Part shown: positions 1-64,000 of the stretch, in pieces
How positions within the stretch are numbered: the first letter of the stretch is position 1
Layout: every line of letters begins with the position of its first letter
Assembly (NCBI RefSeq): GCF_003431825.1
Contig: NZ_CP020083.1
Coordinates: 806,001-870,000, forward strand
From: Blastomonas fulva
GTDB lineage: Bacteria > Pseudomonadota > Alphaproteobacteria > Sphingomonadales > Sphingomonadaceae
Direction: 5' to 3'
Length of the DNA stretch: 64,000 nt
Program-made: the position numbers and the translations under genes
The notes under the pieces: model-generated
Database searches by the model: none
Told to the model about the DNA's origin: nothing
What the model saw: the letters and a program-made list of their open reading frames with translations, nothing else

Positions 1-1148
1 GCGAGACCGGGATTGGCCGCAGTGGGGGTCGCAGGCTCCAGCATCCTGGCGACGCCTTCGGGATCGGCGGCGAGCGCGCGATCGAAGCGGACGCTGTTCA
101 GGGTAAGCGTTCCGTCACGGTTGGTGCTAACGCCGATATCGGCCAGCGACGTGTACGCGCCGGTGTCGGTCAGCGGCTTGGTCGTGAGCGATGCCATCGC
201 GCGCATCATGTCGCGCGCCGCGCGCTCGCCGGCCAGCGGCCCGCCGCTCGCACCATCCAGCCCGGGCGCGGTCGCCTCGTTGAGCGCGCCGCGCAGGTTG
301 TTATAGGCCTTCACGAACTCGGTCAGCACGTCCTTGATCGACGAGGTCGGCTGATCGCCGCTGATCACCACATTGGTGCCGGGAGCCGCCGCGAGCAGGT
401 TGATGCGCACGCCGGGGACGGCGGTGTCGATCTGGTTGGAGCTGTTGACCACCTGGATGCCGTTGACGTTGACCAGGCTGTCGGCGGCGGTGGTGACCGA
501 ATTCATGCCCGCGCCGCCCGCCGGCGGATAGGCGAACGCATCGAGCGCCGCGCCGCCGCCCGATCCGGTGACGGTAAAGCTGTTGGCCGATCCTTCGCGC
601 CCGCGCAGCACCAGCCGCGATCCCGAATTGTCGGTGACGATGCTGGCGGTGACGCCGCCATCGGCAGCGTTGATCGCATCGCGAAGGCCGCCCAGGCTGT
701 TGTTGGTCGAATCGATCGTGACGTCGAAGCTTCCGGTCGCGGTGGTGAAGGTCAGCGTCCCCTCACCCACCTGCGCATTGGCGGCATAGGACGATGCGGA
801 CACCACGCTCTGCGCCGAGGCGAGCTGGCTGACCTGCACCGTGGCGGGCAGTCCCTCCGGCTTCTGGCCCGGAATGAAGCTGGCGGCAACGAGGTCGCCG
901 CGGGTCGAGACCAGCGAGCCGGAGAATTTGCGGCCGTTGAGGATTTCGGTGAGCGCGGTGGAGAAGGTGTCGAGCGCCGACGAGGCGGAAGCGAGCGCGG
1001 AAATCCGCGCCTGGTTCAGGTTCTGCCGCTCGCGCACCGCATCCTGTTTGGGCTGCAGCGATGCTGCCACCAGATCGTTGACCAGCGATGCGCTGTTCAC
1101 GCCGGTAAAGCCGGTGATGAGATTCGAAATTCCGCTATTGGTGACCAT
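1..1148 (-). CDS. fliD: Flagellar hook-associated protein 2 (filament cap), partial
   Basis: FliD is the cap at the tip of the growing filament that folds flagellin subunits into place. The reading frame starts at ATG 1148 and runs off the left edge, giving 382 codons without the C-terminus. The N-terminus (MVTNSGISNLITGFTGVNSA) and a following heptad-rich stretch match the FliD N-terminal coiled-coil region, and the middle is the Ser/Thr/Gly-rich hook-domain type. An AAGAGGA ribosome site lies about 8 nt before the ATG. It follows flhB on the same strand by 60 nt, and that gap holds a sigma-28 promoter, so fliD can be made late, independently of the long fli operon. No fliS or fliT chaperone is visible; they could lie beyond the edge. 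Confidence 0.93.
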   Translation of the reverse strand, partial: MVTNSGISNLITGFTGVNSASLVNDLVAASLQPKQDAVRERQNLNQARISALASASSALDTFSTALTEILNGRKFSGSLVSTRGDLVAASFIPGQKPEGLPATVQVSQLASAQSVVSASSYAANAQVGEGTLTFTTATGSFDVTIDSTNNSLGGLRDAINAADGGVTASIVTDNSGSRLVLRGREGSANSFTVTGSGGGAALDAFAYPPAGGAGMNSVTTAADSLVNVNGIQVVNSSNQIDTAVPGVRINLLAAAPGTNVVISGDQPTSSIKDVLTEFVKAYNNLRGALNEATAPGLDGASGGPLAGERAARDMMRAMASLTTKPLTDTGAYTSLADIGVSTNRDGTLTLNSVRFDRALAADPEGVARMLEPATPTAANPGL

Positions 1149-1169
1149 GGCCGTGTCCTCTTGAAACTG

Positions 1170-1196
1170 TTAACGGCGCAGGCGAGCCGGGTTTAA
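1170..1196 (-). promoter_or_regulatory. Sigma-28 (FliA) promoter of fliD
   Basis: Read on the minus strand the site is CTTAA, then 15 nt after TTAA, then GCCGTTAA. The same arrangement precedes fliC, flgM, motA and the motA-like gene in this window. Transcription would start about 7 nt below the -10 box, just ahead of the fliD ribosome site. Known FliA consensus is TAAA-N15-GCCGATAA. Confidence 0.8.
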
Positions 1197-1208
1197 GCGA
1201 ATTTTCCG

Positions 1209-2351
1209 TCATTTCTGCGGCTTTCCGTCCATATCAAAAAGCATGTCGGCGGGCACCGCGAGGTCGGGTTGGCCAAAGCCGACATCCATCTTTTCGTTGA
1301 TGCGGAAGACGAAGGCGAGCAGCGTCGCGACCGCCATGTACAGCCGCTCGTCGATAATCGCGCCCGGCTTGGAGGTGAAGTAGATCGCGCGGGTGAGTTC
1401 GGGATAGCGCAGGATCGTGACGCCCTTTTCCATCGCAATCTCGCGCATCGCCTGGGCAATCGCCCCACGGCCACGCGCCAGCACCACGGGCGCCGCATCG
1501 CGCAGCCGGTCATAGCGCAGCGCGATGGCGAAATGGGTCGGGTTGACCAGGATCACGGTCGCTTCCTCGACCGCCTTGCGGGTCGATCCGTTGAGCATCT
1601 CGTACTGCCGCCGCCGCACCGCCTGTTTCAGCTCGGGCGAACCTTCGGTTTCCTTGTGCTCGTCCTTGATTTCCTGCTTGGTCATCTTGAGCTTCTGGTT
1701 GCGCTGGAACCACTGCGCGGGGACATCGATCATCGCGATCAGCCCCAGACAGCCCGCCATCGCCATCATCGTCAGCGCGAACAGGTCGCCGAACGCCCCG
1801 ATCCCGGCGCGGACATCGCCATGGCCGAGCTCGGCCATCTGCGGCAGCATCGACATGATCATCACCACGCCCACGGTGCCCATCAGCGCAACCTTGGCCA
1901 TGGACTTGCCCAGCTCGATAAGCCCGTGCAGCCCGAACATCCGCTTGAAGCCCGCCATCGGGTTGAGCTTGCTGGCCTTTGGCGCCACCGCGCTCCAGCG
2001 GAAGCCCAGCGAGCCGAGCGACGCCGGTGTCGCCACCGCCGCCAGCATCAGGAACACGAACAGCCCGCCAAAGGGCAGCGCCAGCGGCGCCAGCAGCGTG
2101 AAGGTGCGCTGGCCGACGTTGAAATCGGTTGCGTCGTGCAGATCGAACACCAGCCCGGTGCGCAGCATCGATGCGATCGCCGAGACCATGACATCGCCGA
2201 ACAGCACGAAGGCGAAGGTGCCGCCGATCATGATCATCGCGGTGCCCAGTTCCTTGGACTGGAGCACATCGCCCTTTTCCGCCGAATCGCGCAACCGCTT
2301 TTCGGTTGGTGCTTCGGTTTTTTCACCGCCGCCGGGGGGCTGTTCTGCCAT
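1209..2351 (-). CDS. flhB: Flagellar type III export apparatus switch protein FlhB
   Basis: FlhB sits in the inner membrane at the export gate and switches substrate specificity from rod/hook to filament proteins. The 380-residue protein has the charged N-terminus EKTEAPTEKRLRDSAEKGDV, four hydrophobic segments between about residues 35 and 215, and the conserved autocleavage motif NPTH near residue 270, after which the C-terminal cytoplasmic domain continues. Length is normal for the family. It starts 4 nt after the fliR stop in the fli operon, so it is co-transcribed with fliPQR. FliK, which triggers the switch, is encoded in the same operon. Confidence 0.97.
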   Translation of the reverse strand: MAEQPPGGGEKTEAPTEKRLRDSAEKGDVLQSKELGTAMIMIGGTFAFVLFGDVMVSAIASMLRTGLVFDLHDATDFNVGQRTFTLLAPLALPFGGLFVFLMLAAVATPASLGSLGFRWSAVAPKASKLNPMAGFKRMFGLHGLIELGKSMAKVALMGTVGVVMIMSMLPQMAELGHGDVRAGIGAFGDLFALTMMAMAGCLGLIAMIDVPAQWFQRNQKLKMTKQEIKDEHKETEGSPELKQAVRRRQYEMLNGSTRKAVEEATVILVNPTHFAIALRYDRLRDAAPVVLARGRGAIAQAMREIAMEKGVTILRYPELTRAIYFTSKPGAIIDERLYMAVATLLAFVFRINEKMDVGFGQPDLAVPADMLFDMDGKPQK

Positions 2352-2355
2352 CGCG

Positions 2356-3138
2356 TCAGCCCTCCCCTGCCATCACTTCGGATTGCTCGAGGCCCAGTTC
2401 GATCGCGCGCATCATGCCATCGGCGAGCACGGGCGCTGCCATCGCGAGCAGCACGATGCCCGCCAGCACCGCGACCGGGATGCCGACAGAAAACAGATTG
2501 AGCTGCGGCGCCGAGCGCGCGAGCATCGCCATGGTGACCTGCACGATGATCAGCGCCGCGCCGACCGGCAACGCGATCACCAACCCCATGGAAAACAGCG
2601 TGCCGCCGAACTCCACCAGATCGAAGATGACGCGCGGCGACAGAAACGCATTGCCCGGGGGCAGCGCCTCGTAGCTCTGCACGATGATCGCGATCAGCAT
2701 CAGATGCCCGTCCATGGCGAGCAGCAGCAGCACCGCGACGATCGACAGGAAGCTGCCGATGACCGGGCTCGATGCGCCGCTTTGCGGATCGCTCATCGAG
2801 GCAAAGCCCAGGCCCATGGTGTTGCTGATCACTTCGCCCGCGACGAATGCTGCGGAATAGCCGACCTGGAGCGCAAAGCCGATCGCCGCGCCGCAGATCA
2901 CCTCGCCCAGGATGAAGACAAAGCCCGAATAGCTGACCAGGGTGCTGTCGGGCAGGTTGATCGTGACCGAATTGGCCGCGGCAATGCCGATCATCGCCGA
3001 AAGGATGATGCGCACCTGCAGCGGCACCGCGGTCGCGCCGAACACGGGCGCCACCATCAGCGCGGCACCGGGCCGGATCATCGCCATGATCCAGATCCAC
3101 AGTTGCGCTTCGACAGTGGCGAACCCCGGTGCGATCAC
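2356..3138 (-). CDS. fliR: Flagellar export gate protein FliR
   Basis: FliR is one of the three membrane proteins (FliP, FliQ, FliR) forming the export gate core. The protein of 260 residues begins at GTG 3138, and this GTG overlaps the fliQ stop as GTGA, the typical coupling for this operon. The frame is open further upstream, but that part reads through fliQ and is not FliR-like. The N-terminus (VIAPGFATVEAQLWIWIMAM) matches family starts, and several long hydrophobic helices follow. FlhB follows 4 nt downstream. Confidence 0.95.
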   Translation of the reverse strand: MIAPGFATVEAQLWIWIMAMIRPGAALMVAPVFGATAVPLQVRIILSAMIGIAAANSVTINLPDSTLVSYSGFVFILGEVICGAAIGFALQVGYSAAFVAGEVISNTMGLGFASMSDPQSGASSPVIGSFLSIVAVLLLLAMDGHLMLIAIIVQSYEALPPGNAFLSPRVIFDLVEFGGTLFSMGLVIALPVGAALIIVQVTMAMLARSAPQLNLFSVGIPVAVLAGIVLLAMAAPVLADGMMRAIELGLEQSEVMAGEG

Positions 3139-3407
3139 AGCAGCAGGTCCGGAATACGGCTGAAGATTTCGACGGTGAAGTCGGCGATCAGATAGAGGAT
3201 CGATCCGCCGAACAGCGCCAGGATGATCGCGAGCACGACCAGCTTGGGCACGAAGCTCAAGGTCGCCTCGTTGATCGAGGTCGCCGCCTGCACCATGCCG
3301 AGCAACACGCCGACCAGCAAAGCGGGGATCAGCAGCGGGGCCGAGGCCAGCGCGGTTATCCACAAGGTCTGCTGCGCGAGGCCGATGAAATAGTCGGTCT
3401 GTTCCAT
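3135..3407 (-). CDS. fliQ: Flagellar export gate protein FliQ
   Basis: FliQ is the smallest gate subunit, in the inner membrane within the MS ring. At 90 residues it has the usual length and the two expected transmembrane helices, about residues 14-40 and 54-78. The start (MEQTDYFIGLAQQTLWITAL) is typical. It lies 66 nt after fliP and overlaps fliR by 4 nt. No separate promoter is apparent in the short fliP-fliQ gap. Confidence 0.95.
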   Translation of the reverse strand: MEQTDYFIGLAQQTLWITALASAPLLIPALLVGVLLGMVQAATSINEATLSFVPKLVVLAIILALFGGSILYLIADFTVEIFSRIPDLLL

Positions 3408-3473
3408 GTCAGGATCCGGTCCAGGGAAAATCGGGGATGTGCACGATGGCGGGCAGGCAGGCGGGCATCGCGG

Positions 3474-4298
3474 TCACGTCACGAACGACCCGGCAAGCGA
3501 CCCCATGGTCAGCGCCCAGCCATCGACCAGCACGAACAATAGCAGCTTGAACGGCATCGAGATGATCGTCGGCGACAGCATCATCATGCCCAAAGCCATC
3601 AGCGTGGAGGCGACGACAAGGTCGATGACGAGGAAGGGCAGGAAGATCATGAAGCCGATCTGGAACGCGGTCTTGAGTTCGCTGGTCACGAACGCGGGCA
3701 GCAGGATCGAGAACGGGATGTCCTGCGGCCGTGCGAACGACTTTTCCTTGGCGAGGTCCATGAACAGTTTGAGGTCGGTCTGACGCGTCTGCTTGATCAT
3801 GAACTTGTGGAATTCCTTGCCGGAAATCTCGATCGCGGTTTCCAGCTCGATGGTGTCGGCGGCATAAGGCGCGACAGCGCGCGAATTGATCTCGGTAAAG
3901 GTCGGCGCCATCACGAACATCGAGAGGAACAGCGACAGGCCGATCAGCACCTGGTTGGGCGGGGTCTGCTGCAGCCCCAGCGCCTGGCGCAGGATCGAGA
4001 GCACGATGATGATCCGCGTGAAGCTGGTCATCATCAGCAGCATCGAGGGCAGAATGGTGAGCAGACCCATCAGGACGAGGATCTGCAGGGAGAGCGTCAG
4101 CGGCTTGCCGTCGCCTGCGACATCGTCGAGCGCGCGGCCCAGCGCCTCGGAGGCGCCCGGCGCTGCGACCGGGCCGGTGGCCTGTGCGAATGCGGGGGTG
4201 GCAAGGAGGATGGCGAGAGCCGCGAGCAGGATCGCGGCGATCCACCAGCCCAGCAGGCCCTTGCCTGCGCGGCGGCGCCGTGGTGTTGCTCCGCTCAT
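3474..4298 (-). CDS. fliP: Flagellar export gate protein FliP
   Basis: FliP is the main gate subunit. The 274-residue protein has a basic N-terminus, a cleavable signal sequence ending near ATPAFA (about residues 18-38), and the strongly conserved block TSFTRIIIVLSILRQALG followed by LQQTPPNQVLIGLSLFLSMF. C-terminal hydrophobic helices include a PFLVIDLVVAS stretch typical of the family. The ATG overlaps the fliO stop by 4 nt (ATGA), so the two are translationally coupled. It belongs to the long fli operon that starts at flbD. Confidence 0.96.
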   Translation of the reverse strand: MSGATPRRRRAGKGLLGWWIAAILLAALAILLATPAFAQATGPVAAPGASEALGRALDDVAGDGKPLTLSLQILVLMGLLTILPSMLLMMTSFTRIIIVLSILRQALGLQQTPPNQVLIGLSLFLSMFVMAPTFTEINSRAVAPYAADTIELETAIEISGKEFHKFMIKQTRQTDLKLFMDLAKEKSFARPQDIPFSILLPAFVTSELKTAFQIGFMIFLPFLVIDLVVASTLMALGMMMLSPTIISMPFKLLLFVLVDGWALTMGSLAGSFVT

Positions 4299-4648
4299 GC
4301 TCCGCGCGCCTTGAACGCTGCGAGCAGGTCGCGCTCTGATCCGGCCAGCGTCGCCGGGGGAGGTGATACGCTGGCCGGACCGTTTCCGGCATCGGCGCGG
4401 GCGATCGTGTCGATCCGCGCGCGCGTTACCGAAACCAGAATTCTCTGCCCTGCAAACTCGACCACAGCGAGCTTGCCCGACACACCCATGCTGACCGTTT
4501 CAACGACCCGGAGGTCGCGCTGCGGGCCTGCCATGTCGAGCCGGGCCATCATGCCGGGCTGGTACTTCTTGTACAGCCACAGGCTGCCATAGATCATGCC
4601 GGCCATGATCGGCAGCATGATGACGAGTTTGATGATGTAGTAAGTCAT
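4295..4648 (-). CDS. fliO: Flagellar biosynthesis protein FliO
   Basis: FliO is an inner-membrane scaffold that helps assemble the FliP ring. This 117-residue protein has one N-terminal transmembrane helix (about residues 4-26) and a small cytoplasmic domain with the family pattern DLRVVETVSMGVSGKLAVVEF then QRILVSVT. FliO proteins are poorly conserved, so the call rests on this fold pattern and on position between fliN and fliP. It overlaps fliP by 4 nt. A GGAGGA sequence lies rather far (about 14 nt) before the ATG. Confidence 0.88.
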   Translation of the reverse strand: MTYYIIKLVIMLPIMAGMIYGSLWLYKKYQPGMMARLDMAGPQRDLRVVETVSMGVSGKLAVVEFAGQRILVSVTRARIDTIARADAGNGPASVSPPPATLAGSERDLLAAFKARGA

Positions 4649-4720
4649 CGGTTCCGCTTCTTGTCCTCCGCCGCGCCGCCGGGTTTCCGGCGGGGGCTGG
4701 CAGGGACAAAAAGGGTCCCG

Positions 4721-5071
4721 TCAGACTCGCCGTTCGACCCGTGCCTGGCCGACGTTCTTCGTCACCACCTCGGCCACCCGGATTCCGAACCGGCCGTCGA
4801 CAGTGACAACTTCCCCTCTTGCAACCAGCGTGCCATTTACGTTGATGTCGAGCAGCTCATTGGCCTGGCGGTCGAGTTCGACCACCGAACCTTCGGCAAG
4901 CTCCATGATTTCGGCGAGGCGCAGCGATGCGCTGCCGACCTCGACCGACAGCCGCACGGGGATGTCGGCAAGAAAGCGGTAATGATTTGCCGCCTCATGC
5001 AATCCGTTGCCGCTCAGGTCCACAGCCTCTGCAGGGGCGCCCAGCATCGGGGCTTCGCTCATGTCGCTCAT
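4721..5071 (-). CDS. fliN: Flagellar motor switch protein FliN
   Basis: FliN forms the lower C ring with FliM and takes part in torque and direction switching. The 116-residue product begins MSDMSEAPM at ATG 5071; an AAGGA ribosome site inside the end of fliM lies about 9 nt before it, so the frame open upstream of this point is not used. The C-terminal SpoA domain (about residues 35-110) reads LADIPVRLSVEVG, then LDINVNGTLVARGEVVTVDG, then FGIRVAEVV, as in the family. It lies 7 nt after fliM. A perfect sigma-54 consensus occurs inside its coding sequence at 4820-4835. Confidence 0.95.
   Translation of the reverse strand: MSDMSEAPMLGAPAEAVDLSGNGLHEAANHYRFLADIPVRLSVEVGSASLRLAEIMELAEGSVVELDRQANELLDINVNGTLVARGEVVTVDGRFGIRVAEVVTKNVGQARVERRV
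4820..4835 (-). promoter_or_regulatory. Possible intragenic sigma-54 promoter in fliN
   Basis: The minus strand reads TGGCACGCTGGTTGCA, an exact match to TGGCACG-N4-TTGCW. It lies in codons for the conserved NGTLVARG stretch of fliN, so the match may be forced by the protein. If active it would give extra transcription of fliOPQR-flhB. No CGGCA/TGCCG-type dyad was seen in the 100 bases upstream. Confidence 0.35.
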
Positions 5072-5078
5072 GAATCCG

Positions 5079-6023
5079 TTATCCTTTTTCAATGGTTTCG
5101 ATGCGGAACGCGGCCAGGCCGTTCTGTTCACCCAGGCTGCCGCGCGCGAACACGCGGTCACCGATGATCAGCGGCAGGTTGCGCGCCGGTGGAATGGGAA
5201 TGATGTCGCCGGGCTTGAGGTCGGCGAGCTGCGGCAAAGTGAGCACCGGACGGGCGAGCACCGAGCGCGCGGGCAGGCTGACATCGGCGAGCACCACGGC
5301 CATCTGGTCGCGCCACGCCGGATCCGGCCCGCGCTCCTCGGCAAAGCCTGCAGGCGTCAGGCACTGGTCGGCGCCCTGCAGCCCGTCGAGCGGGTAGACG
5401 ATCTCGATCTCGTAGCGGCTGTTGCCGGGCAGGGTCAGGCGAAAACGCTGGATCACCATGCGTGCCGCCGGCGCCGCGATCCGCGCGCCGTCGACGCTGC
5501 TCGAATGGCCCGCGGCGTGGCAGGCAAAGCTGCCGACCTCGTTCCAGGCCGCGCCCAGACGTTCGCCGATCGCCTTGGCCATGCGGCCGATCAGGCGGAT
5601 GTCGGTCTGGGTGAATTCCTTCTTGGCGACAGCGCTATCGCGCGGCGCACCGCCGAAGAACGCATCGAGCATTGCCGACACCATCGCAGGTTCCATCCGC
5701 AGCAGCACGCGGCCCTTCATCGGGCTGAGCTGGAACTGGCTGATGCTGACCAGTTCGGGCTGGCGGTCGCACCAGGCATCGAACTGGGTGAATTCGGGAT
5801 CGGGCGTGTCGACGCGCAGCTTGACCCCGGCAATCGGCTCGAGCGCATTGCGCAGGCCGACGCACAGCGAGCGCGCGACCCGGCGCAGCACCGGCACGAC
5901 CGTCTTCTGGTCGGCATCGGCGCGGGCAAAGCTGTGCTCTGCCGGGCGACGCTCGGTCACCGGCGCGGCAGCCTCTTGCGGCGCTGCTTCAGCCGGGGAT
6001 GCGGTGGTTTTGGCCTTGCTCAT
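5079..6023 (-). CDS. fliM: Flagellar motor switch protein FliM
   Basis: FliM forms the middle of the C ring, binding FliG above, FliN below and CheY-P at its N-terminus. The start chosen is ATG 6023 (MSKAKTTASPAEA), 34 nt after the fliL stop, giving 314 residues; an upstream in-frame ATG at 6104 would overlap fliL. The Ala/Pro-rich N-terminus has no obvious copy of the CheY-binding LSQxEIDALL motif. The CheC-like middle domain and the C-terminal SpoA domain (LADLKPGDIIPIPPARNLPL near the end) are recognisable. FliN follows after 7 nt. Confidence 0.92.
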   Translation of the reverse strand: MSKAKTTASPAEAAPQEAAAPVTERRPAEHSFARADADQKTVVPVLRRVARSLCVGLRNALEPIAGVKLRVDTPDPEFTQFDAWCDRQPELVSISQFQLSPMKGRVLLRMEPAMVSAMLDAFFGGAPRDSAVAKKEFTQTDIRLIGRMAKAIGERLGAAWNEVGSFACHAAGHSSSVDGARIAAPAARMVIQRFRLTLPGNSRYEIEIVYPLDGLQGADQCLTPAGFAEERGPDPAWRDQMAVVLADVSLPARSVLARPVLTLPQLADLKPGDIIPIPPARNLPLIIGDRVFARGSLGEQNGLAAFRIETIEKG

Positions 6024-6057
6024 GAAATGCTGTCGTCCCGTCTCGCTGAATTCGGCT

Positions 6058-6624
6058 TCACTGAACCACGATGCTGGTGAAATAGACGTCCTCGACCCCG
6101 CCAAAGCCGGTCTTCTCGGTCAGCGTATCGTTGATGACCTTCTTGATCTGGCCCTTGAGCTGGTTCTTGCCCTCCATCGATTCGAGCTGCATCGCGTCGA
6201 ACTCGCTGATCGTCATCAGCACGGCAGAACGCACGGCGATGTTGTGCTCGGTCAGCGCGGCGGTGATCTTCTCGTCGAAATAGGTCGAGACCGCGAGCGA
6301 CATCTGGGCAAAGCCGGTGTCGCCGCGCAGATTGGCGGTGAAGGGTTCCTCGATCGGGAAATAGGTGACCTTGAACTTGGCATCGAGCTGGGTCGCCGAT
6401 CCCGGGTTCTTGAGGCCCGCCGCCTTGGCAGACACGGTCGTGCCGTCCTTCAGCACCACTTTGGGGGCATTGGGGTCTTCATGCTCCCCGCCGCCGATCA
6501 TGCCGGCCGCAAAGAAGCCCGCAGCCGCGCCGCCGCCGCCAAGCACCAGAACGGCGACGAGTGGAATCAGCAGCTTTTTGACCATGCCGCCCTTCTTCTT
6601 CGGTTCCTTTTCGGTTTCAGCCAT
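6058..6624 (-). CDS. fliL: Flagellar basal body-associated protein FliL
   Basis: FliL is a single-pass inner-membrane protein around the stators that supports torque. The 188-residue protein has a short basic cytoplasmic start (MAETEKEPKKKGGMVKKLL), one transmembrane helix at about residues 17-41, and a periplasmic stomatin-like domain containing FPIEEPFTANL and a C-terminal VEDVYFTSIVVQ. That ending is typical of the family. It lies between fliK and fliM in the fli operon. Confidence 0.95.
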   Translation of the reverse strand: MAETEKEPKKKGGMVKKLLIPLVAVLVLGGGGAAAGFFAAGMIGGGEHEDPNAPKVVLKDGTTVSAKAAGLKNPGSATQLDAKFKVTYFPIEEPFTANLRGDTGFAQMSLAVSTYFDEKITAALTEHNIAVRSAVLMTISEFDAMQLESMEGKNQLKGQIKKVINDTLTEKTGFGGVEDVYFTSIVVQ

Positions 6625-6661
6625 CTGTCGATCCTTAAGAGAATGTCATGTGTTCAAAAGG

Positions 6662-8539
6662 TTAAGCGTAACGCACATTGCCGCGGGCGCGGCGCTGGGC
6701 GGGGGAAGTCTCTGCTTGCGGGTCAGCGGTCGTCTGGCGGGCAAGCGCCTCGCGGGCGCTGCCGGCTTCCTGTCCGGACTGGCCGCGCTGCTGCTGCGCA
6801 GATCCGCCCTGCGCGCCCGGTGACTGCTGGCGCAGTTCGACGGTGACATCGGCGCTGCGCTGGTTGTTGGCGCGCAGATCCTGCTCGAGCCGCACCTGCG
6901 ACTGGACCAGGGTATCGCGCACGGCGTCATGCTCGGTCGTGATGCGGACATGGTCGCGCTCGGGCCCGGCCAGCATCTCGATGTCGATCCGGCCGAGATG
7001 TTCGGGGCTGATCTGCATCCGCACCATCTGGCCGCCACCCACCACGCGGGCGATCTGGGTTTCGACGTTGCCGACGAACCCGGCATCAAAGGCGAGCGTC
7101 TCCAGCGGCGCGGCCTGCGCGGCGCCGGTTGCGACAGGAGCGGTCAACCCCGGCACGGTATTGGCGATGGCCGGAGCCACGACCGCGTTGAGTGCCGCAG
7201 CCCAGGAGGGCGGCACGGCCTCTGCCGTCTTCGCGCCGACGGCATCCAGCATGCTGGCGGCCGATACCGGCTGCGCCGAAGGATCAGCCAGATCGAACAG
7301 CGCGCTCAATGCCTGGGCGGGCCGCGCGGCCTGCGCTGCGGCCTGGATGGCGCGCTGGCCCGCAGCGGACACGGCGGTACGCGAAGAGGGCGTTGCAGTG
7401 CTGCGCTGTGGCTGCAGCGGGATCTGACCGGGCAGAATGATCTCAGCGGTGGCCGCTGCATCGGTCACCGGCGCCTGTTCGGGTGCGACCTTCGGAGCCT
7501 CGGTCTTTGCCGGCGATGCCGGGATGGCGACCGGCGCCGATGCGCGCTCTGCGGTCACGCCGCGGCCAGGCTGAGCCTGTGCGGTCGGGGCGGGCGCGGT
7601 GGTTTCGGCATTGCTGCCGACCGCTCCGCTCTGCACAGCATCGCTCTGCAACGACGACGCCGCGACGGTCTGAGGCGCTTCGGCTGGCAGCTGAACGGCC
7701 TGAGTCTGGGCCAGCGCCTGAGGCTGGGTCACGGGCTGGGCCTGAGTCTGAACGATGTCGTCACCCGCCATTAGCGGTGCGGGCGGAGCGACACCCTGGG
7801 GGGCCGCGTCAGTCACGGTGTATGCGGCTTTCGCTGCGGGCACGGACCCGGTCACCGGCGCAGGCCGGGCGCTGATCGCGAACGGCACGCTGCCGGTGTC
7901 GGGAGCAGAGGCTTCCGGCCGCACAGGCGCGGGAACAACAGCCTCGATGGCAGGAGCAGCAAGCGGCACCGCATCGGCTGCGCTGGCGACCGTCTCGTCC
8001 AGCCTGGCGGTGCGGCGCGGGCGCGCGGTGTGCGGGTCTGCGGCGATGTCTTCGGCTACGACCGCTTCGGGCAGCGCCTGCGGAGTGATCTGACTCAGCG
8101 CGGGGGTTTGCGGCGCGAGAACAGCAGCGGCGGCCTGTGTGACGGGAGCTTCCGCAGCGATCGGAGCCGATGCCGCAACGGGTGCAGCAGCAGGCTTCAT
8201 CACGCCGCCCAGCACCGCCTCGATGATCGCGGTCGGGCTAGCATCTTCGGGCAGCGCGGGAATTTCGGGAGCATCGGCCAGAGGCACGGCTTGCGCGACC
8301 GCAACAGGTGCGGGCACCTGCGCTAGCGCCAGGGCAAAGCCTGCGTCGCCTGCACCCGCCGCGGCAGCGCGTGCAGCCCCGGTGTCGCCCATGGCGGCAT
8401 CGGGTCCGATCATCTGCGCCAGCTGGCTGGCAAAGGGGTTGGCGTCAAGCATCATGCCCGACTTCACAGCAGGAAGCGTGCCAACTGAAAGCGACATCAG
8501 CGAAGATCCCGACAGCGCCTGCATCATGTCCTGGCTCAT
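6662..8539 (-). CDS. fliK: Flagellar hook-length control protein FliK
   Basis: FliK is the secreted ruler that ends hook growth and makes FlhB switch to filament export. The 625-residue protein has a long Ala/Pro/Gln/Thr-rich, low-complexity N-terminal region (about residues 1-460) as expected for the ruler part. The C-terminal domain, about residues 480-575, contains VRMQISPEHLGRIDIEMLAG and HVRITTEHDAVRDTLVQS, the Flg_hook signature. The tail is Gln/Ala-rich. It overlaps fliJ by 4 nt. Its length exceeds the 405 residues of the Salmonella protein, although the hook subunit here is short. Confidence 0.93.
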   Translation of the reverse strand: MSQDMMQALSGSSLMSLSVGTLPAVKSGMMLDANPFASQLAQMIGPDAAMGDTGAARAAAAGAGDAGFALALAQVPAPVAVAQAVPLADAPEIPALPEDASPTAIIEAVLGGVMKPAAAPVAASAPIAAEAPVTQAAAAVLAPQTPALSQITPQALPEAVVAEDIAADPHTARPRRTARLDETVASAADAVPLAAPAIEAVVPAPVRPEASAPDTGSVPFAISARPAPVTGSVPAAKAAYTVTDAAPQGVAPPAPLMAGDDIVQTQAQPVTQPQALAQTQAVQLPAEAPQTVAASSLQSDAVQSGAVGSNAETTAPAPTAQAQPGRGVTAERASAPVAIPASPAKTEAPKVAPEQAPVTDAAATAEIILPGQIPLQPQRSTATPSSRTAVSAAGQRAIQAAAQAARPAQALSALFDLADPSAQPVSAASMLDAVGAKTAEAVPPSWAAALNAVVAPAIANTVPGLTAPVATGAAQAAPLETLAFDAGFVGNVETQIARVVGGGQMVRMQISPEHLGRIDIEMLAGPERDHVRITTEHDAVRDTLVQSQVRLEQDLRANNQRSADVTVELRQQSPGAQGGSAQQQRGQSGQEAGSAREALARQTTADPQAETSPAQRRARGNVRYA

Positions 8540-8961
8540 TCTTCGGTTCCTTTGCGGTTTCTGCGGCGGATCGGCAGCCGCGCGGCCTTGCGGTCGGCGG
8601 TGTCGTCGGCATGGGCGATCGCCCGATCAAGCAGTCTGGATGTGGTTTCGCGATCGATATAGGCGGCAGTGCGTTGCCGCTCGACCTGGGCAAGATGCTG
8701 CCGCGCGCGCACCAGCGCGGCGTTGATCTCGCCATCGGCGCGGATCAGCCGCTGCGCGAGCTCGAGCTGCGCGTGCAGCGCGGCGCCGTTCTGGCAGTGC
8801 GCCGCCTCGAACGCGCCGTCGCGCAGCTTTTTCAGCCGCTCGGCATTGTTCATCAGCGTCGCCTCGTTGCGCATCGCATTGGCGGCAACGCCGATCGCGA
8901 GCTTCACCTGCGCATCGCGCACCGCGTGGACCCGCCGCCAGGATTTGGGCTTCAGGCTCAT
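8536..8961 (-). CDS. fliJ: Flagellar export chaperone/ATPase-stalk protein FliJ
   Basis: FliJ is the central stalk of the FliI ATPase ring and links it to FlhA. The 141-residue product is highly charged and almost wholly helical, with coiled-coil type repeats between about residues 15 and 120, as in FliJ. Sequence similarity is low in this family, so position between fliI and fliK with 4-nt ATGA overlaps on both sides is the main support. No membrane segment or signal is seen. Confidence 0.85.
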   Translation of the reverse strand: MSLKPKSWRRVHAVRDAQVKLAIGVAANAMRNEATLMNNAERLKKLRDGAFEAAHCQNGAALHAQLELAQRLIRADGEINAALVRARQHLAQVERQRTAAYIDRETTSRLLDRAIAHADDTADRKAARLPIRRRNRKGTEE

Positions 8962-10289
8962 GCGCCAAAGCCCTGCATCAGATCGGCAACGCTGGCGTCG
9001 AGATCGACCCGGTCATGCGGCGCCTGGCGGATGTAATCGAGCAGATCGGGCCTGCGCGCGACCGCTTCGTCGATATTGGCATCGGTGCCTTCGCGATACG
9101 CGCCCATCAGCAGCAGATCGCGGTTTTCCTCGTAGGCCGACCAGATCCGGCGGAAGTTCGCCATCGCGCGGCGGTGTTCGTCCGAGATGATGTCGGTGGC
9201 GACGCGGCTCAGCGACTTGCCGATGTCGATCGCGGGAAAGATGCCCTGTTCGGCCATCGAGCGCGACAATATGATGTGCCCGTCGACGATCGCGCGCGCG
9301 CCATCGACGATCGGATCGTCGAGATCGTCGCCATCGGCGAGCACGGTATAAAGCGCAGTGATCGATCCGCCGCTTTCGCGGTCGTTGCCCGCGCGTTCGA
9401 CCAATTTGGGGATCAAGGCGAGCGCGGAAGGGGGATAGCCCTTCATCGTCGGCGGTTCGCCCAGCGCCAGCCCGATTTCGCGCTGTGCGTGCGCGATGCG
9501 GGTCAGGCTGTCGATGATCAGCAGCACCTTCTTGCCCTGCTTGCGGAAATATTCGGCGATCGCGGTCGCGCGATAGGCCGCGCGCAGCCGCAGGATCGGA
9601 GAGTGATCGGCGGGTACCGCGACGGTGACGGTGCGCGACTTCATCGGGCCGGCCATCTTGGTCTCGACAAAATCGCTGACCTCGCGGCCGCGCTCGCCGA
9701 TCAGCCCGACGACGATCACGTCCGCCTCGGCAAAGCCGATGATCTGGCCGATCAGCACCGATTTGCCGACGCCCGATCCTGCCGCCACGGCAATGCGCTG
9801 GCCATGGCCTGCGGTGAGCAATGCGTTGATCGCGCGGACGCCGAGGTCGATGGTCTTGGTGACCCGGCCACGGTTGAGCACGTTCTCGCGCTTGCCCGCA
9901 AGCGGCCAGCGATCGTGCGCGATTACCGGGCCAAGGCCGTCCAAAGGCTCGCCCATCGGGCCGATGACGCGGCCGAGCAGCGCCTCGCCGACCACGGCCA
10001 TGTTGGCCTGCGCGTCGGGTTCGACGCGCGCGCCGCTGCGCAGCGCGGCATCGCTCTCGAGCGGCACCATCATTGCGCGCGACCCGCGAAATCCTGCAAT
10101 CTCGGCGCGGATGCGGCGGCCATCGGCGGCGCGGACCGATCCGCCATAGCCGATCGGGTAATCGAAGCCGGTGACTTCCAGCATCCCGCCTTCATGCGCG
10201 ACCAGCCGGCCGACGCGGCGCGGGCCCGCGCCAAGCGCGGCGACCTTGTCGGTGAACTGGCGAACCGCCTCTTCCTGTGCAGCGATCAT
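8958..10289 (-). CDS. fliI: Flagellum-specific ATPase FliI
   Basis: FliI is the hexameric ATPase that energises and unfolds substrates for flagellar export. The protein is 443 residues, normal length. Visible are the Walker A motif GSGVGKS near residue 170, the family block VVGLIGERGREVSDFVE, the Walker B strand VLLIIDSLTRIAHAQREIG, and the GEPPTMKGYPPSALALIPKLVERAG block that separates FliI/YscN ATPases from F1 beta subunits. It overlaps fliH and fliJ by 4 nt each, consistent with a co-made FliHIJ complex. Confidence 0.98.
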   Translation of the reverse strand: MIAAQEEAVRQFTDKVAALGAGPRRVGRLVAHEGGMLEVTGFDYPIGYGGSVRAADGRRIRAEIAGFRGSRAMMVPLESDAALRSGARVEPDAQANMAVVGEALLGRVIGPMGEPLDGLGPVIAHDRWPLAGKRENVLNRGRVTKTIDLGVRAINALLTAGHGQRIAVAAGSGVGKSVLIGQIIGFAEADVIVVGLIGERGREVSDFVETKMAGPMKSRTVTVAVPADHSPILRLRAAYRATAIAEYFRKQGKKVLLIIDSLTRIAHAQREIGLALGEPPTMKGYPPSALALIPKLVERAGNDRESGGSITALYTVLADGDDLDDPIVDGARAIVDGHIILSRSMAEQGIFPAIDIGKSLSRVATDIISDEHRRAMANFRRIWSAYEENRDLLLMGAYREGTDANIDEAVARRPDLLDYIRQAPHDRVDLDASVADLMQGFGA

Positions 10290-10966
10290 TGGTCCCCCTC
10301 CAGATCGTCGATCAGCCCTTGCAGAGCGTCGAGCATCGGCTGGGTTCCTTGCTCAATCCATCCATCAGCATGGTTAAGTGAAACTGTCCCGCGCCGGATC
10401 GTCGGATCGGGTGTCAGCACCAGGCCGCATTCGGCATCGCCCAGCAGTTTCATGTCCTCGGGGTGCAGGTGGAGCGCGCTGCCGCGCATGTCGCGGGTAA
10501 CTAAAGTGGCGAGCGACTGGCAGTGCTTTTCCAGCACCGCTGCATCAGGCTCGGCAAAACCGCTCGAACGTTCAAGCATCTGCTTCATCGCGTGCAGCAG
10601 CATCGCGCACAGCCCCTGCGAGAGCTGGGGACGCAGCGCGGTGATCGCGGCGGACAGCGCCTGGGTGGCCGCATCGCTCGCCTGCTGTTCGGCTATCGCC
10701 TGGGCGATGCCATCGGCAACCCCCTGGTCATAGGCCTGCACCAGCAGCTCCTCGGGCGAAGGCCCCTGGTCGATCTCGGGTTCGTCGGCGAGGTCGTCTT
10801 CCTCGTCGAAATCGATCACCGGCGGCTGCGCATCAGCGCTAGCAAAGCCCGCCATCGCAGCAAAGATCGCGGAGGGACGGAACACCGCAGGCGGCGCCTG
10901 CATGTCCCACACCGGCAGAAACTCCGCGCTGCCATCGGGACCGATGGTCATCGGACGATCAGACAT
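10286..10966 (-). CDS. fliH: Flagellar assembly protein FliH (ATPase stator)
   Basis: FliH dimers hold FliI under the export gate and regulate its ATPase activity. The 226-residue protein has an acidic middle (DFDEEDDLADEPEIDQGPSP) followed by a long helical Ala/Gln-rich region and a C-terminal domain with LHLHPEDMKLLGDAECGLVL and the GTVSLNHADGWIEQG pattern typical of FliH/YscL. It overlaps fliG by 8 nt and fliI by 4 nt. A GGAGG sequence lies about 14 nt before the ATG inside the fliG end. Confidence 0.93.
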   Translation of the reverse strand: MSDRPMTIGPDGSAEFLPVWDMQAPPAVFRPSAIFAAMAGFASADAQPPVIDFDEEDDLADEPEIDQGPSPEELLVQAYDQGVADGIAQAIAEQQASDAATQALSAAITALRPQLSQGLCAMLLHAMKQMLERSSGFAEPDAAVLEKHCQSLATLVTRDMRGSALHLHPEDMKLLGDAECGLVLTPDPTIRRGTVSLNHADGWIEQGTQPMLDALQGLIDDLEGDQ

Positions 10967-12005
10967 ATTCGTCGCCGCCTCCGCCGATCACGATTTCGCC
11001 CGCATCGGCCATGCGCTTGGCGGCCTGGACGATCGCCTTCTGCGCCTCGACCACTTCGGACAGCGGCATCGGGCCACGATCGGCGATATCGTCGGCGATC
11101 GACTGTGCGGCACGGCTGGACATGCAGCCGAACATCTTGTCGCGCAATTTGTCTTCGGCGCCCTTGAGTGCGGGAACCAGGATTTCGGCGTCGATCGACC
11201 GCACCAGCGCTCCCAGATCCTTGGGATCGAGCCGGATGAGATCGGCAAAGACGAACATCTCGTCCTCGATCTTGCGCGCGATCTCCTTGTCGCGCTTGGT
11301 GACCGCACGGATGATCCGCGCGCTTTCGCGCTTGTTGATGATGTTCATGATCGCTGCTGCGTCCGACGTGCCGCCCGACGAGCTCGATCCGCCGCTGCGC
11401 TGGCCGGCACCCTGGCTGGCGAGCAGCGCATCGATGGTCTCGAGCGCCTCGGCGCTGACCGGACCCAGCGTCGCCAGACGGAAGACCACGTCTTCCTGCA
11501 CGTCTGTGGGCAGCAGCTGCAGCACATTGGCGGCAACCTCTGGCTTGAGATACGACAGCACGACGGCGGCGATCTGCGGGTGCTCATGCTCGACCAGCAG
11601 CGCGATCTCGACCGCGTCCATCCATTTGAGCGCCTCGAGGCCGTTGCCGGACTTCTTGGGCGCGACGCGGGTGATCATGGTTTCGGCGCGGCGATCGCCT
11701 AGGGCGCGCTTGAGCATGCCCTCGATCTGCTCGTCGGCCTTGTAGCCCAAAGTCGTGCGGTTGCGCGCCTTGTCGATGAACAGGTCAAGCACCTCGTTGA
11801 TCTCCTCGGCACCGACATCGGCGACCGAATACATGATCTCGCTGAGCTGGCGCACCTCGTCGGGCTCCAGCCGGGTCAGGATCTCGGCTGCCTGCTCTTC
11901 GGCGAACAGCAGCATCAGGATCGCGGCGGCATGATCCGAGGGGATCGGGCGACGGCCTGCGGGCGCGACGCCATCTTCGACCACGGCATCCAGGGCATCA
12001 GGCAT
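10959..12005 (-). CDS. fliG: Flagellar motor switch protein FliG
   Basis: FliG is the upper C-ring protein that meets the stators and produces torque. The start ATG 12005 (MPDALDAVVEDG) is preferred over an in-frame ATG at 12032 because an AAGGAG site lies 7 nt before it; the gene then overlaps the fliF end by 8 nt. The 348-residue protein has the N-terminal FliF-binding part, the middle domain with EHPQIAAVVLSYLKP, and the C-terminal torque domain with the charged helix around DLIRLDPKDLGALVRSID. The extra Ser/Gly-rich linker near residues 205-220 is longer than in enterics. Confidence 0.97.
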   Translation of the reverse strand: MPDALDAVVEDGVAPAGRRPIPSDHAAAILMLLFAEEQAAEILTRLEPDEVRQLSEIMYSVADVGAEEINEVLDLFIDKARNRTTLGYKADEQIEGMLKRALGDRRAETMITRVAPKKSGNGLEALKWMDAVEIALLVEHEHPQIAAVVLSYLKPEVAANVLQLLPTDVQEDVVFRLATLGPVSAEALETIDALLASQGAGQRSGGSSSSGGTSDAAAIMNIINKRESARIIRAVTKRDKEIARKIEDEMFVFADLIRLDPKDLGALVRSIDAEILVPALKGAEDKLRDKMFGCMSSRAAQSIADDIADRGPMPLSEVVEAQKAIVQAAKRMADAGEIVIGGGGDEYV

Positions 12006-13776
12006 CGACCGGCTCCTTGGCGGCATCGGCATTGCCCTTCAGCAGATCACGGACCACCAGGGTGGCGTGATCGGGGTTCTGCCTCACGAAATTCTGGATC
12101 AGCAGCGCACGCTCCTGATAGCTCGACGCGGCGTTGATCATGTCCAGCGTCACCGGCTCGTTGTCGTTGACGGTGCGTCCTGCGGCGCGCGGATCGGTTC
12201 CGTCACGGGCCAGCGCCTGGGCGAGCAGCCCGCTGGGGCCCTCCCCTGCGGCGGCAGCGGCGGCTTCCTTGTCCTCTGCCTTCTGCTTGGTGTAGCGCTT
12301 GAGCAGCGGGCGACCGATGCCGAAGATCAGCGCGAGCGCGACCAGCAGCGCCGAGACGTTGCGCACCAGCATGTTGAACCAGCTGGTTTCGTAGAAAGGC
12401 TCTTCCACCGCGGTTACCGGCTCGAAGTTGCGCGACGAGATGGCGACCTGGTCACCGCGCGCGACGTCAAAGCCGATCGCACCCTTGACCAGTGCCTCGA
12501 TCGCGGCGATTTCGGCGGCGCTGCGCTCCTTGCCACCGGCCAGGTTCTTGACCGCGACAGCGACCGAAATGCGCGTGACCTTGCCCGAAGGCTCGCGGGT
12601 CACGGCAACCTGACGGCCGAGTTCGAAGTTGCGGTTGACCTGTTCGTTGCGGGTCGTGGTCTGGCCGGGGGCTGCACCCTCGGCGCCTGCCAGCTCCGCA
12701 CCCGGTTCGGTGGCGACAGTCGGATCGGCGGGCGGCTGGTTGGCCAGCGCGCCGGGCACGCCGCCTGCGGGGGCAGGCTGGGCTTCGGTCGACGTGACCG
12801 TCTGTTCGCTGCGCACCCGTGCTTCATCGGCGGGGAAGGTTTCGGTCGTCGCCTGACGCTCGGCAAAGTTTACCTCGGTCGAGACCTCGGCAACGAAGTT
12901 GCCTGCACCCAGCATCGGGGTCAGCAGCGCGGTCAGCTGACGGCGATAGCGTTCCTCGATGGTTTCCTTGACCTCGATCTGGCGTTCGGCCTCGTCCATC
13001 GAGCTGCTCTTGGAGTTGCTCGAAAGCAGGCGACCGTTCTGGTCGACCAGCGAGATGTTCTCTGCCGACAGCCCGGGGACCGAGCTTGCCACCAGATGGA
13101 TGATCGCCTGGACCTGCGATTCGGGCAGGCGGCCGGCATCGGCGAGCTGGAGCACCACCGATGCGGCCGGCTCGTTGCGATCACGGATGAAGATGCTCGG
13201 CGGCTCGACGGCGAGATGGACCCGCGCCGATACGACCGAGTCCATCGCTTCGATGCTGCGGGCAAGATCGAGTTCGCGCGCGGCGCGGAGCTTCTCGTTC
13301 TCCACCGCGCGGCTGGCACCCATCGGCATGGACGAGATCAGATCGTCGCCGCTGGGCGAGCTTTTGGGCAGGCCCTGCGCTGCGAGCGCAATCTTCGCCT
13401 TATGATAATCATCTTCGGACACCATGATCGTGCCCGAGCTTTCCTCGAAGCTGTAGGGAATGGTCGAGCTGTCGAGCGCGGAGATGACCGCAGCCTTGTC
13501 GCTGTCGGGCAGGCCGCGGAACAGATCGCGCTGCGGCGGCTCGCGAAGCGCCGCCCAGGCCAGGATCGCCAGCATGACGATGCCCAGAAAGCCGATCAGC
13601 GGCATCGCCTTGGCGACTGCAGGCTGGCTCACGAAGTTGCGGACCTGCGCCGGGATGGCAGTGCCACCCAGAATGCGCCCAGACGCGCCCGAACCTCCGG
13701 TACCGGCGACCAGCGCAGGCGTGGGGTTGTACGCGCCACCGTCGGATGGATTGGGGCTGATGGTAATCTCTGACAT
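11998..13776 (-). CDS. fliF: Flagellar MS-ring protein FliF
   Basis: FliF builds the MS ring in the inner membrane, the base on which the flagellum assembles. The 592-residue protein has a cytoplasmic start, a first transmembrane helix near residues 55-75, the YscJ/FliF ring domain beginning at PPQRDLFRGLPDSDKAAVIS, a Pro/Ala/Thr-rich region near residues 330-380, a second transmembrane helix near residues 450-470 and a C-terminal FliG-binding tail. It starts 4 nt after the fliE stop and overlaps fliG. Confidence 0.97.
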   Translation of the reverse strand: MSEITISPNPSDGGAYNPTPALVAGTGGSGASGRILGGTAIPAQVRNFVSQPAVAKAMPLIGFLGIVMLAILAWAALREPPQRDLFRGLPDSDKAAVISALDSSTIPYSFEESSGTIMVSEDDYHKAKIALAAQGLPKSSPSGDDLISSMPMGASRAVENEKLRAARELDLARSIEAMDSVVSARVHLAVEPPSIFIRDRNEPAASVVLQLADAGRLPESQVQAIIHLVASSVPGLSAENISLVDQNGRLLSSNSKSSSMDEAERQIEVKETIEERYRRQLTALLTPMLGAGNFVAEVSTEVNFAERQATTETFPADEARVRSEQTVTSTEAQPAPAGGVPGALANQPPADPTVATEPGAELAGAEGAAPGQTTTRNEQVNRNFELGRQVAVTREPSGKVTRISVAVAVKNLAGGKERSAAEIAAIEALVKGAIGFDVARGDQVAISSRNFEPVTAVEEPFYETSWFNMLVRNVSALLVALALIFGIGRPLLKRYTKQKAEDKEAAAAAAGEGPSGLLAQALARDGTDPRAAGRTVNDNEPVTLDMINAASSYQERALLIQNFVRQNPDHATLVVRDLLKGNADAAKEPVDA

Positions 13777-13779
13777 GGA

Positions 13780-14121
13780 TTATACCGGCATGTTCATGAT
13801 GTCCTGATACGCGGACAGCAATTTGTTACGGACCTGAAGGGTCGCTTCGAAACCGATCGACGCCTTCTGCTTGGCCATCATCACCGCGGCAATGTCGGTG
13901 GTCTGGCCCATTTCGTACGATGTCGCCGCGTTCGATGACGCGTGCTGCACCTGGTTGACCTGATCGAGCGCGGTCTTGAGCGTTCCGGCAAAGCCGTCCG
14001 GCTTGGTCTCGGTCGCCTCGGTGCCCAGCATCGGGGATTTCTTGGACAGCTGCTGCAGCGCGCTGTTCTGCTGGAGGATCGCATTGCGCGCCGCCATAAT
14101 GGTGCTGCTGATGTTGCTCAT
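13780..14121 (-). CDS. fliE: Flagellar hook-basal body complex protein FliE
   Basis: FliE is the small adaptor between the MS ring and the rod and one of the first exported proteins. The 113-residue protein ends with the family block DIAAVMMAKQKASIGFEATLQ and VRNKLLSAYQDIMNMPV, which is diagnostic. It is the first structural gene of the operon, 22 nt after the flbD stop and 4 nt before fliF. Confidence 0.96.
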   Translation of the reverse strand: MSNISSTIMAARNAILQQNSALQQLSKKSPMLGTEATETKPDGFAGTLKTALDQVNQVQHASSNAATSYEMGQTTDIAAVMMAKQKASIGFEATLQVRNKLLSAYQDIMNMPV

Positions 14122-14143
14122 GGCCTAGCTCCTCTCGCCCCGG

Positions 14144-15442
14144 TCACGCGGCAGCTGCCAGCTCGCGCATATTGGCGAGACGGTAGCGCAGGGTGCGTTC
14201 GGAGATGCCCAGCATGCGGGCGGTTTCGCGGCGGTTGCCGCCGTTTTCGTCCAGAGCCTGCTGGATCGCATCATGTTCGACAGCGCGCGACAGGCTGTGC
14301 AGATCGCCGGCGCGCATCAGCTTGACCGTGCCTGCGGCGGGCACCGGATCGGCGCGCGGGCCGAATGCGGCGGGCGCAGGTGCAGCGGCAGGCGCGGTGA
14401 ACAGGCGTACCGGGGCAAGCCCCAGATCCTCGGCTTCGATGGCATCGCCATCGCGCAGCACCAGAGCACGCTGCAGCACATTGCCCAGCTCGCGGGCGTT
14501 GCCCGGCCAGCTATGCGCCTGCAGCGTTTCCAGCGCTTCGGCGCTCAGCCAGGCGAAATCGCTGGCATCGTTCTGCATGCGGATGAGCATGGCGGCGGCA
14601 ATGGCGCGGACATCCTGACGGCGATCGGCAAGGAGGGGGAGTGCGATCGGCATCACGTTGAGGCGCCAGTAAAGGTCTTCGCGGAATTCGCCCGCAGCCA
14701 CCAGCTCGGCGGCATCGCGGTTGGCGGCGGTGACGATGCGGACATCGACCTTGACCGAACGAGTCTCGCCGACGGGCAGGACTTCACCTTCCTGCAGCGC
14801 GCGCAGCAGCTTTGCCTGCAGCGCCAGCGGGAGCTCGGTGATTTCGTCTAGGAACAGGGTGCCGCCATCGGCAGCGCGGAACAGGCCCTCGCCATCGGCC
14901 GATGCGCCGGTAAACGCACCCTTCTTGTGGCCGAACAGGATGGCTTCCACCATGGTTTCAGGCAGCGCGGCGCAGTTGACCGCGATGAACGGGCCCTTGG
15001 CGCGGGGGCTCTGGTCATGCACCAGACGGGCCATGCCTTCCTTGCCGGTTCCGGTTTCACCCTGGATCAGCACCGCAGCCTCGCTGCGGGCGATGCGCGC
15101 GGCATAGCCCATCAGCTTGGCCATTGCAGGCTCACCCACGGCGGGACCGCGTCCGGCGCGCAGAAGTTCGGCGATCAGCGCGAGGCCGAGCGGCATGTCG
15201 TCAAAGCCGAAGGCGATGCGGGCGGGAAGACCGTTGGCGGCGCGCACCAGCTGCGGTGCGCCGTCCGTGAGATCGACAAGAATGTCACGATGGCTGGCCG
15301 AGGCGATTTCCTGCGCCATCAGAACCTTGACCGCACCGGCGGTCGTGGCGACCGCAACCGGGTTGATCCAGGCCGATTTGAGCCAGCTTTCGAGCATGGG
15401 CAGGTTCGTACGAACGGCCTCGCTCAGTGTGCATTCGATCAT
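14144..15442 (-). CDS. flbD: Sigma-54-dependent flagellar transcription activator, FlbD type
   Basis: This AAA+ activator drives RNA polymerase with RpoN at flagellar promoters. In the 432-residue protein the Walker A motif GETGTGKE is at residues 128-135 and the sigma-54 contact loop GAFTGA at 175-180, followed by GGTLFLDEITELP and the arginine-finger region. A Fis-type helix-turn-helix (GGNRRETARMLGISERTLRYR) closes the protein. The N-terminal domain is only about 95 residues and lacks a clear receiver acidic pocket, although DILVDL near residue 54 may be a remnant, so control by ordinary phosphorylation is doubtful. It heads the fli operon under its own sigma-54 promoter, suggesting autoregulation. 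Confidence 0.93.
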   Translation of the reverse strand: MIECTLSEAVRTNLPMLESWLKSAWINPVAVATTAGAVKVLMAQEIASASHRDILVDLTDGAPQLVRAANGLPARIAFGFDDMPLGLALIAELLRAGRGPAVGEPAMAKLMGYAARIARSEAAVLIQGETGTGKEGMARLVHDQSPRAKGPFIAVNCAALPETMVEAILFGHKKGAFTGASADGEGLFRAADGGTLFLDEITELPLALQAKLLRALQEGEVLPVGETRSVKVDVRIVTAANRDAAELVAAGEFREDLYWRLNVMPIALPLLADRRQDVRAIAAAMLIRMQNDASDFAWLSAEALETLQAHSWPGNARELGNVLQRALVLRDGDAIEAEDLGLAPVRLFTAPAAAPAPAAFGPRADPVPAAGTVKLMRAGDLHSLSRAVEHDAIQQALDENGGNRRETARMLGISERTLRYRLANMRELAAAA

Positions 15443-15458
15443 ATTTCAGTCCCCCGAC

Positions 15459-15485
15459 TTAATGGATCGCGGAGACTGCCGTTAA
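15459..15485 (+). promoter_or_regulatory. Distal sigma-28 promoter reading toward fliC
   Basis: The plus strand carries CTTAA at 15458-15462, then exactly 15 nt, then GCCGTTAA at 15478-15485. It equals the fliD and flgM promoters in both boxes. Transcription would start near 15492 and run about 320 nt to fliC, crossing the sigma-54 promoter of flbD that faces it. Confidence 0.7.
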
Positions 15486-15510
15486 AGAGAGGCCCCGCAG
15501 AGACTATTCT

Positions 15511-15526
15511 AGCAAGGCCTGTGCCA
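15511..15526 (-). promoter_or_regulatory. Sigma-54 promoter of flbD-fliE-fliF operon
   Basis: The minus strand reads TGGCACAGGCCTTGCT. It fits the -24/-12 consensus TGGCACG-N4-TTGCW at all but one position, with the exact GG-GC spacing. Transcription would start near 15500, about 58 nt before the flbD ATG. Confidence 0.9.
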
Positions 15527-15588
15527 ATTGCGGGGAATGGCCGGAAAGCGCGGCTCTGGGGCGCCTGTATATAAGGCATCACCCGCCC

Positions 15589-15616
15589 GCGTCATTTTAT
15601 TGACGCGAGCAGTCAA
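15589..15616. promoter_or_regulatory. Candidate FlbD enhancer dyads upstream of flbD
   Basis: Two overlapping inverted repeats are seen: GCGTCA, 6 nt, TGACGC (15589-15606) and TTGAC, 7 nt, GTCAA (15600-15616). They centre about 70-90 bases upstream of the sigma-54 box. The first has the same 5-6 bp arm and 6 nt spacer geometry as the CGGCA/TGCCG dyads upstream of flgB. Binding by FlbD is inference. Confidence 0.5.
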
Positions 15617-15723
15617 GGAACCGGTGACGGATTTTTGACACCTGCACGGGGAAGGTGTCGGCGGATTGACGCCCCTTGCCTTCCCTTTCGCACCGGCCCG
15701 AGCGGACGTGTCGATTTTTTTTC

Positions 15724-15750
15724 TTAATGCCCCCTGCCCTGCACCGTTAA
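15724..15750 (+). promoter_or_regulatory. Proximal sigma-28 promoter of fliC
   Basis: CTTAA (15723-15727), 15 nt, then ACCGTTAA (15743-15750). Transcription would start near 15757, leaving a leader of about 56 nt to the flagellin ATG. The match differs from the other sigma-28 sites here only in the first base of the -10 box. Confidence 0.75.
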
Positions 15751-15812
15751 CGCTTTCGAGGCCGCTTTGGTGGGACCGAGCCGCCCCGTTCAAGAACTGA
15801 AAGGAACAACAG

Positions 15813-16628
15813 ATGACTGTTATCGGAACCAACGTCGCGGCAATGCGTGCATCCTATGCCTCGACCACTGCACAGAACAGCCTGTCCAAGGCAATCGACC
15901 GCCTGTCGACCGGCAAGCGCATCAACTCGGCAGCCGACAACGCCGCCGGCAACGCCATCGCCACCCGCATGACCTCGCAGATCCGCGGCCTCAACCAGGC
16001 TGTCCGCAATGCGAACGACGGCATCTCGCTGGCGCAGACCGCAGAAGGCGGCATGAACGAAATCGTCAACATGCTGCAGCGTATGCGTGAACTGTCGGTT
16101 CAGTCGGCTTCGGGCACGCTGCAGGACACCGACCGTGTCAACCTGCAGGCTGAAGTTGCCGAACTGATCCTCCAGATCGACGACGTCGCATCGCGCACCG
16201 ACTTCAACGGCGTTGCCCTGCTCGACGGCACCAACGCAACCGTCGACGTCCAGACGGGATCGTCCTCGGGTGAAACCGTCGCCATCACGCTGACCGACGT
16301 CACTGCCGCTACCCTGGCCGTCGACGCGATCGACATCGGCACCGCTGCCGGTGGTGACGGCGCCCTGACCGTGCTCGACACCGCGCTCGACACGATCACG
16401 ACCGCTCAGGCAACTCTGGGTGCCGCGCAGAACCGTCTGCAGGCAACCGTCTCCAGCCTGGTCAACCGCGTCACCAACCTGTCGGAATCGCGTTCGCGCA
16501 TTCAGGACGCCAACTTCTCGGAAGAATCGACCCAGCTCGCCAAGGCGCAGATCCTGAGCCAGGCATCGACCGCGATGCTCGCCCAGGCGAACCAGAGCCA
16601 GCAGGGCGTTCTGAGCCTGATCCGTTAA
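15813..16628 (+). CDS. fliC: Flagellin
   Basis: This is the filament subunit. At 271 residues it is a short flagellin: conserved D0/D1 helices at the N-terminus (about 1-140, with LSTGKRINSAADNAAGNAIA) and C-terminus (about 190-271, ending QSQQGVLSLIR) flank only about 50 residues in the middle, so the outer D2/D3 domains are essentially absent. The codon usage is strongly biased to C/G-ending preferred codons, as for a highly expressed gene. A GAAAGGAACAACAG ribosome region precedes the ATG. It has two candidate sigma-28 promoters and a strong terminator. No flaF or flbT gene is adjacent. Confidence 0.98.
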   Translation: MTVIGTNVAAMRASYASTTAQNSLSKAIDRLSTGKRINSAADNAAGNAIATRMTSQIRGLNQAVRNANDGISLAQTAEGGMNEIVNMLQRMRELSVQSASGTLQDTDRVNLQAEVAELILQIDDVASRTDFNGVALLDGTNATVDVQTGSSSGETVAITLTDVTAATLAVDAIDIGTAAGGDGALTVLDTALDTITTAQATLGAAQNRLQATVSSLVNRVTNLSESRSRIQDANFSEESTQLAKAQILSQASTAMLAQANQSQQGVLSLIR

Positions 16629-16722
16629 TCGGTCGGGAACAACAGACGACTTCAACCGTATAGGCTCCGCAACGGCCATTTTACGACAACTCACTGGCCT
16701 GAGCCTTTCGAATTCCGATCAA

Positions 16723-16756
16723 CCCCCTTCCCCGTCCAACGGGAAGGGGGTTTTTC
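16723..16756 (+). terminator. Rho-independent terminator of fliC
   Basis: CCCCCTTCCC and GGGAAGGGGG form a 10-bp stem around a short loop, followed by TTTTTC. It lies 95 nt after the flagellin stop. Confidence 0.9.
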
Positions 16757-16780
16757 GTTGTTGGGGGTTGGGGCTTTAGA

Positions 16781-16923
16781 CCCTCTCCCCTTGAGGGGAG
16801 AGGGTTGGGAGAGGGGCATGCGCTGGACGTTCAGCCCCTCTCAGCTGCGACTAGGCAGCAAGCTGCCAAGTCTCGCTTCTCTCCCTTGGGCCGCAGGCGA
16901 GCGAAGCTCAACGGGAGAGAGCT
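16781..16923. repeat. Palindromic intergenic repeat between fliC and fliA
   Basis: The block opens with a perfect 12-bp-arm palindrome (16781-16804) and continues with further inverted arms. It shares GCTGCCAAGTCT and GACTAGGCAGC-type segments with the repeats at 41143-41324 and 60228-60395. Together with the fliC terminator it fills the 301-base gap to fliA; no gene is visible there. Confidence 0.7.
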
Positions 16924-16929
16924 ATATCA

Positions 16930-17655
16930 TTACCGCGTGCTTGCCAGCCGCTTGCGCAGCTTTTCCAGCGCGGCCTTCTTGATCTGACAGACGCGCGCGG
17001 CGGTGATGCCGAGGATCAGGCCGATCTCGTCGAGGTTCATTTCCTCGATATAGTGCAGCTGCAGGATCAGCTTCTCGCGATCCTTGAGCGTTTCGATGCT
17101 AGCATTGAGCAATTGCTTGAGGTTGTCCGCCTCCATCCGGGTTTCGGCCGAATCCTCGTGATCGGCAAACCACATCGAATGTTCGGAATAGACCTCGTCC
17201 ATCGATTCAAAGCGCACGTCCTGCGCGGCATCGGAGCGCATGCGGTATTCCGCCGCATCCATGCCCAGCGCCGCGGCCACTTCCGCCTCGGTCGGGTTGC
17301 GGCCCAGCTGGCGGACCAACTGCTCCTGCGCCCGGCGCAGTTTCTTGCGGAAATCCATCGCCGATCGGCACATGTTGCTCGACGAGCGCAGATGATCGAT
17401 CAGCGCGCCGCGAATGCGCATGCTGGCATAGGTCGCAAAGCCGTGGCCGCGATCCTCGTAATGGTTCGCCGCCTCGACCAGAGCGACCATGCCGATCTGG
17501 ATCAGGTCCTCGATCTCGATCACGCCCGGCGCCATGCCGCGGACGTGCCAGGCCAGCTTGCGGACCAGGGGCAGATGCGCCTCGATCAGCTTGCCCGGCG
17601 CAATCGCGGCGGGTTTGCGGCCATAAGTGATCGTCTCGATGGGAATGTGCTGCAT
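16930..17655 (-). CDS. fliA: Flagellar sigma factor FliA (sigma-28)
   Basis: FliA directs late flagellar transcription. The 241-residue protein has region 2 with AHLPLVRKLAWHV and GFATYASMRIRGALIDHLRS, region 3 around RNPTEAEVAAALGMDAAEYR and region 4 with LILQLHYIEEMNLDEIGLILGI then ITAARVCQIKKAALEKLRKRL, the helix-turn-helix that reads the -35 box. It lies 46 nt after flhA and is probably carried by the sigma-54 promoter upstream of the transglycosylase gene, which puts FliA under FlbD/RpoN. FlgM, its anti-sigma factor, is encoded at 21246-21533. Six matching CTTAA-N15-RCCGTY sites occur in the window. Confidence 0.97.
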   Translation of the reverse strand: MQHIPIETITYGRKPAAIAPGKLIEAHLPLVRKLAWHVRGMAPGVIEIEDLIQIGMVALVEAANHYEDRGHGFATYASMRIRGALIDHLRSSSNMCRSAMDFRKKLRRAQEQLVRQLGRNPTEAEVAAALGMDAAEYRMRSDAAQDVRFESMDEVYSEHSMWFADHEDSAETRMEADNLKQLLNASIETLKDREKLILQLHYIEEMNLDEIGLILGITAARVCQIKKAALEKLRKRLASTR

Positions 17656-17701
17656 ATTATGTGTCCAGCTTCATGAGAATGTCGGGCTGCGGCTCTGGCT
17701 T

Positions 17702-19825
17702 TCAGCCGCGCGAGAAGGAATGTTCGGCCTGGGGCGCGCGGTATTGCGTCTGCCCGCCAACCGTGGCGACCACCTCGACCGGCTTGTCGTCGGGCAGCTC
17801 GCGGAACGAGAGCACCGGCGTATCGGGGAAGCGCGGGCGCAGCAGATCGGCGAGCGGCTTGCGCGCCAGCGGCGAGGTGACCAGCGCGTAGTTGCGCTGT
17901 TCCAGCATCAGCGGTCGTGCAGCCTGCTCGATGGCTCCCAGGATGCGCTGGGCAAGTCCGGGCTCGATCGGGAAGGCAGCATCGCCAGCGACGCGAAGCG
18001 ACTGGGCGAGCAGCGTTTCGAGCTCGGCATCCAGCGTCACCACGGGCAAAGGCAGGTTCACAGGCACCAGCGACTGGATGATGATCGAGCCGATCCGCTG
18101 GCGGACGCCCTCGACGATCTGTGGAACGGTGGTGCCTTCGCCCGCCGCCTCGACCATTGCCGAACAGATCCGGCGGAAGTCGCGCAGCGGCACGCCCTCG
18201 CGCAGCAGCTCGCGGCACACGGCGGAGATGGTGAACAGCGAGAGCGGCTGCGGGGTGAGCCCGTCGACCAGCTCGGGCGAGCTTTCCTTGAGCGTTTCGA
18301 GCAGCTTCTTGGTCTCGTCCATGCCGAACAATTGCGCGGCGTTGAGGCGGACCATCTGGTTGAGATGCGTCGCCATCACGGTAGCGGCATCGACCACGGT
18401 ATAGCCGGCGACGATCGCCTCGGCACGCATGTCGGAAGAAATCCACACCGCATCCATGCCGAAGGTGGGGTCCTTGCACGGACGGCCTTCGATCGGGGTG
18501 TCGATATCGCCGCTGTCGAGCGCGAGCAGATCGTCGGGCCAGATCTCGTCCTCGGCAACGATGGTGCCGCCGATGGTGATGCGATAATGGTTGGCGGGCA
18601 GGCTCATGTCGTCCTTGATCCGCACCAGCGGGATGACGAAGCCGAGTTCCTTGGAGATCTGCTTGCGGATGCCGGTGACGCGGCGCATCAGCGGCGCATC
18701 GCGGCGTTCGTCGACCAGAGGCACCAGGCCATAGCCGACATCGATCCCCAGCATCGCGCCATCCGAGACGTCCTGCCAGTCGATGGCATTGGGATTTTCG
18801 GGCGCAGCGGGGGCAGCGTCCTCGATCACCAGCGGCTTGGGCCGCGACAGCTTCCACGCGATGAACCCGGCAACCGCAGCGGCGGGCAGGATGATCAGAT
18901 GCGGCATCCCGGGCAGCAGGCCCATGATGCCCAGGATCGCGGCCACCGGCACCCAGGCCTTGGCGATGCCGAACTGGCCCGAGATCTGGCCGGGAAGATC
19001 GAACGGCGAATTGACGCGAGTGACGATCGAAGCGGCGGCGATCGACAGCAGCAGCGCGGGCACCTGCGCCACCAGCGCATCGCCGATGGCGAGCATGGTG
19101 TAGTTGGAGGCGGCCTCGCTGATCGACAGGCCATGGCTGACCATGCCCAGGATGATGCCGCCGACGATGTTGACCACCAGGATCAGCACGCCTGCAACCG
19201 CATCGCCCTTCACGAACTTGGACGCGCCATCCATCGAACCATAGAAATCGGCTTCGGTGGCGACCTCGACCCGGCGGGCCTTGGCTTCCTCGGGCGTCAT
19301 CAGTCCGGCGTTGAGATCGGCGTCGATCGCCATCTGCTTGCCGGGCATCGCATCCAGGGTGAAACGCGCCGAGACTTCGGACACGCGGCCTGCGCCCTTG
19401 GTGATCACGACGAGGTTGATGATCATCAGGATTGCGAACACGAAGATGCCGACGATATAGTCGCCGCCGATCAGCAGGCTGCCGAACGCCTCGATGACAT
19501 GGCCGGCCGCCGCGCCGCCTTCATGCCCGTTGACCAGCACGACGCGGGTCGAGGCGACGTTGAGGCCGAGGCGCAGCAAGGTCGCGAACAGCAGCACCGT
19601 GGGGAAGCTTGAAAAGTCGAGCGGCTTGGTGACGTTCAGCGCCACCATCAGCACCGCAAGGCTGATCATGATGTTGAAGATGAACCCGATGTCGAGCACC
19701 AGGGCAGGCACCGGCAAAATCAGGAACACCACCAGCAGCAGGGTCGTGAGCGGCAGGATCGCGCCGCGCGACATGGCAAGGATGCCACCGAGTTTGCTGA
19801 CGGAAGTGTTGGGCGCAGGTGTCAT
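17702..19825 (-). CDS. flhA: Flagellar export apparatus protein FlhA
   Basis: FlhA is the large export-gate protein that docks substrates and uses the proton motive force. The 707-residue protein has about eight transmembrane helices in the first 330 residues, with the conserved loop FPTVLLFATLLRLGLNVAST and RFTLDAMPGKQMAIDADLNAG, and a C-terminal cytoplasmic domain forming the docking ring. It begins 5 nt after the transglycosylase stop and precedes fliA. The flhF and flhG genes that often follow flhA in polar flagellates are not here. Confidence 0.98.
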   Translation of the reverse strand: MTPAPNTSVSKLGGILAMSRGAILPLTTLLLVVFLILPVPALVLDIGFIFNIMISLAVLMVALNVTKPLDFSSFPTVLLFATLLRLGLNVASTRVVLVNGHEGGAAAGHVIEAFGSLLIGGDYIVGIFVFAILMIINLVVITKGAGRVSEVSARFTLDAMPGKQMAIDADLNAGLMTPEEAKARRVEVATEADFYGSMDGASKFVKGDAVAGVLILVVNIVGGIILGMVSHGLSISEAASNYTMLAIGDALVAQVPALLLSIAAASIVTRVNSPFDLPGQISGQFGIAKAWVPVAAILGIMGLLPGMPHLIILPAAAVAGFIAWKLSRPKPLVIEDAAPAAPENPNAIDWQDVSDGAMLGIDVGYGLVPLVDERRDAPLMRRVTGIRKQISKELGFVIPLVRIKDDMSLPANHYRITIGGTIVAEDEIWPDDLLALDSGDIDTPIEGRPCKDPTFGMDAVWISSDMRAEAIVAGYTVVDAATVMATHLNQMVRLNAAQLFGMDETKKLLETLKESSPELVDGLTPQPLSLFTISAVCRELLREGVPLRDFRRICSAMVEAAGEGTTVPQIVEGVRQRIGSIIIQSLVPVNLPLPVVTLDAELETLLAQSLRVAGDAAFPIEPGLAQRILGAIEQAARPLMLEQRNYALVTSPLARKPLADLLRPRFPDTPVLSFRELPDDKPVEVVATVGGQTQYRAPQAEHSFSRG

Positions 19826-19830
19826 GAAAT

Positions 19831-20628
19831 TCAGGCTCCCATCGCGGCGAGCAGCATGTAAGCCAGCCGCGCATTGTCATTGCCGCCAAGGCTGGCGGTC
19901 ATTTCGGGTCGGGCAGCGCGCGCATTGGCGAGCCGGACGTAATCTGCAGGTTGCACCTGCGGCAGGTCATTGCCTTCGCGCGGCAAGCGGCTGCCGCCGC
20001 CATTTGCCGCTCCGCCCAATTTGTCGGCAAAGCGGCCGCGGATCTCGGCAAAGCTGCGCGGGTTGCCCGAGCGGTCGTAGAAGATGTTGCGGTTGGCGTG
20101 GGCTGCGCGGCCGAACTGGGGCGCGGCTGCTGCATCGGGGTTGGCATCATGCGCGGCGAGGAACTGGCGGGCGCCTTCGGGGCCCAGGAAATGCGCGAGA
20201 TACAGATCTACCGGCGCGGCCTGACGGCCCAGGCTGCCTTCGAGATACTGGCGGTTGTCGGAGGCAAATTCCCCCGCCATCAGCGCGGCAACCTCGGGAT
20301 TCTTGCGCAGGGCAAGGATCGCCTGGCGGGTTTCGGTGTCGGCCACGCGGTAACGGCCCTTGCCGTCGCGCTGGATGGCGTTTGCCGCCCAGTCCAGCCC
20401 GTGCTTGGCGCCATGCTTGTCGACGACGCCCAGCCAGCTCTGGTCGATGAACTGATACAGGCCGGTGGCGGACGAGGTCGAGGCCTTGGCGTCGGGATTC
20501 ATGCCGCTTTCGATGCGTGCCTGACCCATCAGATAGGTGAAATCCACGCCGGTGCGGCGCGCAGACGTGGCGATCGCGCGGGTAACGCGATCTCCATTGC
20601 TGCCGACACTGCCAAGATACGAGGACAA
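19831..20628 (-). CDS. Soluble lytic transglycosylase of the flagellar locus (SltF-like)
   Basis: The enzyme would open peptidoglycan for the flagellar rod. The SLT fold is visible near the N-terminus: FTYLMGQARIESGMNPDA with the catalytic Glu, then SATGLYQFIDQSWL. The start is taken as TTG 20628 (MSSYLGSVGSNGD), giving 265 residues, because a sigma-54 promoter lies at 20660-20675 and a GGAGA site sits 8 nt before the TTG; an open frame reaches ATG 20811 but would have to be transcribed from upstream of this promoter. No signal peptide is seen from this start. FlgJ here lacks its muramidase domain, so this protein probably supplies the function, as SltF does in Rhodobacter sphaeroides. The flhA gene follows after 5 nt. 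Confidence 0.88.
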   Translation of the reverse strand: MSSYLGSVGSNGDRVTRAIATSARRTGVDFTYLMGQARIESGMNPDAKASTSSATGLYQFIDQSWLGVVDKHGAKHGLDWAANAIQRDGKGRYRVADTETRQAILALRKNPEVAALMAGEFASDNRQYLEGSLGRQAAPVDLYLAHFLGPEGARQFLAAHDANPDAAAAPQFGRAAHANRNIFYDRSGNPRSFAEIRGRFADKLGGAANGGGSRLPREGNDLPQVQPADYVRLANARAARPEMTASLGGNDNARLAYMLLAAMGA

Positions 20629-20659
20629 AACGAGTCTCCAGAGGTTCTGGAGATGTATC

Positions 20660-20675
20660 AGCAAGACCTGTGCCA
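20660..20675 (-). promoter_or_regulatory. Sigma-54 promoter of transglycosylase-flhA-fliA operon
   Basis: The minus strand reads TGGCACAGGTCTTGCT, with correct -24/-12 spacing. Transcription would start near 20649, about 20 nt before the proposed TTG start of the transglycosylase gene. This site links fliA expression to RpoN and FlbD. Confidence 0.88.
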
Positions 20676-20730
20676 ATTTGTGGGATGTGGGGGGGCAGTC
20701 GGGCCAGGGGGGAGATCGCAGAGCAACTGT

Positions 20731-20866
20731 CTCCCCTACCGCTTGCGGGAGGGGCAGGTCCGGATTGCCGGACCGGGGTGGGCTGGGAGCACGGCCCTCA
20801 GAAGGATTCACATATTCTCAGGCCTACCCCGGCCTGCGGCCACCCCTCCCGCAAGCGGTAGGGGAG
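20731..20866. repeat. Palindromic intergenic repeat (24-bp inverted arms)
   Basis: Perfect inverted arms at 20731-20754 and 20843-20866 enclose a GC-rich core with its own inverted segments. The same arm type (CTCCCGCTTGCGGGAGGGG or close) occurs at 27656-27756 and 42119-42241. It lies upstream of the sigma-54 promoter of the transglycosylase operon; no gene is seen in this 309-base gap. Confidence 0.8.
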
Positions 20867-20880
20867 AGGGAAACAACACG

Positions 20881-20913
20881 AAAAAGCCCTCCATCCGGTA
20901 CCGGATGAAGGGC
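20881..20913 (-). terminator. Rho-independent terminator of flgM-flgN
   Basis: On the minus strand GCCCTTCATCCGG pairs with CCGGATGGAGGGC (one mismatch) and is followed by TTTTTC. It begins 24 nt after the flgN stop. Confidence 0.88.
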
Positions 20914-20937
20914 CAAAAGCAGCGTTATATCAGAAAG

Positions 20938-21246
20938 TTACGCTCGGCGAACCGGCGCGCTGTAGGTGCTGTAGGCTTCCTCGCCCTGGATCTCCGCGAC
21001 GCGGCGTTCGACATGGTCGCGCAGGAAGCGCAGCCGCTGGGCGGCGGCGGTGTTGAACTTCAGCAGGCTGTCGAGCTGGCTGCGGGTGCTGGTGTCCGCG
21101 CGCAGCACGCCCTGATTGCGCAGCGCGTCGGTGATGCCGCCCAGATCGCGGGTGTGCGCGATCATCGCGGCGGTATCGCCTGCGTCCAGCGCTGCGATCA
21201 GCGCGCTTTGCGTGTCGGCGAAGCGCTCAAGCAGATCGCCCTGCAT
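20938..21246 (-). CDS. flgN: Flagellar chaperone FlgN-like protein
   Basis: FlgN is the export chaperone for the hook-filament junction proteins FlgK and FlgL. The 102-residue product is helical and charged, with a C-terminal amphipathic helix (AAAQRLRFLRDHVERRVAEI) of the sort that binds its clients. FlgN is poorly conserved, and the call rests mainly on position: its ATG overlaps the flgM stop by 1 nt (TGATG), the usual flgM-flgN order. A clear terminator follows. Confidence 0.78.
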   Translation of the reverse strand: MQGDLLERFADTQSALIAALDAGDTAAMIAHTRDLGGITDALRNQGVLRADTSTRSQLDSLLKFNTAAAQRLRFLRDHVERRVAEIQGEEAYSTYSAPVRRA

Positions 21247-21533
21247 CAGTTGGCGACTACGCCGAGGTCGAGTTCGATCATCTTGGCCGCAAGCTTTTCG
21301 GCATCGATGACATAGCTGCCATTGGCGAGCGCATCGCGGATCGCGGCGACGCGGCCCTCATCGATCGGCGCGGATGATGCCGCAACCTGCGCGAAGCTGG
21401 TGGTGGTGGGCGCGTTGCGCACGGTGTTGTCCGTGGGCGCAGCGACGGCTGCGGCCTCTACGGACTTCTCGGTCGCACCGCTCTTGCGGGTCGCGCCGAG
21501 CGCCGGACTGCCATAGGCTGTAATGCGGGACAT
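21246..21533 (-). CDS. flgM: Anti-sigma-28 factor FlgM
   Basis: FlgM holds FliA inactive until the hook is finished, when it is exported. The start is ATG 21533 (MSRITAYGSPALGATRKSG), giving 95 residues; an upstream in-frame ATG at 21557 would leave almost no leader from the mapped sigma-28 promoter, and a GAGG site lies about 10 nt before 21533. The disordered N-terminus and the C-terminal helix pair (VAAIRDALANGSYVIDAEKL, then AAKMIELDL) match the family's sigma-binding part. It has a sigma-28 promoter and is coupled to flgN. Confidence 0.92.
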   Translation of the reverse strand: MSRITAYGSPALGATRKSGATEKSVEAAAVAAPTDNTVRNAPTTTSFAQVAASSAPIDEGRVAAIRDALANGSYVIDAEKLAAKMIELDLGVVAN

Positions 21534-21569
21534 GGAATAAAGACCTCGTTCTAGCATGACTTACGTCCT

Positions 21570-21596
21570 TTAACGGCCTTGGCCTGAATTGCTTAA
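21570..21596 (-). promoter_or_regulatory. Sigma-28 promoter of flgM-flgN
   Basis: Minus strand CTTAA, 15 nt, GCCGTTAA. Both boxes are identical to those of the fliD promoter. The start point would be near 21563, giving a leader of about 30 nt to flgM. FlgM made from a FliA promoter gives negative feedback. Confidence 0.85.
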
Positions 21597-21648
21597 GGCG
21601 AATTTTTGACAAAAGGTTAACGCGGTCTGGCCCGCATTGGTGAACGGT

Positions 21649-22206
21649 TTAGTTACCAAGAATGGTGGCGCGGCCCGGTTCGATGATCCGCACGAAGATC
21701 GGCTTGCCCCTGGGCTCGTCGCGCACGGGGATGACTTCGCCCACGCGGCCGTCCTTGTCGGCGATCATCACCCGCGACAGCGAGAAGCTGGGGCGCTCGA
21801 CGGTGAGCAGGATCGGCTCGCCGCGCTTGATGCCTTCCTGGCCCAGTCCTGCGGCCCCACGCTGCAGCGGCGCGCGCGAGGCGCTCGCCTGCGCAGGTTC
21901 GACGGCAAGATCGAGCGGAACGCGGATGCGCCAGCCCAGCGTCGGGCAGCGCACCGCAGCAGCGCCCATGTCGGGGCCGGTGATCTCCAGCGCCACCGGG
22001 CAGGCCTTGAGCTTGAGGCGGCGGTCGACCAGCGCGCGTGCGCCGCCCGGCTGTCCGACCTCTGCGCCCATGGTGGCGGCGACGAGAACGTCGATCTCGC
22101 CCAGATTCTGCATCCCCGGTGTCTGGGGCTGCGCCGTGGCCGACGCGGATATGGCGAGGGCCGGGATCAGGGCCAGCGCGGCCATTGCTGATTTGGGAGC
22201 GAACAT
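21649..22206 (-). CDS. flgA: Flagellar P-ring assembly chaperone FlgA
   Basis: FlgA is the periplasmic chaperone needed to build the FlgI P ring. The start is ATG 22206 (MFAPKSAMAALALIPALAIS), with AAAGGA 7 nt upstream and the sigma-54 start near 22229; the frame upstream of this would begin at or before the transcription start. The 185-residue protein has a signal peptide (about residues 1-25) and the C-terminal SAF/FlgA domain ending with GKPIFVRIIEPGRATILGN. It lies downstream of the motB-like gene but has its own promoter inside or just after that gene's end. Confidence 0.93.
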   Translation of the reverse strand: MFAPKSAMAALALIPALAISASATAQPQTPGMQNLGEIDVLVAATMGAEVGQPGGARALVDRRLKLKACPVALEITGPDMGAAAVRCPTLGWRIRVPLDLAVEPAQASASRAPLQRGAAGLGQEGIKRGEPILLTVERPSFSLSRVMIADKDGRVGEVIPVRDEPRGKPIFVRIIEPGRATILGN

Positions 22207-22239
22207 AAGCGGTCCTTTAATGACTGTCGGAACAATCAC

Positions 22240-22255
22240 AGCAAGGTCCGTGCCA
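22240..22255 (-). promoter_or_regulatory. Sigma-54 promoter of flgA
   Basis: The minus strand reads TGGCACGGACCTTGCT, a complete match to TGGCACG-N4-TTGCW. Most of it falls in the 57-base gap between the motB-like gene and flgA. Start of transcription would be near 22229. Confidence 0.9.
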
Positions 22256-22263
22256 GAATTCCG

Positions 22264-22761
22264 CTATTGCCGGGGCGCGGTTGCGCGCAGCGTGAGCGTG
22301 ACATCGCGCTCGCTGCCGGCAGAGCCGGTGCCGGGGCGGGCCAGATCGGGGACCATCGCGCTGTCGGCTACGCCCTGGTCCGCGAGCACGCGCATGATCG
22401 CTGCGGTGCGCGCGGCCGCCAGCTCCCACCTGTCGAGCCTCGAGGCGCCCTTTTCGGCCACCACCGGCACGATGATGCCGATTTCGACAGTTTTGCTTTC
22501 GGCAGGGCGGGCCTTGGCCCCCAAGGCAATGATATCCGCCACGCCCTGATCGGTGAGCCGTGCCTCCTGCGGCTCGAACAGCCTGGCGAGCTTGAGCGTG
22601 ACGCGCTCGGCCGATGCCGGTGCGCTGCTGCCGAAGCTGTCGGCCAGCGCTTCTGCCACCGCCGGGTGCCGATCGCCCACGCTGGCGATCATCGCCATCA
22701 CCCCGGTCATGATCAGGGCGAGGTCGAGAAACGAGACGGTGGTGCGCTGCGCGGGGGTCAT
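22264..22761 (-). CDS. Small MotB-like protein of second stator-like pair
   Basis: A 165-residue protein with one N-terminal transmembrane segment (SFLDLALIMTGVMAMIAS, about residues 9-26) carrying an Asp at the position expected for a MotB proton-binding residue. The rest resembles a shrunken and degenerate OmpA-like domain (VEIGIIVPVVAEKG, then DRWELAAARTAAIMRVLADQ). It is about half the length of ordinary MotB and lacks the usual plug segment. The ATG overlaps the stop of the motA-like gene by 4 nt, so the two are coupled. It is distinct from the main MotB at 33150-34127. Function as a stator, auxiliary stator or ExbD-like partner is inference. Confidence 0.7.
   Translation of the reverse strand: MTPAQRTTVSFLDLALIMTGVMAMIASVGDRHPAVAEALADSFGSSAPASAERVTLKLARLFEPQEARLTDQGVADIIALGAKARPAESKTVEIGIIVPVVAEKGASRLDRWELAAARTAAIMRVLADQGVADSAMVPDLARPGTGSAGSERDVTLTLRATAPRQ
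22317..22333. promoter_or_regulatory. Candidate FlbD enhancer dyad upstream of flgA
   Basis: CGGCA and TGCCG arms with a 7-nt spacer lie about 70 bases upstream of the flgA sigma-54 box, inside the end of the motB-like gene. The arms are the same as in the two dyads upstream of flgB. Confidence 0.4.
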
Positions 22762-23459
22762 GACGGCACGGCAGGCGTCCGCACCGTGCGCGGCTCTTCG
22801 GTCGCGACGCACAGCCCGCTGGCGGTGATGTCGGGATATTCGCGACGGCCGATCTCGATCAGCCGGCGCGCGGCGTCCTCTTCCCAGCCGATCTGCTCGC
22901 TGGCGATACGCGCCAGCCGCTGCGCGATCGGCCCTGCGATCAGGTTGGAGAGCACCAGCCCATATAAAGTGGTAAGCAGCGCCACCGCCATCGCGCGGCC
23001 GATCGAGGCGGCGTCCGAGACATTGCCGAACAGCAGGATCAGCCCGACGACGGTGCCCAGCATCCCCATGGCCGGCGCGCAATCGGCGACATTTTCCCAG
23101 AAGCGGACCATCGCGGTCAGCCGCGCGCGGCGATGCGCGCCCAGCCGCAGCATGGCTGCCTGAAAGCCGTCGAGCGAGCGGTTGTTGGCCATGGCATCGG
23201 CGGCGGCGGAGACGAACGCGCCGCCTGCCTTGACCCGGTCTGCGCAGCTGATGCCGCGGCTTTCGACCGTGTGCTCGATGCGCAGCACCGCGCGGTGCCC
23301 TGCATCGGCCTGGTCCTGCACCTTGATCCACAGCTCGCGGCGCAGCGCCGAAAAGCCGCTGAGCGCCGCCGCGGTGCCGTTCTGCACCCAGGCGACGGCA
23401 AAGCTGCCGCCTGCGACGCAGCCCAGCGCCAACGGATCAAGAAAGGCGGCAATCGTCAT
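22758..23459 (-). CDS. MotA/TolQ/ExbB-family proton channel protein (second stator-like pair)
   Basis: A 233-residue membrane protein of the MotA/TolQ/ExbB family. It has an N-terminal hydrophobic segment (about residues 5-22), a cytoplasmic stretch, and the typical C-terminal pair of helices (CAPAMGMLGTVVGLILLFG and MAVALLTTLYGLVLSNLIAG), the part that lines the ion channel in this family. It is divergent from the main MotA at 32283-33146. An AGGAC site lies 5 nt before ATG 23459. It is divergent from flgB, and a sigma-28 promoter at 23664-23690 points toward it, which would place the pair in the late motility class. Confidence 0.8.
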   Translation of the reverse strand: MTIAAFLDPLALGCVAGGSFAVAWVQNGTAAALSGFSALRRELWIKVQDQADAGHRAVLRIEHTVESRGISCADRVKAGGAFVSAAADAMANNRSLDGFQAAMLRLGAHRRARLTAMVRFWENVADCAPAMGMLGTVVGLILLFGNVSDAASIGRAMAVALLTTLYGLVLSNLIAGPIAQRLARIASEQIGWEEDAARRLIEIGRREYPDITASGLCVATEEPRTVRTPAVPS

Positions 23460-23501
23460 GATCTGTCCTGTTCAACCCCCGATTGCGCAACCCGGCCAGA
23501 G

Positions 23502-23540
23502 CGGCAAAAACCTGCCGCCCGACCGGCAAAAACCTGCCGC
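23502..23540. promoter_or_regulatory. Tandem candidate FlbD enhancer sites upstream of flgB
   Basis: The 17-mer CGGCAAAAACCTGCCGC occurs twice, at 23502-23518 and 23524-23540, with a period of 22 bp (two helix turns). Each copy is a dyad, CGGCA and TGCCG with a 6-nt spacer. They lie 75-110 bases upstream of the flgB sigma-54 box, the usual enhancer distance, and resemble the ftr elements bound by FlbD in Caulobacter as far as I recall them. Confidence 0.7.
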
Positions 23541-23614
23541 ATGGCCCTGGGCGCGCCCGGCTGGCCCGCCTGCGCACCCCATGAAATCGACGGAAAACCA
23601 AGCTTTCCCCAAAA

Positions 23615-23630
23615 TGGCACGGCCATTGCT
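23615..23630 (+). promoter_or_regulatory. Sigma-54 promoter of flgBCDEFGHIJKL
   Basis: The plus strand reads TGGCACGGCCATTGCT, an exact match to TGGCACG-N4-TTGCW. Transcription would start near 23641, about 63 nt before the flgB ATG at 23704. Confidence 0.92.
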
Positions 23631-23663
23631 TACCCATTGGGCGACGCATTTTGTCCATCGCTT

Positions 23664-23690
23664 ATGACGGCAGATGCAGCCATTGGTTAA
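23664..23690 (-). promoter_or_regulatory. Sigma-28 promoter pointing to the motA-like/motB-like pair
   Basis: Minus strand CTTAA, 15 nt, GCCGTCAT. The -35 box and the GCCGT core match the other sigma-28 sites here. It faces the sigma-54 promoter of flgB. The leader to the motA-like gene would be about 200 nt and would contain the tandem dyads. Confidence 0.65.
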
Positions 23691-23703
23691 GAGGATTGGT
23701 CCC

Positions 23704-24054
23704 ATGGGGGCAGACAGGCTTTTTGGAATGCACGGCACGGCGCTGCAGCTGCGATCGCAGCGGCTGTCGATGCTGGCATCGAACATCGCCAATGCCGCGA
23801 CGCCCGGATACAAGGCGCGCGACCTGGACTTCGACAAGGCGATGCAGCGCGTGCAGGGTGGCGACAGCCTGGACGCGGCGCTGGGCGAAAATGCGGGCTA
23901 CCGCGTTCCGCTGCAGCCTTCGATGGACGGCAACACGGTGGAGCTTTCCACCGAGCAGACCTTGTTTGCCGAAAACGCCATCGGCTATTCCACTACCCTG
24001 TCGTTCCTTGAGGGCCGCGTCGCGACGCTGACCCGCGCGATCAAGGGAGAATAA
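23704..24054 (+). CDS. flgB: Flagellar basal-body rod protein FlgB
   Basis: FlgB is a proximal rod subunit exported through the flagellar system. The start ATG 23704 (MGADRLFGMHGTALQLRSQR) has AGAGGA 8 nt upstream and gives 116 residues; an in-frame ATG at 23674 lacks a ribosome site. The rod-family N-terminal signature LASNIANAATPGYKARDLDF is clear. The C-terminal half is shorter than in enterics (138 residues). It is the first gene of the flgBCDEFGHIJKL operon. Confidence 0.94.
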   Translation: MGADRLFGMHGTALQLRSQRLSMLASNIANAATPGYKARDLDFDKAMQRVQGGDSLDAALGENAGYRVPLQPSMDGNTVELSTEQTLFAENAIGYSTTLSFLEGRVATLTRAIKGE

Positions 24055-24057
24055 GCC

Positions 24058-24462
24058 ATGCCAGGCCCCATGAACATCTTCGACATTTCCGGACGGGCGA
24101 TGTCGGCGCAGCTGTCGCGGCTCAACACCACCGCGTCGAACCTCGCCAATGCGCGCACCACCTATTCGAGCGAGGCCGAGGCCTATCGCGCGATCAAGCC
24201 GGTGTTCAAGACGATCGAGGAAAGCCCCGGCGTCGCCACCGTGCAGGTCGACAAGGTGATCCAGTCGGACATCAAGCCGGTCAAGCGGCACGACCCGACC
24301 AACCCGTTGGCGGACGAGGAAGGCTATGTCTGGGATGCCGGCGTCGACGAGACCGCCGAGCTGATCGATATGCTCGAGACCGCCCGGCAGTACCAGAACA
24401 ACGTGCAGGTGATGCAGACCGCCAAGTCGCTGATCCTCGATACCGTAAGGATGGGCAAATGA
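24058..24462 (+). CDS. flgC: Flagellar basal-body rod protein FlgC
   Basis: FlgC is the second proximal rod protein. The 134-residue product has the N-terminal signature MSAQLSRLNTTASNLANART and the C-terminal helix EMLETARQYQNNVQVMQTAK-type ending (here DMLETARQYQNNVQVMQ), both needed for axial packing. Length is normal. It lies 3 nt after flgB and overlaps flgD by 4 nt. Confidence 0.96.
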   Translation: MPGPMNIFDISGRAMSAQLSRLNTTASNLANARTTYSSEAEAYRAIKPVFKTIEESPGVATVQVDKVIQSDIKPVKRHDPTNPLADEEGYVWDAGVDETAELIDMLETARQYQNNVQVMQTAKSLILDTVRMGK

Positions 24463-25112
24463 CGACGATTGCAGGCGATTTTGCCACCACCCAGACCAAG
24501 ACGCAGACGGCTGCCGCCAAGAACAGTCAGGAATCGCTCGGCCAGGCCGCGTTCCTCAAGCTGATGACCGCGCAGCTCAAGTTCCAGGATCCGTTCGATC
24601 CGGTCGACAACCAGGCGATGGTGGGCCAGATGGCGCAGTTCAGCCAGGTTGCCGGCATTTCCGAAATGAACGCCTCGCTCAAGGCCATCGCGGGCGGCTT
24701 CGGCACCTCGCGGCTGTCGGAGGCCGCAAGCTTCATCGGCCGGTCGGTGCTGCAGGATGGCGACACCGCGCATGCCGATGCCGAGGGCCGCTATCGCGGC
24801 GAATTCACCGTCAATGCGCCTGCACAGAATGTCGCAGTCGAATGGCTGAATGCCGCAGGCGAAGTGGTTCACACCCAGCAGCTGGGCAACGTCAATGCGG
24901 GCAAGGTGCCGTTCGAGCTGATCAGCCAGGACGACGCCGGAAACCCGGTCGATGTCGGCGCGCTCAAGGTCCGCGTCACCGGCGCAGCTCCCGCCACGAT
25001 GTCGGTCTGGCTGCCTGTGACGGCGGTCGAATCCAGCAGCAACGGTGCAGAAGCCATGCTGGTGACCCCGGCAGGCAACATCTCCGCCGCCAGCGCCAGA
25101 CGCATCGGCTGA
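24459..25112 (+). CDS. flgD: Flagellar hook assembly (cap) protein FlgD
   Basis: FlgD is the scaffold that caps the growing hook and is later discarded. The 217-residue protein has the family block FLKLMTAQLKFQDPFDPVDN and MVGQMAQFSQVAGISEMN near residues 31-75, followed by the FlgD Ig-like and Tudor-like region (about 85-190). Its ATG overlaps the flgC stop (ATGA). FlgE follows after 54 nt with its own ribosome site. Confidence 0.95.
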   Translation: MTTIAGDFATTQTKTQTAAAKNSQESLGQAAFLKLMTAQLKFQDPFDPVDNQAMVGQMAQFSQVAGISEMNASLKAIAGGFGTSRLSEAASFIGRSVLQDGDTAHADAEGRYRGEFTVNAPAQNVAVEWLNAAGEVVHTQQLGNVNAGKVPFELISQDDAGNPVDVGALKVRVTGAAPATMSVWLPVTAVESSSNGAEAMLVTPAGNISAASARRIG

Positions 25113-25166
25113 CAAGATTTCCTTCCCCTTATCCACGATCCAGATTTCACTGAGGAGTAAGCCCAA

Positions 25167-25997
25167 ATGTCCTTCGTCACCTCGCTGAGCGGCCTGAAAG
25201 CGGCCCAGACCGATCTTTCGGTCGTTTCCAACAACATCGCCAACGGCAACTCGATCGGCTTCAAGAAGAGCCGTGCTGCCTTTGGCGATCTTTTCGCATC
25301 CGCGCCCACGCAGAGCACCAAGTCGGTCGCCGGCCAGGGCGTGCGCCTCAACGGCATCGTCCAGCAGTTCACGCAGGGCTCGCTCAACTCGACCGATCGC
25401 ACGCTCGATCTGGCGGTCGCCGGCGACGGCTTCTTCGTCGTCAAGGGCCAGCCCCCGCGCGAGGCGCAGAGCTATACCCGCAACGGCTCGTTCTCGGTCA
25501 ATGTCGACCGCGAAGTCGTCGACAACACCGGCAACAAGGTGCAGCTGCTGCCGGTCAACGCTGCAGGCCAGGTCACCTCGACCGCCAATGCCGACATGTT
25601 CGATTTCGTGCTGCCCCAGACCGATCCCAACGATCCGTCCGCCGTGCTCTCCAACATCACCGTCGCCGATGACGGCGCGGTCACCGCGACCTTCTCCAAC
25701 GGCAGCCAGACCCGGCTGGGCGCGATTGCCATGGCAAGCTTCGCCGCGGTCGAGGGCCTTCGCCCGATCGGCGATTCGCACTGGCAGGCAACCGGCGATT
25801 CGGGCGTCGCGCTGCTCAACCAGGCCGGCAATGGCCCGCTGGGCACCGTCCGTTCGGGCACGCTGGAAGCGGCGAACATCGACCTGACCGAAGAGCTCGT
25901 CGCGCTGATCGCGGCGCAGCGCAACTTCCAGGCGAATGCCCAGGCGATCGAAACCGCCAACAACATGACCCAGACGATCGTCAACCTCCAGGTCTGA
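25167..25997 (+). CDS. flgE: Flagellar hook protein FlgE (short form)
   Basis: FlgE is the hook subunit. The N-terminal signature SLSGLKAAQTDLSVVSNNIA then NSIGFKKSRAAFGDLF and the C-terminal helix EELVALIAAQRNFQANAQAI are diagnostic. At 276 residues it is far shorter than the roughly 400 residues of enteric FlgE; the missing part falls in the central D1/D2 region, leaving the D0 helices and a compact core. FlgF and FlgG have similar lengths but are identified separately downstream, so this gene fills the hook position. A GAGGAGTAAG ribosome site precedes the ATG. Confidence 0.9.
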   Translation: MSFVTSLSGLKAAQTDLSVVSNNIANGNSIGFKKSRAAFGDLFASAPTQSTKSVAGQGVRLNGIVQQFTQGSLNSTDRTLDLAVAGDGFFVVKGQPPREAQSYTRNGSFSVNVDREVVDNTGNKVQLLPVNAAGQVTSTANADMFDFVLPQTDPNDPSAVLSNITVADDGAVTATFSNGSQTRLGAIAMASFAAVEGLRPIGDSHWQATGDSGVALLNQAGNGPLGTVRSGTLEAANIDLTEELVALIAAQRNFQANAQAIETANNMTQTIVNLQV

Positions 25998-26045
25998 TGA
26001 CGGCTGAGTGACTGACCTTTCCACCTCAAGACACGGTGCCCTGAC

Positions 26046-26789
26046 ATGGACAAGATGATCCACACCAACCTGAAGGCCATGCAGGGCATCATGAACCGGC
26101 AGACGGCCATCGCCAACAACATGGCGAATGCCGATACCACCGGTTTTCGTGCCGAGATCGTCAACGCCCGCGCGCTGTATATCCAGGGCGAGGGTCTCGA
26201 CAGCCGCGTCTCCACCAGCGAGGCGGTGATCGGCGCGGACATGAACGGTGGTACGATCGAGAACACCGGCGGGGTGCTGGACATCGCGCTCAACGGCGAT
26301 GCGCTGCTGGGGGTCCAGGCCGCCGACGGCGCCGAAGCCTATACAAGGCGCGGCGATCTGGTGGTCAACGAGACCGGATTGCTCACCACCGGCGATGGCC
26401 ACCCGGTGCTCGGCCAGAACGGTCCGATCACCCTGCCCTCTGCCGACAGGATCACCATCGCCTCGAACGGCGCGATCTCGATCGTTCCGGTCGGCGGCGA
26501 TCCGGCCCAGCCGATCGAGGCGGGCCGACTGAAGCTGGTCAGCCCGCAGGGCAGCGAGATCAAGAAGGGCCGCGACAACCTGTTTCGCGTGCCCGGCGAT
26601 GGCGTGCTGCCCGATGACCCGGATGCCAGCGTCACCACCGGCGCGCTGGAAGGATCGAACGTCAACATGACCCAGTCGCTGGTCGACATGATCGAGGCCA
26701 GCCGCGCCTGGGAGACCCAGGTCAAGATGCTGACCACCGCGCAGGAAATGGACGATAGCGGCGCGCGCATCATGCAGATGCCTGCTTGA
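26046..26789 (+). CDS. flgF: Flagellar basal-body rod protein FlgF
   Basis: FlgF is a proximal/middle rod protein of the FlgE/FlgG family. The 247-residue product has MQGIMNRQTAIANNMANADT then TGFRAEIVNARALY at the N-terminus, the hook-basal body core with TRRGDLVVNETGLLTTGDGH, and the C-terminal helix SLVDMIEASRAWETQVKMLT. Normal length. It sits between flgE and flgG; the gap after it is 21 nt. Confidence 0.94.
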   Translation: MDKMIHTNLKAMQGIMNRQTAIANNMANADTTGFRAEIVNARALYIQGEGLDSRVSTSEAVIGADMNGGTIENTGGVLDIALNGDALLGVQAADGAEAYTRRGDLVVNETGLLTTGDGHPVLGQNGPITLPSADRITIASNGAISIVPVGGDPAQPIEAGRLKLVSPQGSEIKKGRDNLFRVPGDGVLPDDPDASVTTGALEGSNVNMTQSLVDMIEASRAWETQVKMLTTAQEMDDSGARIMQMPA

Positions 26790-26810
26790 CCCCCAACGGA
26801 GTGAATTGAG

Positions 26811-27602
26811 ATGAGCAACGGAGCCCTTCAGGTCGCCCGCACCGGGCTGGACGCGCAGAACACCAAGATGCGCGTCATCGCCAACAACCTGGCCAACGTG
26901 AACACCACCGGTTTCAAGCGCGACCGCGCCAACTTCGAGACTTTGGCCTATCAGCAGCAGATCGCGCCGGGTGCGCGCGCCGATGCGCAGAACCGCTATG
27001 CCACCGGGCTTTCGGTCGGCACCGGGGTGAAGGTCGCCGGTACCAGCCGCATCGACACCCAGGGCTCGGCGCAGATTACCAACAACGCGCTCGATCTGAT
27101 GATCGAGGGCAATGGCTATTTCCAGGTCCAGCTTCCCGATGGCAGCTTCGCCTTCACCCGCGCGGGCAATTTCAACCAGACCGCCGAAGGCCTGCTGGTC
27201 ACGCCCGAAGGCCTGCCGGTCGTCCCCAACATCCAGATCCCGCCCGGCGTCACCGGAATCACCATCGGCGCCGATGGCATGGTCTCGGCCACGCTGGCCG
27301 GACAGGCCGAACCCAGCGAGCTCGGCCAGATCGAGATCGCCAGCTTCGTCAATCCGGCGGGCCTGCAGTCGCTGGGCGACAACCTGCTCGCGCAGACCGC
27401 AGCCAGCGGCCCCGCCGTCACCGGCGCTGCCGGGCTGGAGGGCCGCGGCAAGGTGCGCCAGGGCGCGCTCGAGGGATCGAACGTCAACATCGTCGAGGAG
27501 CTGGTCGACATGATCGAGACCCAGCGCGCCTATGAGGTCAACTCCAAGATGATCCAGGCGACGGACGAAATGCTCCAGTTCGCCAACCAGCAGATGGGTT
27601 GA
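26811..27602 (+). CDS. flgG: Flagellar distal rod protein FlgG
   Basis: FlgG forms the distal rod. The 263-residue product has RTGLDAQNTKMRVIANNLAN then VNTTGFKRDRANFETLAYQQ, the FlgG-type segment that enterics use for straight rod packing, and the C-terminal helix EELVDMIETQRAYEVNSKMI. Length is as expected (about 260). It ends 9 nt before an ATG that opens the flgH frame. Confidence 0.97.
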   Translation: MSNGALQVARTGLDAQNTKMRVIANNLANVNTTGFKRDRANFETLAYQQQIAPGARADAQNRYATGLSVGTGVKVAGTSRIDTQGSAQITNNALDLMIEGNGYFQVQLPDGSFAFTRAGNFNQTAEGLLVTPEGLPVVPNIQIPPGVTGITIGADGMVSATLAGQAEPSELGQIEIASFVNPAGLQSLGDNLLAQTAASGPAVTGAAGLEGRGKVRQGALEGSNVNIVEELVDMIETQRAYEVNSKMIQATDEMLQFANQQMG

Positions 27603-27655
27603 GGATATTAAATGACGCGCAGCAACAATAACCACGGCATCGTGCCCCCTCTCTC

Positions 27656-27756
27656 CTCCCGCTTGCGGGAGGGGTGCCCGCAGGGCGGGGTGGGCGCGTC
27701 GCAGGGGGACGCCCGCGCTTTTGCTGCGCCGGCCCTGCCCCTCCCGCAAGCGGGAG
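27656..27756. repeat. Palindromic repeat inside the open 5' end of flgH
   Basis: Inverted 19-bp arms at 27656-27674 and 27738-27756 (CTCCCGCTTGCGGGAGGGG type) flank a GC-rich core. The element is of the same family as 20731-20866 and 42119-42241. It contains no stop in the flgH frame and supplies the GGAG in front of the ATG at 27765. Confidence 0.82.
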
Positions 27757-27764
27757 TGGAGAAA

Positions 27765-28457
27765 ATGCGTTCGCCAGCTCGCGCCGGTGTGGTCGCAGCC
27801 ATCGCGCTTTCGCTCGTCATGTCCGCCTCCCCCGCCTACGCCAAGAAGAAGAAGCAGCCGATCCAGCCCGATCCGGAGTATGCACCGACCCTGTCGATGC
27901 CGCGTCCGGCGCCGGCTGTGCCCAATGGCGCGATCTTCCAGGCGAGCAACGGTTATTCGGCGCTGACCAACGGCGCGCGCGCCGGGATGGTGGGCGATGT
28001 GCTGACCATCGCTCTGGTCGAGCGCACCCAGGCGGCAAAGTCGAACGGCGCCAACACCGATCGCAACGGCAGCATCGGCATCACGCCGCCTGCCACCGGC
28101 CCGCTGAGCTTCTTCAACCCCAGCGATATCGGCATGGGCGGCAACACCACCTTCCAGGGCGCCGGCACCGCGCAGCAGTCGAATTCGCTCCAGGGCCAAG
28201 TCACTGTCACCATCGCCGAGGTCTATCCCAACGGCACCATGCTGGTGCGCGGCGAGAAGCTGATCAGCCTCAATAGGGGTTCGGAGCATATCCGTTTCAG
28301 CGGCATCGTCCGCGCGGTCGATATCGGTCCGGAAAACATCATCCCGTCCTCGCGCGTCGCCAATGCCCAGATCATCTATGGCGGCAGCGGCGAAATCGCC
28401 CGCGCCAGCCAGAAGGGCTGGCTGCAGCGCTTCTTCGAAATCATCAGTCCGTTTTGA
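27765..28457 (+). CDS. flgH: Flagellar L-ring protein FlgH (no lipobox)
   Basis: FlgH forms the outer-membrane L ring. From ATG 27765 the product is 230 residues with a signal sequence (about 1-26, VVAAIALSLVMSASPAYA) and the family blocks ARAGMVGDVLTIALVE and GTMLVRGEKLISLNRGSEHI, then FSGIVRAVDIGPENI. The same frame is open back to ATG 27612, which has a good GAGGA site 4-5 nt after the flgG stop; that longer form would put 51 repeat-derived residues before the signal sequence. The start is therefore uncertain. Unusually there is no cysteine anywhere in the 230-residue form, so the normal lipoprotein anchor of FlgH is missing. Confidence 0.9.
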   Translation: MRSPARAGVVAAIALSLVMSASPAYAKKKKQPIQPDPEYAPTLSMPRPAPAVPNGAIFQASNGYSALTNGARAGMVGDVLTIALVERTQAAKSNGANTDRNGSIGITPPATGPLSFFNPSDIGMGGNTTFQGAGTAQQSNSLQGQVTVTIAEVYPNGTMLVRGEKLISLNRGSEHIRFSGIVRAVDIGPENIIPSSRVANAQIIYGGSGEIARASQKGWLQRFFEIISPF

Positions 28458-28468
28458 AGGCCACTGAC

Positions 28469-29587
28469 ATGACCCTTTCCTTCCCCCAAATGGTTCGCGC
28501 GCTGACCGCGCTGGCGCTGGCACTGCTGGCGGCCGTGCAGCCTGCTCATGCCGAGCGGATCAAGGATCTGGGCGGATTCCAGGGCCTTCGTGCCAACCAG
28601 CTCACCGGCTATGGCATCGTCGTGGGGCTTCCGGGCACCGGCGACGACAATCTGCAATATGCGACGCTGGCGATGCGCGGTGTGACCAACCGCTTCGGCC
28701 TGTCGCTGCCGCCGGGGCTCAACCCCGCCACCCGCAACGCTGCTGCCGTGATGGTGACGGCAGAGCTGCCGCCGATGGCCAAGCCCGGCCAGCGGCTGGA
28801 TGTCACCGTGTCCGCGATCGGCCAGGCCAAGTCGCTGCGCGGCGGCACGCTGATCATGATGCCGCTGCTCGGTGCCGACGGCCAGATCTATGCCATGGCG
28901 CAGGGCAACCTCGCCGTGGGCGGGCTGGGCGTGACCGGCGCAGACGGGTCCAACACCGTCGTCAACATTCCCTCGGTGGGCCGCATCGCTGCGGGCGCCA
29001 CGGTCGAACGCGTGGTCGAGACCGGCTTCGAGCAGACCCCCTATCTGCTGTTCAACCTGACCGATGCCGACCTCACCACCGCGATGCGCGTGGCCGACGC
29101 GATCAACAGCCAGTTTGGCTATGCGCTCGCGGTCGCCAATGACGCGGTCTCGGTGCGCATCGCAGCGCCCGTCACCGCGCAGGAGCGCGTGCTGATGATG
29201 TCCCGGATCGAGAATATCGCGGTCACCCCGGCAGAGGCCGCAGCGAAAGTAATTGTTAATGCCCGCACCGGCACGGTCGTTATCAATGGCGCAGTGCGGA
29301 TTAGCCCTGCCGCAGTCAGCCATGGCAAGCTGACCGTGAAAGTGCAGGAAGCCCCGACTGTCGTTCAGCCCGCGCCCTTCAGCGATGGCCAGACCGCCGT
29401 GGAACAGCGCAGCCAGATCGAAATCGAAGAACAGACCAACCCGGCGTTCGAGATCACAAAAGGTGCAAACTTGTCGGAGATTGTCGAGACTATCAATGCC
29501 ATCGGTGCATCGCCCAGTGATCTGGCCGCGATCCTGGAAGCATTGAAGCAGGCCGGCGCTCTGAAGGCGGAGCTGGTGATACTGTGA
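28469..29587 (+). CDS. flgI: Flagellar P-ring protein FlgI
   Basis: FlgI forms the P ring in the peptidoglycan layer. The start ATG 28469 (MTLSFPQMVRALTALALALL) has GAAGG 9 nt upstream and gives 372 residues with a signal peptide ending at AHA; a TTG at 28454 overlapping the flgH stop is a weaker choice. The mature start ERIKDLGGFQGLRANQLTGY and the blocks GYGIVVGLPGTGDD and NARTGTVVINGAVRI are diagnostic. It overlaps flgJ by 4 nt. Confidence 0.97.
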   Translation: MTLSFPQMVRALTALALALLAAVQPAHAERIKDLGGFQGLRANQLTGYGIVVGLPGTGDDNLQYATLAMRGVTNRFGLSLPPGLNPATRNAAAVMVTAELPPMAKPGQRLDVTVSAIGQAKSLRGGTLIMMPLLGADGQIYAMAQGNLAVGGLGVTGADGSNTVVNIPSVGRIAAGATVERVVETGFEQTPYLLFNLTDADLTTAMRVADAINSQFGYALAVANDAVSVRIAAPVTAQERVLMMSRIENIAVTPAEAAAKVIVNARTGTVVINGAVRISPAAVSHGKLTVKVQEAPTVVQPAPFSDGQTAVEQRSQIEIEEQTNPAFEITKGANLSEIVETINAIGASPSDLAAILEALKQAGALKAELVIL

Positions 29588-29949
29588 CCGTGATGCCCGC
29601 CTCTGCCGCGTTCCCGCTGGCCCGTACCAGCGCTGCGCTGCCGCTCGGCAAGCCCGCCGCGTCCGCTGCCGGTGCCGCATCCGCGACCGCGTCTGCTGCA
29701 GCCGGTGCGACCGGCGATGCCAGGACGCAGGAACTGCGCAAGGCTGCCGAATCGTTCGAGGCGGTGTTCCTGCGCCAGATGATCGGCGCGATGCGCAGCG
29801 CCACCAAGGGCGACACGCTGCTGGGGTCCGACGCCGGCAACCAGTTCCGCGACCTCATGGATTCGCGGCTTGCCGACGACATGGCCGGCAAGCAGAGCTT
29901 CGGTATTGCCGAGATGGTGCTCAAGCAGTTCGGGGTGGATGACAAATGA
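29584..29949 (+). CDS. flgJ: Rod-binding protein FlgJ, single-domain form
   Basis: FlgJ caps the growing rod. At 121 residues this protein has only the N-terminal rod-binding domain (KAAESFEAVFLRQMIGAMRS and FRDLMDSRLADDMAGKQSFG), after an Ala-rich leader of about 45 residues. The C-terminal muramidase of enteric FlgJ (about 313 residues in all) is absent; a separate transglycosylase gene at 19831-20628 probably replaces it. The start GTG 29584 overlaps the flgI stop; ATG 29593 is an alternative. It overlaps flgK by 4 nt. Confidence 0.94.
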   Translation: MTVMPASAAFPLARTSAALPLGKPAASAAGAASATASAAAGATGDARTQELRKAAESFEAVFLRQMIGAMRSATKGDTLLGSDAGNQFRDLMDSRLADDMAGKQSFGIAEMVLKQFGVDDK

Positions 29950-31277
29950 GCGACCTGCTGGGCATCGGCCGTTCGGGCCTGCGAGCCTATGCGCGCTCGA
30001 TGGAAACCGTGTCGCACAACATCGCGAACGCGGAGAACCCCGATTATGTCCGCCGCACCACGCTGCTTGCCGACGCAACCGTGTCGGGCAAGCTCAACCC
30101 GCTTTACAGCGCGCAGACCGGGCTCAACGGCGTGCGGATCGACAGCGTCTCACGCTCGTCGGACGAGTTTCTCGAGGCGCAGGTCCGCCAGTCGGGCGCC
30201 TCGCGCATCCGCACGGAGACCCAGGCCAGCTGGATGGAGCGGATCGAGACCAATCTCGACAATGCCGGGTCCAATGTCGGTACCCGGCTCAACAGCTTTT
30301 TCGGTCGCGGCGAGGAACTGGCCGCAGCCCCGTTCGACAGCGCGCTGAGGCTGACCTTCCTGAGCGAGATGGAATCGGTGGTCGATTCATTCCGCCGCAC
30401 ATCGCGGAGCCTCGAGCTGACCCGCGACCAGGTGAGCCAGACCGCGGATCTCGAAGCGCTGACGCTCAATTCGGCACTCGAGAACCTCAACGAGATCAAC
30501 CTCAACATCACCCGCACCCCGGTGGGCACCGATGCGCATGCCGGACTGCTCGACGCGCGCGATTCGATGCTCGCGGTTATCAGCGAGAAGCTGGACGCCA
30601 CCGTCGCGCTTTCGGGCAACGGCACCGCCACCGTGACCTATGACGGCCAGACGCTGGCCGGGGTCAACATCGCCTCCACCGTCACGGTCGCCACCAATGC
30701 CGATGGCAGCCTGGGCATCCTGATCGACGGCAACGCCGCCCGCTCGCCCAGCAACGGATCGCTCGCAGGGCTCAGCCGCGCGGGCGCGACCGCGCAGACC
30801 CGGCTGACCGAACTGGAGGCGCTTGCCCGCCAGTATGTCGACGACGTCAACGCCTGGCAGGCCAATGGCCGCACCGATGCAGGCACCGCAGGCGGTCCGC
30901 TGCTCGCGATGACCGGTGGCGTTTCGACGCTGGCAGTCACCACCACCGCGATCGCCGATCTGGCGCTGGCCAGCGCCGATGGCGCGCCCAACGGCAATCT
31001 GCTGAACATGCCGGCACTGCGCACCGCAGACGGCGTAGAGACGCGCTGGAACAATTTCATGGCAGGCCACGCCACCGCGCTCGCCTCGATCCGCAGCGAG
31101 GCCGCCGCCGCCACCGCGCTCGACAGCAGCGCGCGCAGGCAGCGCGACAGCGTGTCGCGGGTCGAGCTCGACCGCGAAGCCGCCGACCTGATCCGGCTGC
31201 AACAGGCCTATGAAGCGTCGGCCCGCGTGATCCAGATCGCGCGTGAAACGCTCCAGTCCATTCTGTCGATTTTTTGA
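29946..31277 (+). CDS. flgK: Flagellar hook-associated protein 1 (FlgK)
   Basis: FlgK is the first hook-filament junction protein. The 443-residue product starts with the FlgE/FlgK-type signature IGRSGLRAYARSMETVSHNI and ANAENPDYVRRT, has a helical D1 region, and ends with EAADLIRLQQAYEASARVIQ and IARETLQSILSIF, the diagnostic C-terminal helix. It is shorter than enteric FlgK (about 547), in line with the compact hook and flagellin here. It overlaps flgJ by 4 nt. Confidence 0.95.
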   Translation: MSDLLGIGRSGLRAYARSMETVSHNIANAENPDYVRRTTLLADATVSGKLNPLYSAQTGLNGVRIDSVSRSSDEFLEAQVRQSGASRIRTETQASWMERIETNLDNAGSNVGTRLNSFFGRGEELAAAPFDSALRLTFLSEMESVVDSFRRTSRSLELTRDQVSQTADLEALTLNSALENLNEINLNITRTPVGTDAHAGLLDARDSMLAVISEKLDATVALSGNGTATVTYDGQTLAGVNIASTVTVATNADGSLGILIDGNAARSPSNGSLAGLSRAGATAQTRLTELEALARQYVDDVNAWQANGRTDAGTAGGPLLAMTGGVSTLAVTTTAIADLALASADGAPNGNLLNMPALRTADGVETRWNNFMAGHATALASIRSEAAAATALDSSARRQRDSVSRVELDREAADLIRLQQAYEASARVIQIARETLQSILSIF

Positions 31278-31294
31278 GGCCGGGATAAGATAAC

Positions 31295-32146
31295 ATGGTC
31301 CAGTCAGTGAACCGCTACCGTGCTCCCGAGGCTGTCGCCCAACAGATCCAGCTGAGCCAGCTGATCGCCAAGCAGCAGGCGCTGGTCGGCGGCGAAAGCC
31401 GGGTCGCCCGGCCGTCCGACGATCCCAAGGCATGGCTCGAAGTCGCCAACATCTCGCAGTTCCAGACCAACGAAGCGGCGTGGACCAACAACCTGGGCCG
31501 CGCCGAAACCCGCGCGAGCCAGGCCGAGGCCAGTCTCAACACCATCGTCAGCGGCCTGATCCGCACGCGCGAGCTGCTGCTCCAGGCCAATTCGGGCACG
31601 ATCTCTCCCACCGATCCGGAATCGCTGGCGCTGGAAGTGGACGGGCTTGCCTCGGACTTCGGTGATGCGCTCAACCAGCGCGACAATTATGGCGGCCAGC
31701 TGTTCGGCAGCGGTCCGCCGATCCGTGTGCCGATCAGCGACGGGCGCACCACGGTGGCGTCCCCCAATCTGGATACGGTGCGCGAGGGAATTCCCGTGGG
31801 CGGCGGGGCGACAGCCTCGCTCGACGAGATCATGGCCGCGACCGCGGATTCGATCCGCAACGGCGATGGCGCGGATCGCGCCGCGCAGCTCACTGCGCTC
31901 GATGGCGCGCTCAACCGCATGACCCAGCTGCTCACTCAGCAGGGCGTAGTCCGCACCACGCTGGAATCGACCCGCGACCAGCTCGAACAGAGCAAATTGT
32001 CGCTTGCCGGGCGCCGATCGGAGCTTTCGGATGCCAATGTCACCGAAGCTTTGACCCGGCTGCAGTCGCTGATGACCAATCTGCAGGCAACCCAGGCGGT
32101 TTACGGCCAGATATCGCAACAGAACCTGTTCGATTATCTCCGTTAA
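31295..32146 (+). CDS. flgL: Flagellar hook-associated protein 3 (FlgL)
   Basis: FlgL is the second junction protein, flagellin-like in its ends. The 283-residue product has the N-terminal helix region with GGESRVARPSDDPKAWLEVA and ends with LQSLMTNLQATQAVYGQISQ and QNLFDYLR, as in the family. It is the last flg gene, 18 nt after flgK. An AACGA/TCGTT hairpin with an AT-rich tail follows at 32147 but is weak as a terminator. Confidence 0.93.
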   Translation: MVQSVNRYRAPEAVAQQIQLSQLIAKQQALVGGESRVARPSDDPKAWLEVANISQFQTNEAAWTNNLGRAETRASQAEASLNTIVSGLIRTRELLLQANSGTISPTDPESLALEVDGLASDFGDALNQRDNYGGQLFGSGPPIRVPISDGRTTVASPNLDTVREGIPVGGGATASLDEIMAATADSIRNGDGADRAAQLTALDGALNRMTQLLTQQGVVRTTLESTRDQLEQSKLSLAGRRSELSDANVTEALTRLQSLMTNLQATQAVYGQISQQNLFDYLR

Positions 32147-32180
32147 CGAAAAATCGTTATTTATTAACCCTGTTTTGCCC

Positions 32181-32207
32181 TTAACCACGACTGGCGAAAG
32201 CCGTTCT
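32181..32207 (+). promoter_or_regulatory. Sigma-28 promoter of motA-motB
   Basis: CTTAA (32180-32184), 15 nt, GCCGTTCT (32200-32207). Transcription would start near 32214, about 70 nt before motA. The -10 box departs from the other sites in its last two bases. Confidence 0.72.
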
Positions 32208-32282
32208 ACGATCTGAACGGGCCGATTTGCGGCCCAATTGCGCCACCTTCGTGGTGCGATTTATCGGATCGAGGGAACCGCC

Positions 32283-33146
32283 ATGTTCGCTGCTATTGGC
32301 TTTGTCGTCCTGATTGTCATGGTGTTCGGCGGTTTCATTATCGCCGGGGGCAGCATGGGCGTCATCCTGCACGCCTTGCCGCTGGAAATGATGATCATCG
32401 GCGGCGCAGCTGCGGGCTCCATGCTGATCGGCAACTCCGGATCGCACCTCAAGGCCATCGGCGGCGGCGTCATGACGGCGTTCAAGGGCTCCAAATACAA
32501 GAAGCAGGATTTTCTCGACTGCATCTTCCTGGTGTCCAAGCTGATGAAGATGCTGCGCACGGAAGGCCCGGTGGCACTGGAACCGCATATCGAGGATCCG
32601 GCCAGCTCGCCGGTGTTTTCCGAATATCCCACGCTGCTCAAGGATTCGACGCTGGTCCACCTGATCTGCGATTCGCTGCGTCTGGTCGTCGTCTCGTCGG
32701 GCCAGCTCGATCCGCACGCGGTGGAGGACGTCGTCGATCAGGCGATCAAGACCCACCATCATGAAGCCATCGCACCTGCCGACGGCCTGCAGAACCTCGC
32801 CGATGCGCTGCCCGCACTGGGCATCGTCGCGGCGGTTCTCGGCATCGTCAAGACGATGGGTTCGATCGACAAGCCGCCCGCCATTCTGGGCGAGATGATC
32901 GGTTCGGCACTGGTGGGAACGTTCCTGGGGATTTTCCTGGCCTATGGCCTGGTCGGTCCGCTTGCCAACCGCTGCCGCCAGGTGATCGAGGCCGATGGCG
33001 CGATGTACCACGTTGCCAAACAGATCATCATCGCATCCTTGCACGGCCACCCGCAGCCGCTGGTCATCGAGGCCGCGCGCTCGAGCCTGGGCCATGCCAA
33101 CCAGCCGACGTTCGCCGACGTGTTCGACGGCATGCGGGGTCGTTAA
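32283..33146 (+). CDS. motA: Flagellar motor stator protein MotA
   Basis: MotA forms the pentameric part of the main proton-driven stator and pushes on FliG. The start ATG 32283 (MFAAIGFVVLIVMVFGGFII) has GAGGGA 6 nt upstream and gives 287 residues; an upstream in-frame ATG at 32238 lacks a ribosome site. Four transmembrane helices are visible, two near residues 3-50 and two near 170-225 (ALPALGIVAAVLGIVKTMGS and ALVGTFLGIFLAYGLVGPLA) with the conserved prolines, separated by the large cytoplasmic loop. It is followed by motB after 3 nt. Confidence 0.97.
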   Translation: MFAAIGFVVLIVMVFGGFIIAGGSMGVILHALPLEMMIIGGAAAGSMLIGNSGSHLKAIGGGVMTAFKGSKYKKQDFLDCIFLVSKLMKMLRTEGPVALEPHIEDPASSPVFSEYPTLLKDSTLVHLICDSLRLVVVSSGQLDPHAVEDVVDQAIKTHHHEAIAPADGLQNLADALPALGIVAAVLGIVKTMGSIDKPPAILGEMIGSALVGTFLGIFLAYGLVGPLANRCRQVIEADGAMYHVAKQIIIASLHGHPQPLVIEAARSSLGHANQPTFADVFDGMRGR

Positions 33147-33149
33147 GCC

Positions 33150-34127
33150 ATGGCCGCCAAGCGCAAGCCCGATCCGGTCGAGAATGTTCGCCCGATCATC
33201 GTCAAGAAGATCATCGAGGAAGGCCATGGCGGCCATCACGGCGGTGCTTGGAAGGTGGCCTATGCCGACTTCGTGACCGCAATGATGGCGTTCTTCCTGC
33301 TGATGTGGCTGCTTGGCGCCACCGAGGAAAAGGACCGCAAGGCGATTGCCGACTATTTCGCGCCCACGATGGTGCAGTTGAAGAACGGCAGCGCGGGCAC
33401 CAACGGCCTGTTCGGCGGCGAATCGATCGTCGATCGCGACAGCTATGCCAAGCGCGCGTCACAGACCGGCACCCGAGCGATCACCATTCCGCAGGATGCA
33501 ACCGGCACCAATGACGACAAGGGCAAGGCGGCACGCAGCGCGCAGCAGGCGCAGTTCGAGCAGCTGAAGAAGGAAATCGAGCAGCGGCTAGAAGCGCGCA
33601 AGGACCTGCAGAAGCTGATGAAGAACGTCCGCTTCACCGACACGCGCGAGGGTCTGCGGATCGATCTGGTCGACGAGGCGGACTTCAGCATGTTCGCATT
33701 GTCCACCGACGCACTGGTGCCCAAGGCCGCCGAACTGCTGCGCGAGGTGGCGCAGGTCATCAACGGCATGCCCAATCCGGTGATCATCCGCGGGCACACC
33801 GATGCGCTGCCTTATGCCTCGGGCAAGACGATGAACAACTGGATGCTCTCGACCGCGCGCGCCGAGGCGACCCGCAAGGCGCTGGTGGTGGGCGGGATCA
33901 ACCCCGGCCAGGTCGCGCGCATCGAGGGCGTGGCCGACAAGGAGCCGTTCAACCCGCAGGACCGCAACGATCCCGCCAACCGCCGCATGTCGATCACGCT
34001 TGCCTTTACGGGCAGCGCAGCCGGCGCGGCTGGTGCATCGGGAGCACCTCTGCCCGGAAGCTCAGGCGGATCGACCGCGCCTGCCCTGCCTTCAAGGCCG
34101 GTACCGGCACCGGTGCCGAAGAAATAG
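33150..34127 (+). CDS. motB: Flagellar motor stator protein MotB
   Basis: MotB anchors the stator to peptidoglycan and carries the proton-binding Asp. In this 325-residue protein the single transmembrane helix reads WKVAYADFVTAMMAFFLLMW (about residues 34-53) with the key Asp in YADF. The OmpA-like domain (about residues 160-290) contains IIRGHTDALPYASGKTMNNW and LSTARAEATRKALVVGGINP. The tail is Ala/Gly/Pro-rich. It lies 3 nt after motA and its stop is only 5 nt from the convergent brnA stop, the right boundary of the flagellar island. Confidence 0.97.
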   Translation: MAAKRKPDPVENVRPIIVKKIIEEGHGGHHGGAWKVAYADFVTAMMAFFLLMWLLGATEEKDRKAIADYFAPTMVQLKNGSAGTNGLFGGESIVDRDSYAKRASQTGTRAITIPQDATGTNDDKGKAARSAQQAQFEQLKKEIEQRLEARKDLQKLMKNVRFTDTREGLRIDLVDEADFSMFALSTDALVPKAAELLREVAQVINGMPNPVIIRGHTDALPYASGKTMNNWMLSTARAEATRKALVVGGINPGQVARIEGVADKEPFNPQDRNDPANRRMSITLAFTGSAAGAAGASGAPLPGSSGGSTAPALPSRPVPAPVPKK

Positions 34128-34132
34128 GAAGA

Positions 34133-34408
34133 CTAAAGCCCGGCTGCGCGGCGCAGGGCATCGTTCATCCGGGTCTGCCAGCCCGGTCCGGCCGCCTTGA
34201 ACTTCTCGATCACCTCACGATCGAGGCGCAAGGCCACCTGCTGCTTGGAATCAGCCTTGGTAGAGCCTTTCGGCCTGCCCGGCTGGCGCACGAGAAGCGC
34301 GATCCGTTCAGCGTCGAACAATTCATCGGCTGGCCGGGCAAGTCCGAAATCTTCCTCGGTCCATTCCGGATTTTCATCGAAATCGTGGGGAGGTTTAGGC
34401 TTGCTCAT
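34133..34408 (-). CDS. brnA: BrnA-type antitoxin
   Basis: The product (91 residues from ATG 34408, MSKPKPPHDFDENPEWTEED) has an acidic N-terminal part that would wrap the toxin and a C-terminal ribbon-helix-helix DNA-binding part, QQVALRLDREVIEKFKAAGP then WQTRMNDALRRAAGL, matching the BrnA family. It overlaps the brnT end by 14 nt. An AAAAGGAAA site sits about 11 nt before this ATG; an in-frame ATG at 34429 has none. BrnA proteins neutralise BrnT and repress their own operon. Confidence 0.88.
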   Translation of the reverse strand: MSKPKPPHDFDENPEWTEEDFGLARPADELFDAERIALLVRQPGRPKGSTKADSKQQVALRLDREVIEKFKAAGPGWQTRMNDALRRAAGL

Positions 34409-34658
34409 ATCGGCGCATTTCCTTTTCATGGGCCCGGCGAAAACTGATCAGGCGAAATCCATCATCGGTTTGCGTGAAGACAATGCAGTGGCCCTGGCCA
34501 TCGATCCGGCCAAAGGCACGGTATCGGATCTCGCCATAGTCGAACCGGTCATCCACACGGATTTCGGGGTCGGTATCGAAACCTGCAAAATCTTCAAACG
34601 ACAGCCCATGCTGGGCCACGTTCAGCCGGTCTTTTGCGGGGTCGCAGGTGATTTCCAC
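34395..34658 (-). CDS. brnT: BrnT-type toxin (RelE-like ribonuclease)
   Basis: The 87-residue product has the BrnT layout: CDPAKDRLNVAQHGLSFEDF at the start, GEIRYRAFGRIDGQGHCIVF in the middle and FRLISFRRAHEKEMRRYEQA at the end, including the Arg/His-rich catalytic region of the family. Known BrnT proteins cleave RNA and stop translation. The start is GTG 34658, with no good ribosome site, preceded by an AT-rich stretch (34650-34685) that probably holds the promoter and BrnA operator. Toxin before antitoxin is the usual brnTA order. Confidence 0.88.
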   Translation of the reverse strand: MEITCDPAKDRLNVAQHGLSFEDFAGFDTDPEIRVDDRFDYGEIRYRAFGRIDGQGHCIVFTQTDDGFRLISFRRAHEKEMRRYEQA

Positions 34659-34713
34659 CTATTTAATGTAGATGCAATTTAAGCCACGCGCAAGACGCGT
34701 CCATCGCCGTCGA

Positions 34714-35547
34714 TCACACCACCCGCCCCGCGCGCCCGGCCAGTTCGACGACATAGTGCCAGGCGATGCGGCCCGAGCGGGCGCCGCGCTGTTTTGACCA
34801 GCGCAGTGCGTCTTCGGTGTCGAAATGCAGACCATACGCCTGCGCATAGCCAGCGATCATCGCGAGGTATGTGTCCTGATCGCAGGCATGGAAGCCGAGG
34901 CTCAGCCCGAACCGGTCGGCGAGCGCCATCCGGTCGTCGACCGCATCGCGCGGGTTGAGCGGATCGTCCTGTTCGCTCATATGCCGCTCGACGATCGCGC
35001 GGCGATTGGAGGTGACGGCAAGACGGACGTTGCCGGGGCGTGCCATTGCGCCGCCCTCCAGCAGCGAGCGGAGCGACCGCGCCGCGCTGCTCGCCTCGGG
35101 CCCATCGAAGCCGATATCGTCGATGAACACGACAAAGCGACGCTCGATGATGCCGAGCTGGTCGAACAAGGCGGGGAGCGTGGCGAGCGCGTCGGGTCCG
35201 CCGCCTGCCTGTACCAGCGCGATGGGTGCGTCTTTCGCCTGCAGCGCGGCGACCGCCGCCTTGACCAAGGCCGACTTTCCCATGCCGCGCGCGCCCCAGA
35301 GCAGCGCGTCGTGCGCAGGAAGCCCGGCGGCATGACGCCGGATGTTTTCGGCAAGGCTCGCCTTCTGCGCATCGATACCGACCAGCCGGTTGAGGGAGAC
35401 GGCCTGCAGGTCGCGCACCGCAAGCCCGGTGGCCCCGCTCCAGACATAGGCAGGCGCGGCGTTCCAGTCTGTCGGCGGCAGCGGCGGCGGCGCCATGCGC
35501 TCGAGCGCAGCGGCGATGCGGGCGAGGGGGTCGGTGGGGTCAGTCAT
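34714..35547 (-). CDS. DUF815-type AAA ATPase
   Basis: A 277-residue cytoplasmic P-loop protein of the DUF815 family. The Walker A motif is WGARGMGKSALVKA (about residues 84-97) and the Walker B strand RFVVFIDDIGFDGPEASSAA (about 136-155); a sensor-like ASNRR-type element (AVTSNRRAIVERHM) follows. The C-terminal part includes RFGLSLGFHACDQDTYLAMI, typical of the family. Its biochemical role is not established. It stands alone, convergent to nothing and divergent from none; the brnT promoter region lies just downstream. Confidence 0.85.
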   Translation of the reverse strand: MTDPTDPLARIAAALERMAPPPLPPTDWNAAPAYVWSGATGLAVRDLQAVSLNRLVGIDAQKASLAENIRRHAAGLPAHDALLWGARGMGKSALVKAAVAALQAKDAPIALVQAGGGPDALATLPALFDQLGIIERRFVVFIDDIGFDGPEASSAARSLRSLLEGGAMARPGNVRLAVTSNRRAIVERHMSEQDDPLNPRDAVDDRMALADRFGLSLGFHACDQDTYLAMIAGYAQAYGLHFDTEDALRWSKQRGARSGRIAWHYVVELAGRAGRVV

Positions 35548-35566
35548 GTCCTAGTCCCCATTTTCC

Positions 35567-35649
35567 TCACCCCCGCGGAGGCGGGGGCCCCGCTGCCTTC
35601 TCGGCACAAAGCGCAGAAGCGGGATTCCCGCGTTCGCGGGAATGACGGG
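35567..35649. repeat. Short palindromic repeat (CCCGTCATTCCCGC type)
   Basis: Two hairpins, CCCCCGCGGAGGCGGGGG and TTCCCGCGTTCGCGGGAA, make up most of this intergenic block. The right half, read on the other strand, matches the left half of the repeat at 47862-47946. Confidence 0.75.
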
Positions 35650-35675
35650 AAAAGGCGTTCGGAGACAGAAACCCC

Positions 35676-37412
35676 TCACCCCGCCAGGGCTTCGGCATCG
35701 AGCGCGTAAAGCAGCTCCGCGCCCGCCATCGCCGCGGCCTTCAGCCCGCTTGCCTCGGGCACCATGCGATCCAGATAAAAACGCGTCGTGACCAGCTTGG
35801 CGCTGAGGAAGTCGGCATTGCCCTCGCCTGCGTCCAGCATCGCCTCGGCGGCGCGTTGCTGCTTGAGCATCAGCCAGCCGCTCGTCATCACCGCCATCAT
35901 CGTGCAATAGGGATAGCTTCCCGCGAGCCGGTCATCGACGCTCGCGCCCACCATGTATTCGGTGACCTCGGCGCAATCGCCCGCCAGCGCCGAGAGCGCA
36001 GGATGGTTGCCGCAATCGGCCTGCACATTGGCGATCAGCGAGCGCACGACATCGCCGCCGCCCATGCCCAGCTTGCGCCCGACAAGGTCCGCCGCCTGGA
36101 TGCCGTTGGTGCCCTCGTAAATCTGCGCGATCCGGATATCGCGGTAATATTGCGCCGCGCCGGTCTCCTCAACATAGCCCATGCCGCCATGCACCTGCAC
36201 GCCCAATGAGGCGATCTCACTGCCCATGTCGGTGCCATAGGTCTTGGCGAGCGGGGTCAGCAGATCGACCATGTCGCGCGCGCCGTCGACGCCCAGGTTC
36301 GCGCGGTCGACATAGCCCGATGCGAAATAGAGCAATGCACGGATCGCCTCGGTGCCCGCCTTCATCCGCAGCAGCATGCGGCGGACATCGGGATGCTCGA
36401 TGATCGCGACGGGATCGCGGCCGCCACCGGCGCGCGCCGACTGCACGCGCTCGCGCGCGAACCACATCGCCTTCTGCGTCGCGCCCTCGGCAATCTGCAC
36501 GCCCTGCAGCCCCACATTGAGCCGCGCGTTGTTCATCATCGTGAACATCGCGCGCATTCCGCCGAATTCGGGGCCGATTAGCTCGCCGATGCTTTCCCCT
36601 TCCTCGCCGAACTGCAGCACGCAGGTGGGCGAGGCGTTGATCCCCATCTTGTGCTCGATCGACACGGTCTTGACGCCGTTCGCCTCGCCGGGATTGCCGT
36701 CTGCATCGAGCCGGTACTTGGGGACGAGGAACAGCGAGATGCCCTTGGTGCCCGCAGGCGCATCGGGGGTGCGCGCCAGCACCAGGTGGATGATATTGTC
36801 GGCCATGTCATGGTCGCCGAACGAGATGTAGATCTTCTGCCCCTTGATTGCATAGGTGCCGTCGCCGCGCGGGGTGGCGGTGGCGCGCAAGGCCCCCACA
36901 TCGCTGCCCGCCTGCGGTTCTGTGAGGTTCATCGTGCCGGTCCACTCGCCGGTCGCGAGCCTGGGGAGATACAGAGCCTGCTGCTCTGCGCTGCCATGAT
37001 GGTGCAGCGCCTCGATCGCGCCGACGGTGAGGATCGGGCAGAGCGCGAACGCCATGTTGGCCGCGCCCAGCGAATCCAGCGCGACGGTGGCGAGCGAAAA
37101 CGGCAGGCCTTGGCCGCCATGATCGGCAGGAGCGCTCAGCGCGCTCCATCCGGCCTCGACATAATGCTGATACGCGTCGCGAAAGCCTTCGGGCATCTTC
37201 ACCGCGCCATCGATCAGCCTTGCGCCCACGGTGTCGCCGATGCGGTACAGCGGCGCGAACTCGCCCGCCGCAAACTCGCCCACGCCCTCGACGATCGCCT
37301 CGACCAGATCGGGGGTCGCCTCGGCAAAGCGTTCGAACGACGCCAGCTCCTCGATGCCGGTGATGGTCTTGAGCACGAACAGCTGTTCGGTGGTCGGTGC
37401 GCTGAATGTCAT
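35676..37412 (-). CDS. Acyl-CoA dehydrogenase with extra C-terminal domain (DmdC-like)
   Basis: An FAD-dependent enzyme that forms an alpha-beta double bond in acyl-CoA. The 578-residue protein is longer than ordinary acyl-CoA dehydrogenases (about 380); it has the core blocks GTMNLTEPQAGSDVGALRAT and YVEETGAAQYYRDIRIAQIY then EGTNGIQAADLVGRKL, and a C-terminal extension of about 120 residues like that of the DmdC/AcdA group. Substrate cannot be read from sequence; fatty acids or methylmercaptopropionate-type substrates are both known in the group. It is divergent from the threonylcarbamoyl-AMP synthase gene. Confidence 0.9.
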   Translation of the reverse strand: MTFSAPTTEQLFVLKTITGIEELASFERFAEATPDLVEAIVEGVGEFAAGEFAPLYRIGDTVGARLIDGAVKMPEGFRDAYQHYVEAGWSALSAPADHGGQGLPFSLATVALDSLGAANMAFALCPILTVGAIEALHHHGSAEQQALYLPRLATGEWTGTMNLTEPQAGSDVGALRATATPRGDGTYAIKGQKIYISFGDHDMADNIIHLVLARTPDAPAGTKGISLFLVPKYRLDADGNPGEANGVKTVSIEHKMGINASPTCVLQFGEEGESIGELIGPEFGGMRAMFTMMNNARLNVGLQGVQIAEGATQKAMWFARERVQSARAGGGRDPVAIIEHPDVRRMLLRMKAGTEAIRALLYFASGYVDRANLGVDGARDMVDLLTPLAKTYGTDMGSEIASLGVQVHGGMGYVEETGAAQYYRDIRIAQIYEGTNGIQAADLVGRKLGMGGGDVVRSLIANVQADCGNHPALSALAGDCAEVTEYMVGASVDDRLAGSYPYCTMMAVMTSGWLMLKQQRAAEAMLDAGEGNADFLSAKLVTTRFYLDRMVPEASGLKAAAMAGAELLYALDAEALAG

Positions 37413-37460
37413 GTCTTTTCCCTGCTGTGCCTTGCGTCCTCGCGCTGTATAGGCACCAAC

Positions 37461-38426
37461 ATGCCCGCTTCCAAGCCTTCAGACACGCAGATCATGCCCG
37501 CCGACGACGCCGCGATCGCCCGCGCGGTGGCGATCCTGCGCGAAGGCCGTCCGGTCGCGCTGCCCACCGAAACGGTCTATGGCCTCGCCGCGGATGCCGC
37601 GCGCGCCGATGCCGTAGCGGCGATCTATCGCACCAAGGGCAGGCCCGATTTCAACCCGCTGATCGTGCACGTGCCGGATATGGACGCCGCGCGGCGCCTC
37701 GCCTTTTTCGACGAGCGTGCAGAAAAACTTGGCCAAGCCTTCTGGCCGGGTCCGCTGACATTGGTCCTGCCGCTGGCGGACGACGCATCGGTTGCTCCTG
37801 CTGTGACCGCCGGCCTGGCGACAATCGCGCTGCGCTGCCCGGCGCACCCGGTGATGCGCGGCGTGCTGACCGCTGGCGGCATGTTGCTCGCCGCGCCCTC
37901 GGCCAACCGAAGCGGGGGGATAAGCCCGACCACCGCGGCGCATGTCGCAGCAAGCCTGGGCGATGCCGTTCCTCTGATCCTGGATGGCGGACCGTGCACC
38001 GCAGGGCTGGAATCGACGATAGTTGCGCTGCGCAACTTTGGGGGCGCCGCGGCAGGCTGGCAGCTGCTGCGCCCGGGCCCGATCGACCCCGCTGAAATCG
38101 CTGCGCTGCTGGGCGAGGCCCCGCTGCCGCTGACCGATCACGCGATCGAGGCGCCCGGACAGCTCGCCAGCCATTATGCGCCGAGCAAGCCCGTGCGATT
38201 GGGCGCGGCGCAGGCCGGGCCGGACGAATGGCTGATCGGCTTTGGCGAGGTTCAGGGCGACGACACGCTGTCTGCAGCCGGCGATCTCGCCGAGGCGGCG
38301 GCGAACCTCTATGCCGCGCTGCATCGCGCCGATGCTTCGCCCCGGCTGCGCATCGCGGTGGCGCCGGTGCCGGGCGACGGCATGGGCGCTGCGATCAACG
38401 ACCGGTTGCGCCGCGCGGCCGCCTAG
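37461..38426 (+). CDS. tsaC: L-threonylcarbamoyladenylate synthase (Sua5/TsaC)
   Basis: The enzyme makes threonylcarbamoyl-AMP for the t6A modification of ANN-reading tRNAs. The 321-residue product has the YrdC domain (about residues 12-200) with LPTETVYGLAADAARADAVA and IYRTKGRPDFNPLIVHV, then LLAAPSANRSGGISPTTA, and the smaller C-terminal Sua5 domain (about 225-321), so it is the long Sua5 form. ATG 37461 is used; ATG 37494 is possible. TsaB, a partner in the next step, is encoded at 53035-53697. Confidence 0.95.
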   Translation: MPASKPSDTQIMPADDAAIARAVAILREGRPVALPTETVYGLAADAARADAVAAIYRTKGRPDFNPLIVHVPDMDAARRLAFFDERAEKLGQAFWPGPLTLVLPLADDASVAPAVTAGLATIALRCPAHPVMRGVLTAGGMLLAAPSANRSGGISPTTAAHVAASLGDAVPLILDGGPCTAGLESTIVALRNFGGAAAGWQLLRPGPIDPAEIAALLGEAPLPLTDHAIEAPGQLASHYAPSKPVRLGAAQAGPDEWLIGFGEVQGDDTLSAAGDLAEAAANLYAALHRADASPRLRIAVAPVPGDGMGAAINDRLRRAAA

Positions 38427-38506
38427 GTCCTGCGCCTGCCGGGGCAAACACCGCGCGCCCCGAAAACGGCGTGACGCGGCCTGCGCCGGGCATTAGGGTT
38501 GCGGCC

Positions 38507-41140
38507 ATGGCAGACATCCAACCCGCAACCGCCACTCCGGCATCGCTTCAGGCCCCGGCCGAACCCGTGGTCATCCGCCGCGCCGATTACCAGCCGCCCG
38601 ACTGGTGGGTGAAGACGGTCGCGCTCGAATTCGACCTCGATCTGTCCGCCACCCAGGTGTCCGCCACGCTGCAGATCGAGCGCAATGGCGATCACGAGCG
38701 GCCGCTGCGGCTGGACTGCGACGGCGCGCTGCCCGGCTCGATCAGCGTGGATGGGGTGGCAGCCAACTGGCGTCACGAGGGCGACGGGATCGCGGTCGAT
38801 GTCTCCGCCCCCCGCGCCACCGTGCACCTCACCACGCAGATCGCGCCTGATACCAATACCCAGCTGATGGGTCTGTTCGCCTCGAACGGCATGCTGTGCA
38901 CCCAGTGCGAGGCCGAGGGCTTCCGCCGGATCATCCCGTTCGTCGACCGGCCCGACAACATGGCGGTGTACGAGGTGCTGCTGCGCGCCGACAAGGCCCG
39001 CTTCCCGGTGCTGCTCGCCAACGGGGCGCTGGTCGATGCCGGCGATCTCGAAGACGGGCGCCACTACGCCCGCTGGCACGATCCGCACCCCAAGCCGAGC
39101 TATCTGTTCGCATTGGTCGCGGGCGATCTGGTGGCAACACGCGACCATTTCACCACCAGGAGCGGTGCGCCGGTCGAGCTTGCGATCTATGTCCGCGAGG
39201 GCGACGAGGGCCGCACCGCGCATGCGATGCAGGCGCTCAAGGCCTCGATGGAATGGGACGAGCGCGTCTATGGCCTGGAATACGACCTGCCGGTGTTCAA
39301 CATCGTTGCGGTCAGCGATTTCAATATGGGGGCGATGGAGAACAAGGGCCTCAACATCTTCAACTCGCGCTACATCCTGGCCGATCCCGATACCGCGACC
39401 GATTATGATTACGACGCCATCGAGGGCGTGGTCGCGCACGAGTATTTCCACAACTGGTCGGGCAACCGCGTCACCTGCCGCGACTGGTTCCAGCTGAGCC
39501 TGAAAGAGGGCTTCACGGTCTATCGCGACCAGTGCTTTTCCGCCGACATGGGGTCGGAAGCGGTCAAAAGGATCGAGGACGTAAGGATGCTGCGCGCGAC
39601 GCAGTTTCCCGAGGATGCCGGGCCGCTGGCGCACCCGATCCGCCCCGACAGCTATATGGAGATCAGCAACTTCTACACCTCGACGATCTACAACAAGGGT
39701 GCCGAAGTCATCCGCATGATGGCGACGATGGCGGGGCCCGAGCGCTTTCGCGCGGGCTGCGACCTGTATTTCGCGCGCCACGACGGCGAAGCTGCGACCT
39801 GCGAGCAGTTCGTCCGGGCAATGGAGGACGGCGCCGGGCTCGATCTTGGCCAGTTCCGCCGCTGGTACGAACAGGCGGGCACCCCGCAGGTGCAGGCGCG
39901 GCTCGAACATGATGCCGACAGCGCGACCGCGACTCTGCATCTGCGCCAGCAATTCTCGCCCACCCCAGGCCAGCAGGACAAGCCGCTGATGCCGATCCCG
40001 CTGCGCACCGCGCTGATCGATCGCGACATGAAGGCGCATCGCGGCGAGCAGCTGGTGCTGCTTACCCAGAGCGAGCAGAGCGTGACCTTTACCGGCTTTG
40101 CCCGCCCGCCGGTGCTGTCGATCAACCGTGGCTTTTCCGCACCAGTGACGATGGATGTCGCGCGGCGCAGCGGCGACCTGTTGTTTCTGGTGCGCCACGA
40201 TGATGATCCGTTCGCCCGCTATGAGGCGCTGCAGCAATTGGTGATCGACCGTCTGATCGCGGATATCGGCGAAGAGGGCGCCGCAGCCGAGCGCGCCGCG
40301 GCGCTTGAGGACATATTGTCGGTGTTCGGCGATCTGGTCAGCGACCAGAGGCTCGACGATTCGATGCGCACCGAGATCCTCAGCCTGCCGACCGAGGCGT
40401 TCCTGGGCGAGCAGATGCTGATCGTGCGCCCCGAGGCGATCCATGATGCGCGCCGCGCCCTGCGCAAGGCGATCGGGACGCGGCTGATCGACCAGTGGCG
40501 GATCGTGCACGAACGCGCCTCGGCTGTGCCCTATTCGCTCAGCCGCGAGGCGCGCGGCGCGCGCAAGATCAAGTCGCTGGCCTTGGGCTATATCGCCTCG
40601 GCCGAAGCCGCCGATGCCGCGACCATCGCCTTTGGCCAGTTCGCGCAGGCCGACAACATGACCGACCGGCAGGGCGCGACGATGGTGCTGGCGAGCATGG
40701 CCTGCGACGAACGCGAGACCGCGCTCGACAGCTTCTACAACCGCTATCAGGGCAATGCGCTGGTCATCGACAAATGGTTCTCGCTGCAGACCGGCTCGTC
40801 GCACGCCAAGGTGTACGAGCAGACTCTCGAGCTTATCCGGCACAAGGATTTCACGCTGACCAACCCCAACCGGGTGCGCGCGCTCTACTGGCCGTTCGTC
40901 TCAAACCAGGCGGCGTTCCATCATGCCAGCGGACGCGGCTATGAGCTGCTGACGGACCTCATCCTGCGGCTGGACCCGATCAACCCGCAGACCACCGCGC
41001 GCTTCATCGCACCTTTGGGTCGCTGGCGGCGGTTCGACGAGGATCGGGCGGCAAAGATGCGCGGGTGCCTCGAGCGAATCCTCGCGCAGCCAGGGCTTTC
41101 GAAGGACACGACGGAACAGGTAGTGAAGAGCCTTGAATAG
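38507..41140 (+). CDS. pepN: Aminopeptidase N
   Basis: A zinc metallopeptidase of family M1 that removes N-terminal residues from peptides in the cytoplasm. From ATG 38507 (MADIQPATATPASLQAP) it has 877 residues, the E. coli PepN size. The substrate-binding GAMEN motif is at about residues 275-279, followed by the zinc site HEYFHN near 311 and the third ligand Glu in KEGFTVYRDQ. The C-terminal domain is of the PepN type. A frame open upstream of the ATG belongs to the tsaC region and is not PepN-like. Confidence 0.97.
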   Translation: MADIQPATATPASLQAPAEPVVIRRADYQPPDWWVKTVALEFDLDLSATQVSATLQIERNGDHERPLRLDCDGALPGSISVDGVAANWRHEGDGIAVDVSAPRATVHLTTQIAPDTNTQLMGLFASNGMLCTQCEAEGFRRIIPFVDRPDNMAVYEVLLRADKARFPVLLANGALVDAGDLEDGRHYARWHDPHPKPSYLFALVAGDLVATRDHFTTRSGAPVELAIYVREGDEGRTAHAMQALKASMEWDERVYGLEYDLPVFNIVAVSDFNMGAMENKGLNIFNSRYILADPDTATDYDYDAIEGVVAHEYFHNWSGNRVTCRDWFQLSLKEGFTVYRDQCFSADMGSEAVKRIEDVRMLRATQFPEDAGPLAHPIRPDSYMEISNFYTSTIYNKGAEVIRMMATMAGPERFRAGCDLYFARHDGEAATCEQFVRAMEDGAGLDLGQFRRWYEQAGTPQVQARLEHDADSATATLHLRQQFSPTPGQQDKPLMPIPLRTALIDRDMKAHRGEQLVLLTQSEQSVTFTGFARPPVLSINRGFSAPVTMDVARRSGDLLFLVRHDDDPFARYEALQQLVIDRLIADIGEEGAAAERAAALEDILSVFGDLVSDQRLDDSMRTEILSLPTEAFLGEQMLIVRPEAIHDARRALRKAIGTRLIDQWRIVHERASAVPYSLSREARGARKIKSLALGYIASAEAADAATIAFGQFAQADNMTDRQGATMVLASMACDERETALDSFYNRYQGNALVIDKWFSLQTGSSHAKVYEQTLELIRHKDFTLTNPNRVRALYWPFVSNQAAFHHASGRGYELLTDLILRLDPINPQTTARFIAPLGRWRRFDEDRAAKMRGCLERILAQPGLSKDTTEQVVKSLE

Positions 41141-41142
41141 GT

Positions 41143-41324
41143 CCTTCTCCCGGTGGGAGAAGGATACGAAGCCTTGCAGATCCTGAGCTTGTCGAAGGAG
41201 ATGCTAGGCGCAGTTGGATGAGGGTGACGGGCGGTTGCCCTATAGCCGCCCTGCCCTCACCCAGCTTCGACTAATTCGCTGCGCTCATAAGTCTGCGCAG
41301 CCCTCTCCCTCCACGGGAGAGGGG
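41143..41324. repeat. Large palindromic intergenic repeat
   Basis: The block starts with hairpin CCTTCTCCCGGTGGGAGAAGG and ends with a CCCTCTCCC/GGGAGAGGG hairpin. Internal segments GGCGCAGTTGGATGAGGGTG and CCCTCACCCAGCTTCGACTA are the same as in the repeat at 60228-60395, which is in inverted orientation. The internal hairpin loops differ between copies. Confidence 0.85.
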
Positions 41325-41340
41325 TAACGGGAAACGCATC

Positions 41341-42114
41341 TTGACCAATACTGACCTCCCCCTCCTCACCTCGCCTGCCCTCGGTGCAATAGCGCACGGC
41401 TTCACCGGGCGGCGCGGCGGCGTTTCGACCGGGCTGGTGGCGGGACTAAACGTCGGGTTGGGTTCGGACGATGATCCGGCAGCGGTGGCGCAAAACCGCA
41501 GGCTGGCGACAGAGGCGATCTTGCCCGGTGGGGCTTTGGTGACGCTGCATCAGGTGCACAGCGCCGATGTCATCCGCGTCAACGCAGCGATCCCCATCGA
41601 TGACCGCCCCAAAGCCGACGCGATGATCACCGACCGGCCCGGGTTGCTGCTGGGCGTGCTGGGTGCGGATTGCCCGCCGATCCTGTTCGCGGACGAGGCG
41701 GCGCAGATCATCGGCGCAGCGCATTCGGGCTGGAAGGGGGCGTTTGCCGGGGTTGGCGAGGCGACGGTCGCCGCGATGGAAAAGCTCGGCGCGGATCGGA
41801 CGCGGATCGTCGCGGCGATCGGCCCATGCATCCAGCAGAAAAGCTATGAGGTCGATAGCGGCTTCTACGTCCGTTTCTGCGAGGCCGATCCCGAAAACGA
41901 GCGCTTCTTCCGCGAAGGCAGGCCCGATCACTACCAGTTCGATCTGGAGGGCTTCATCGCATCGCGGCTGGCGCAATGCGGTATCGGCACGGTGCATGTG
42001 AGCGGGGTGGACACCTATTCGGATGCGGCCGGCTATTACAGCTTCCGCCGCGCGACACATCGTGGCGAGCCGGACTATGGCCGACAGATGGGGGCGATCG
42101 GGTTGCGATCCTGA
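41341..42114 (+). CDS. pgeF: PgeF/YfiH-family protein (multicopper-oxidase-like laccase domain)
   Basis: The 257-residue product belongs to the YfiH/LACC1 family, whose members act on purine nucleosides and clear wrongly cross-linked peptidoglycan precursors. The family metal-site residues are visible in LHQVHSADVIRV, LGADCPPILFAD and AAHSGWKGAFAG, with IGPCIQQKSYEVD further on. The start is TTG 41341, right after the preceding repeat; no ATG is available upstream in frame. Normal length. Confidence 0.9.
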   Translation: MTNTDLPLLTSPALGAIAHGFTGRRGGVSTGLVAGLNVGLGSDDDPAAVAQNRRLATEAILPGGALVTLHQVHSADVIRVNAAIPIDDRPKADAMITDRPGLLLGVLGADCPPILFADEAAQIIGAAHSGWKGAFAGVGEATVAAMEKLGADRTRIVAAIGPCIQQKSYEVDSGFYVRFCEADPENERFFREGRPDHYQFDLEGFIASRLAQCGIGTVHVSGVDTYSDAAGYYSFRRATHRGEPDYGRQMGAIGLRS

Positions 42115-42118
42115 CTCT

Positions 42119-42241
42119 CCCCTCCCGCTCGCGGGAGGGGTGGCAGAGCCGAAGGCGAAGCCGGGGTGGGGCTGCAGTCTTGCCTTTTCAGGCCCACCCC
42201 GGTTCTGCAAGCTGAACCTGCCCCTCCCGCAAGCGGGAGGG
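42119..42241. repeat. Palindromic intergenic repeat (CCCGCTTGCGGG family)
   Basis: Inverted arms CCCCTCCCGCTCGCGGGAGG (42119-42140) and CCCCTCCCGCAAGCGGGAGG (42221-42241) flank a core of about 80 bases. Same family as the elements at 20731 and 27656. It fills the gap between pgeF and the transporter gene. Confidence 0.82.
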
Positions 42242-42265
42242 AAGACAAGAGGGAACACGTTCGCA

Positions 42266-43669
42266 TTGACCAACATCTGGGGCCTCATCATCGGCATCGC
42301 GGGTTTCGCGCTGACCCTTGTCACGCCCGCGCCGGGCGGGATGGAACCGCAGGCGTGGAGCACCGCGGGGCTGGTGTGGTGGATGGCGGCATGGTGGATG
42401 ACGCAGGTCGTGCCCCTGACCGTCACCGCACTGCTGCCGTTCGTGGTGCTGCCGCTGACCGGGGTGATGAGCGCCAACGACATCGCGGCGGAATATTACT
42501 CGCCGATCCTGTTCCTGATCCTGGGCGGCGCGTTTCTGGCGCTGGCGATCGAGCGGGTGGGGCTGCACAAGAGGCTCGCGCTCGCGATCGTCAACCGATC
42601 GGGGCACACCTCGGCGCAACTGCTGTTCGCGTTCATGATCGCGACCGCGACGCTTTCGCTGCTGATCTCGAACACCTCGACCACCCTGATCATGGTGCCG
42701 ATCGCCAGCGCGGTGCTGCTCGCGGGCAATGTGCCTGAGGGCGAGACCGAGGGGCTTCCCGGCGCGCTGATGATGGGCATCGCCTTTGCCGCGTCGATCG
42801 GTGGCCTTGGGACCTTGGTCGGATCGCCGACCAATGCGATTGCCGCAGGTCTGCTCGAGAAGACCACCGGCCTGCAGATCGGCTTTGCCGAATGGGCGGC
42901 GTACGGCATGCCGATCGTGATCCTTTCGGTGCCGATCGCGGCCTATATCCTTGCCCGTGTGCAGAAGCTCAGCCGCCACCCCTTCGATGTCGATGCCGCG
43001 CGCAGCGCGATCGCCCGGCAGGACCAGTGGAGCGTTTCCGAGCGGCGGCTGGTGCCGGTGATCGTCTTGGTGGTGGTCGCGTGGATCCTGCAGCCCTGGT
43101 TCAGCGACATGCTGCCTGCAGGCGCGCTCACCGACGGAACGATCGCGGTGATTGCAGGGATTGCTTTGTTCATCCTGCCCGATGGCACCGGTCGCCCGAT
43201 GCTGGTGTGGAAGGAGGCCAACCGCGCGCCGTGGGATGTGATCATGATGTTCGGCGGCGGGCTGGCGCTCGCAGCCGGGATCGGCGCGTCGGGGCTGGAC
43301 AGCTGGATCGGAACCGTGCTCGAGCCGCTGGCGGGCGTGCCGCTGATCGTGATCGCACTCGCGCTGACCGCTTTGGTCGTGCTGGTCACCGAGTTTGCCA
43401 GCAATGTCGCCACCGCGAGCGGGGTGATGCCGGTGGTCGCGGCGCTGATCGTGACCCTGGGGGTCGATCCGGTGCTGCTGGCGATGCCGGTGGCGATGGC
43501 GGCGAGCTGGGGCTTCATGCTGCCCTCGGGCACAGGTCCCAACGCCATCGCCTGGGCCAGCGGCAATATCTCGCTGCCGCGCCAGCTGAAGGCCGGACTG
43601 ATGCTCGATATCGCAGGCGTTCCCCTCATGGTCGGCACGATCTGGGTGGTTTCCTTTGTAATCAGTTGA
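42266..43669 (+). CDS. SLC13/DASS-family anion transporter
   Basis: A sodium-coupled importer of dicarboxylates or similar anions in the inner membrane. The start is TTG 42266 (TNIWGLIIGIAGFALTLV follows), with AGAGGGA about 10 nt upstream, giving 467 residues; the frame stays open back through the repeat, but that part is not transporter-like. About eleven hydrophobic segments are present, with the two SNT-type signature loops of the family: LLISNTSTTLIMVPIA near residue 133 and TEFASNVATASGVMPVV near residue 377. The substrate cannot be told from sequence. Confidence 0.9.
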   Translation: MTNIWGLIIGIAGFALTLVTPAPGGMEPQAWSTAGLVWWMAAWWMTQVVPLTVTALLPFVVLPLTGVMSANDIAAEYYSPILFLILGGAFLALAIERVGLHKRLALAIVNRSGHTSAQLLFAFMIATATLSLLISNTSTTLIMVPIASAVLLAGNVPEGETEGLPGALMMGIAFAASIGGLGTLVGSPTNAIAAGLLEKTTGLQIGFAEWAAYGMPIVILSVPIAAYILARVQKLSRHPFDVDAARSAIARQDQWSVSERRLVPVIVLVVVAWILQPWFSDMLPAGALTDGTIAVIAGIALFILPDGTGRPMLVWKEANRAPWDVIMMFGGGLALAAGIGASGLDSWIGTVLEPLAGVPLIVIALALTALVVLVTEFASNVATASGVMPVVAALIVTLGVDPVLLAMPVAMAASWGFMLPSGTGPNAIAWASGNISLPRQLKAGLMLDIAGVPLMVGTIWVVSFVIS

Positions 43670-43739
43670 GTGCTCGGGCATAGATGGCGGCAGAACAAGG
43701 GACGGGCCAAAGCCCCGCCCAGACCGCAGGAACCCAATC

Positions 43740-45065
43740 ATGACCGACACTCCGATCAAGCCGATCACCACCCCCACCCCGCGCCGCAAACCCAAGCCCA
43801 AGGTGGCGACATTGGGCGGACGCAAGCTCAAGCCCGCCACCTTGATGATGGGCCATGGCTTCGACCCGGTGCTCTCCGAAGGATCGCTGAAAGCCCCGAT
43901 CTTCCTCACCTCGACTTTCGCGTTCGAGAACGCAGCGGCGGGCAAGCGCCATTTCGAAGGGCTGACCGGCAAGCGTCCCGGCGGTGCCGAGGGCCTGGTC
44001 TATTCGCGTTTCAACGGCCCCAATCAGGAGATTCTCGAGGATCGGCTGAGCATCTGGGACGATGCCGAAGATTCGCTGGTCTTCTCCAGCGGCATGTCGG
44101 CCATAGCGACGCTGCTGCTCGCTTATTGCAGCAACAACGATGTCATCGTCCATTCGGGTCCGCTTTATGCCGCGACCGAGACGATGATCGCGCGCATCCT
44201 GTCGCGCTTCGGCATCACCTATCTCGACTTCCCCGCAGGCGCGACCCGCGAGGAAATCGACATGGTGATGGAACAGGCGAAGGACATGGCGACCAGGCAG
44301 GGCGGCCGCGTGGCGATGATCTATCTGGAAAGCCCCGCCAACCCGACCAATGCGCTGGTTGATATCGAGGCGGTGGCAGCCTCGCGCGACGCGGTGCTGG
44401 GCGGCGAGACCCCGACCCCGATCGCGATCGACAACACCTTCCTGGGTCCGCTGTGGCAGCAGCCTTTGCACCATGGCGCGGACATCGTCGTCTACAGCCT
44501 CACCAAATATGTCGGTGGGCACAGCGATCTGGTCGCAGGCGGGCTTTCGGGCCCCAAGAAGTGGATGGACCCGGTGCGCGCGCTGCGCAACACCATCGGC
44601 ACGATCTGCGATCCCAACACCGCCTGGATGCTGATGCGGTCGCTCGAAACGGTCGAGCTGCGCATGAACCGCGCGGGCGAGAACGCGGCAAAGGTCTGCG
44701 AATTCCTCGCGCAGCACCCCAAGGTCGATGGCCTAGGCTATCTGGGCATGATCCACGATGCGCGCCAGCAGGACATCTTCGACCGGCATTGCTCGGGCGC
44801 GGGATCGACCTTCTCGCTGTTCATCAAGGGCGGTGAGGCCGAGAGCTTCCGCTTCCTCGATTCGATGGTGATCGCCAAGCTGGCCGTCAGCCTGGGCGGC
44901 ACCGAGACGCTCGCCAGCCACCCTGCGGCGATGACCCATCTGTCGGTGCCCGATGCGCGCAAGGCGGCGCTGGGGATCACCGACAATCTGGTGCGCATCT
45001 CGATCGGCGTGGAAGACCCCGACGACCTGATCGCCGATTTCGAACAGGCGCTCGAAGCGGTGTGA
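43740..45065 (+). CDS. Cystathionine gamma-synthase family PLP enzyme
   Basis: A pyridoxal-phosphate enzyme of the Cys/Met metabolism family. In the 441-residue protein the PLP-binding lysine is K256 in YSLTKYVGGHSDLVAGG; other family blocks are YSRFNGPNQEILEDRLSIWD and SSGMSAIATLLLAYCSNNDV. The N-terminal extension of about 30 basic residues (PTPRRKPKPKVATLGGRKLK) is unusual for the biosynthetic enzymes. Cystathionine synthase, a lyase or methionine gamma-lyase are all possible. It is convergent with the glycosyltransferase gene; a hairpin lies between them. Confidence 0.88.
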   Translation: MTDTPIKPITTPTPRRKPKPKVATLGGRKLKPATLMMGHGFDPVLSEGSLKAPIFLTSTFAFENAAAGKRHFEGLTGKRPGGAEGLVYSRFNGPNQEILEDRLSIWDDAEDSLVFSSGMSAIATLLLAYCSNNDVIVHSGPLYAATETMIARILSRFGITYLDFPAGATREEIDMVMEQAKDMATRQGGRVAMIYLESPANPTNALVDIEAVAASRDAVLGGETPTPIAIDNTFLGPLWQQPLHHGADIVVYSLTKYVGGHSDLVAGGLSGPKKWMDPVRALRNTIGTICDPNTAWMLMRSLETVELRMNRAGENAAKVCEFLAQHPKVDGLGYLGMIHDARQQDIFDRHCSGAGSTFSLFIKGGEAESFRFLDSMVIAKLAVSLGGTETLASHPAAMTHLSVPDARKAALGITDNLVRISIGVEDPDDLIADFEQALEAV

Positions 45066-45071
45066 TCTTGT

Positions 45072-45102
45072 GTCCGGCCCTCGGCGTGTCCGGGGGCCGG
45101 AC
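45072..45102. terminator. Hairpin between convergent genes
   Basis: GTCCGGCCC pairs with GGGCCGGAC around a 13-nt loop. There is no good T-run on either side, so it may act as a bidirectional stop only weakly. Confidence 0.45.
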
Positions 45103-45121
45103 AGCTTTCAGCGGCTCATTT

Positions 45122-46303
45122 CTAGCGGATGGCGCGGTAGGGAACGCCGCCGCTTCCCGCCTGGCGTTGGCGGATCAGGCGGATATAGGTCGCGGCCAGT
45201 CCGCCGTTGATCCGGTCCCAGCTGTATTTCTCGCTGCGCCGAACACCGGCCATGCCATGCGCGTGGCGCAGTTCGGGATTGCCGCAATAGGCCTGCAGCG
45301 CATCGGCGAATTCCACCGTGGCCCCTGGGCGCACCAACTGGCCGGTCACGCCATGCTCGACCAGGCTTTCGCTGCCGGTCGCGCGCGCGGCGACCACGGG
45401 CAATCCGCACGCCATGGCCTCAAGCGTCACGTTGCCGAAGGTCTCGGTGATCGAGGGGTTGAAGAACAGATCCATGCTGGCGACCGCACGGCCCAGATCC
45501 GCCCCGCCCTGAAAGCCTGCGAACACCGCGCCGGGAAGCCGCGATTCGAACCAGCCGCGCGCGGGCCCCTCGCCCACCACCAGCACCTGATGCGGCACGT
45601 TGCGGCGGATCAGCCGGTCGATGGTGTCTGAGAACACATCGAGGCCCTTTTCCATCACCAGCCGGCCGAGAAAGCCGATCACCGGGACATCGTCCTTCAG
45701 CCCCAGGCTGCGGCGCCAGTCCATGTCGCGCACTTGCGGGTTGAAGATGTGCTTGTCGACGCCGCGCGACCAGATGCCGACATCATAGCTCATCCGCTGT
45801 TCGCGCAGCACCTGCGCCATCGAATCGGACGGCGCGACGATGGCGTCGCACTTGCGGTACAGGCGGCGCAGGATCGCCTCGAGCACCGGCTCCAGAAACG
45901 CCATGTTGTAATAGCGCGGATAGGTCTCGAACCGGGTGTGCACCGACCCCAGCACCGGCAGGTTGTGCTTCTGCGCCCAGCGCACCGCGCTGTGCCCGGC
46001 GCTGTCCGGGCTGGAGACATGCACGATGTTGGGCGCGAAGCGGTTGAGGTCCTTCTTGATCGACGGCGGCAGCAACGTGGTGACGCGATATTCGCTGCGC
46101 CCCGGGATCGGCAGCGAGGGCAGGCTCACCAGATCGCCCGCAGGCTCGAACGCCGGGGTCTTGGTGGTGGGCGAGTAGACGCGCACCGCCGCGCCATGGT
46201 CGAGCAGCCAGCCCACCAGCCTGTTGAGAGCCTGGTTGGCGCCATCGCGCACGTAATTGTAGTTGCCGCTGAACAGCGCGATGCGAAGATCGGAAATATC
46301 CAT
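45122..46303 (-). CDS. Family 4 glycosyltransferase
   Basis: A GT-B fold enzyme that transfers a sugar from a nucleotide donor, cytoplasmic or membrane-associated. The 393-residue product has the Gly-rich N-terminal domain (RIALFSGNYNYVRDGANQAL) and the C-terminal donor domain with VPVIGFLGRLVMEKGLDVF, the ITETFGNVTLEAMACGLPVV E-x7-E motif and VTGQLVRPG. It resembles the alpha-mannosyltransferase/GtfA-like group acting on glycolipids. It follows the CBS-domain gene in the core cluster; acceptor unknown. Confidence 0.88.
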   Translation of the reverse strand: MDISDLRIALFSGNYNYVRDGANQALNRLVGWLLDHGAAVRVYSPTTKTPAFEPAGDLVSLPSLPIPGRSEYRVTTLLPPSIKKDLNRFAPNIVHVSSPDSAGHSAVRWAQKHNLPVLGSVHTRFETYPRYYNMAFLEPVLEAILRRLYRKCDAIVAPSDSMAQVLREQRMSYDVGIWSRGVDKHIFNPQVRDMDWRRSLGLKDDVPVIGFLGRLVMEKGLDVFSDTIDRLIRRNVPHQVLVVGEGPARGWFESRLPGAVFAGFQGGADLGRAVASMDLFFNPSITETFGNVTLEAMACGLPVVAARATGSESLVEHGVTGQLVRPGATVEFADALQAYCGNPELRHAHGMAGVRRSEKYSWDRINGGLAATYIRLIRQRQAGSGGVPYRAIR

Positions 46304-46359
46304 GATCGCCCCGCCTTAGGCGCGCGCCGACCGAAAAGCCAGAGCGCGTGGGCCGCCGC

Positions 46360-47289
46360 TCACGCCTCTGCCACGGCCTGTTCGACCGGTGGCAGCAGGC
46401 GAATGCGCGTGACCCGGCGTTCGTCGCCATCGACGATCTCCAGCCGCCAGCCGCTTTCGTGGTCCAGGATGCGTCCGGGCGCGGGCACCTCGCCCGCCAG
46501 GATGAAAGCCAGCCCGCCCAGCGTGTCGACATCCTCGTCGATCTCGCCCAGCGCGGAATCGATCAGCTTGGCGACATCGTCGAGCTCGGCGCGGGCATCC
46601 GCGTCCCAGCTGCCGTCCTCGCTGCGGGTCACCAAGGTCTCGGGCTCGTCGTCGTGCTCATCCTCGATGTCACCGACGATTTCCTCGACCAGATCCTCGA
46701 TCGTCACCAGCCCCTCGGTGCCCGAATATTCGTCGATGACGATGGCAAGGTGCGTGCGTGTCTGGCGCATTTCGGCAAGCAGATCGAGCACGCCCATGGT
46801 TTCGGGAACGAAGCGTGGCTGGCGGATCAGATTGTCCCAGGTCTCGGGCCGCTGGCCATCGGTGGCGATGATCGGGAAGACGTCCTTGATATGGACCATG
46901 CCGACGATGTGATCGAGCGAGCCTTCGTACACCGGCACGCGGCTGTGACCGTGTTCGGCGAAGATCTGGACCAGCGCATCGAAGCTGGCGTGCTTGTCGA
47001 TGGCGATGATGTCGCTGCGCGGCACCGCGACATCGTCGACGTCGTGCTCGCTGAAGTGCAGCAGGTTACGCAGCATCTCGCGCTCGACGCGGGACAGGTC
47101 TCCCTTGGCGGAAGCTCCGTCGCCATCGTCATCATCCTCATGCTCGTCGATGGCCTCTTCGAGCTGGGCGCGCAACGACTGGTCGTGGCTTTCTCCGAAC
47201 AGCAGGGCCTTCAGACCCCGCCAAATTCGCCCCGTGCCCTCGTCGTTCGCAGCGGATTTACCGCCGCCATTACTGTCTCCGTCTGCCAT
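46360..47289 (-). CDS. CBS-domain protein with CorC/HlyC domain
   Basis: The 309-residue cytoplasmic protein has an acidic N-terminal stretch (EEAIDEHEDDDDGDG), two CBS domains (about residues 75-200, with VAVPRSDIIAIDKHASFDAL and VPVYEGSLDHIVGMVHIKDV), and the C-terminal CorC/HlyC transporter-associated domain (about 215-300, AFILAGEVPAPGRILDH). Members are linked to magnesium and cobalt homeostasis. In alphaproteobacteria it typically follows ybeY, as here. Confidence 0.93.
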   Translation of the reverse strand: MADGDSNGGGKSAANDEGTGRIWRGLKALLFGESHDQSLRAQLEEAIDEHEDDDDGDGASAKGDLSRVEREMLRNLLHFSEHDVDDVAVPRSDIIAIDKHASFDALVQIFAEHGHSRVPVYEGSLDHIVGMVHIKDVFPIIATDGQRPETWDNLIRQPRFVPETMGVLDLLAEMRQTRTHLAIVIDEYSGTEGLVTIEDLVEEIVGDIEDEHDDEPETLVTRSEDGSWDADARAELDDVAKLIDSALGEIDEDVDTLGGLAFILAGEVPAPGRILDHESGWRLEIVDGDERRVTRIRLLPPVEQAVAEA

Positions 47290-47352
47290 GACTGGCTGTA
47301 TCTTAACCCCGCTCTTGGTTGTTTTGGGAAAGCGCCACGCAATTACGCTGCG

Positions 47353-47847
47353 TCAATATGGATTGTCCAACCCCAGATTGGCAAGGGCTTTCACTTCCAG
47401 CTCCTCCATATGCACCGCATCGGCTTCCTCGATATGGTCATAGCCCACCAGATGCAGCGCGCCATGCGCGATCAGATGGGTGGCGTGTGCCGCGACCGTG
47501 ATGCCCTTCTCCGCAGCCTCGCTGGCGCAGGTCTGGAAGGCGAGCATGATGTCGCCGAGCAGGACCTCGCCATCGTCGGTGTTGGCCAGCGCCCCCAGCA
47601 TATCGGGTTCCAGCATCGGGAAGGACAGCACGTTGGTCGGCTTGTCCTTGCCGCGATAGTCGCGGTTGAGCGCGTGGACCTCATCATCGGTTCCGAAATG
47701 CACGCTCACCGAGACGGTGAACCGCGCATCGGCGAGGCTGCCATAGGGGCTGACCGCGAGGGCTGCGGCAACGGCGCGGGTGGCCAGCGCCTCCCAGTCG
47801 GTGTCCGACGGCCACAGCGGATCGGTGGAGGTTTCGGTTTCGATCAT
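47353..47847 (-). CDS. ybeY: Endoribonuclease/rRNA maturation factor YbeY
   Basis: YbeY is a zinc-dependent RNase for 16S rRNA 3'-end maturation and ribosome quality control. The 164-residue product has LNRDYRGKDKPTNVLSFPML and the zinc motif with H128, H132 and H138 in HLIAHGALHLVGYDH. Normal length. It lies between phoH and the CBS gene; a palindromic repeat separates it from phoH. Confidence 0.96.
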   Translation of the reverse strand: MIETETSTDPLWPSDTDWEALATRAVAAALAVSPYGSLADARFTVSVSVHFGTDDEVHALNRDYRGKDKPTNVLSFPMLEPDMLGALANTDDGEVLLGDIMLAFQTCASEAAEKGITVAAHATHLIAHGALHLVGYDHIEEADAVHMEELEVKALANLGLDNPY

Positions 47848-47861
47848 GGAATCAAGCCCGT

Positions 47862-47946
47862 CCCGTCATTCCCGCAAACGCGGGAATCCCGCTTTGTCGG
47901 GACGGTAGCGCAAAACCGGGACCCCCGCGTACGCGGGGGTGACGGG
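47862..47946. repeat. Short palindromic repeat (CCCGTCATTCCCGC type)
   Basis: Starts with CCCGTCATTCCCGCAAACGC hairpin and ends with CCCCCGCGTACGCGGGGGTG then ACGGG. The outer ends CCCGTCA and TGACGGG are inverted copies. Related to 35567-35649. It occupies most of the phoH-ybeY gap. Confidence 0.78.
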
Positions 47947-47976
47947 CTAGATGATGGGGACCGCGTGATGCGAGCC

Positions 47977-49086
47977 TCACGCATCCTTGCCCTCATAGGC
48001 CTCCACGATGCGGCCGACGATCGGGTGACGGACCACGTCGGCGGCGGTGAAGCGCACCGTGCCGATGCCCTGCACGCCCTCGAGCCGGCTCACCGCATCG
48101 GCAAGGCCAGACGCGCCGACGCCGCCGGGAAGATCGACCTGCTTGGGGTCGCCGCAGATCACCATCCGGCTGTTCATGCCGAAACGGGTCAGGAACATCT
48201 TCATCTGCGCAGGGGTGGTGTTCTGCGCCTCGTCAAGGATGATGAAGCTGTCAGCCAGCGTGCGGCCGCGCATGAACGCCAGCGGGGCGATCTCGATCTC
48301 GCCGCTGGCGATCCGCCGCTCGACCTGTTCGGCAGGCAGCGTGTCGTAGAGCGCGTCGTAGAGCGGGCGAAGGTACGGATCGACCTTCTCCTTCATGTCG
48401 CCGGGCAGGAAGCCCAGCCGCTCGCCCGCCTCGACCGCGGGGCGCGACAGGATCAGCCGGTTGACGCTGCCGGTGATCAGCTGGCTGACCGCCTGCGCCA
48501 CCGCCAGATAGGTCTTGCCGGTGCCCGCCGGGCCCAATGCGAAGATGATGTCGTCGCGTACCAAGGATTTCATGTACTCGGTCTGCGTCGCCGAACGCGG
48601 CACGATGGTCTTCTTGCGCGTGCGGATCATGATGCCGGGCGGTTCTGCCACCTCGGAGCGCACGATGCCTTCCAGCGTCGGCTCAGCCGACATGCTGATC
48701 AGCGCCTCGACCGCGCCTTCATCGATATCCAAACCTTGCTCGATCCTTTTGTGCAGACCCACCAGCACGTCGCGCGCGCGGGCCGCGCTTTCGGCCTCGC
48801 CCTCGATCTGGATGCGGTTGCCGCGCGCCGCGATATACACGCCAAGCCGGTTTTCGATCGCGACGAGGTTCTTGTCGAACTGGCCGAACAGCGGCCCAAG
48901 CAGGGTCGGCTCGTCGAATTCCACCCCGATCCGCGCCTTGTTGGCGGGTTCGGGCCGGTTGAACGGGAAATCGGTGCCATAGACCGGGGAGAGCCTGGCG
49001 CTCTGCGGTTCGGGCTTGCCGCGAAACTTGCCGCCATCGCCGCCGCGCCGGTCGCCGCCGCTGCTGCCGCCCTGCTTGCGCGCCAT
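47977..49086 (-). CDS. phoH: PhoH-like ATPase
   Basis: A cytoplasmic P-loop ATPase; PhoH proteins are thought to act in RNA metabolism alongside YbeY. The 369-residue product has an N-terminal KH-like region, Walker A GPAGTGKTYLAVA near residue 185, and Walker B SFIILDEAQNTTPAQMKMFL followed by GDPKQVDLP. It starts at ATG 49086, overlapping the miaB stop by 1 nt, and the N-terminal 20 residues are Gly/Lys-rich. Confidence 0.95.
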   Translation of the reverse strand: MARKQGGSSGGDRRGGDGGKFRGKPEPQSARLSPVYGTDFPFNRPEPANKARIGVEFDEPTLLGPLFGQFDKNLVAIENRLGVYIAARGNRIQIEGEAESAARARDVLVGLHKRIEQGLDIDEGAVEALISMSAEPTLEGIVRSEVAEPPGIMIRTRKKTIVPRSATQTEYMKSLVRDDIIFALGPAGTGKTYLAVAQAVSQLITGSVNRLILSRPAVEAGERLGFLPGDMKEKVDPYLRPLYDALYDTLPAEQVERRIASGEIEIAPLAFMRGRTLADSFIILDEAQNTTPAQMKMFLTRFGMNSRMVICGDPKQVDLPGGVGASGLADAVSRLEGVQGIGTVRFTAADVVRHPIVGRIVEAYEGKDA

Positions 49087-50471
49087 CAGGCGGTCACCAG
49101 CGCAAGGGCCTGGCCCTCGAGGCTGTTGGGCCCGGCGGAGACAAGTTCGACATCGATCAGATCGCCGATCCCGGCGCCAGGCGCCACGACATGCACCGAT
49201 TGCAGCCAGGGCGACTTGCCGACCAGCTGACCCGGCTTGCGGCCCTCGCGTTCGAGCAGCACGCGCGTGCGCTGGCCGACGGTGGTCTGGTTGAAGGCCT
49301 GTTGCTGCTCGCCCAGCAATGACTGCAGGCGCTGCAACCGCTCGTCCATGATCTCGGGGCTGATCTGATCCTCCATGTCGGCAGCGGGCGTGCCGGGGCG
49401 CGATGAATATTTGAAGCTGTAGGCCTGCGCGTAATTGGCGGCGCGCACGATATCGAGCGTCGCCTGGAAGTCCGCCTCGGTCTCGCCGGGGAAGCCGACG
49501 ATAAAGTCACCCGAAAGCGCGATATCGGGCCGTGCGGCCCGCACCTTGTCGATGATCGCCAGATAGCTCGCCGCATTGTGGCTGCGGTTCATCGCCTTGA
49601 GTATGCGATCCGAGCCCGACTGCACCGGCAGATGCAGATAGGGCATCAGCTTGTCGATATCGCGATGCGCGGCGATCAGGCCGTCGGTCATGTCGTTGGG
49701 ATGGCTGGTGGTGTAGCGGATCCGCTCCAGCCCGGGCATCGCGGCCAGCACCTCGATCAGCCCTTCGAGCCCCTGGCTGCGACCGCTGGCATCATCGCCC
49801 GTCCAGGCGTTGACGTTCTGGCCGAGCAGGGTGATTTCCTTCACCCCGCCATCGACCAGCGCCTTGGCCTCCTCGACCAGATCGGCGAACGGGCGGCTAA
49901 TTTCGGCACCGCGGGTATAGGGCACCACGCAATAGGTGCAGAACTTGTCGCAGCCTTCCTGCACGGTGAGGAAGGCGGAAGGGCGCGGCTGGCGGGCGCG
50001 TCCGGGCAGCGCACCGAATTTGGTGACCGCAGGCATGTCGGTGTCGACCGCCGTTTTCCGGGTACTGCGCGCCTGCTCGATCAATTGCGGCAGGCGGTGA
50101 TAGGCCTGCGGCCCCACGACGATGTCGACGGTCGGTGCGCGCCGGGCGATTTCCTCGCCCTCGGCCTGCGCCACACAGCCTGCGACCGCGATCATCGGCT
50201 TGGAACCGTCTTCGCGCTTCAACCTACCGATATCCGAATAGACCCGCGCCACTGCCTTCTCGCGGATGTGGCAGGTGTTGAGGATCACCAGATCGGCATC
50301 CTCGCGCTGGTCTGCGGCCTGCATCCCCTGCGCGCTAAGCATCTCGCTCATCCGCTCGCCGTCATAGACGTTCATCTGGCAGCCGAACGAGGTGACGAAA
50401 TAGCGGCGGGGTCCGCCTTCCGGATCAGGCACGGAAGACGGGGGCACAAGTGTATCGGTGGATTGGCTCAT
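49086..50471 (-). CDS. miaB: tRNA-2-methylthio-N6-dimethylallyladenosine synthase MiaB
   Basis: MiaB is a radical SAM methylthiotransferase acting on i6A37 of tRNAs that read UNN codons. The 461-residue product has the three N-terminal cluster cysteines (SFGCQMNVYDGERM, NTCHIREKA, AVAGCVAQAEG), the radical SAM motif CDKFCTYC near residue 175, and a C-terminal TRAM domain. It is coupled to phoH by a TGATG overlap and lies 11 nt after plsC. Confidence 0.97.
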   Translation of the reverse strand: MSQSTDTLVPPSSVPDPEGGPRRYFVTSFGCQMNVYDGERMSEMLSAQGMQAADQREDADLVILNTCHIREKAVARVYSDIGRLKREDGSKPMIAVAGCVAQAEGEEIARRAPTVDIVVGPQAYHRLPQLIEQARSTRKTAVDTDMPAVTKFGALPGRARQPRPSAFLTVQEGCDKFCTYCVVPYTRGAEISRPFADLVEEAKALVDGGVKEITLLGQNVNAWTGDDASGRSQGLEGLIEVLAAMPGLERIRYTTSHPNDMTDGLIAAHRDIDKLMPYLHLPVQSGSDRILKAMNRSHNAASYLAIIDKVRAARPDIALSGDFIVGFPGETEADFQATLDIVRAANYAQAYSFKYSSRPGTPAADMEDQISPEIMDERLQRLQSLLGEQQQAFNQTTVGQRTRVLLEREGRKPGQLVGKSPWLQSVHVVAPGAGIGDLIDVELVSAGPNSLEGQALALVTA

Positions 50472-50482
50472 GGATACAGCCG

Positions 50483-51322
50483 CTATACAGCCGGAATGCG
50501 GCCCAAGGAAGCAGAAAGCGCCGACTCGATGCGCACCCGCGCCTCGGCTGCGATCGCCTTGCGCCCGGGGAAATCGGCGGGGCTGAACGGCTCCAGGAAA
50601 TGCAGCGTGACCTCGAAGCTGCCCTTGCGGGTGAACAGCCGCAGCGCGTTGTTGGGCGCGGTCTCTTCCCCCACCCAGGCGATGTCATGCGCCGACGCGC
50701 CGTAATCGAGGTACATCGGCTGAACCATCACGCCCGGCGGCGGCGGATCGAGCACCTGCAGCAGCGGCGACTTGAACGGCAGCAGGCTGCTGCCATCGGT
50801 GGTGGTGCCTTCGGGGAAGATCGTGATCGCCCAGGTCTCGCTCAGCGCATCGCGCAGTTCGTTGATCTGCCCGGCAATCCCCATGCGGTTGCTGCGCGAG
50901 ACAAACACGGTGTCGTTGAGCTTGCACAGCCAGCCGACCACCGGCCAGCTCTTGATGCCGTCCTGCGCCACGAAAGCGCTGCCGTTGCGTCCGGCGATGA
51001 CCGGGATGTCGAGCCAGCTCAGATGGTTGGCGATGTAGAACACATCGCGCTTGAGCGGTGTCCCGACGATCTTCACCCGCGCGCCGCAGGCACGGCCGAC
51101 GGTGCGCAGGAACAATTTGGGCCAGGGATTGGAGAGCCTCAGCGTGCGCCAGATGTAATAGAGCGGAACCATCACCACCAGCGCCACCACGATCAGCCCT
51201 GCCCTCAGCGCCAGCCGCACCCGGCCGATCGGCCCGGGATCACGCCAGTGCAGATGCGCCATGTCGGGCGTATCGGGATACAGCGGCGGCGGAGGCGCGG
51301 GGGCCGCAAGAGCCTCGCTCAT
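50483..51322 (-). CDS. plsC: 1-acyl-sn-glycerol-3-phosphate acyltransferase
   Basis: The enzyme adds the second acyl chain in phosphatidic acid synthesis at the inner membrane. The 279-residue protein has one membrane helix (about residues 37-57), the catalytic NHLSWLD motif at 99-105 and the FPEGTT motif at 169-174. It could also be an ornithine-lipid or lyso-lipid acyltransferase of the same family. It sits between fur and miaB, 6 nt after the fur stop. Confidence 0.92.
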   Translation of the reverse strand: MSEALAAPAPPPPLYPDTPDMAHLHWRDPGPIGRVRLALRAGLIVVALVVMVPLYYIWRTLRLSNPWPKLFLRTVGRACGARVKIVGTPLKRDVFYIANHLSWLDIPVIAGRNGSAFVAQDGIKSWPVVGWLCKLNDTVFVSRSNRMGIAGQINELRDALSETWAITIFPEGTTTDGSSLLPFKSPLLQVLDPPPPGVMVQPMYLDYGASAHDIAWVGEETAPNNALRLFTRKGSFEVTLHFLEPFSPADFPGRKAIAAEARVRIESALSASLGRIPAV

Positions 51323-51328
51323 GTGCGG

Positions 51329-51751
51329 TCAGTCTTTGCGGTCGATCGAGACGCCGTACAGTTCCATCCGGTGATCAACCAGCCGATAGCCCAGCTTTTC
51401 GGCGATCAGTTTCTGCAGCGCTTCGAGCTCGGGATCGACGAATTCGATCACCTTGCCGGTCTCGACATCGATCAGATGGTCGTGATGCGCCTCGGGCGCG
51501 GCTTCGTAACGCGCACGGCCGTCGCCGAAATCGTGGCGGTCGAGGATGCCCGCCTCTTCGAACAGCCGCACCGTGCGATAGACGGTAGCGATCGAGATGC
51601 GCGGGTCGATGGCGGAGGCGCGTTCGTGCAACCGCTCGACATCGGGATGATCATCGGCTTCGGACAGGACGCGGGCGATCACGCGCCGCTGATCCGTGAT
51701 CCGCAGGCCGCGATCGGCGCACAGCGCCTCCAGGTCGATTTTCTGGCGCAT
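51329..51751 (-). CDS. fur: Fur-family metal-responsive regulator
   Basis: A 140-residue DNA-binding repressor of metal homeostasis genes. The start ATG 51751 (MRQKIDLEALCADRGLRITD) has AAGGGG just upstream; the frame open further upstream is unlikely to be used. The winged helix contains ITDQRRVIARVLSEADDHPD and SIATVYRTVRLFEEAGILDR. The metal region HHDHLIDVETGKVIEF lacks the two cysteines of the structural zinc site of E. coli Fur, as is common in alphaproteobacterial Fur/Mur. Whether it senses iron or manganese is not clear. Confidence 0.9.
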   Translation of the reverse strand: MRQKIDLEALCADRGLRITDQRRVIARVLSEADDHPDVERLHERASAIDPRISIATVYRTVRLFEEAGILDRHDFGDGRARYEAAPEAHHDHLIDVETGKVIEFVDPELEALQKLIAEKLGYRLVDHRMELYGVSIDRKD

Positions 51752-51908
51752 GCTGCCCCTTTGACTGCCGTTGATGGTCCAAACCAGACCTGCTGCGCAC
51801 AAAGGCAGCACCGTGACTGGCCGACGCGGACGATACCGCGCCTGCCAGCCAATTTATCGTGCATCGTAGCAATTGCAACCGCCAGCGGTGGCGGCGCGGC
51901 GCGAGCGG

Positions 51909-52337
51909 TTATTTTACCGGACGCTTGCCCGGCTTGCGGCCCAGACCAATCTTCTTGGCCAGTTCGCGGCGGGTGGCGGCGTAATTCGGTGCGACCATCG
52001 GGTAATCGGCGGGCAGGTTCCAGCGCGCGCGATATTCGTCCGGGGTCATGTTGTAATGGGTCATCAGATGGCGCTTGAGCATCTTGAGCTTTTTGCCGTC
52101 TTCCAGGCACACGATATAGTCGGGCTTGATCGAGGCGCGCACCGATACCGCAGGTTCGGGACGCTCGACTTCGGCCACCACTTCAGACGGCGACAGGCCA
52201 TTGAGCGCACGGTGGACGTTTTCGATAAGGGTAGGAATGTCTGACACGGCAACGCTGTTGTTGCTGACATGTGCAGCCACAATGTCTGCTGTAAGCGTGA
52301 TCAGCGTTTCGTGCATTTCAAATTCGGTGTCCGCCAT
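51909..52337 (-). CDS. MucR/Ros-family transcriptional regulator
   Basis: A 142-residue global regulator of the MucR/Ros family, often controlling surface polysaccharide and motility genes in alphaproteobacteria. The start ATG 52337 (MADTEFEMHETLITLTADIV) fits the family; the upstream open frame does not. The zinc-finger region reads CLEDGKKLKMLKRHLMTHYN, with Asp in place of the second cysteine, then MTPDEYRARWNLPADYPMVA. The end is basic (GRKPGKRPVK). It stands apart from fur by 157 bases and probably has its own promoter in the AT-rich 52338-52507 gap. Confidence 0.92.
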   Translation of the reverse strand: MADTEFEMHETLITLTADIVAAHVSNNSVAVSDIPTLIENVHRALNGLSPSEVVAEVERPEPAVSVRASIKPDYIVCLEDGKKLKMLKRHLMTHYNMTPDEYRARWNLPADYPMVAPNYAATRRELAKKIGLGRKPGKRPVK

Positions 52338-52507
52338 AATGAATGATCCCGTTTCTATATTTTGATTAACGACCCTTAATCCGACACTATGTCCGGACGG
52401 GCGCGGTATGCAAGAACAGACTGCTGGCGTCAATGTCATTGTTGCCAGTCAGCGCCACTCGATTGGCAAATGTAACATGATAAGGAACCGATAATTTGCG
52501 CAACTAC

Positions 52508-53029
52508 TTATAGTGTCAGGGCAAGTGTCAGTGCATCATAAAGCTTAGAATCGGCGCCCTTATAGTAATTCTTGCGCAGACCGACCTGAGTGAAACCAAA
52601 TTTATGGTAAAGATGACTGGCAGGATTGTTGCTTCGCATCTCGAGAAAAATCCGGCCAACGCCTGCATCTTTCGCATTTTCAATCACTTGGGTGAGAAGC
52701 GAAGAACCAGCCCCAAATTGACGCCATTCTGGTATCACCGCAATCAGCAAAAGTTCTTCCTCGTCCCCGATGCGACGCGACATCGAAAAACCGATCGGCT
52801 CACCGGGCTGTGCTTCGGGCGGGCGCGGAAGAATTTCAGCGACGATCGTGTGCGTCAGCGGCATCGCCAGCATCGAGCGGGTCTGGCTGTGGTTCCATGC
52901 CTCGCCATAGACCGGATCGAACGCCGCCTGCATGACCTGCATGATCGGCCCGACCGCGTCGTCGGCCGCGAGGCCGGAAATCAGCTGATACGGCGGCGGA
53001 TCAGCATATGGGCTGCGGGCCCCGGTCAT
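52508..53029 (-). CDS. rimI: Ribosomal protein alanine N-acetyltransferase RimI-like
   Basis: A GNAT acetyltransferase. From ATG 53029 (MTGARSPYADPPPYQLISGL) it has 173 residues with the acetyl-CoA-binding stretch IAVIPEWRQFGAGSSLLTQV and the family block EMRSNNPASHLYHKFGFTQV then GLRKNYY. Position 5 nt after tsaB supports RimI, since tsaB-rimI is a conserved pair. The open frame continues upstream into tsaB but is not GNAT-like there. Confidence 0.9.
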   Translation of the reverse strand: MTGARSPYADPPPYQLISGLAADDAVGPIMQVMQAAFDPVYGEAWNHSQTRSMLAMPLTHTIVAEILPRPPEAQPGEPIGFSMSRRIGDEEELLLIAVIPEWRQFGAGSSLLTQVIENAKDAGVGRIFLEMRSNNPASHLYHKFGFTQVGLRKNYYKGADSKLYDALTLALTL

Positions 53030-53034
53030 CACGC

Positions 53035-53697
53035 TCAAACCGGTGCGACTGCGGGGGCGGACGGCTGGACCGCCATCGGCTTGGCGTCCGCGCCGCGTCC
53101 ATAGACCGGATCGGCCGCCAGCGTGCGCGCGTCGGGCGCGAGCAGCAGCGCGGACCGTGCATCGGGCAGCATCGGCTGCGCCGTGCCGAAACCGCGCGCG
53201 GCGACCAGCGCGTGCGCCATCGATCCTGCGACATGCATGCGGGTGCATGCAGCCGCCGCAGCCTCCGGCCTCAGCGAGGCCAGCGCGCCGGTCGCGACAC
53301 CCCGGGCATCGAAGCCCTGGACGAAATATTCCCCATGCCCGCCGGTCATCGCCACATCGACCCCTGCGCCATCGGCGGCTTCTGCCAGCGCCATCGCGGC
53401 GACCAGAGACAGCGTGGAATAGCCGCTGACGGGCACCTTCCACGCGAGGCCCAGCGCGCGCGCGGCGGCGAGCCCGACCCTTACACCGGTAAAGCTACCC
53501 GGCCCGCAGTTGACCAGAACCGCTGCGGCGCGGCCCTTGCCCGGCAGCCGGGCGATCATCGGCACCAGCCTTTCGGCATGGCCGCGGCCCATCACCGCAT
53601 GGTCGGAGGCGATCAGCGCTCCGCGGTCGAACAGCGCGACCGAGCATGCCTCGGTGGCTGTGTCGATGACGAGAAGGGTATCGGGTTCGGGTGCCAT
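53035..53697 (-). CDS. tsaB: tRNA threonylcarbamoyladenosine biosynthesis protein TsaB
   Basis: TsaB is the inactive partner that activates TsaD in the last step of t6A synthesis. The 220-residue product has the ASKHA-fold start LLVIDTATEACSVALFDRGA and the diagnostic VNCGPGSFTGVRVGLAAARA block near residue 64. The C-terminus is short and Ala/Pro-rich. It is followed by rimI. The TsaC-type enzyme is encoded at 37461-38426; tsaD and tsaE are not in the window. Confidence 0.94.
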   Translation of the reverse strand: MAPEPDTLLVIDTATEACSVALFDRGALIASDHAVMGRGHAERLVPMIARLPGKGRAAAVLVNCGPGSFTGVRVGLAAARALGLAWKVPVSGYSTLSLVAAMALAEAADGAGVDVAMTGGHGEYFVQGFDARGVATGALASLRPEAAAAACTRMHVAGSMAHALVAARGFGTAQPMLPDARSALLLAPDARTLAADPVYGRGADAKPMAVQPSAPAVAPV

Positions 53698-53709
53698 ACC
53701 CGATCCGCG

Positions 53710-54309
53710 CTAGCCGATTGTGTTGAAGCGGTCAAAACCGGGGCGCGGGCTGCGGTCGAAAATCGTCGACGGATCGCCATAGCCAAGCGTCGAGATGAAG
53801 TTCGACTTCACATTGGGTTGATCGGCAAAGAACGCGGCATCGACTGCGGCATTGTCGAAACCCGACATCGGACCGGTGTCGAGCCCCAGCGCGCGCGCTG
53901 CCATGATGAAATAGGCACCCTGCAGCGACGAGTTGCGCAGCGCGGAGTCGCGGCGGAACTGCTCCTTGCCCTCGCCGATGAACCAGCTCCGCGCATCGGT
54001 GTGCGGGAAAAGCTCGGGCAGCAGTTCGTAAAATTCGAGGTCCATGCCGATGATCACTGAGACCGGCGCTGCCAGGATCTTGGTGGCGTTCGCCTCCATG
54101 CAGCACGCCGCGAGCTTGCGCTTGGCCTCGTCCGACACGCACCACACCAGCCGCGAAGGCAGCATGTTGGCCGATGTCGGCCCCATCTTCATCAGGTCCC
54201 AGATGGCATGCAGTTGCTCGGTCGAAACGCTCTGGTCGGTATAGCCGTTATAGGTCCGCGCGGTGCGGAAAAGCTGGTCGAGCGCGCTGTCGTCGAGCGG
54301 TGCAGTCAT
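53710..54309 (-). CDS. Nitroreductase family protein, RutE/malonic semialdehyde reductase-like
   Basis: A 199-residue flavin-dependent reductase of the nitroreductase fold. It shows the RutE-group features: LFRTARTYNGYTDQSVS at the start, IWDLMKMGPTSANMLPSRLV with the flavin-binding Ser/Asn, and NFISTLGYGDPSTIFDRSPR near the end. RutE reduces malonic semialdehyde in pyrimidine breakdown, but no other rut gene is nearby, so a general quinone or nitro-compound reductase role is equally possible. Confidence 0.85.
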   Translation of the reverse strand: MTAPLDDSALDQLFRTARTYNGYTDQSVSTEQLHAIWDLMKMGPTSANMLPSRLVWCVSDEAKRKLAACCMEANATKILAAPVSVIIGMDLEFYELLPELFPHTDARSWFIGEGKEQFRRDSALRNSSLQGAYFIMAARALGLDTGPMSGFDNAAVDAAFFADQPNVKSNFISTLGYGDPSTIFDRSPRPGFDRFNTIG

Positions 54310-54363
54310 GAAATCCGGGATCCTTGTTGCAGGCGTTGGGGGAGGATGATCGGCAGATGCGCG

Positions 54364-54939
54364 TCAGGCGGCGCGGACCTCGATCACCTCGGGCACATAA
54401 TGCTTGAGCAGCGATTCGATGCCGTGCTTGAGCGTCGCGCTGGACGACGGGCAGCCCGAACAGGCGCCCTGCATCTGCAGATAGACCACGCCCTTGTCGA
54501 ACCCGCGATAAAGGATGTCGCCGCCATCATTGGCGACTGCGGGGCGGACGCGCGTCTCGATCAGTTCCTTGATCTGAGCTACGATATCCTCGTCCTCGGG
54601 GTTGCTCGGCCAGTCGGCATCTTCTGCCGGAACCGCGATCCCGGCTGCGGTCGCTGCGCGGAACAGCGGCATGTCGGCGGAGAAATGGTCGAGCAGCACC
54701 GAAAGCACATCGCCCTTGAGCGCGGACCAGTCGGTCCCCGGCCCTGCGGTGACTGAAATGAAGTTGTGGCCGAAGAACACGCCGGACACATCGCCGAGGC
54801 CAAACAGCGCCTCTGCCAATGGCGAGGCCACGGCCTCTTCGGGCGAGGCGAAATCGCGGGTTCCCATGTCCATGACCTTGCGGCCCGGAAGGAACTTGAG
54901 CGTGGCGGGGTTCGGGGTGGTTTCGGTTTCTATCAGCAT
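54364..54939 (-). CDS. nfuA: NifU/NfuA-type iron-sulfur cluster carrier
   Basis: A scaffold or carrier for Fe-S clusters. From ATG 54939 (MLIETETTPNPATLKFLPGR) it has 191 residues: an N-terminal Nfu domain (about 1-90) and a C-terminal NifU domain with RPAVANDGGDILYRGFDKGV and the cluster-binding CSGCPSS motif. The upstream open frame (to 55014) lacks this similarity. It is the first gene of the minus-strand core cluster and divergent from the M16 peptidase gene. Confidence 0.93.
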   Translation of the reverse strand: MLIETETTPNPATLKFLPGRKVMDMGTRDFASPEEAVASPLAEALFGLGDVSGVFFGHNFISVTAGPGTDWSALKGDVLSVLLDHFSADMPLFRAATAAGIAVPAEDADWPSNPEDEDIVAQIKELIETRVRPAVANDGGDILYRGFDKGVVYLQMQGACSGCPSSSATLKHGIESLLKHYVPEVIEVRAA

Positions 54940-55088
54940 GCCACGGTATCTGGGGCAGCGGCCCGCGCTTCGCAAGGCAGTTTTTCTTTCAGCCGCCCAG
55001 CCCCGGCGCCGCATTCGGCCCGGATTGCGAAGACCTTCTGCCGCATATTCACTGGCCAGTCAGAATTGCGCTGCCTATACATTGCCGC

Positions 55089-58019
55089 ATGACCTTTCCC
55101 CTGATGCGCCCTGCGCGCGTGGCCGCTGCGCTGGCGGCGCTTTCCCTGGTGCTTTCCGCGCCTTTAGTGGCCCAGCTGCCGGGCGAGCCCGTGGCCAGCG
55201 GCACCGACGAAAATGGCAAGCCGCTGCGGCCGCCCAATCTGGAACCCGGTGAAAAGACGCCCTGGCTTTACCGCGGCAGCAACGTGCCGGTCGACAAGGA
55301 ATGGACCTTTGGCGAGCTCAGCAACGGCGTGCGCTATGCGGTCAGGCGCAACGGGGTTCCGCCGGGCCAGGTTTCCATCCGCGTCCGGATCGATGCCGGA
55401 TCGATGATGGAGACCGATGCCGAGCAGGGCTTTGCCCATCTGCTCGAGCATCTGACCTTCCGCGGGTCCAAATATGTTCCTGATGGCGAGGCGATTCGCA
55501 TCTGGCAGCGGCTGGGCGCAAGCTTCGGCAGCGACAGCAACGCCGAGACCACGCCCACCCACACCGTCTACAAGCTCGACCTGCCCGCCGCGACGCCCGC
55601 CGGGCTGGACGAGAGCATGAAGATCCTCTCGGGCATGATCCGCGAGCCCGGGCTGACTGCAGAGGCAGTGACCGCCGAGGTGCCGGTGGTGATGGCCGAG
55701 CTGCGCGAGCGTTCGGGCGCGCAGGTGCGCGTCGGCGATGCCACGCGCCAATTGTTCTTTGCCGGGCAGAAGCTTGCCGAACGCTCGCCGATCGGCAAGC
55801 CCGAGACACTGAACGCGGCGACATCGCCGGCGGTGCGCGCCTTCCACGAACGCTGGTACCGGCCCGAGAACACGGTCATCGTGATCGCAGGCGATGTCGA
55901 GCCCGCAACGCTCGAAGCGCTGATCAAGACGCATTACGGCGACTGGAAGGTCAAGGGCAAGCAGGCCCCCTACCCCGGCTTCGGCGCGCCGGACCCGGCA
56001 AAGCCCGTGGCGCGCGCCATGGTCGAGCCGGGCTTTCCCTATCTGGTGAGCATGGGAATCCTGCGGCCGTGGAAGCCGGTCAACGACACCATCGCCTATA
56101 ACCAGCAACTGCTGATCGACCTGGTCGCGACCCAGCTGATCAACCGGCGGCTGGAAGGCCGCGCGCGGGGCGGCGGCAGCTTCCTGCAGGCGCAGGTGAA
56201 CGCCGAGGACGTCAGCCGCTCGGTCGACGGCACGTTCGTCTCGATCGTGCCGATCGGCGATGACTGGCAGGCTGCGCTTGCCGATGTGCGCGGCGTGCTG
56301 GCCGACGCCACCACCACCGCCCCCACGCCCGAAGAGATCGCCCGCGAAATGGCCGAGTTCGACGCCGCGCTCGCGGTGCGCGTCGAAAGCGCAGAGACCG
56401 AGGCCGGATCCAAGCAGGCCGACGACATCATTGGCGCGGTCGATATCCGCGAGACCATCGCCGCACCGCAGACCGCGCTCGACGTGTTCCGCGGGATGAC
56501 CGCGATGTACACCCCCGAGCGGCTGCTCGAGGCGACCCAGCGGCTGTTCAGCGGAGTTACCACGCGTGCGATCCTGATCTCGCCCCAGGCCGTGCCCGAA
56601 GCCGAAAAGCTGCTCAACACCGCGCTCACCCGCGACGTGACCGCCGATGCCAGCGCCAGGCTGGCGGCCGCAGCGGTGACCTTCGATGATCTGCCCGACC
56701 TCGGCGCGCCGGGGAAGGTGACCCAAGTCACCGATCTGAGGATGCTGGGCATTGAGATGGTCGAGCTGTCGAACGGCGTGAAGGCCATCCTCTATCCCAA
56801 TGATGCCGAAGTCTCCAAGATCATGGTCAAGGTGCGTTTCGGCAACGGCTATCAGGCCTTCCCCGCCGACAAGCCTTCGCTCGCCTGGGCGGGCCAGGCC
56901 GCGCTGGTCGCCAGCGGCGTCGGCGAGATCGGGCAGGAAGGGCTCGACCGGCTGACCAACGGCCGCCGCATCGGCTTCGGCTTCGAGATCGAGAACGACG
57001 CGTTCGCCTTCTCCGCCGACACCCGCCGCAGCGATCTGGCCGACCAGCTCAAGCTGCTCGCTGCCAAGCTTGCCGCGCCGCGCTGGGACCCCAACCCGGT
57101 GCGCCGCGCCAAGGCGGGGACCGAGCTGGCCTATCGCAGCTTCTCGATGTCGCCGCAGACGGTGCTCGAGCGCGATCTGAGCTATCTCACCCGCAACCGC
57201 GATCCGCGCTGGAAGGTGCCGAGCCCGCAGGATGCCGCCGCGCTGACCCCCGAGGCGTTCCGCGCCACCTGGGAACCCCTGCTCGCGCAGGGACCGATCG
57301 AGGTGATGCTGTTCGGCGATTTCGAAAAGGCCGAGGCACTCGCCGCGCTCGAGAAGACCTTTGGCGCGCTGCCTCCGCGCGCTGCGGTTCCGGTGGTGAG
57401 CGGTGCCGATTCGCTTACCTTCCCCGCCCCCACCGCTGAGCCGGTTGTGGTGCGGCATGAAGGCGCGCCCGATCAGGCGGCGGCGTTCCTCGGCTGGCCG
57501 ACCGGCGGTGGCATCATCGATGTCCAGGAAAGCCGCCAGCTCGAGATCCTGACCGCGATCTTCAACAGCCGCCTATTCGACCAACTGCGCGCGCAGGCGG
57601 GCGCCAGCTACGCTCCGCAGGTGCTCAACAACTGGCCGATCGCATTCGACAAGGGCGGTTATGTCGGCGTGATCGGACAGCTTGCGCCCGAAAATGTCGG
57701 CAAGTTCTTCGACATCGCCAACTCGATCGCAGCAGACCTTGCCGCCACGCCGGTGAGCGCCGACGAGCTGTCCCGGGCGACCGAACCGCTGCGGCAGCTG
57801 GTGTCGCGGGCCAGCACCGGCAACAATTTCTGGCTCAACCAGCTGCAAGGCGCGACCCGCGATCCGCGCCGGATCTCTGCGCTGCGCACGATCCTGCCGG
57901 ACTACACCGTGACCACGCCCGAAAGGATGCAGGCGCTGGCCGCGAAATATCTGGTCAAGGACAAGGCATGGTCGTTCGTGGTCCTGCCCGAGGAGGCGCC
58001 CGCACCCACGGGTCGCTGA
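55089..58019 (+). CDS. M16-family zinc peptidase (insulinase-like), secreted
   Basis: A two-halved M16 metallopeptidase, 976 residues, with a signal peptide (about 1-28, ending PLVAQ) and so probably periplasmic. The inverted zinc motif HLLEH is at residues 117-121, with the downstream Glu in VPVVMAELRERSG. The C-terminal half (about 540-960) is an inactive M16 repeat with an R/Y-type pair in the last part (SRLFDQLRAQAGASYAPQVL). Such proteins in Gram-negatives degrade peptides in the envelope. A strong terminator follows. Confidence 0.93.
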   Translation: MTFPLMRPARVAAALAALSLVLSAPLVAQLPGEPVASGTDENGKPLRPPNLEPGEKTPWLYRGSNVPVDKEWTFGELSNGVRYAVRRNGVPPGQVSIRVRIDAGSMMETDAEQGFAHLLEHLTFRGSKYVPDGEAIRIWQRLGASFGSDSNAETTPTHTVYKLDLPAATPAGLDESMKILSGMIREPGLTAEAVTAEVPVVMAELRERSGAQVRVGDATRQLFFAGQKLAERSPIGKPETLNAATSPAVRAFHERWYRPENTVIVIAGDVEPATLEALIKTHYGDWKVKGKQAPYPGFGAPDPAKPVARAMVEPGFPYLVSMGILRPWKPVNDTIAYNQQLLIDLVATQLINRRLEGRARGGGSFLQAQVNAEDVSRSVDGTFVSIVPIGDDWQAALADVRGVLADATTTAPTPEEIAREMAEFDAALAVRVESAETEAGSKQADDIIGAVDIRETIAAPQTALDVFRGMTAMYTPERLLEATQRLFSGVTTRAILISPQAVPEAEKLLNTALTRDVTADASARLAAAAVTFDDLPDLGAPGKVTQVTDLRMLGIEMVELSNGVKAILYPNDAEVSKIMVKVRFGNGYQAFPADKPSLAWAGQAALVASGVGEIGQEGLDRLTNGRRIGFGFEIENDAFAFSADTRRSDLADQLKLLAAKLAAPRWDPNPVRRAKAGTELAYRSFSMSPQTVLERDLSYLTRNRDPRWKVPSPQDAAALTPEAFRATWEPLLAQGPIEVMLFGDFEKAEALAALEKTFGALPPRAAVPVVSGADSLTFPAPTAEPVVVRHEGAPDQAAAFLGWPTGGGIIDVQESRQLEILTAIFNSRLFDQLRAQAGASYAPQVLNNWPIAFDKGGYVGVIGQLAPENVGKFFDIANSIAADLAATPVSADELSRATEPLRQLVSRASTGNNFWLNQLQGATRDPRRISALRTILPDYTVTTPERMQALAAKYLVKDKAWSFVVLPEEAPAPTGR

Positions 58020-58052
58020 GGCCAGACCGAAACCAGACGTCCAGACGCAAGA

Positions 58053-58086
58053 ACGCCCCGGCGGGATGATCCCGCCGGGGCGTTTT
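58053..58086 (+). terminator. Rho-independent terminator after the M16 peptidase gene
   Basis: ACGCCCCGGCGGG and CCCGCCGGGGCGT form a perfect 13-bp stem with a 5-nt loop, followed by TTT. It may also stop the convergent small gene. Confidence 0.92.
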
Positions 58087-58120
58087 GGTGTTCAGGCCCG
58101 TGTCGCGGGCAGATTGTCGA

Positions 58121-58312
58121 TCAGGAAAGCTGACCAGGCATTTCGTCGGGGCCGTGGCCCGGCTCGATCACATCGGGCTGGACCGGGTCCATCTCGGGCG
58201 GCTCGCGAACTGGATCTTCCATCGGCGGGTCGTTGACGGGCAACTCGCTTGGGGTTTGCGGATCGATGCGGTCAGGCGGGGGAATTGCAGGATCTTCGGG
58301 ACGTGTAGCCAT
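58121..58312 (-). CDS. Small proline/aspartate-rich protein of unknown function
   Basis: A 63-residue frame from ATG 58312 with a good AAAGGA ribosome site about 9 nt upstream. The product (MATRPEDPAIPPPDRIDPQT start) is rich in Pro, Asp and Glu, with repeated PP-x-x-DPV patterns (NDPPMEDPVREPPEMDPV), no hydrophobic segment and no Cys, so it is probably disordered and cytoplasmic. I do not recognise the family. The ribosome site and lack of any competing gene on the other strand support it being real. Confidence 0.55.
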   Translation of the reverse strand: MATRPEDPAIPPPDRIDPQTPSELPVNDPPMEDPVREPPEMDPVQPDVIEPGHGPDEMPGQLS

Positions 58313-58458
58313 GATGAGGTTCCTTTCGGTGTCATATCTACGCCTGCCCGGTCACCCGGTTGCGCCATCGTGGCACCTGTCGCCATGAAAACCCCAGATT
58401 TGCCCCCCTTGCCCTTTGTGGCAACCTTCTTTAGACGCACGCGCTTGATTACCGCGAC

Positions 58459-58543
58459 GCGGGCGTGGCGAAACTGGTAGACGCGCCAGATTTAGGTTCT
58501 GGTATCGAAAGATGTGGGGGTTCAAGTCCCTTCGCCCGCACCA
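58459..58543 (+). tRNA. tRNA-Leu (anticodon TAG)
   Basis: An 85-nt tRNA with acceptor stem GCGGGCG/CGCCCGC, D-arm GGCGAAACTGGTAGACGC, anticodon stem CCAGA/TCTGG around loop TTTAGGT (anticodon TAG), a long variable arm typical of tRNA-Leu, T-arm GGGGGTTCAAGTCCC, and encoded CCA. It lies 67 nt upstream of tig on the same strand. Confidence 0.97.
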
Positions 58544-58610
58544 TCGTCCTGATGGCCGGGAAAGGGAGCAATCACCCTTTCAAAACATGGAAAGACAAGA
58601 GTTTAAGCCG

Positions 58611-60209
58611 ATGCAGATTGTCGAGACGCTGAACGAAGGCCTCAAGCGGGCCTATACCATCACCATCGCTGCCAAGGATCTGGAAGCACGGGTGGATGCA
58701 GAAGTGAAAAAGATTGCCCCGCAGGTGCGGATGCCCGGCTTCCGCCCCGGCAAGGTGCCTGCGAATCTGATTCGCAAGATGCATGGCGAGTCGATTCATG
58801 CCGATGCGCTGAACTCGACCATCCAGGAAAGCGTCGACAAGGCGATTCGCGAGAACAACCTGCGTCCCGCCATCCAGCCTTCGGTCGATCTGGCCGAGGA
58901 TTATGCTGCGGGCAAGGACGCTGAAATCAAGCTGTCGCTTGAAGTCTTGCCGCAGGTGCCTGCGCCCTCGATCGATTCGATCACACTCGAGCGGCTGACC
59001 GTCGAGCCCGGCGATGCCGCGGTGACCGAAGCGCTGCAGCGCATCGCCGATGGCCAGAAGAGCTACGAGACCGCCGCTAAGAGCTACAAGGCCAAGGACG
59101 GCGACCAGGTGATCATCGACTTTGAAGGCAAGGTCGATGGCGTTCCGTTCGAAGGCGGCAAGGGCGAAGGCATGGCCGTCGTCATCGGTTCGGGCCAGCT
59201 CATCCCCGGCTTCGAAGACCAGCTCGTCGGCCTCAAGGCCAATGACGAAGCCGTCATCAACGTGACCTTCCCCGCCGAATACGGCGCCAAGGATCTGGCC
59301 GGCAAGGCCGCGACCTTCGACATTGTCGTGGGCGAAGTGAAGAAGCCCGGCGACACCAAGCTGGACGACGATTTCGCCAAGTCGCTTGGTCTCGAGAGCC
59401 TCGAGCAGCTCACCGGCCTGATCAAGGGCCAGCTTGAGCAGGAACTGGGCGGCCTGACCCGCACCCACATGAAGCGTCGCTTGCTCGACCAGCTCGCCGA
59501 AACCCATGATTTCGAAGTCCCGCCCTCGATGGTGGAAGCCGAGTTCGAACAGATCTGGGCGCAGCTGGAACAGGAAGCATCGCAGGAAGAAGACGTCGAG
59601 GCCGCGCGCGCCGAGATGGAAAAGGACCGCGAGGAGTATCGCTCGATCGCGGTGCGCCGCGTGCGTCTGGGCCTGCTGCTCTCCGAGATCGGCCAGGCCA
59701 ATGGCGTGGAAGTCTCGCAGCAGGAAATGAGCATGCTGGTGGCACAGGCCGCGCAGCAGTATCGCCAGGAAGACCGCCAGCGCTTTGCCGAATACATTCA
59801 GCAGACGCCGATGGCCGCAGCCCAGCTGCGCGCTCCGCTGTATGAAGACAAGGTCGTCGACTTTCTGTTCGACAAGGCGACGATCACCGAGCGCAAGGTG
59901 ACTCGCGAGGAACTGGAAGCCGCGATCGAAGCCGAGGAAGACGGCGGTCACGTCCATGGACCTGATTGCGGTCACGACCATGGCCATGACGAAAAGCCCA
60001 AGGCCAAGAAGGCTGCTCCGAAGAAGGCGGCCAAGAAGGACGCCGAACCCGCTGCACAGCCCGAAGCTGAAGCTGCTGAAAAGCCCGCGAAAAAGGCGCC
60101 TGCCAAAAAGGCTGCTGCAAAGGCTGAAGAGCCTACCGCAGAAGTTGCAGACGCCAAGCCTGCTGCAAAGAAGGCCGCTCCGAAAAAGGCTGCCGCCAAA
60201 AAGGCCTGA
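58611..60209 (+). CDS. tig: Trigger factor with His-rich and Lys/Ala-rich C-terminal tail
   Basis: Trigger factor is the ribosome-bound chaperone and prolyl isomerase. The start ATG 58611 (MQIVETLNEGLKRAYTITIA) gives 532 residues. The ribosome-binding domain contains GFRPGKVPANLIRKMHGES, the FKBP-type domain (about 160-245) contains KDGDQVIIDFEGKVDGVPFE, and the helical chaperone domain follows. After about residue 440 there is an added tail: a His-rich stretch (GGHVHGPDCGHDHGHDEKP) then about 65 residues of Lys/Ala/Pro repeats like histone H1. E. coli Tig has 432 residues and no such tail. It precedes clpP and clpX. Confidence 0.95.
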   Translation: MQIVETLNEGLKRAYTITIAAKDLEARVDAEVKKIAPQVRMPGFRPGKVPANLIRKMHGESIHADALNSTIQESVDKAIRENNLRPAIQPSVDLAEDYAAGKDAEIKLSLEVLPQVPAPSIDSITLERLTVEPGDAAVTEALQRIADGQKSYETAAKSYKAKDGDQVIIDFEGKVDGVPFEGGKGEGMAVVIGSGQLIPGFEDQLVGLKANDEAVINVTFPAEYGAKDLAGKAATFDIVVGEVKKPGDTKLDDDFAKSLGLESLEQLTGLIKGQLEQELGGLTRTHMKRRLLDQLAETHDFEVPPSMVEAEFEQIWAQLEQEASQEEDVEAARAEMEKDREEYRSIAVRRVRLGLLLSEIGQANGVEVSQQEMSMLVAQAAQQYRQEDRQRFAEYIQQTPMAAAQLRAPLYEDKVVDFLFDKATITERKVTREELEAAIEAEEDGGHVHGPDCGHDHGHDEKPKAKKAAPKKAAKKDAEPAAQPEAEAAEKPAKKAPAKKAAAKAEEPTAEVADAKPAAKKAAPKKAAAKKA

Positions 60210-60227
60210 CCATCACGCATTGCCTGA

Positions 60228-60395
60228 CCCTCTCCCTTGATGGGAGAGGGTTGCGCAGACTTGGCAGCTCGCTGCCTAGTCGAAGCTGGGTGAGGGTATC
60301 AGCGAAGCTGGCGCTTCCCATCACCCTCATCCAACTGCGCCTAGCCGCGCTTCGCTCGGCAAGGCTTCGTATCCTTCTCCCATCAAGGGAGAAGG
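60228..60395. repeat. Large palindromic intergenic repeat
   Basis: Begins with hairpin CCCTCTCCCTTGATGGGAGA (then GGG) and ends with CCTTCTCCCATCAAGGGAGA (then AGG). Read on the minus strand it matches 41143-41324 along most of its length, including the GATACGAAGCCTTGC, GGCGCAGTTGGATGAGGGTG and CCCTCACCCAGCTTCGACTA segments. It lies between tig and clpP. Confidence 0.87.
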
Positions 60396-60501
60396 CAGGC
60401 CTGCTGTCAAATCAGCGCGGCGCCGCCATCGGGGCTTGAACTCTTGGGCAAACAGGCCGATTTAGACGGCTGATATACAAGAGCAGAAAGAAGGCCCGTT
60501 T

Positions 60502-61128
<627 letters not shown>

Positions 61129-61293
61129 CAGGTTTTGCATCCTATATCAGGATGCCCCGTTGCCTGTGCTGCTGCAGGTTCAGGCGCGACACCGGTCGGC
61201 ATGATCGGTGTTGCGTGTTGAATTCTGCGTTTTTGGCATTAGGCTGAAACGTCACGTTCCGGGCACCCAAGCGCCGGAACAGAAGGAAGAGCT

Positions 61294-62568
<1,275 letters not shown>

Positions 62569-62609
62569 TCGATCGATCGCTGCTTGCCGCAGCGATTCCG
62601 GACTGATTG

Positions 62610-62644
62610 AAAAGGGCGCGGGGGCTGACCTCCGCGCCCTTTTT
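62610..62644 (+). terminator. Rho-independent terminator of clpX
   Basis: AAAAGGGCGCGG pairs with CCGCGCCCTTTT (one bulge region around GGGCTGACCT), followed by T-run TTTTT. It begins about 40 nt after the clpX stop. Confidence 0.92.
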
Positions 62645-63028
62645 GCATCGCCGGGCGCGAGTCGAGGCGTTCGCAAGTGCAGCATGCGCGGCCATGTCGC
62701 AAACATCGCCATTTTGCCGCGCCGAGGCGTGTCATTTATGCCGCAGTTGCGAACAAAACGTCCTGAAGCGTCAACAAGGGTCCCAAGCCCGATTGGCCTG
62801 CAGGGTGCCTGATGTTTATTCAAAGTCCTGATTTATAACGATATATTGTCAGGGAAAAGCGGGCGTCGAGCCACTGTCATATCGTGACTTAAAACTGTCA
62901 CATATCCTTCACATTGTTTTCGCTTTTATGTCCTTAGCGCCGACTAGTGCGCCGCTCATCTCTTGATTGTGAGAGCGCTTTCATAGCCGCCAGTGTCCAC
63001 CGGGCGGCAAGAAACGGGGAAAAGACAC
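62645..63028. other. Gap before the TonB-dependent receptor gene
   Basis: No convincing gene is seen. The right half is AT-richer than its surroundings and holds three TGTCA elements at 62847, 62875 and 62896 and a GTCA-N5-TGAC dyad at 62876-62888, which could be regulator sites. A GGGGAAAA ribosome site precedes the ATG at 63029. Confidence 0.5.
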
Positions 63029-64000
63029 ATGCAAATTCGCTATTATCTCGCAGCGAGCGCTGCGGCGCTCTCGCTGGCCACCGTCATGGCGGCCCCTGCG
63101 CATGCTCAGGAAACGACTTCGTCTATCCGTGGTTCCGTCACCGGCGACGGCCAGCCGCTAGTCGGCGCTGAAGTCCGCGTCATCCACACCCCTTCGGGCA
63201 CCGTGGCTTCGACCGTCACCGATTCGTCGGGCACGTTCAGCGCATCCGGCCTGCGTCTCGGCGGTCCCTTCACCATCGAAGTGAACGCGCCGGGCTTTGA
63301 ACAGTCGTCGGTCACCGACATCTTCCTGCAGGCAGGCCAGCCCTTCCGTCTGCCGATCGAACTGCAGTCGCAGGCCGTCATCGTCGTGACCGCATCGTCG
63401 ATCGCCGCTTCGACCTCGCTGGAATCGGGCGCAGGCACCGTGCTGACCGCGCGTGACATCGCAGGCGTCTCGAACGTCAACCGCGACATCCGCAACCTGG
63501 CCGCACGCGATCCGCGCGTGAACCTCGATCCCACCAACGGCGGCGCGATCTCGATCGCGGGACAGAACAACCGCTTCAACCGCTTCACCGTCGACGGCGT
63601 CGCGTTCGGCGATCCTTTCGGTCTGGAAGCCGGCGGCCTGGTGTCGACCCGCGGTCCGGTTCCGCTCGATGCGATCGGCGAATTCTCGGTCGAAGTCGCG
63701 CCTGTCGACATCCAGCAGGGCTTCTTCCAGGGCGGCGCGATCAACGCGCAGCTCAAGTCGGGTTCGAACCGCTTTACGGGCCTTGCCGGCTTCTATTATG
63801 CCGATGACAGCCTGCGCGGCGACACCGCCCGCGGCCTGCGTCGCGCTGGCGCTTATGAATCGAAGATCTACACCGCGCAGCTCACCGGCCCGCTCATCAA
63901 GGACAAGCTGTTCTTCTCGCTGACCTATGAGCGGCTGCGTGACGTGGTGCCCGCACCCCTCGAACCGGCAGCTCTGGGCATTACCGATGCGCAGATCAGC
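63029..64000 (+). CDS. Oar-like TonB-dependent outer-membrane receptor, partial
   Basis: The frame opens at ATG 63029 and runs off the right edge with 324 codons. It begins with a signal peptide (MQIRYYLAASAAALSLATVM, cleaved after AHAQ near residue 30), then a carboxypeptidase-regulatory-like Ig domain (about 32-112, SSIRGSVTGDGQPLVGAEVR), a plug domain (about 120-225, with RFNRFTVDGVAFGDPFGLEA) and the first strands of the barrel. This order is that of the Oar/CarbR-type TonB receptors, which are usually over 1000 residues. The substrate is unknown. Codon use is of the highly expressed type. Confidence 0.92.
   Translation, partial: MQIRYYLAASAAALSLATVMAAPAHAQETTSSIRGSVTGDGQPLVGAEVRVIHTPSGTVASTVTDSSGTFSASGLRLGGPFTIEVNAPGFEQSSVTDIFLQAGQPFRLPIELQSQAVIVVTASSIAASTSLESGAGTVLTARDIAGVSNVNRDIRNLAARDPRVNLDPTNGGAISIAGQNNRFNRFTVDGVAFGDPFGLEAGGLVSTRGPVPLDAIGEFSVEVAPVDIQQGFFQGGAINAQLKSGSNRFTGLAGFYYADDSLRGDTARGLRRAGAYESKIYTAQLTGPLIKDKLFFSLTYERLRDVVPAPLEPAALGITDAQIS

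Follow-up and report, generated by a model that had tools for sequence, protein, structure and literature searches.

The closest described relatives of the gene pair reported here are the flagellar stators of the PomAB type, represented by Vibrio PomAB (8brd, 8zyv). As a test set we used the TGI4-type features of flagellar ion transporter (FIT) stators, following PMC12505986: a square fold of four transmembrane (TM) helices, an expanded cytoplasmic domain of at least four helices, an unbroken third helix with an acidic-Pro motif, a conserved torque pair (E. coli R90/E98, PomA R88/E96), a plug and long linker in the B subunit together with a peptidoglycan-binding domain of OmpA type, and the driving of flagellar rotation. 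ExbBD and TolQR are characterized by a condensed cytoplasmic domain and a broken long helix. Pseudomonas (MotAB and MotCD) and Bacillus (MotAB and MotPS) have, like the organism discussed here, two stator-type pairs for one motor, with the second stator reported to drive it. In many sphingomonads, a second, cut-down motor-like pair occurs beside the normal motor proteins. The sequence-only reading of its locus knew of no function for such an arrangement, and in the literature that we searched, neither a description nor a function of the pair was found. Experimental flagellar work on sphingomonads is scarce in the same literature.

The window, a 64,000-nucleotide stretch of the Blastomonas fulva genome, holds the pair between the divergent flgB and flgA; the reading frames of 233 and 165 residues, their 4-nt overlap, and this position are all as first noted (Table 1). 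The A subunit matches MotA_ExbB (PF01618) with 73.6 bits against a cut-off of 22.9 and NCBIfam PomA with 92.5 bits, far under the cut-off of 341. Matches of the B subunit to Pfam OmpA (18.5 against 27.2) and to NCBIfam MotD (26.4 bits, far under the cut-off of 283) are both below threshold. A normal motA-motB, also seen in the sequence-only reading, is found in the same island: motA (32238-33146) scores 345 bits with TIGR03818 (cut-off 303.8), and motB (33150-34127) follows it directly. This MotA has R-x7-E at the place of the torque residues, and the window's FliG has an Arg and an Asp-Asp matching MotA, at the positions of E. coli FliG; the main stator therefore looks ordinary. Altogether, four PF01618 proteins are encoded in the genome: A, the normal MotA, a TolQ (243.7 bits, cut-off 221), and a second TolQ/ExbB-type protein that scores under the cut-offs. 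The FlgE-like hook gene of the window (25167-25997) encodes only 276 residues, about the size of FlgG.

Table 1. Features of the compact pair and its surroundings, in window positions.
Feature	Position	Strand	Remarks
A subunit	22758..23459	-	233-aa MotA/PomA-type protein, three TM helices, four-helix cytoplasmic domain
B subunit	22264..22761	-	MotB-like, 165 aa; Asp13 in its only TM, a short helix at 33-42, and residues 52-161 as a compact OmpA fold
Overlap of A stop and B start	22758..22761	-	4 nt
Sigma-28-type motif TTAA-N15-GCCGTC directed at A	23666..23690	-	motif class in 33/54 loci
Two tandem palindromes CGGCA-N6-TGCCG	23502..23539	.	22-nt spacing; 5' of A and of the flgB sigma-54 site
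Sigma-54-type site of divergent flgB	23615..23630	+	TGGCACGGCCATTGCT
Sigma-54-type site between B and flgA	22240..22255	-	TGGCACGGACCTTGCT
flgA, downstream neighbor of B	21649..22206	-	start set at the ATG that follows the sigma-54 site
Normal motA (MotA1 family) and motB	32238..34127	+	same island as the pair
Sigma-28-type motif before motA	32181..32205	+	form as for the pair

In its model, A folds like PomA-type stators, with 207 residues superposing on PomA, and its residue 1 falls on PomA residue 24, so that TM1 is absent; three TM segments are present and the square fold of four is lacking. Even with the upstream open frame included, the hydrophobic stretch of TM1 is missing from 25 of 29 pair A proteins (the other four, L043, L050, L051, and L093, have a hydrophobic upstream window) and from all five erythrobacter-like ones, and it is present in 30/30 PomA-like references and in the 14 orphan relatives described below. 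A does retain the expanded cytoplasmic domain of at least four helices, counted on the model between the first two TM helices (29-44, 47-68, 70-75, 81-92), and its helix 96-145 is unbroken like the third helix of TGI4-type stators; the condensed domain and broken long helix of ExbBD/TolQR are not seen in it. An acidic-Pro motif (D/E at 126, Pro at 129) is found in 34/34 proteins (29 pair, five divergent). In PomA numbering, Pro151, Thr158, Gly189, and Pro199 are kept in 29/29 pair proteins and 5/5 erythrobacter-like ones, and position 186 is Thr in 26 and Ser in three of the 29. Arg88, invariant in the 30 PomA-like references and 14 orphan relatives, is present in only 5/29 pair proteins, and the torque residues conserved in the TGI4 type are not conserved in A. 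A basic residue (R, K, or H) stands at position 90 in 26/29, an acidic one at position 96 in 29/29 (D28, E1), and Arg at position 97 in 26/29; A has Asp96-Arg97 where PomA has Glu96. The ion-path residues are conserved in the pair while the invariant torque Arg has been lost.

The membrane Asp noted earlier in the small partner is Asp13, invariant in all 28 aligned B proteins, including that of the window. Its OmpA-like domain had been called degenerate; the likeness to OmpA holds, and the model gives a compact, complete OmpA/MotB fold, nearest to MotB, instead of a degenerate one. Only about 20 residues lie between the TM helix and this domain in the model, where the short helix 33-42 could serve as a plug, and the combination of plug and long linker is not found. 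From the membrane Asp to the OmpA Arg, the span is 105 residues in the window's B and 197 in its MotB, with a median of 99 (70-154) in 27 pair B proteins, located by a regular expression that matched no Arg in six others and seems to misplace it at the low values of L050 and L053 (70, 78), against a median of 211 (156-326) in 42 ordinary B subunits (five of 47 references gave no value). The earlier remark that B seems too short to reach peptidoglycan holds as far as length goes, the window's span being below every one of the 42; an actual lack of reach is an inference from that length. Pfam OmpA scores are above the cut-off in the B proteins of L038 and L045 and below it in those of L051 and L052. 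No Pfam OmpA/MotB match was obtained for B in the five erythrobacter-like genomes, so wall anchoring seems dispensable in that group. In two small-genome relatives (L048 in G241, L049 in G201), B has 210 and 218 residues and a span of 151-154.

Compared with PomAB, the pair differs in its missing TM1, its unconserved Arg88, a periplasmic B span of about half the length, and its place beside a complete MotAB. MotCD and MotPS are full length. Since the square fold and the long linker are lacking and the torque Arg is gone, the pair is a PomA-type variant and not a plain stator. A plain TolQR/ExbBD system, the identity that the sequence-only reading had set against its own proposal, is ruled out, the pair being nearer to flagellar stators in both sequence and fold. 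No TonB/TolA-type third partner lies beside the pair in the window or in the loci read on both flanks, where the neighbors are flgB and flgA. Comparison with Zorya gave a weak ZorB3 match for B (E 0.008), none for A, and ZorAB fold scores of about 7-8; the genes flanking the pair are flagellar.

We read the pair as a flagellum-dedicated, reduced PomAB-type paralogue that acts as an auxiliary or modulating ion-driven stator, with a probability of a little under one half (about 0.48); the auxiliary or regulatory stator proposed from the sequence alone still leads. The retained cytoplasmic domain, the flagellar promoter motifs, and the conserved ion path point to an ion-driven unit at the flagellar base. 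Five A subunits would surround a B dimer, and ions would pass at Asp13 of B and turn the A ring. The cytoplasmic helices of A may be directed toward FliG in the C-ring, with their charges rearranged: in place of Arg88/Glu96, they have a basic residue at 90 and Asp at 96 (PomA numbering). The OmpA head of B would sit near the inner membrane, holding a nearby structure or peptidoglycan. Made together with the late flagellar genes, the pair would most likely serve alongside MotAB, which would remain the main engine, as a stator that is auxiliary, low-torque, or condition-dependent, or as a brake. Against a stator stand the loss of Arg88, the absence of TM1, the short B span, the erythrobacter-like B proteins that match neither OmpA nor MotB in Pfam, the existence of a pairless clade, the position in the tree, and the FliG residues that match MotA.

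The same losses bear on a different kind of machine, a flagellum-bound, ion-driven unit that generates no torque and whose rotary core works on a periplasmic or basal-body partner, with stator recruitment, the FliL ring, motor locking, or load or ion sensing as candidate tasks. A unit of this kind would need neither the torque Arg nor wall anchoring, in keeping with the loss of Arg88 beside a conserved ion path and B Asp, with the short B span, and with an OmpA domain that is not recognizable in the erythrobacter-like group. A purely periplasmic transducer would, however, have no use for the four-helix cytoplasmic domain that A retains, nor for its Asp96 (28/29) and Arg97 (26/29), and FliL is present in 11/11 genomes tested, with and without the pair. 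We consider such a unit somewhat unlikely, though the observations fit it as well as an auxiliary stator. Phrased as a 5:2 rotary unit without torque contact or reach that gates, recruits, or locks MotAB or works on the basal body, the idea is a tentative possibility of slightly better standing. If the pair does turn without delivering torque, it would represent a further use of the 5:2 machine besides flagellar stators and Tol/Ton couplers. The pair offers a natural test of the requirements of a stator, with the ion path and cytoplasmic domain kept and TM1, the torque Arg, and the linker lost. It allows one to ask whether the square fold and the Arg are needed for torque, and whether a 5:2 machine at the flagellar base has a further job.

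A may have arisen inside the PomA-like group, from the orphan MotA, or beside both. In a tree rooted with ExbB/TolQ, the pair proteins fall on the outgroup's side of the branch (support 87); the outgroup and MotA branches are very long there, and L030, L035, L040, and L042 were left out. An unrooted tree, which left out also MotA, ExbB/TolQ, and L144, gave three groups: the pair (98, starred), the PomA-like proteins (92; 28 of the 30 references are followed by a called long B), and the orphans (99, starred). Nesting of the pair inside the PomA-like group was seen in neither the rooted nor the unrooted tree, so descent of A from within PomA finds no support in them. The orphans are PomA-like genes in flagellar clusters of other families of the order (L058-L071), between fliG and an flbD/fleQ-like gene, and their products are 25-28% identical to A in the six compared. 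They differ from A in having TM1 and Arg88 (14/14), in forming a separate clade (99-100, starred), and in lacking a short partner, no MotB-like gene having been found behind them in L058-L071. For Phaeobacter inhibens, PMC12363192 reports an orphan second motA that is up more than 12-fold in ctrA and cckA mutants.

Kinship also bears on the earlier suggestion of a decoy that mixes with MotA, or more generally an inhibitor in which A or B enters MotA/MotB complexes and makes them fewer or less active. The pair has the same promoter motif as motA and a smaller partner, as might be expected of such a decoy. The suggestion is weakened by the distance between the proteins, the window's MotA being of the MotA1 family and sharing no more than 23% identity with any sequence in the A tree; both partners, moreover, keep their own ion path. 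We regard it as quite improbable.

Absence from other flagellated sphingomonads had been named as evidence against the sequence-only reading, and an oddity of one genome is ruled out by relatives across the family. A alone as a query matched proteins in 212/296 genomes of the order, a figure that overstates the pair, since many of the matches are other MotA or TolQ proteins. A profile of 29 A relatives gave strong matches in 96 genomes of the window's family, where the pair was called at E <= 1e-26; outside the family this threshold is meaningless because orphan proteins there reach up to about 1e-50. The weakest genome counted, G030 (1.3e-26), was called by its profile match alone, and G175 (4.5e-17) was scored as pairless. 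Of the 127 family genomes in which fliF was matched (199 fliF matches in all, three of them below the family cut-off), 94 have the pair and 33 lack it, an outcome that did not refute the sequence-only reading; the remaining two of the 96, outside the fliF set, have MotA1. PMC4289293 reports flagellar genes from nine Sphingobium strains whose descriptions call them non-motile; some carriers of the pair may thus be of uncertain motility.

Gene order was examined in 35 of the 96 pair genomes. There flgB adjoins A in 35/35 loci and flgA stands behind B in 32/35; B was called in 33/35, the other two (L035, L056) ending at contig edges. A and B overlap by 4 nt in 29 of the 33 loci with a called B, as located by a script that favors B starts near the A stop. 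Both flgB and flgA flank the pair in 27/27 further loci, which include named Sphingobium, Sphingomonas, and Sphingosinicella records and are partly of the same species as others (e.g., L083/L038, L090/L044). B was found in 26 of these 27, with none in L098 and two overlapping pieces in Sphingobium soli L095, as if frame-shifted, or from a sequencing error. A plasmid of Qipengyuania citrea carries A annotated as 'MotA/TolQ/ExbB proton channel family protein' and B as 'hypothetical protein'; this A is 77% identical to that of L072 and groups with the divergent L072-L077 (100, starred), which we call erythrobacter-like for this reason.

Selection on the pair bears on whether it could be the decaying remains of a former PomAB stator, as its long branches, absent TM1 and torque Arg, and the OmpA domain unrecognizable in one group might indicate. 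Comparison with two congeners gave dN/dS values of 0.18-0.27 (A) and 0.21-0.27 (B), similar to flgA and flgM and above flgB and flgC. The pair is under purifying selection, and values well under 1, together with conserved gene order and promoter motifs, make a relic very improbable.

Among the genomes scored as pairless, flgA directly follows flgB in G059, G080, G267, G268, and G035, and no A or B match lies beside flgB in G155, G238, G245, G279, and G287. Two changes, a pairless clade and one nested loss, are enough to explain a midpoint-rooted tree built on seven flagellar proteins of 35 loci (25 with the pair, 10 without); four pairless loci, two of them on long branches, lie on one side of the root, and the other six form the nested clade. 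Since a pairless clade has the same flagellar island, the pair is not needed for having one. This clade, the loss of TM1, and the loss of the torque Arg all go beyond the sequence-only reading. Within the family, G053, G190, G253, G275, G278:C5, and G290:C9 (L160-L167, L170-L172) carry flagellar gene sets of a quite different kind; G253 and G275 are among the pairless genomes, and G278 and G290 combine such a set with a pair-bearing one.

The sigma-28-type promoter reported to point at the pair was recovered in relatives. In the window, it starts 231 nt upstream of the A ATG (23690-23666), and its class, TWAA-N14-16-G[CT]CGT[TC], occurs upstream of A in 33/54 loci (near-identical species pairs included) against 0.39% of first-order Markov sequences, with 0/54 on the opposite strand. 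This conserved form was recognized only on comparing relatives; scans with the E. coli-type sigma-28 consensus and for sigma-70 found no promoter for the pair. The window has six such motifs, before motA, flgM, the A-B pair, and fliD (identified by Pfam), within flgI, and at 15459-15483. In 11 Sphingomonas-like loci, a sigma-54-type site (TGGC[AC]C-N5-TTGC-like) replaces the motif, beginning 27-29 nt before the chosen A start, so that either the transcript would have almost no leader or translation starts further inside the gene. A switch of expression class between sigma-28 and sigma-54 type is therefore possible for the same genes in L050-L057, L106, L113, and L114. The loose sigma-54 pattern has a chance rate of 7% anywhere in 260 nt, and one further match, in L029 at -112, looks like chance. 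Neither strict pattern, sigma-28 or sigma-54, has a match in L031, L048, L049, L073, L075, L079, L080, L093, L100, and L130.

Promoter class also bears on a TolQR/ExbBD-like coupler that would serve ring, rod, or wall work near flgA and the lytic transglycosylase, a relative of the earlier proposal of an energy-coupling pair for P-ring or rod assembly. Three TM helices and a short B subunit are the likeness to ExbBD/TolQR, and flgA is the next gene. Yet fold and sequence are nearer to flagellar stators, B is OmpA/MotB-like, and helix 96-145 is unbroken. The assembly role is further weakened because the pair's sigma-28-type promoter belongs to the late-gene class here (fliD, flgM, motA), because flgA has its own sigma-54-type site, and because five pairless loci (L175, L178, L179, L183, L184) keep flgA, flgH, flgI, and the transglycosylase. 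As the pair itself is preceded by a sigma-54-type site in 11 Sphingomonas-like loci, this evidence is not decisive, and we consider the coupler improbable.

The palindrome CGGCA-N6-TGCCG is found within 330 nt upstream of flgB in 37/38 pair loci, and in tandem in 25/38 (at most one mismatch in each case), against 5.9% (at least one copy) and 0% (tandem) in Markov controls. The tandem palindromes are probable activator sites, which may serve flgB, A, or both. They were found in 0/6 nested pairless loci. In three loci of that clade (L158, L159, L168), a fleQ-like gene 36-42% identical to that of the window adjoins motB, and a regulator swap may have accompanied the loss of the pair there.
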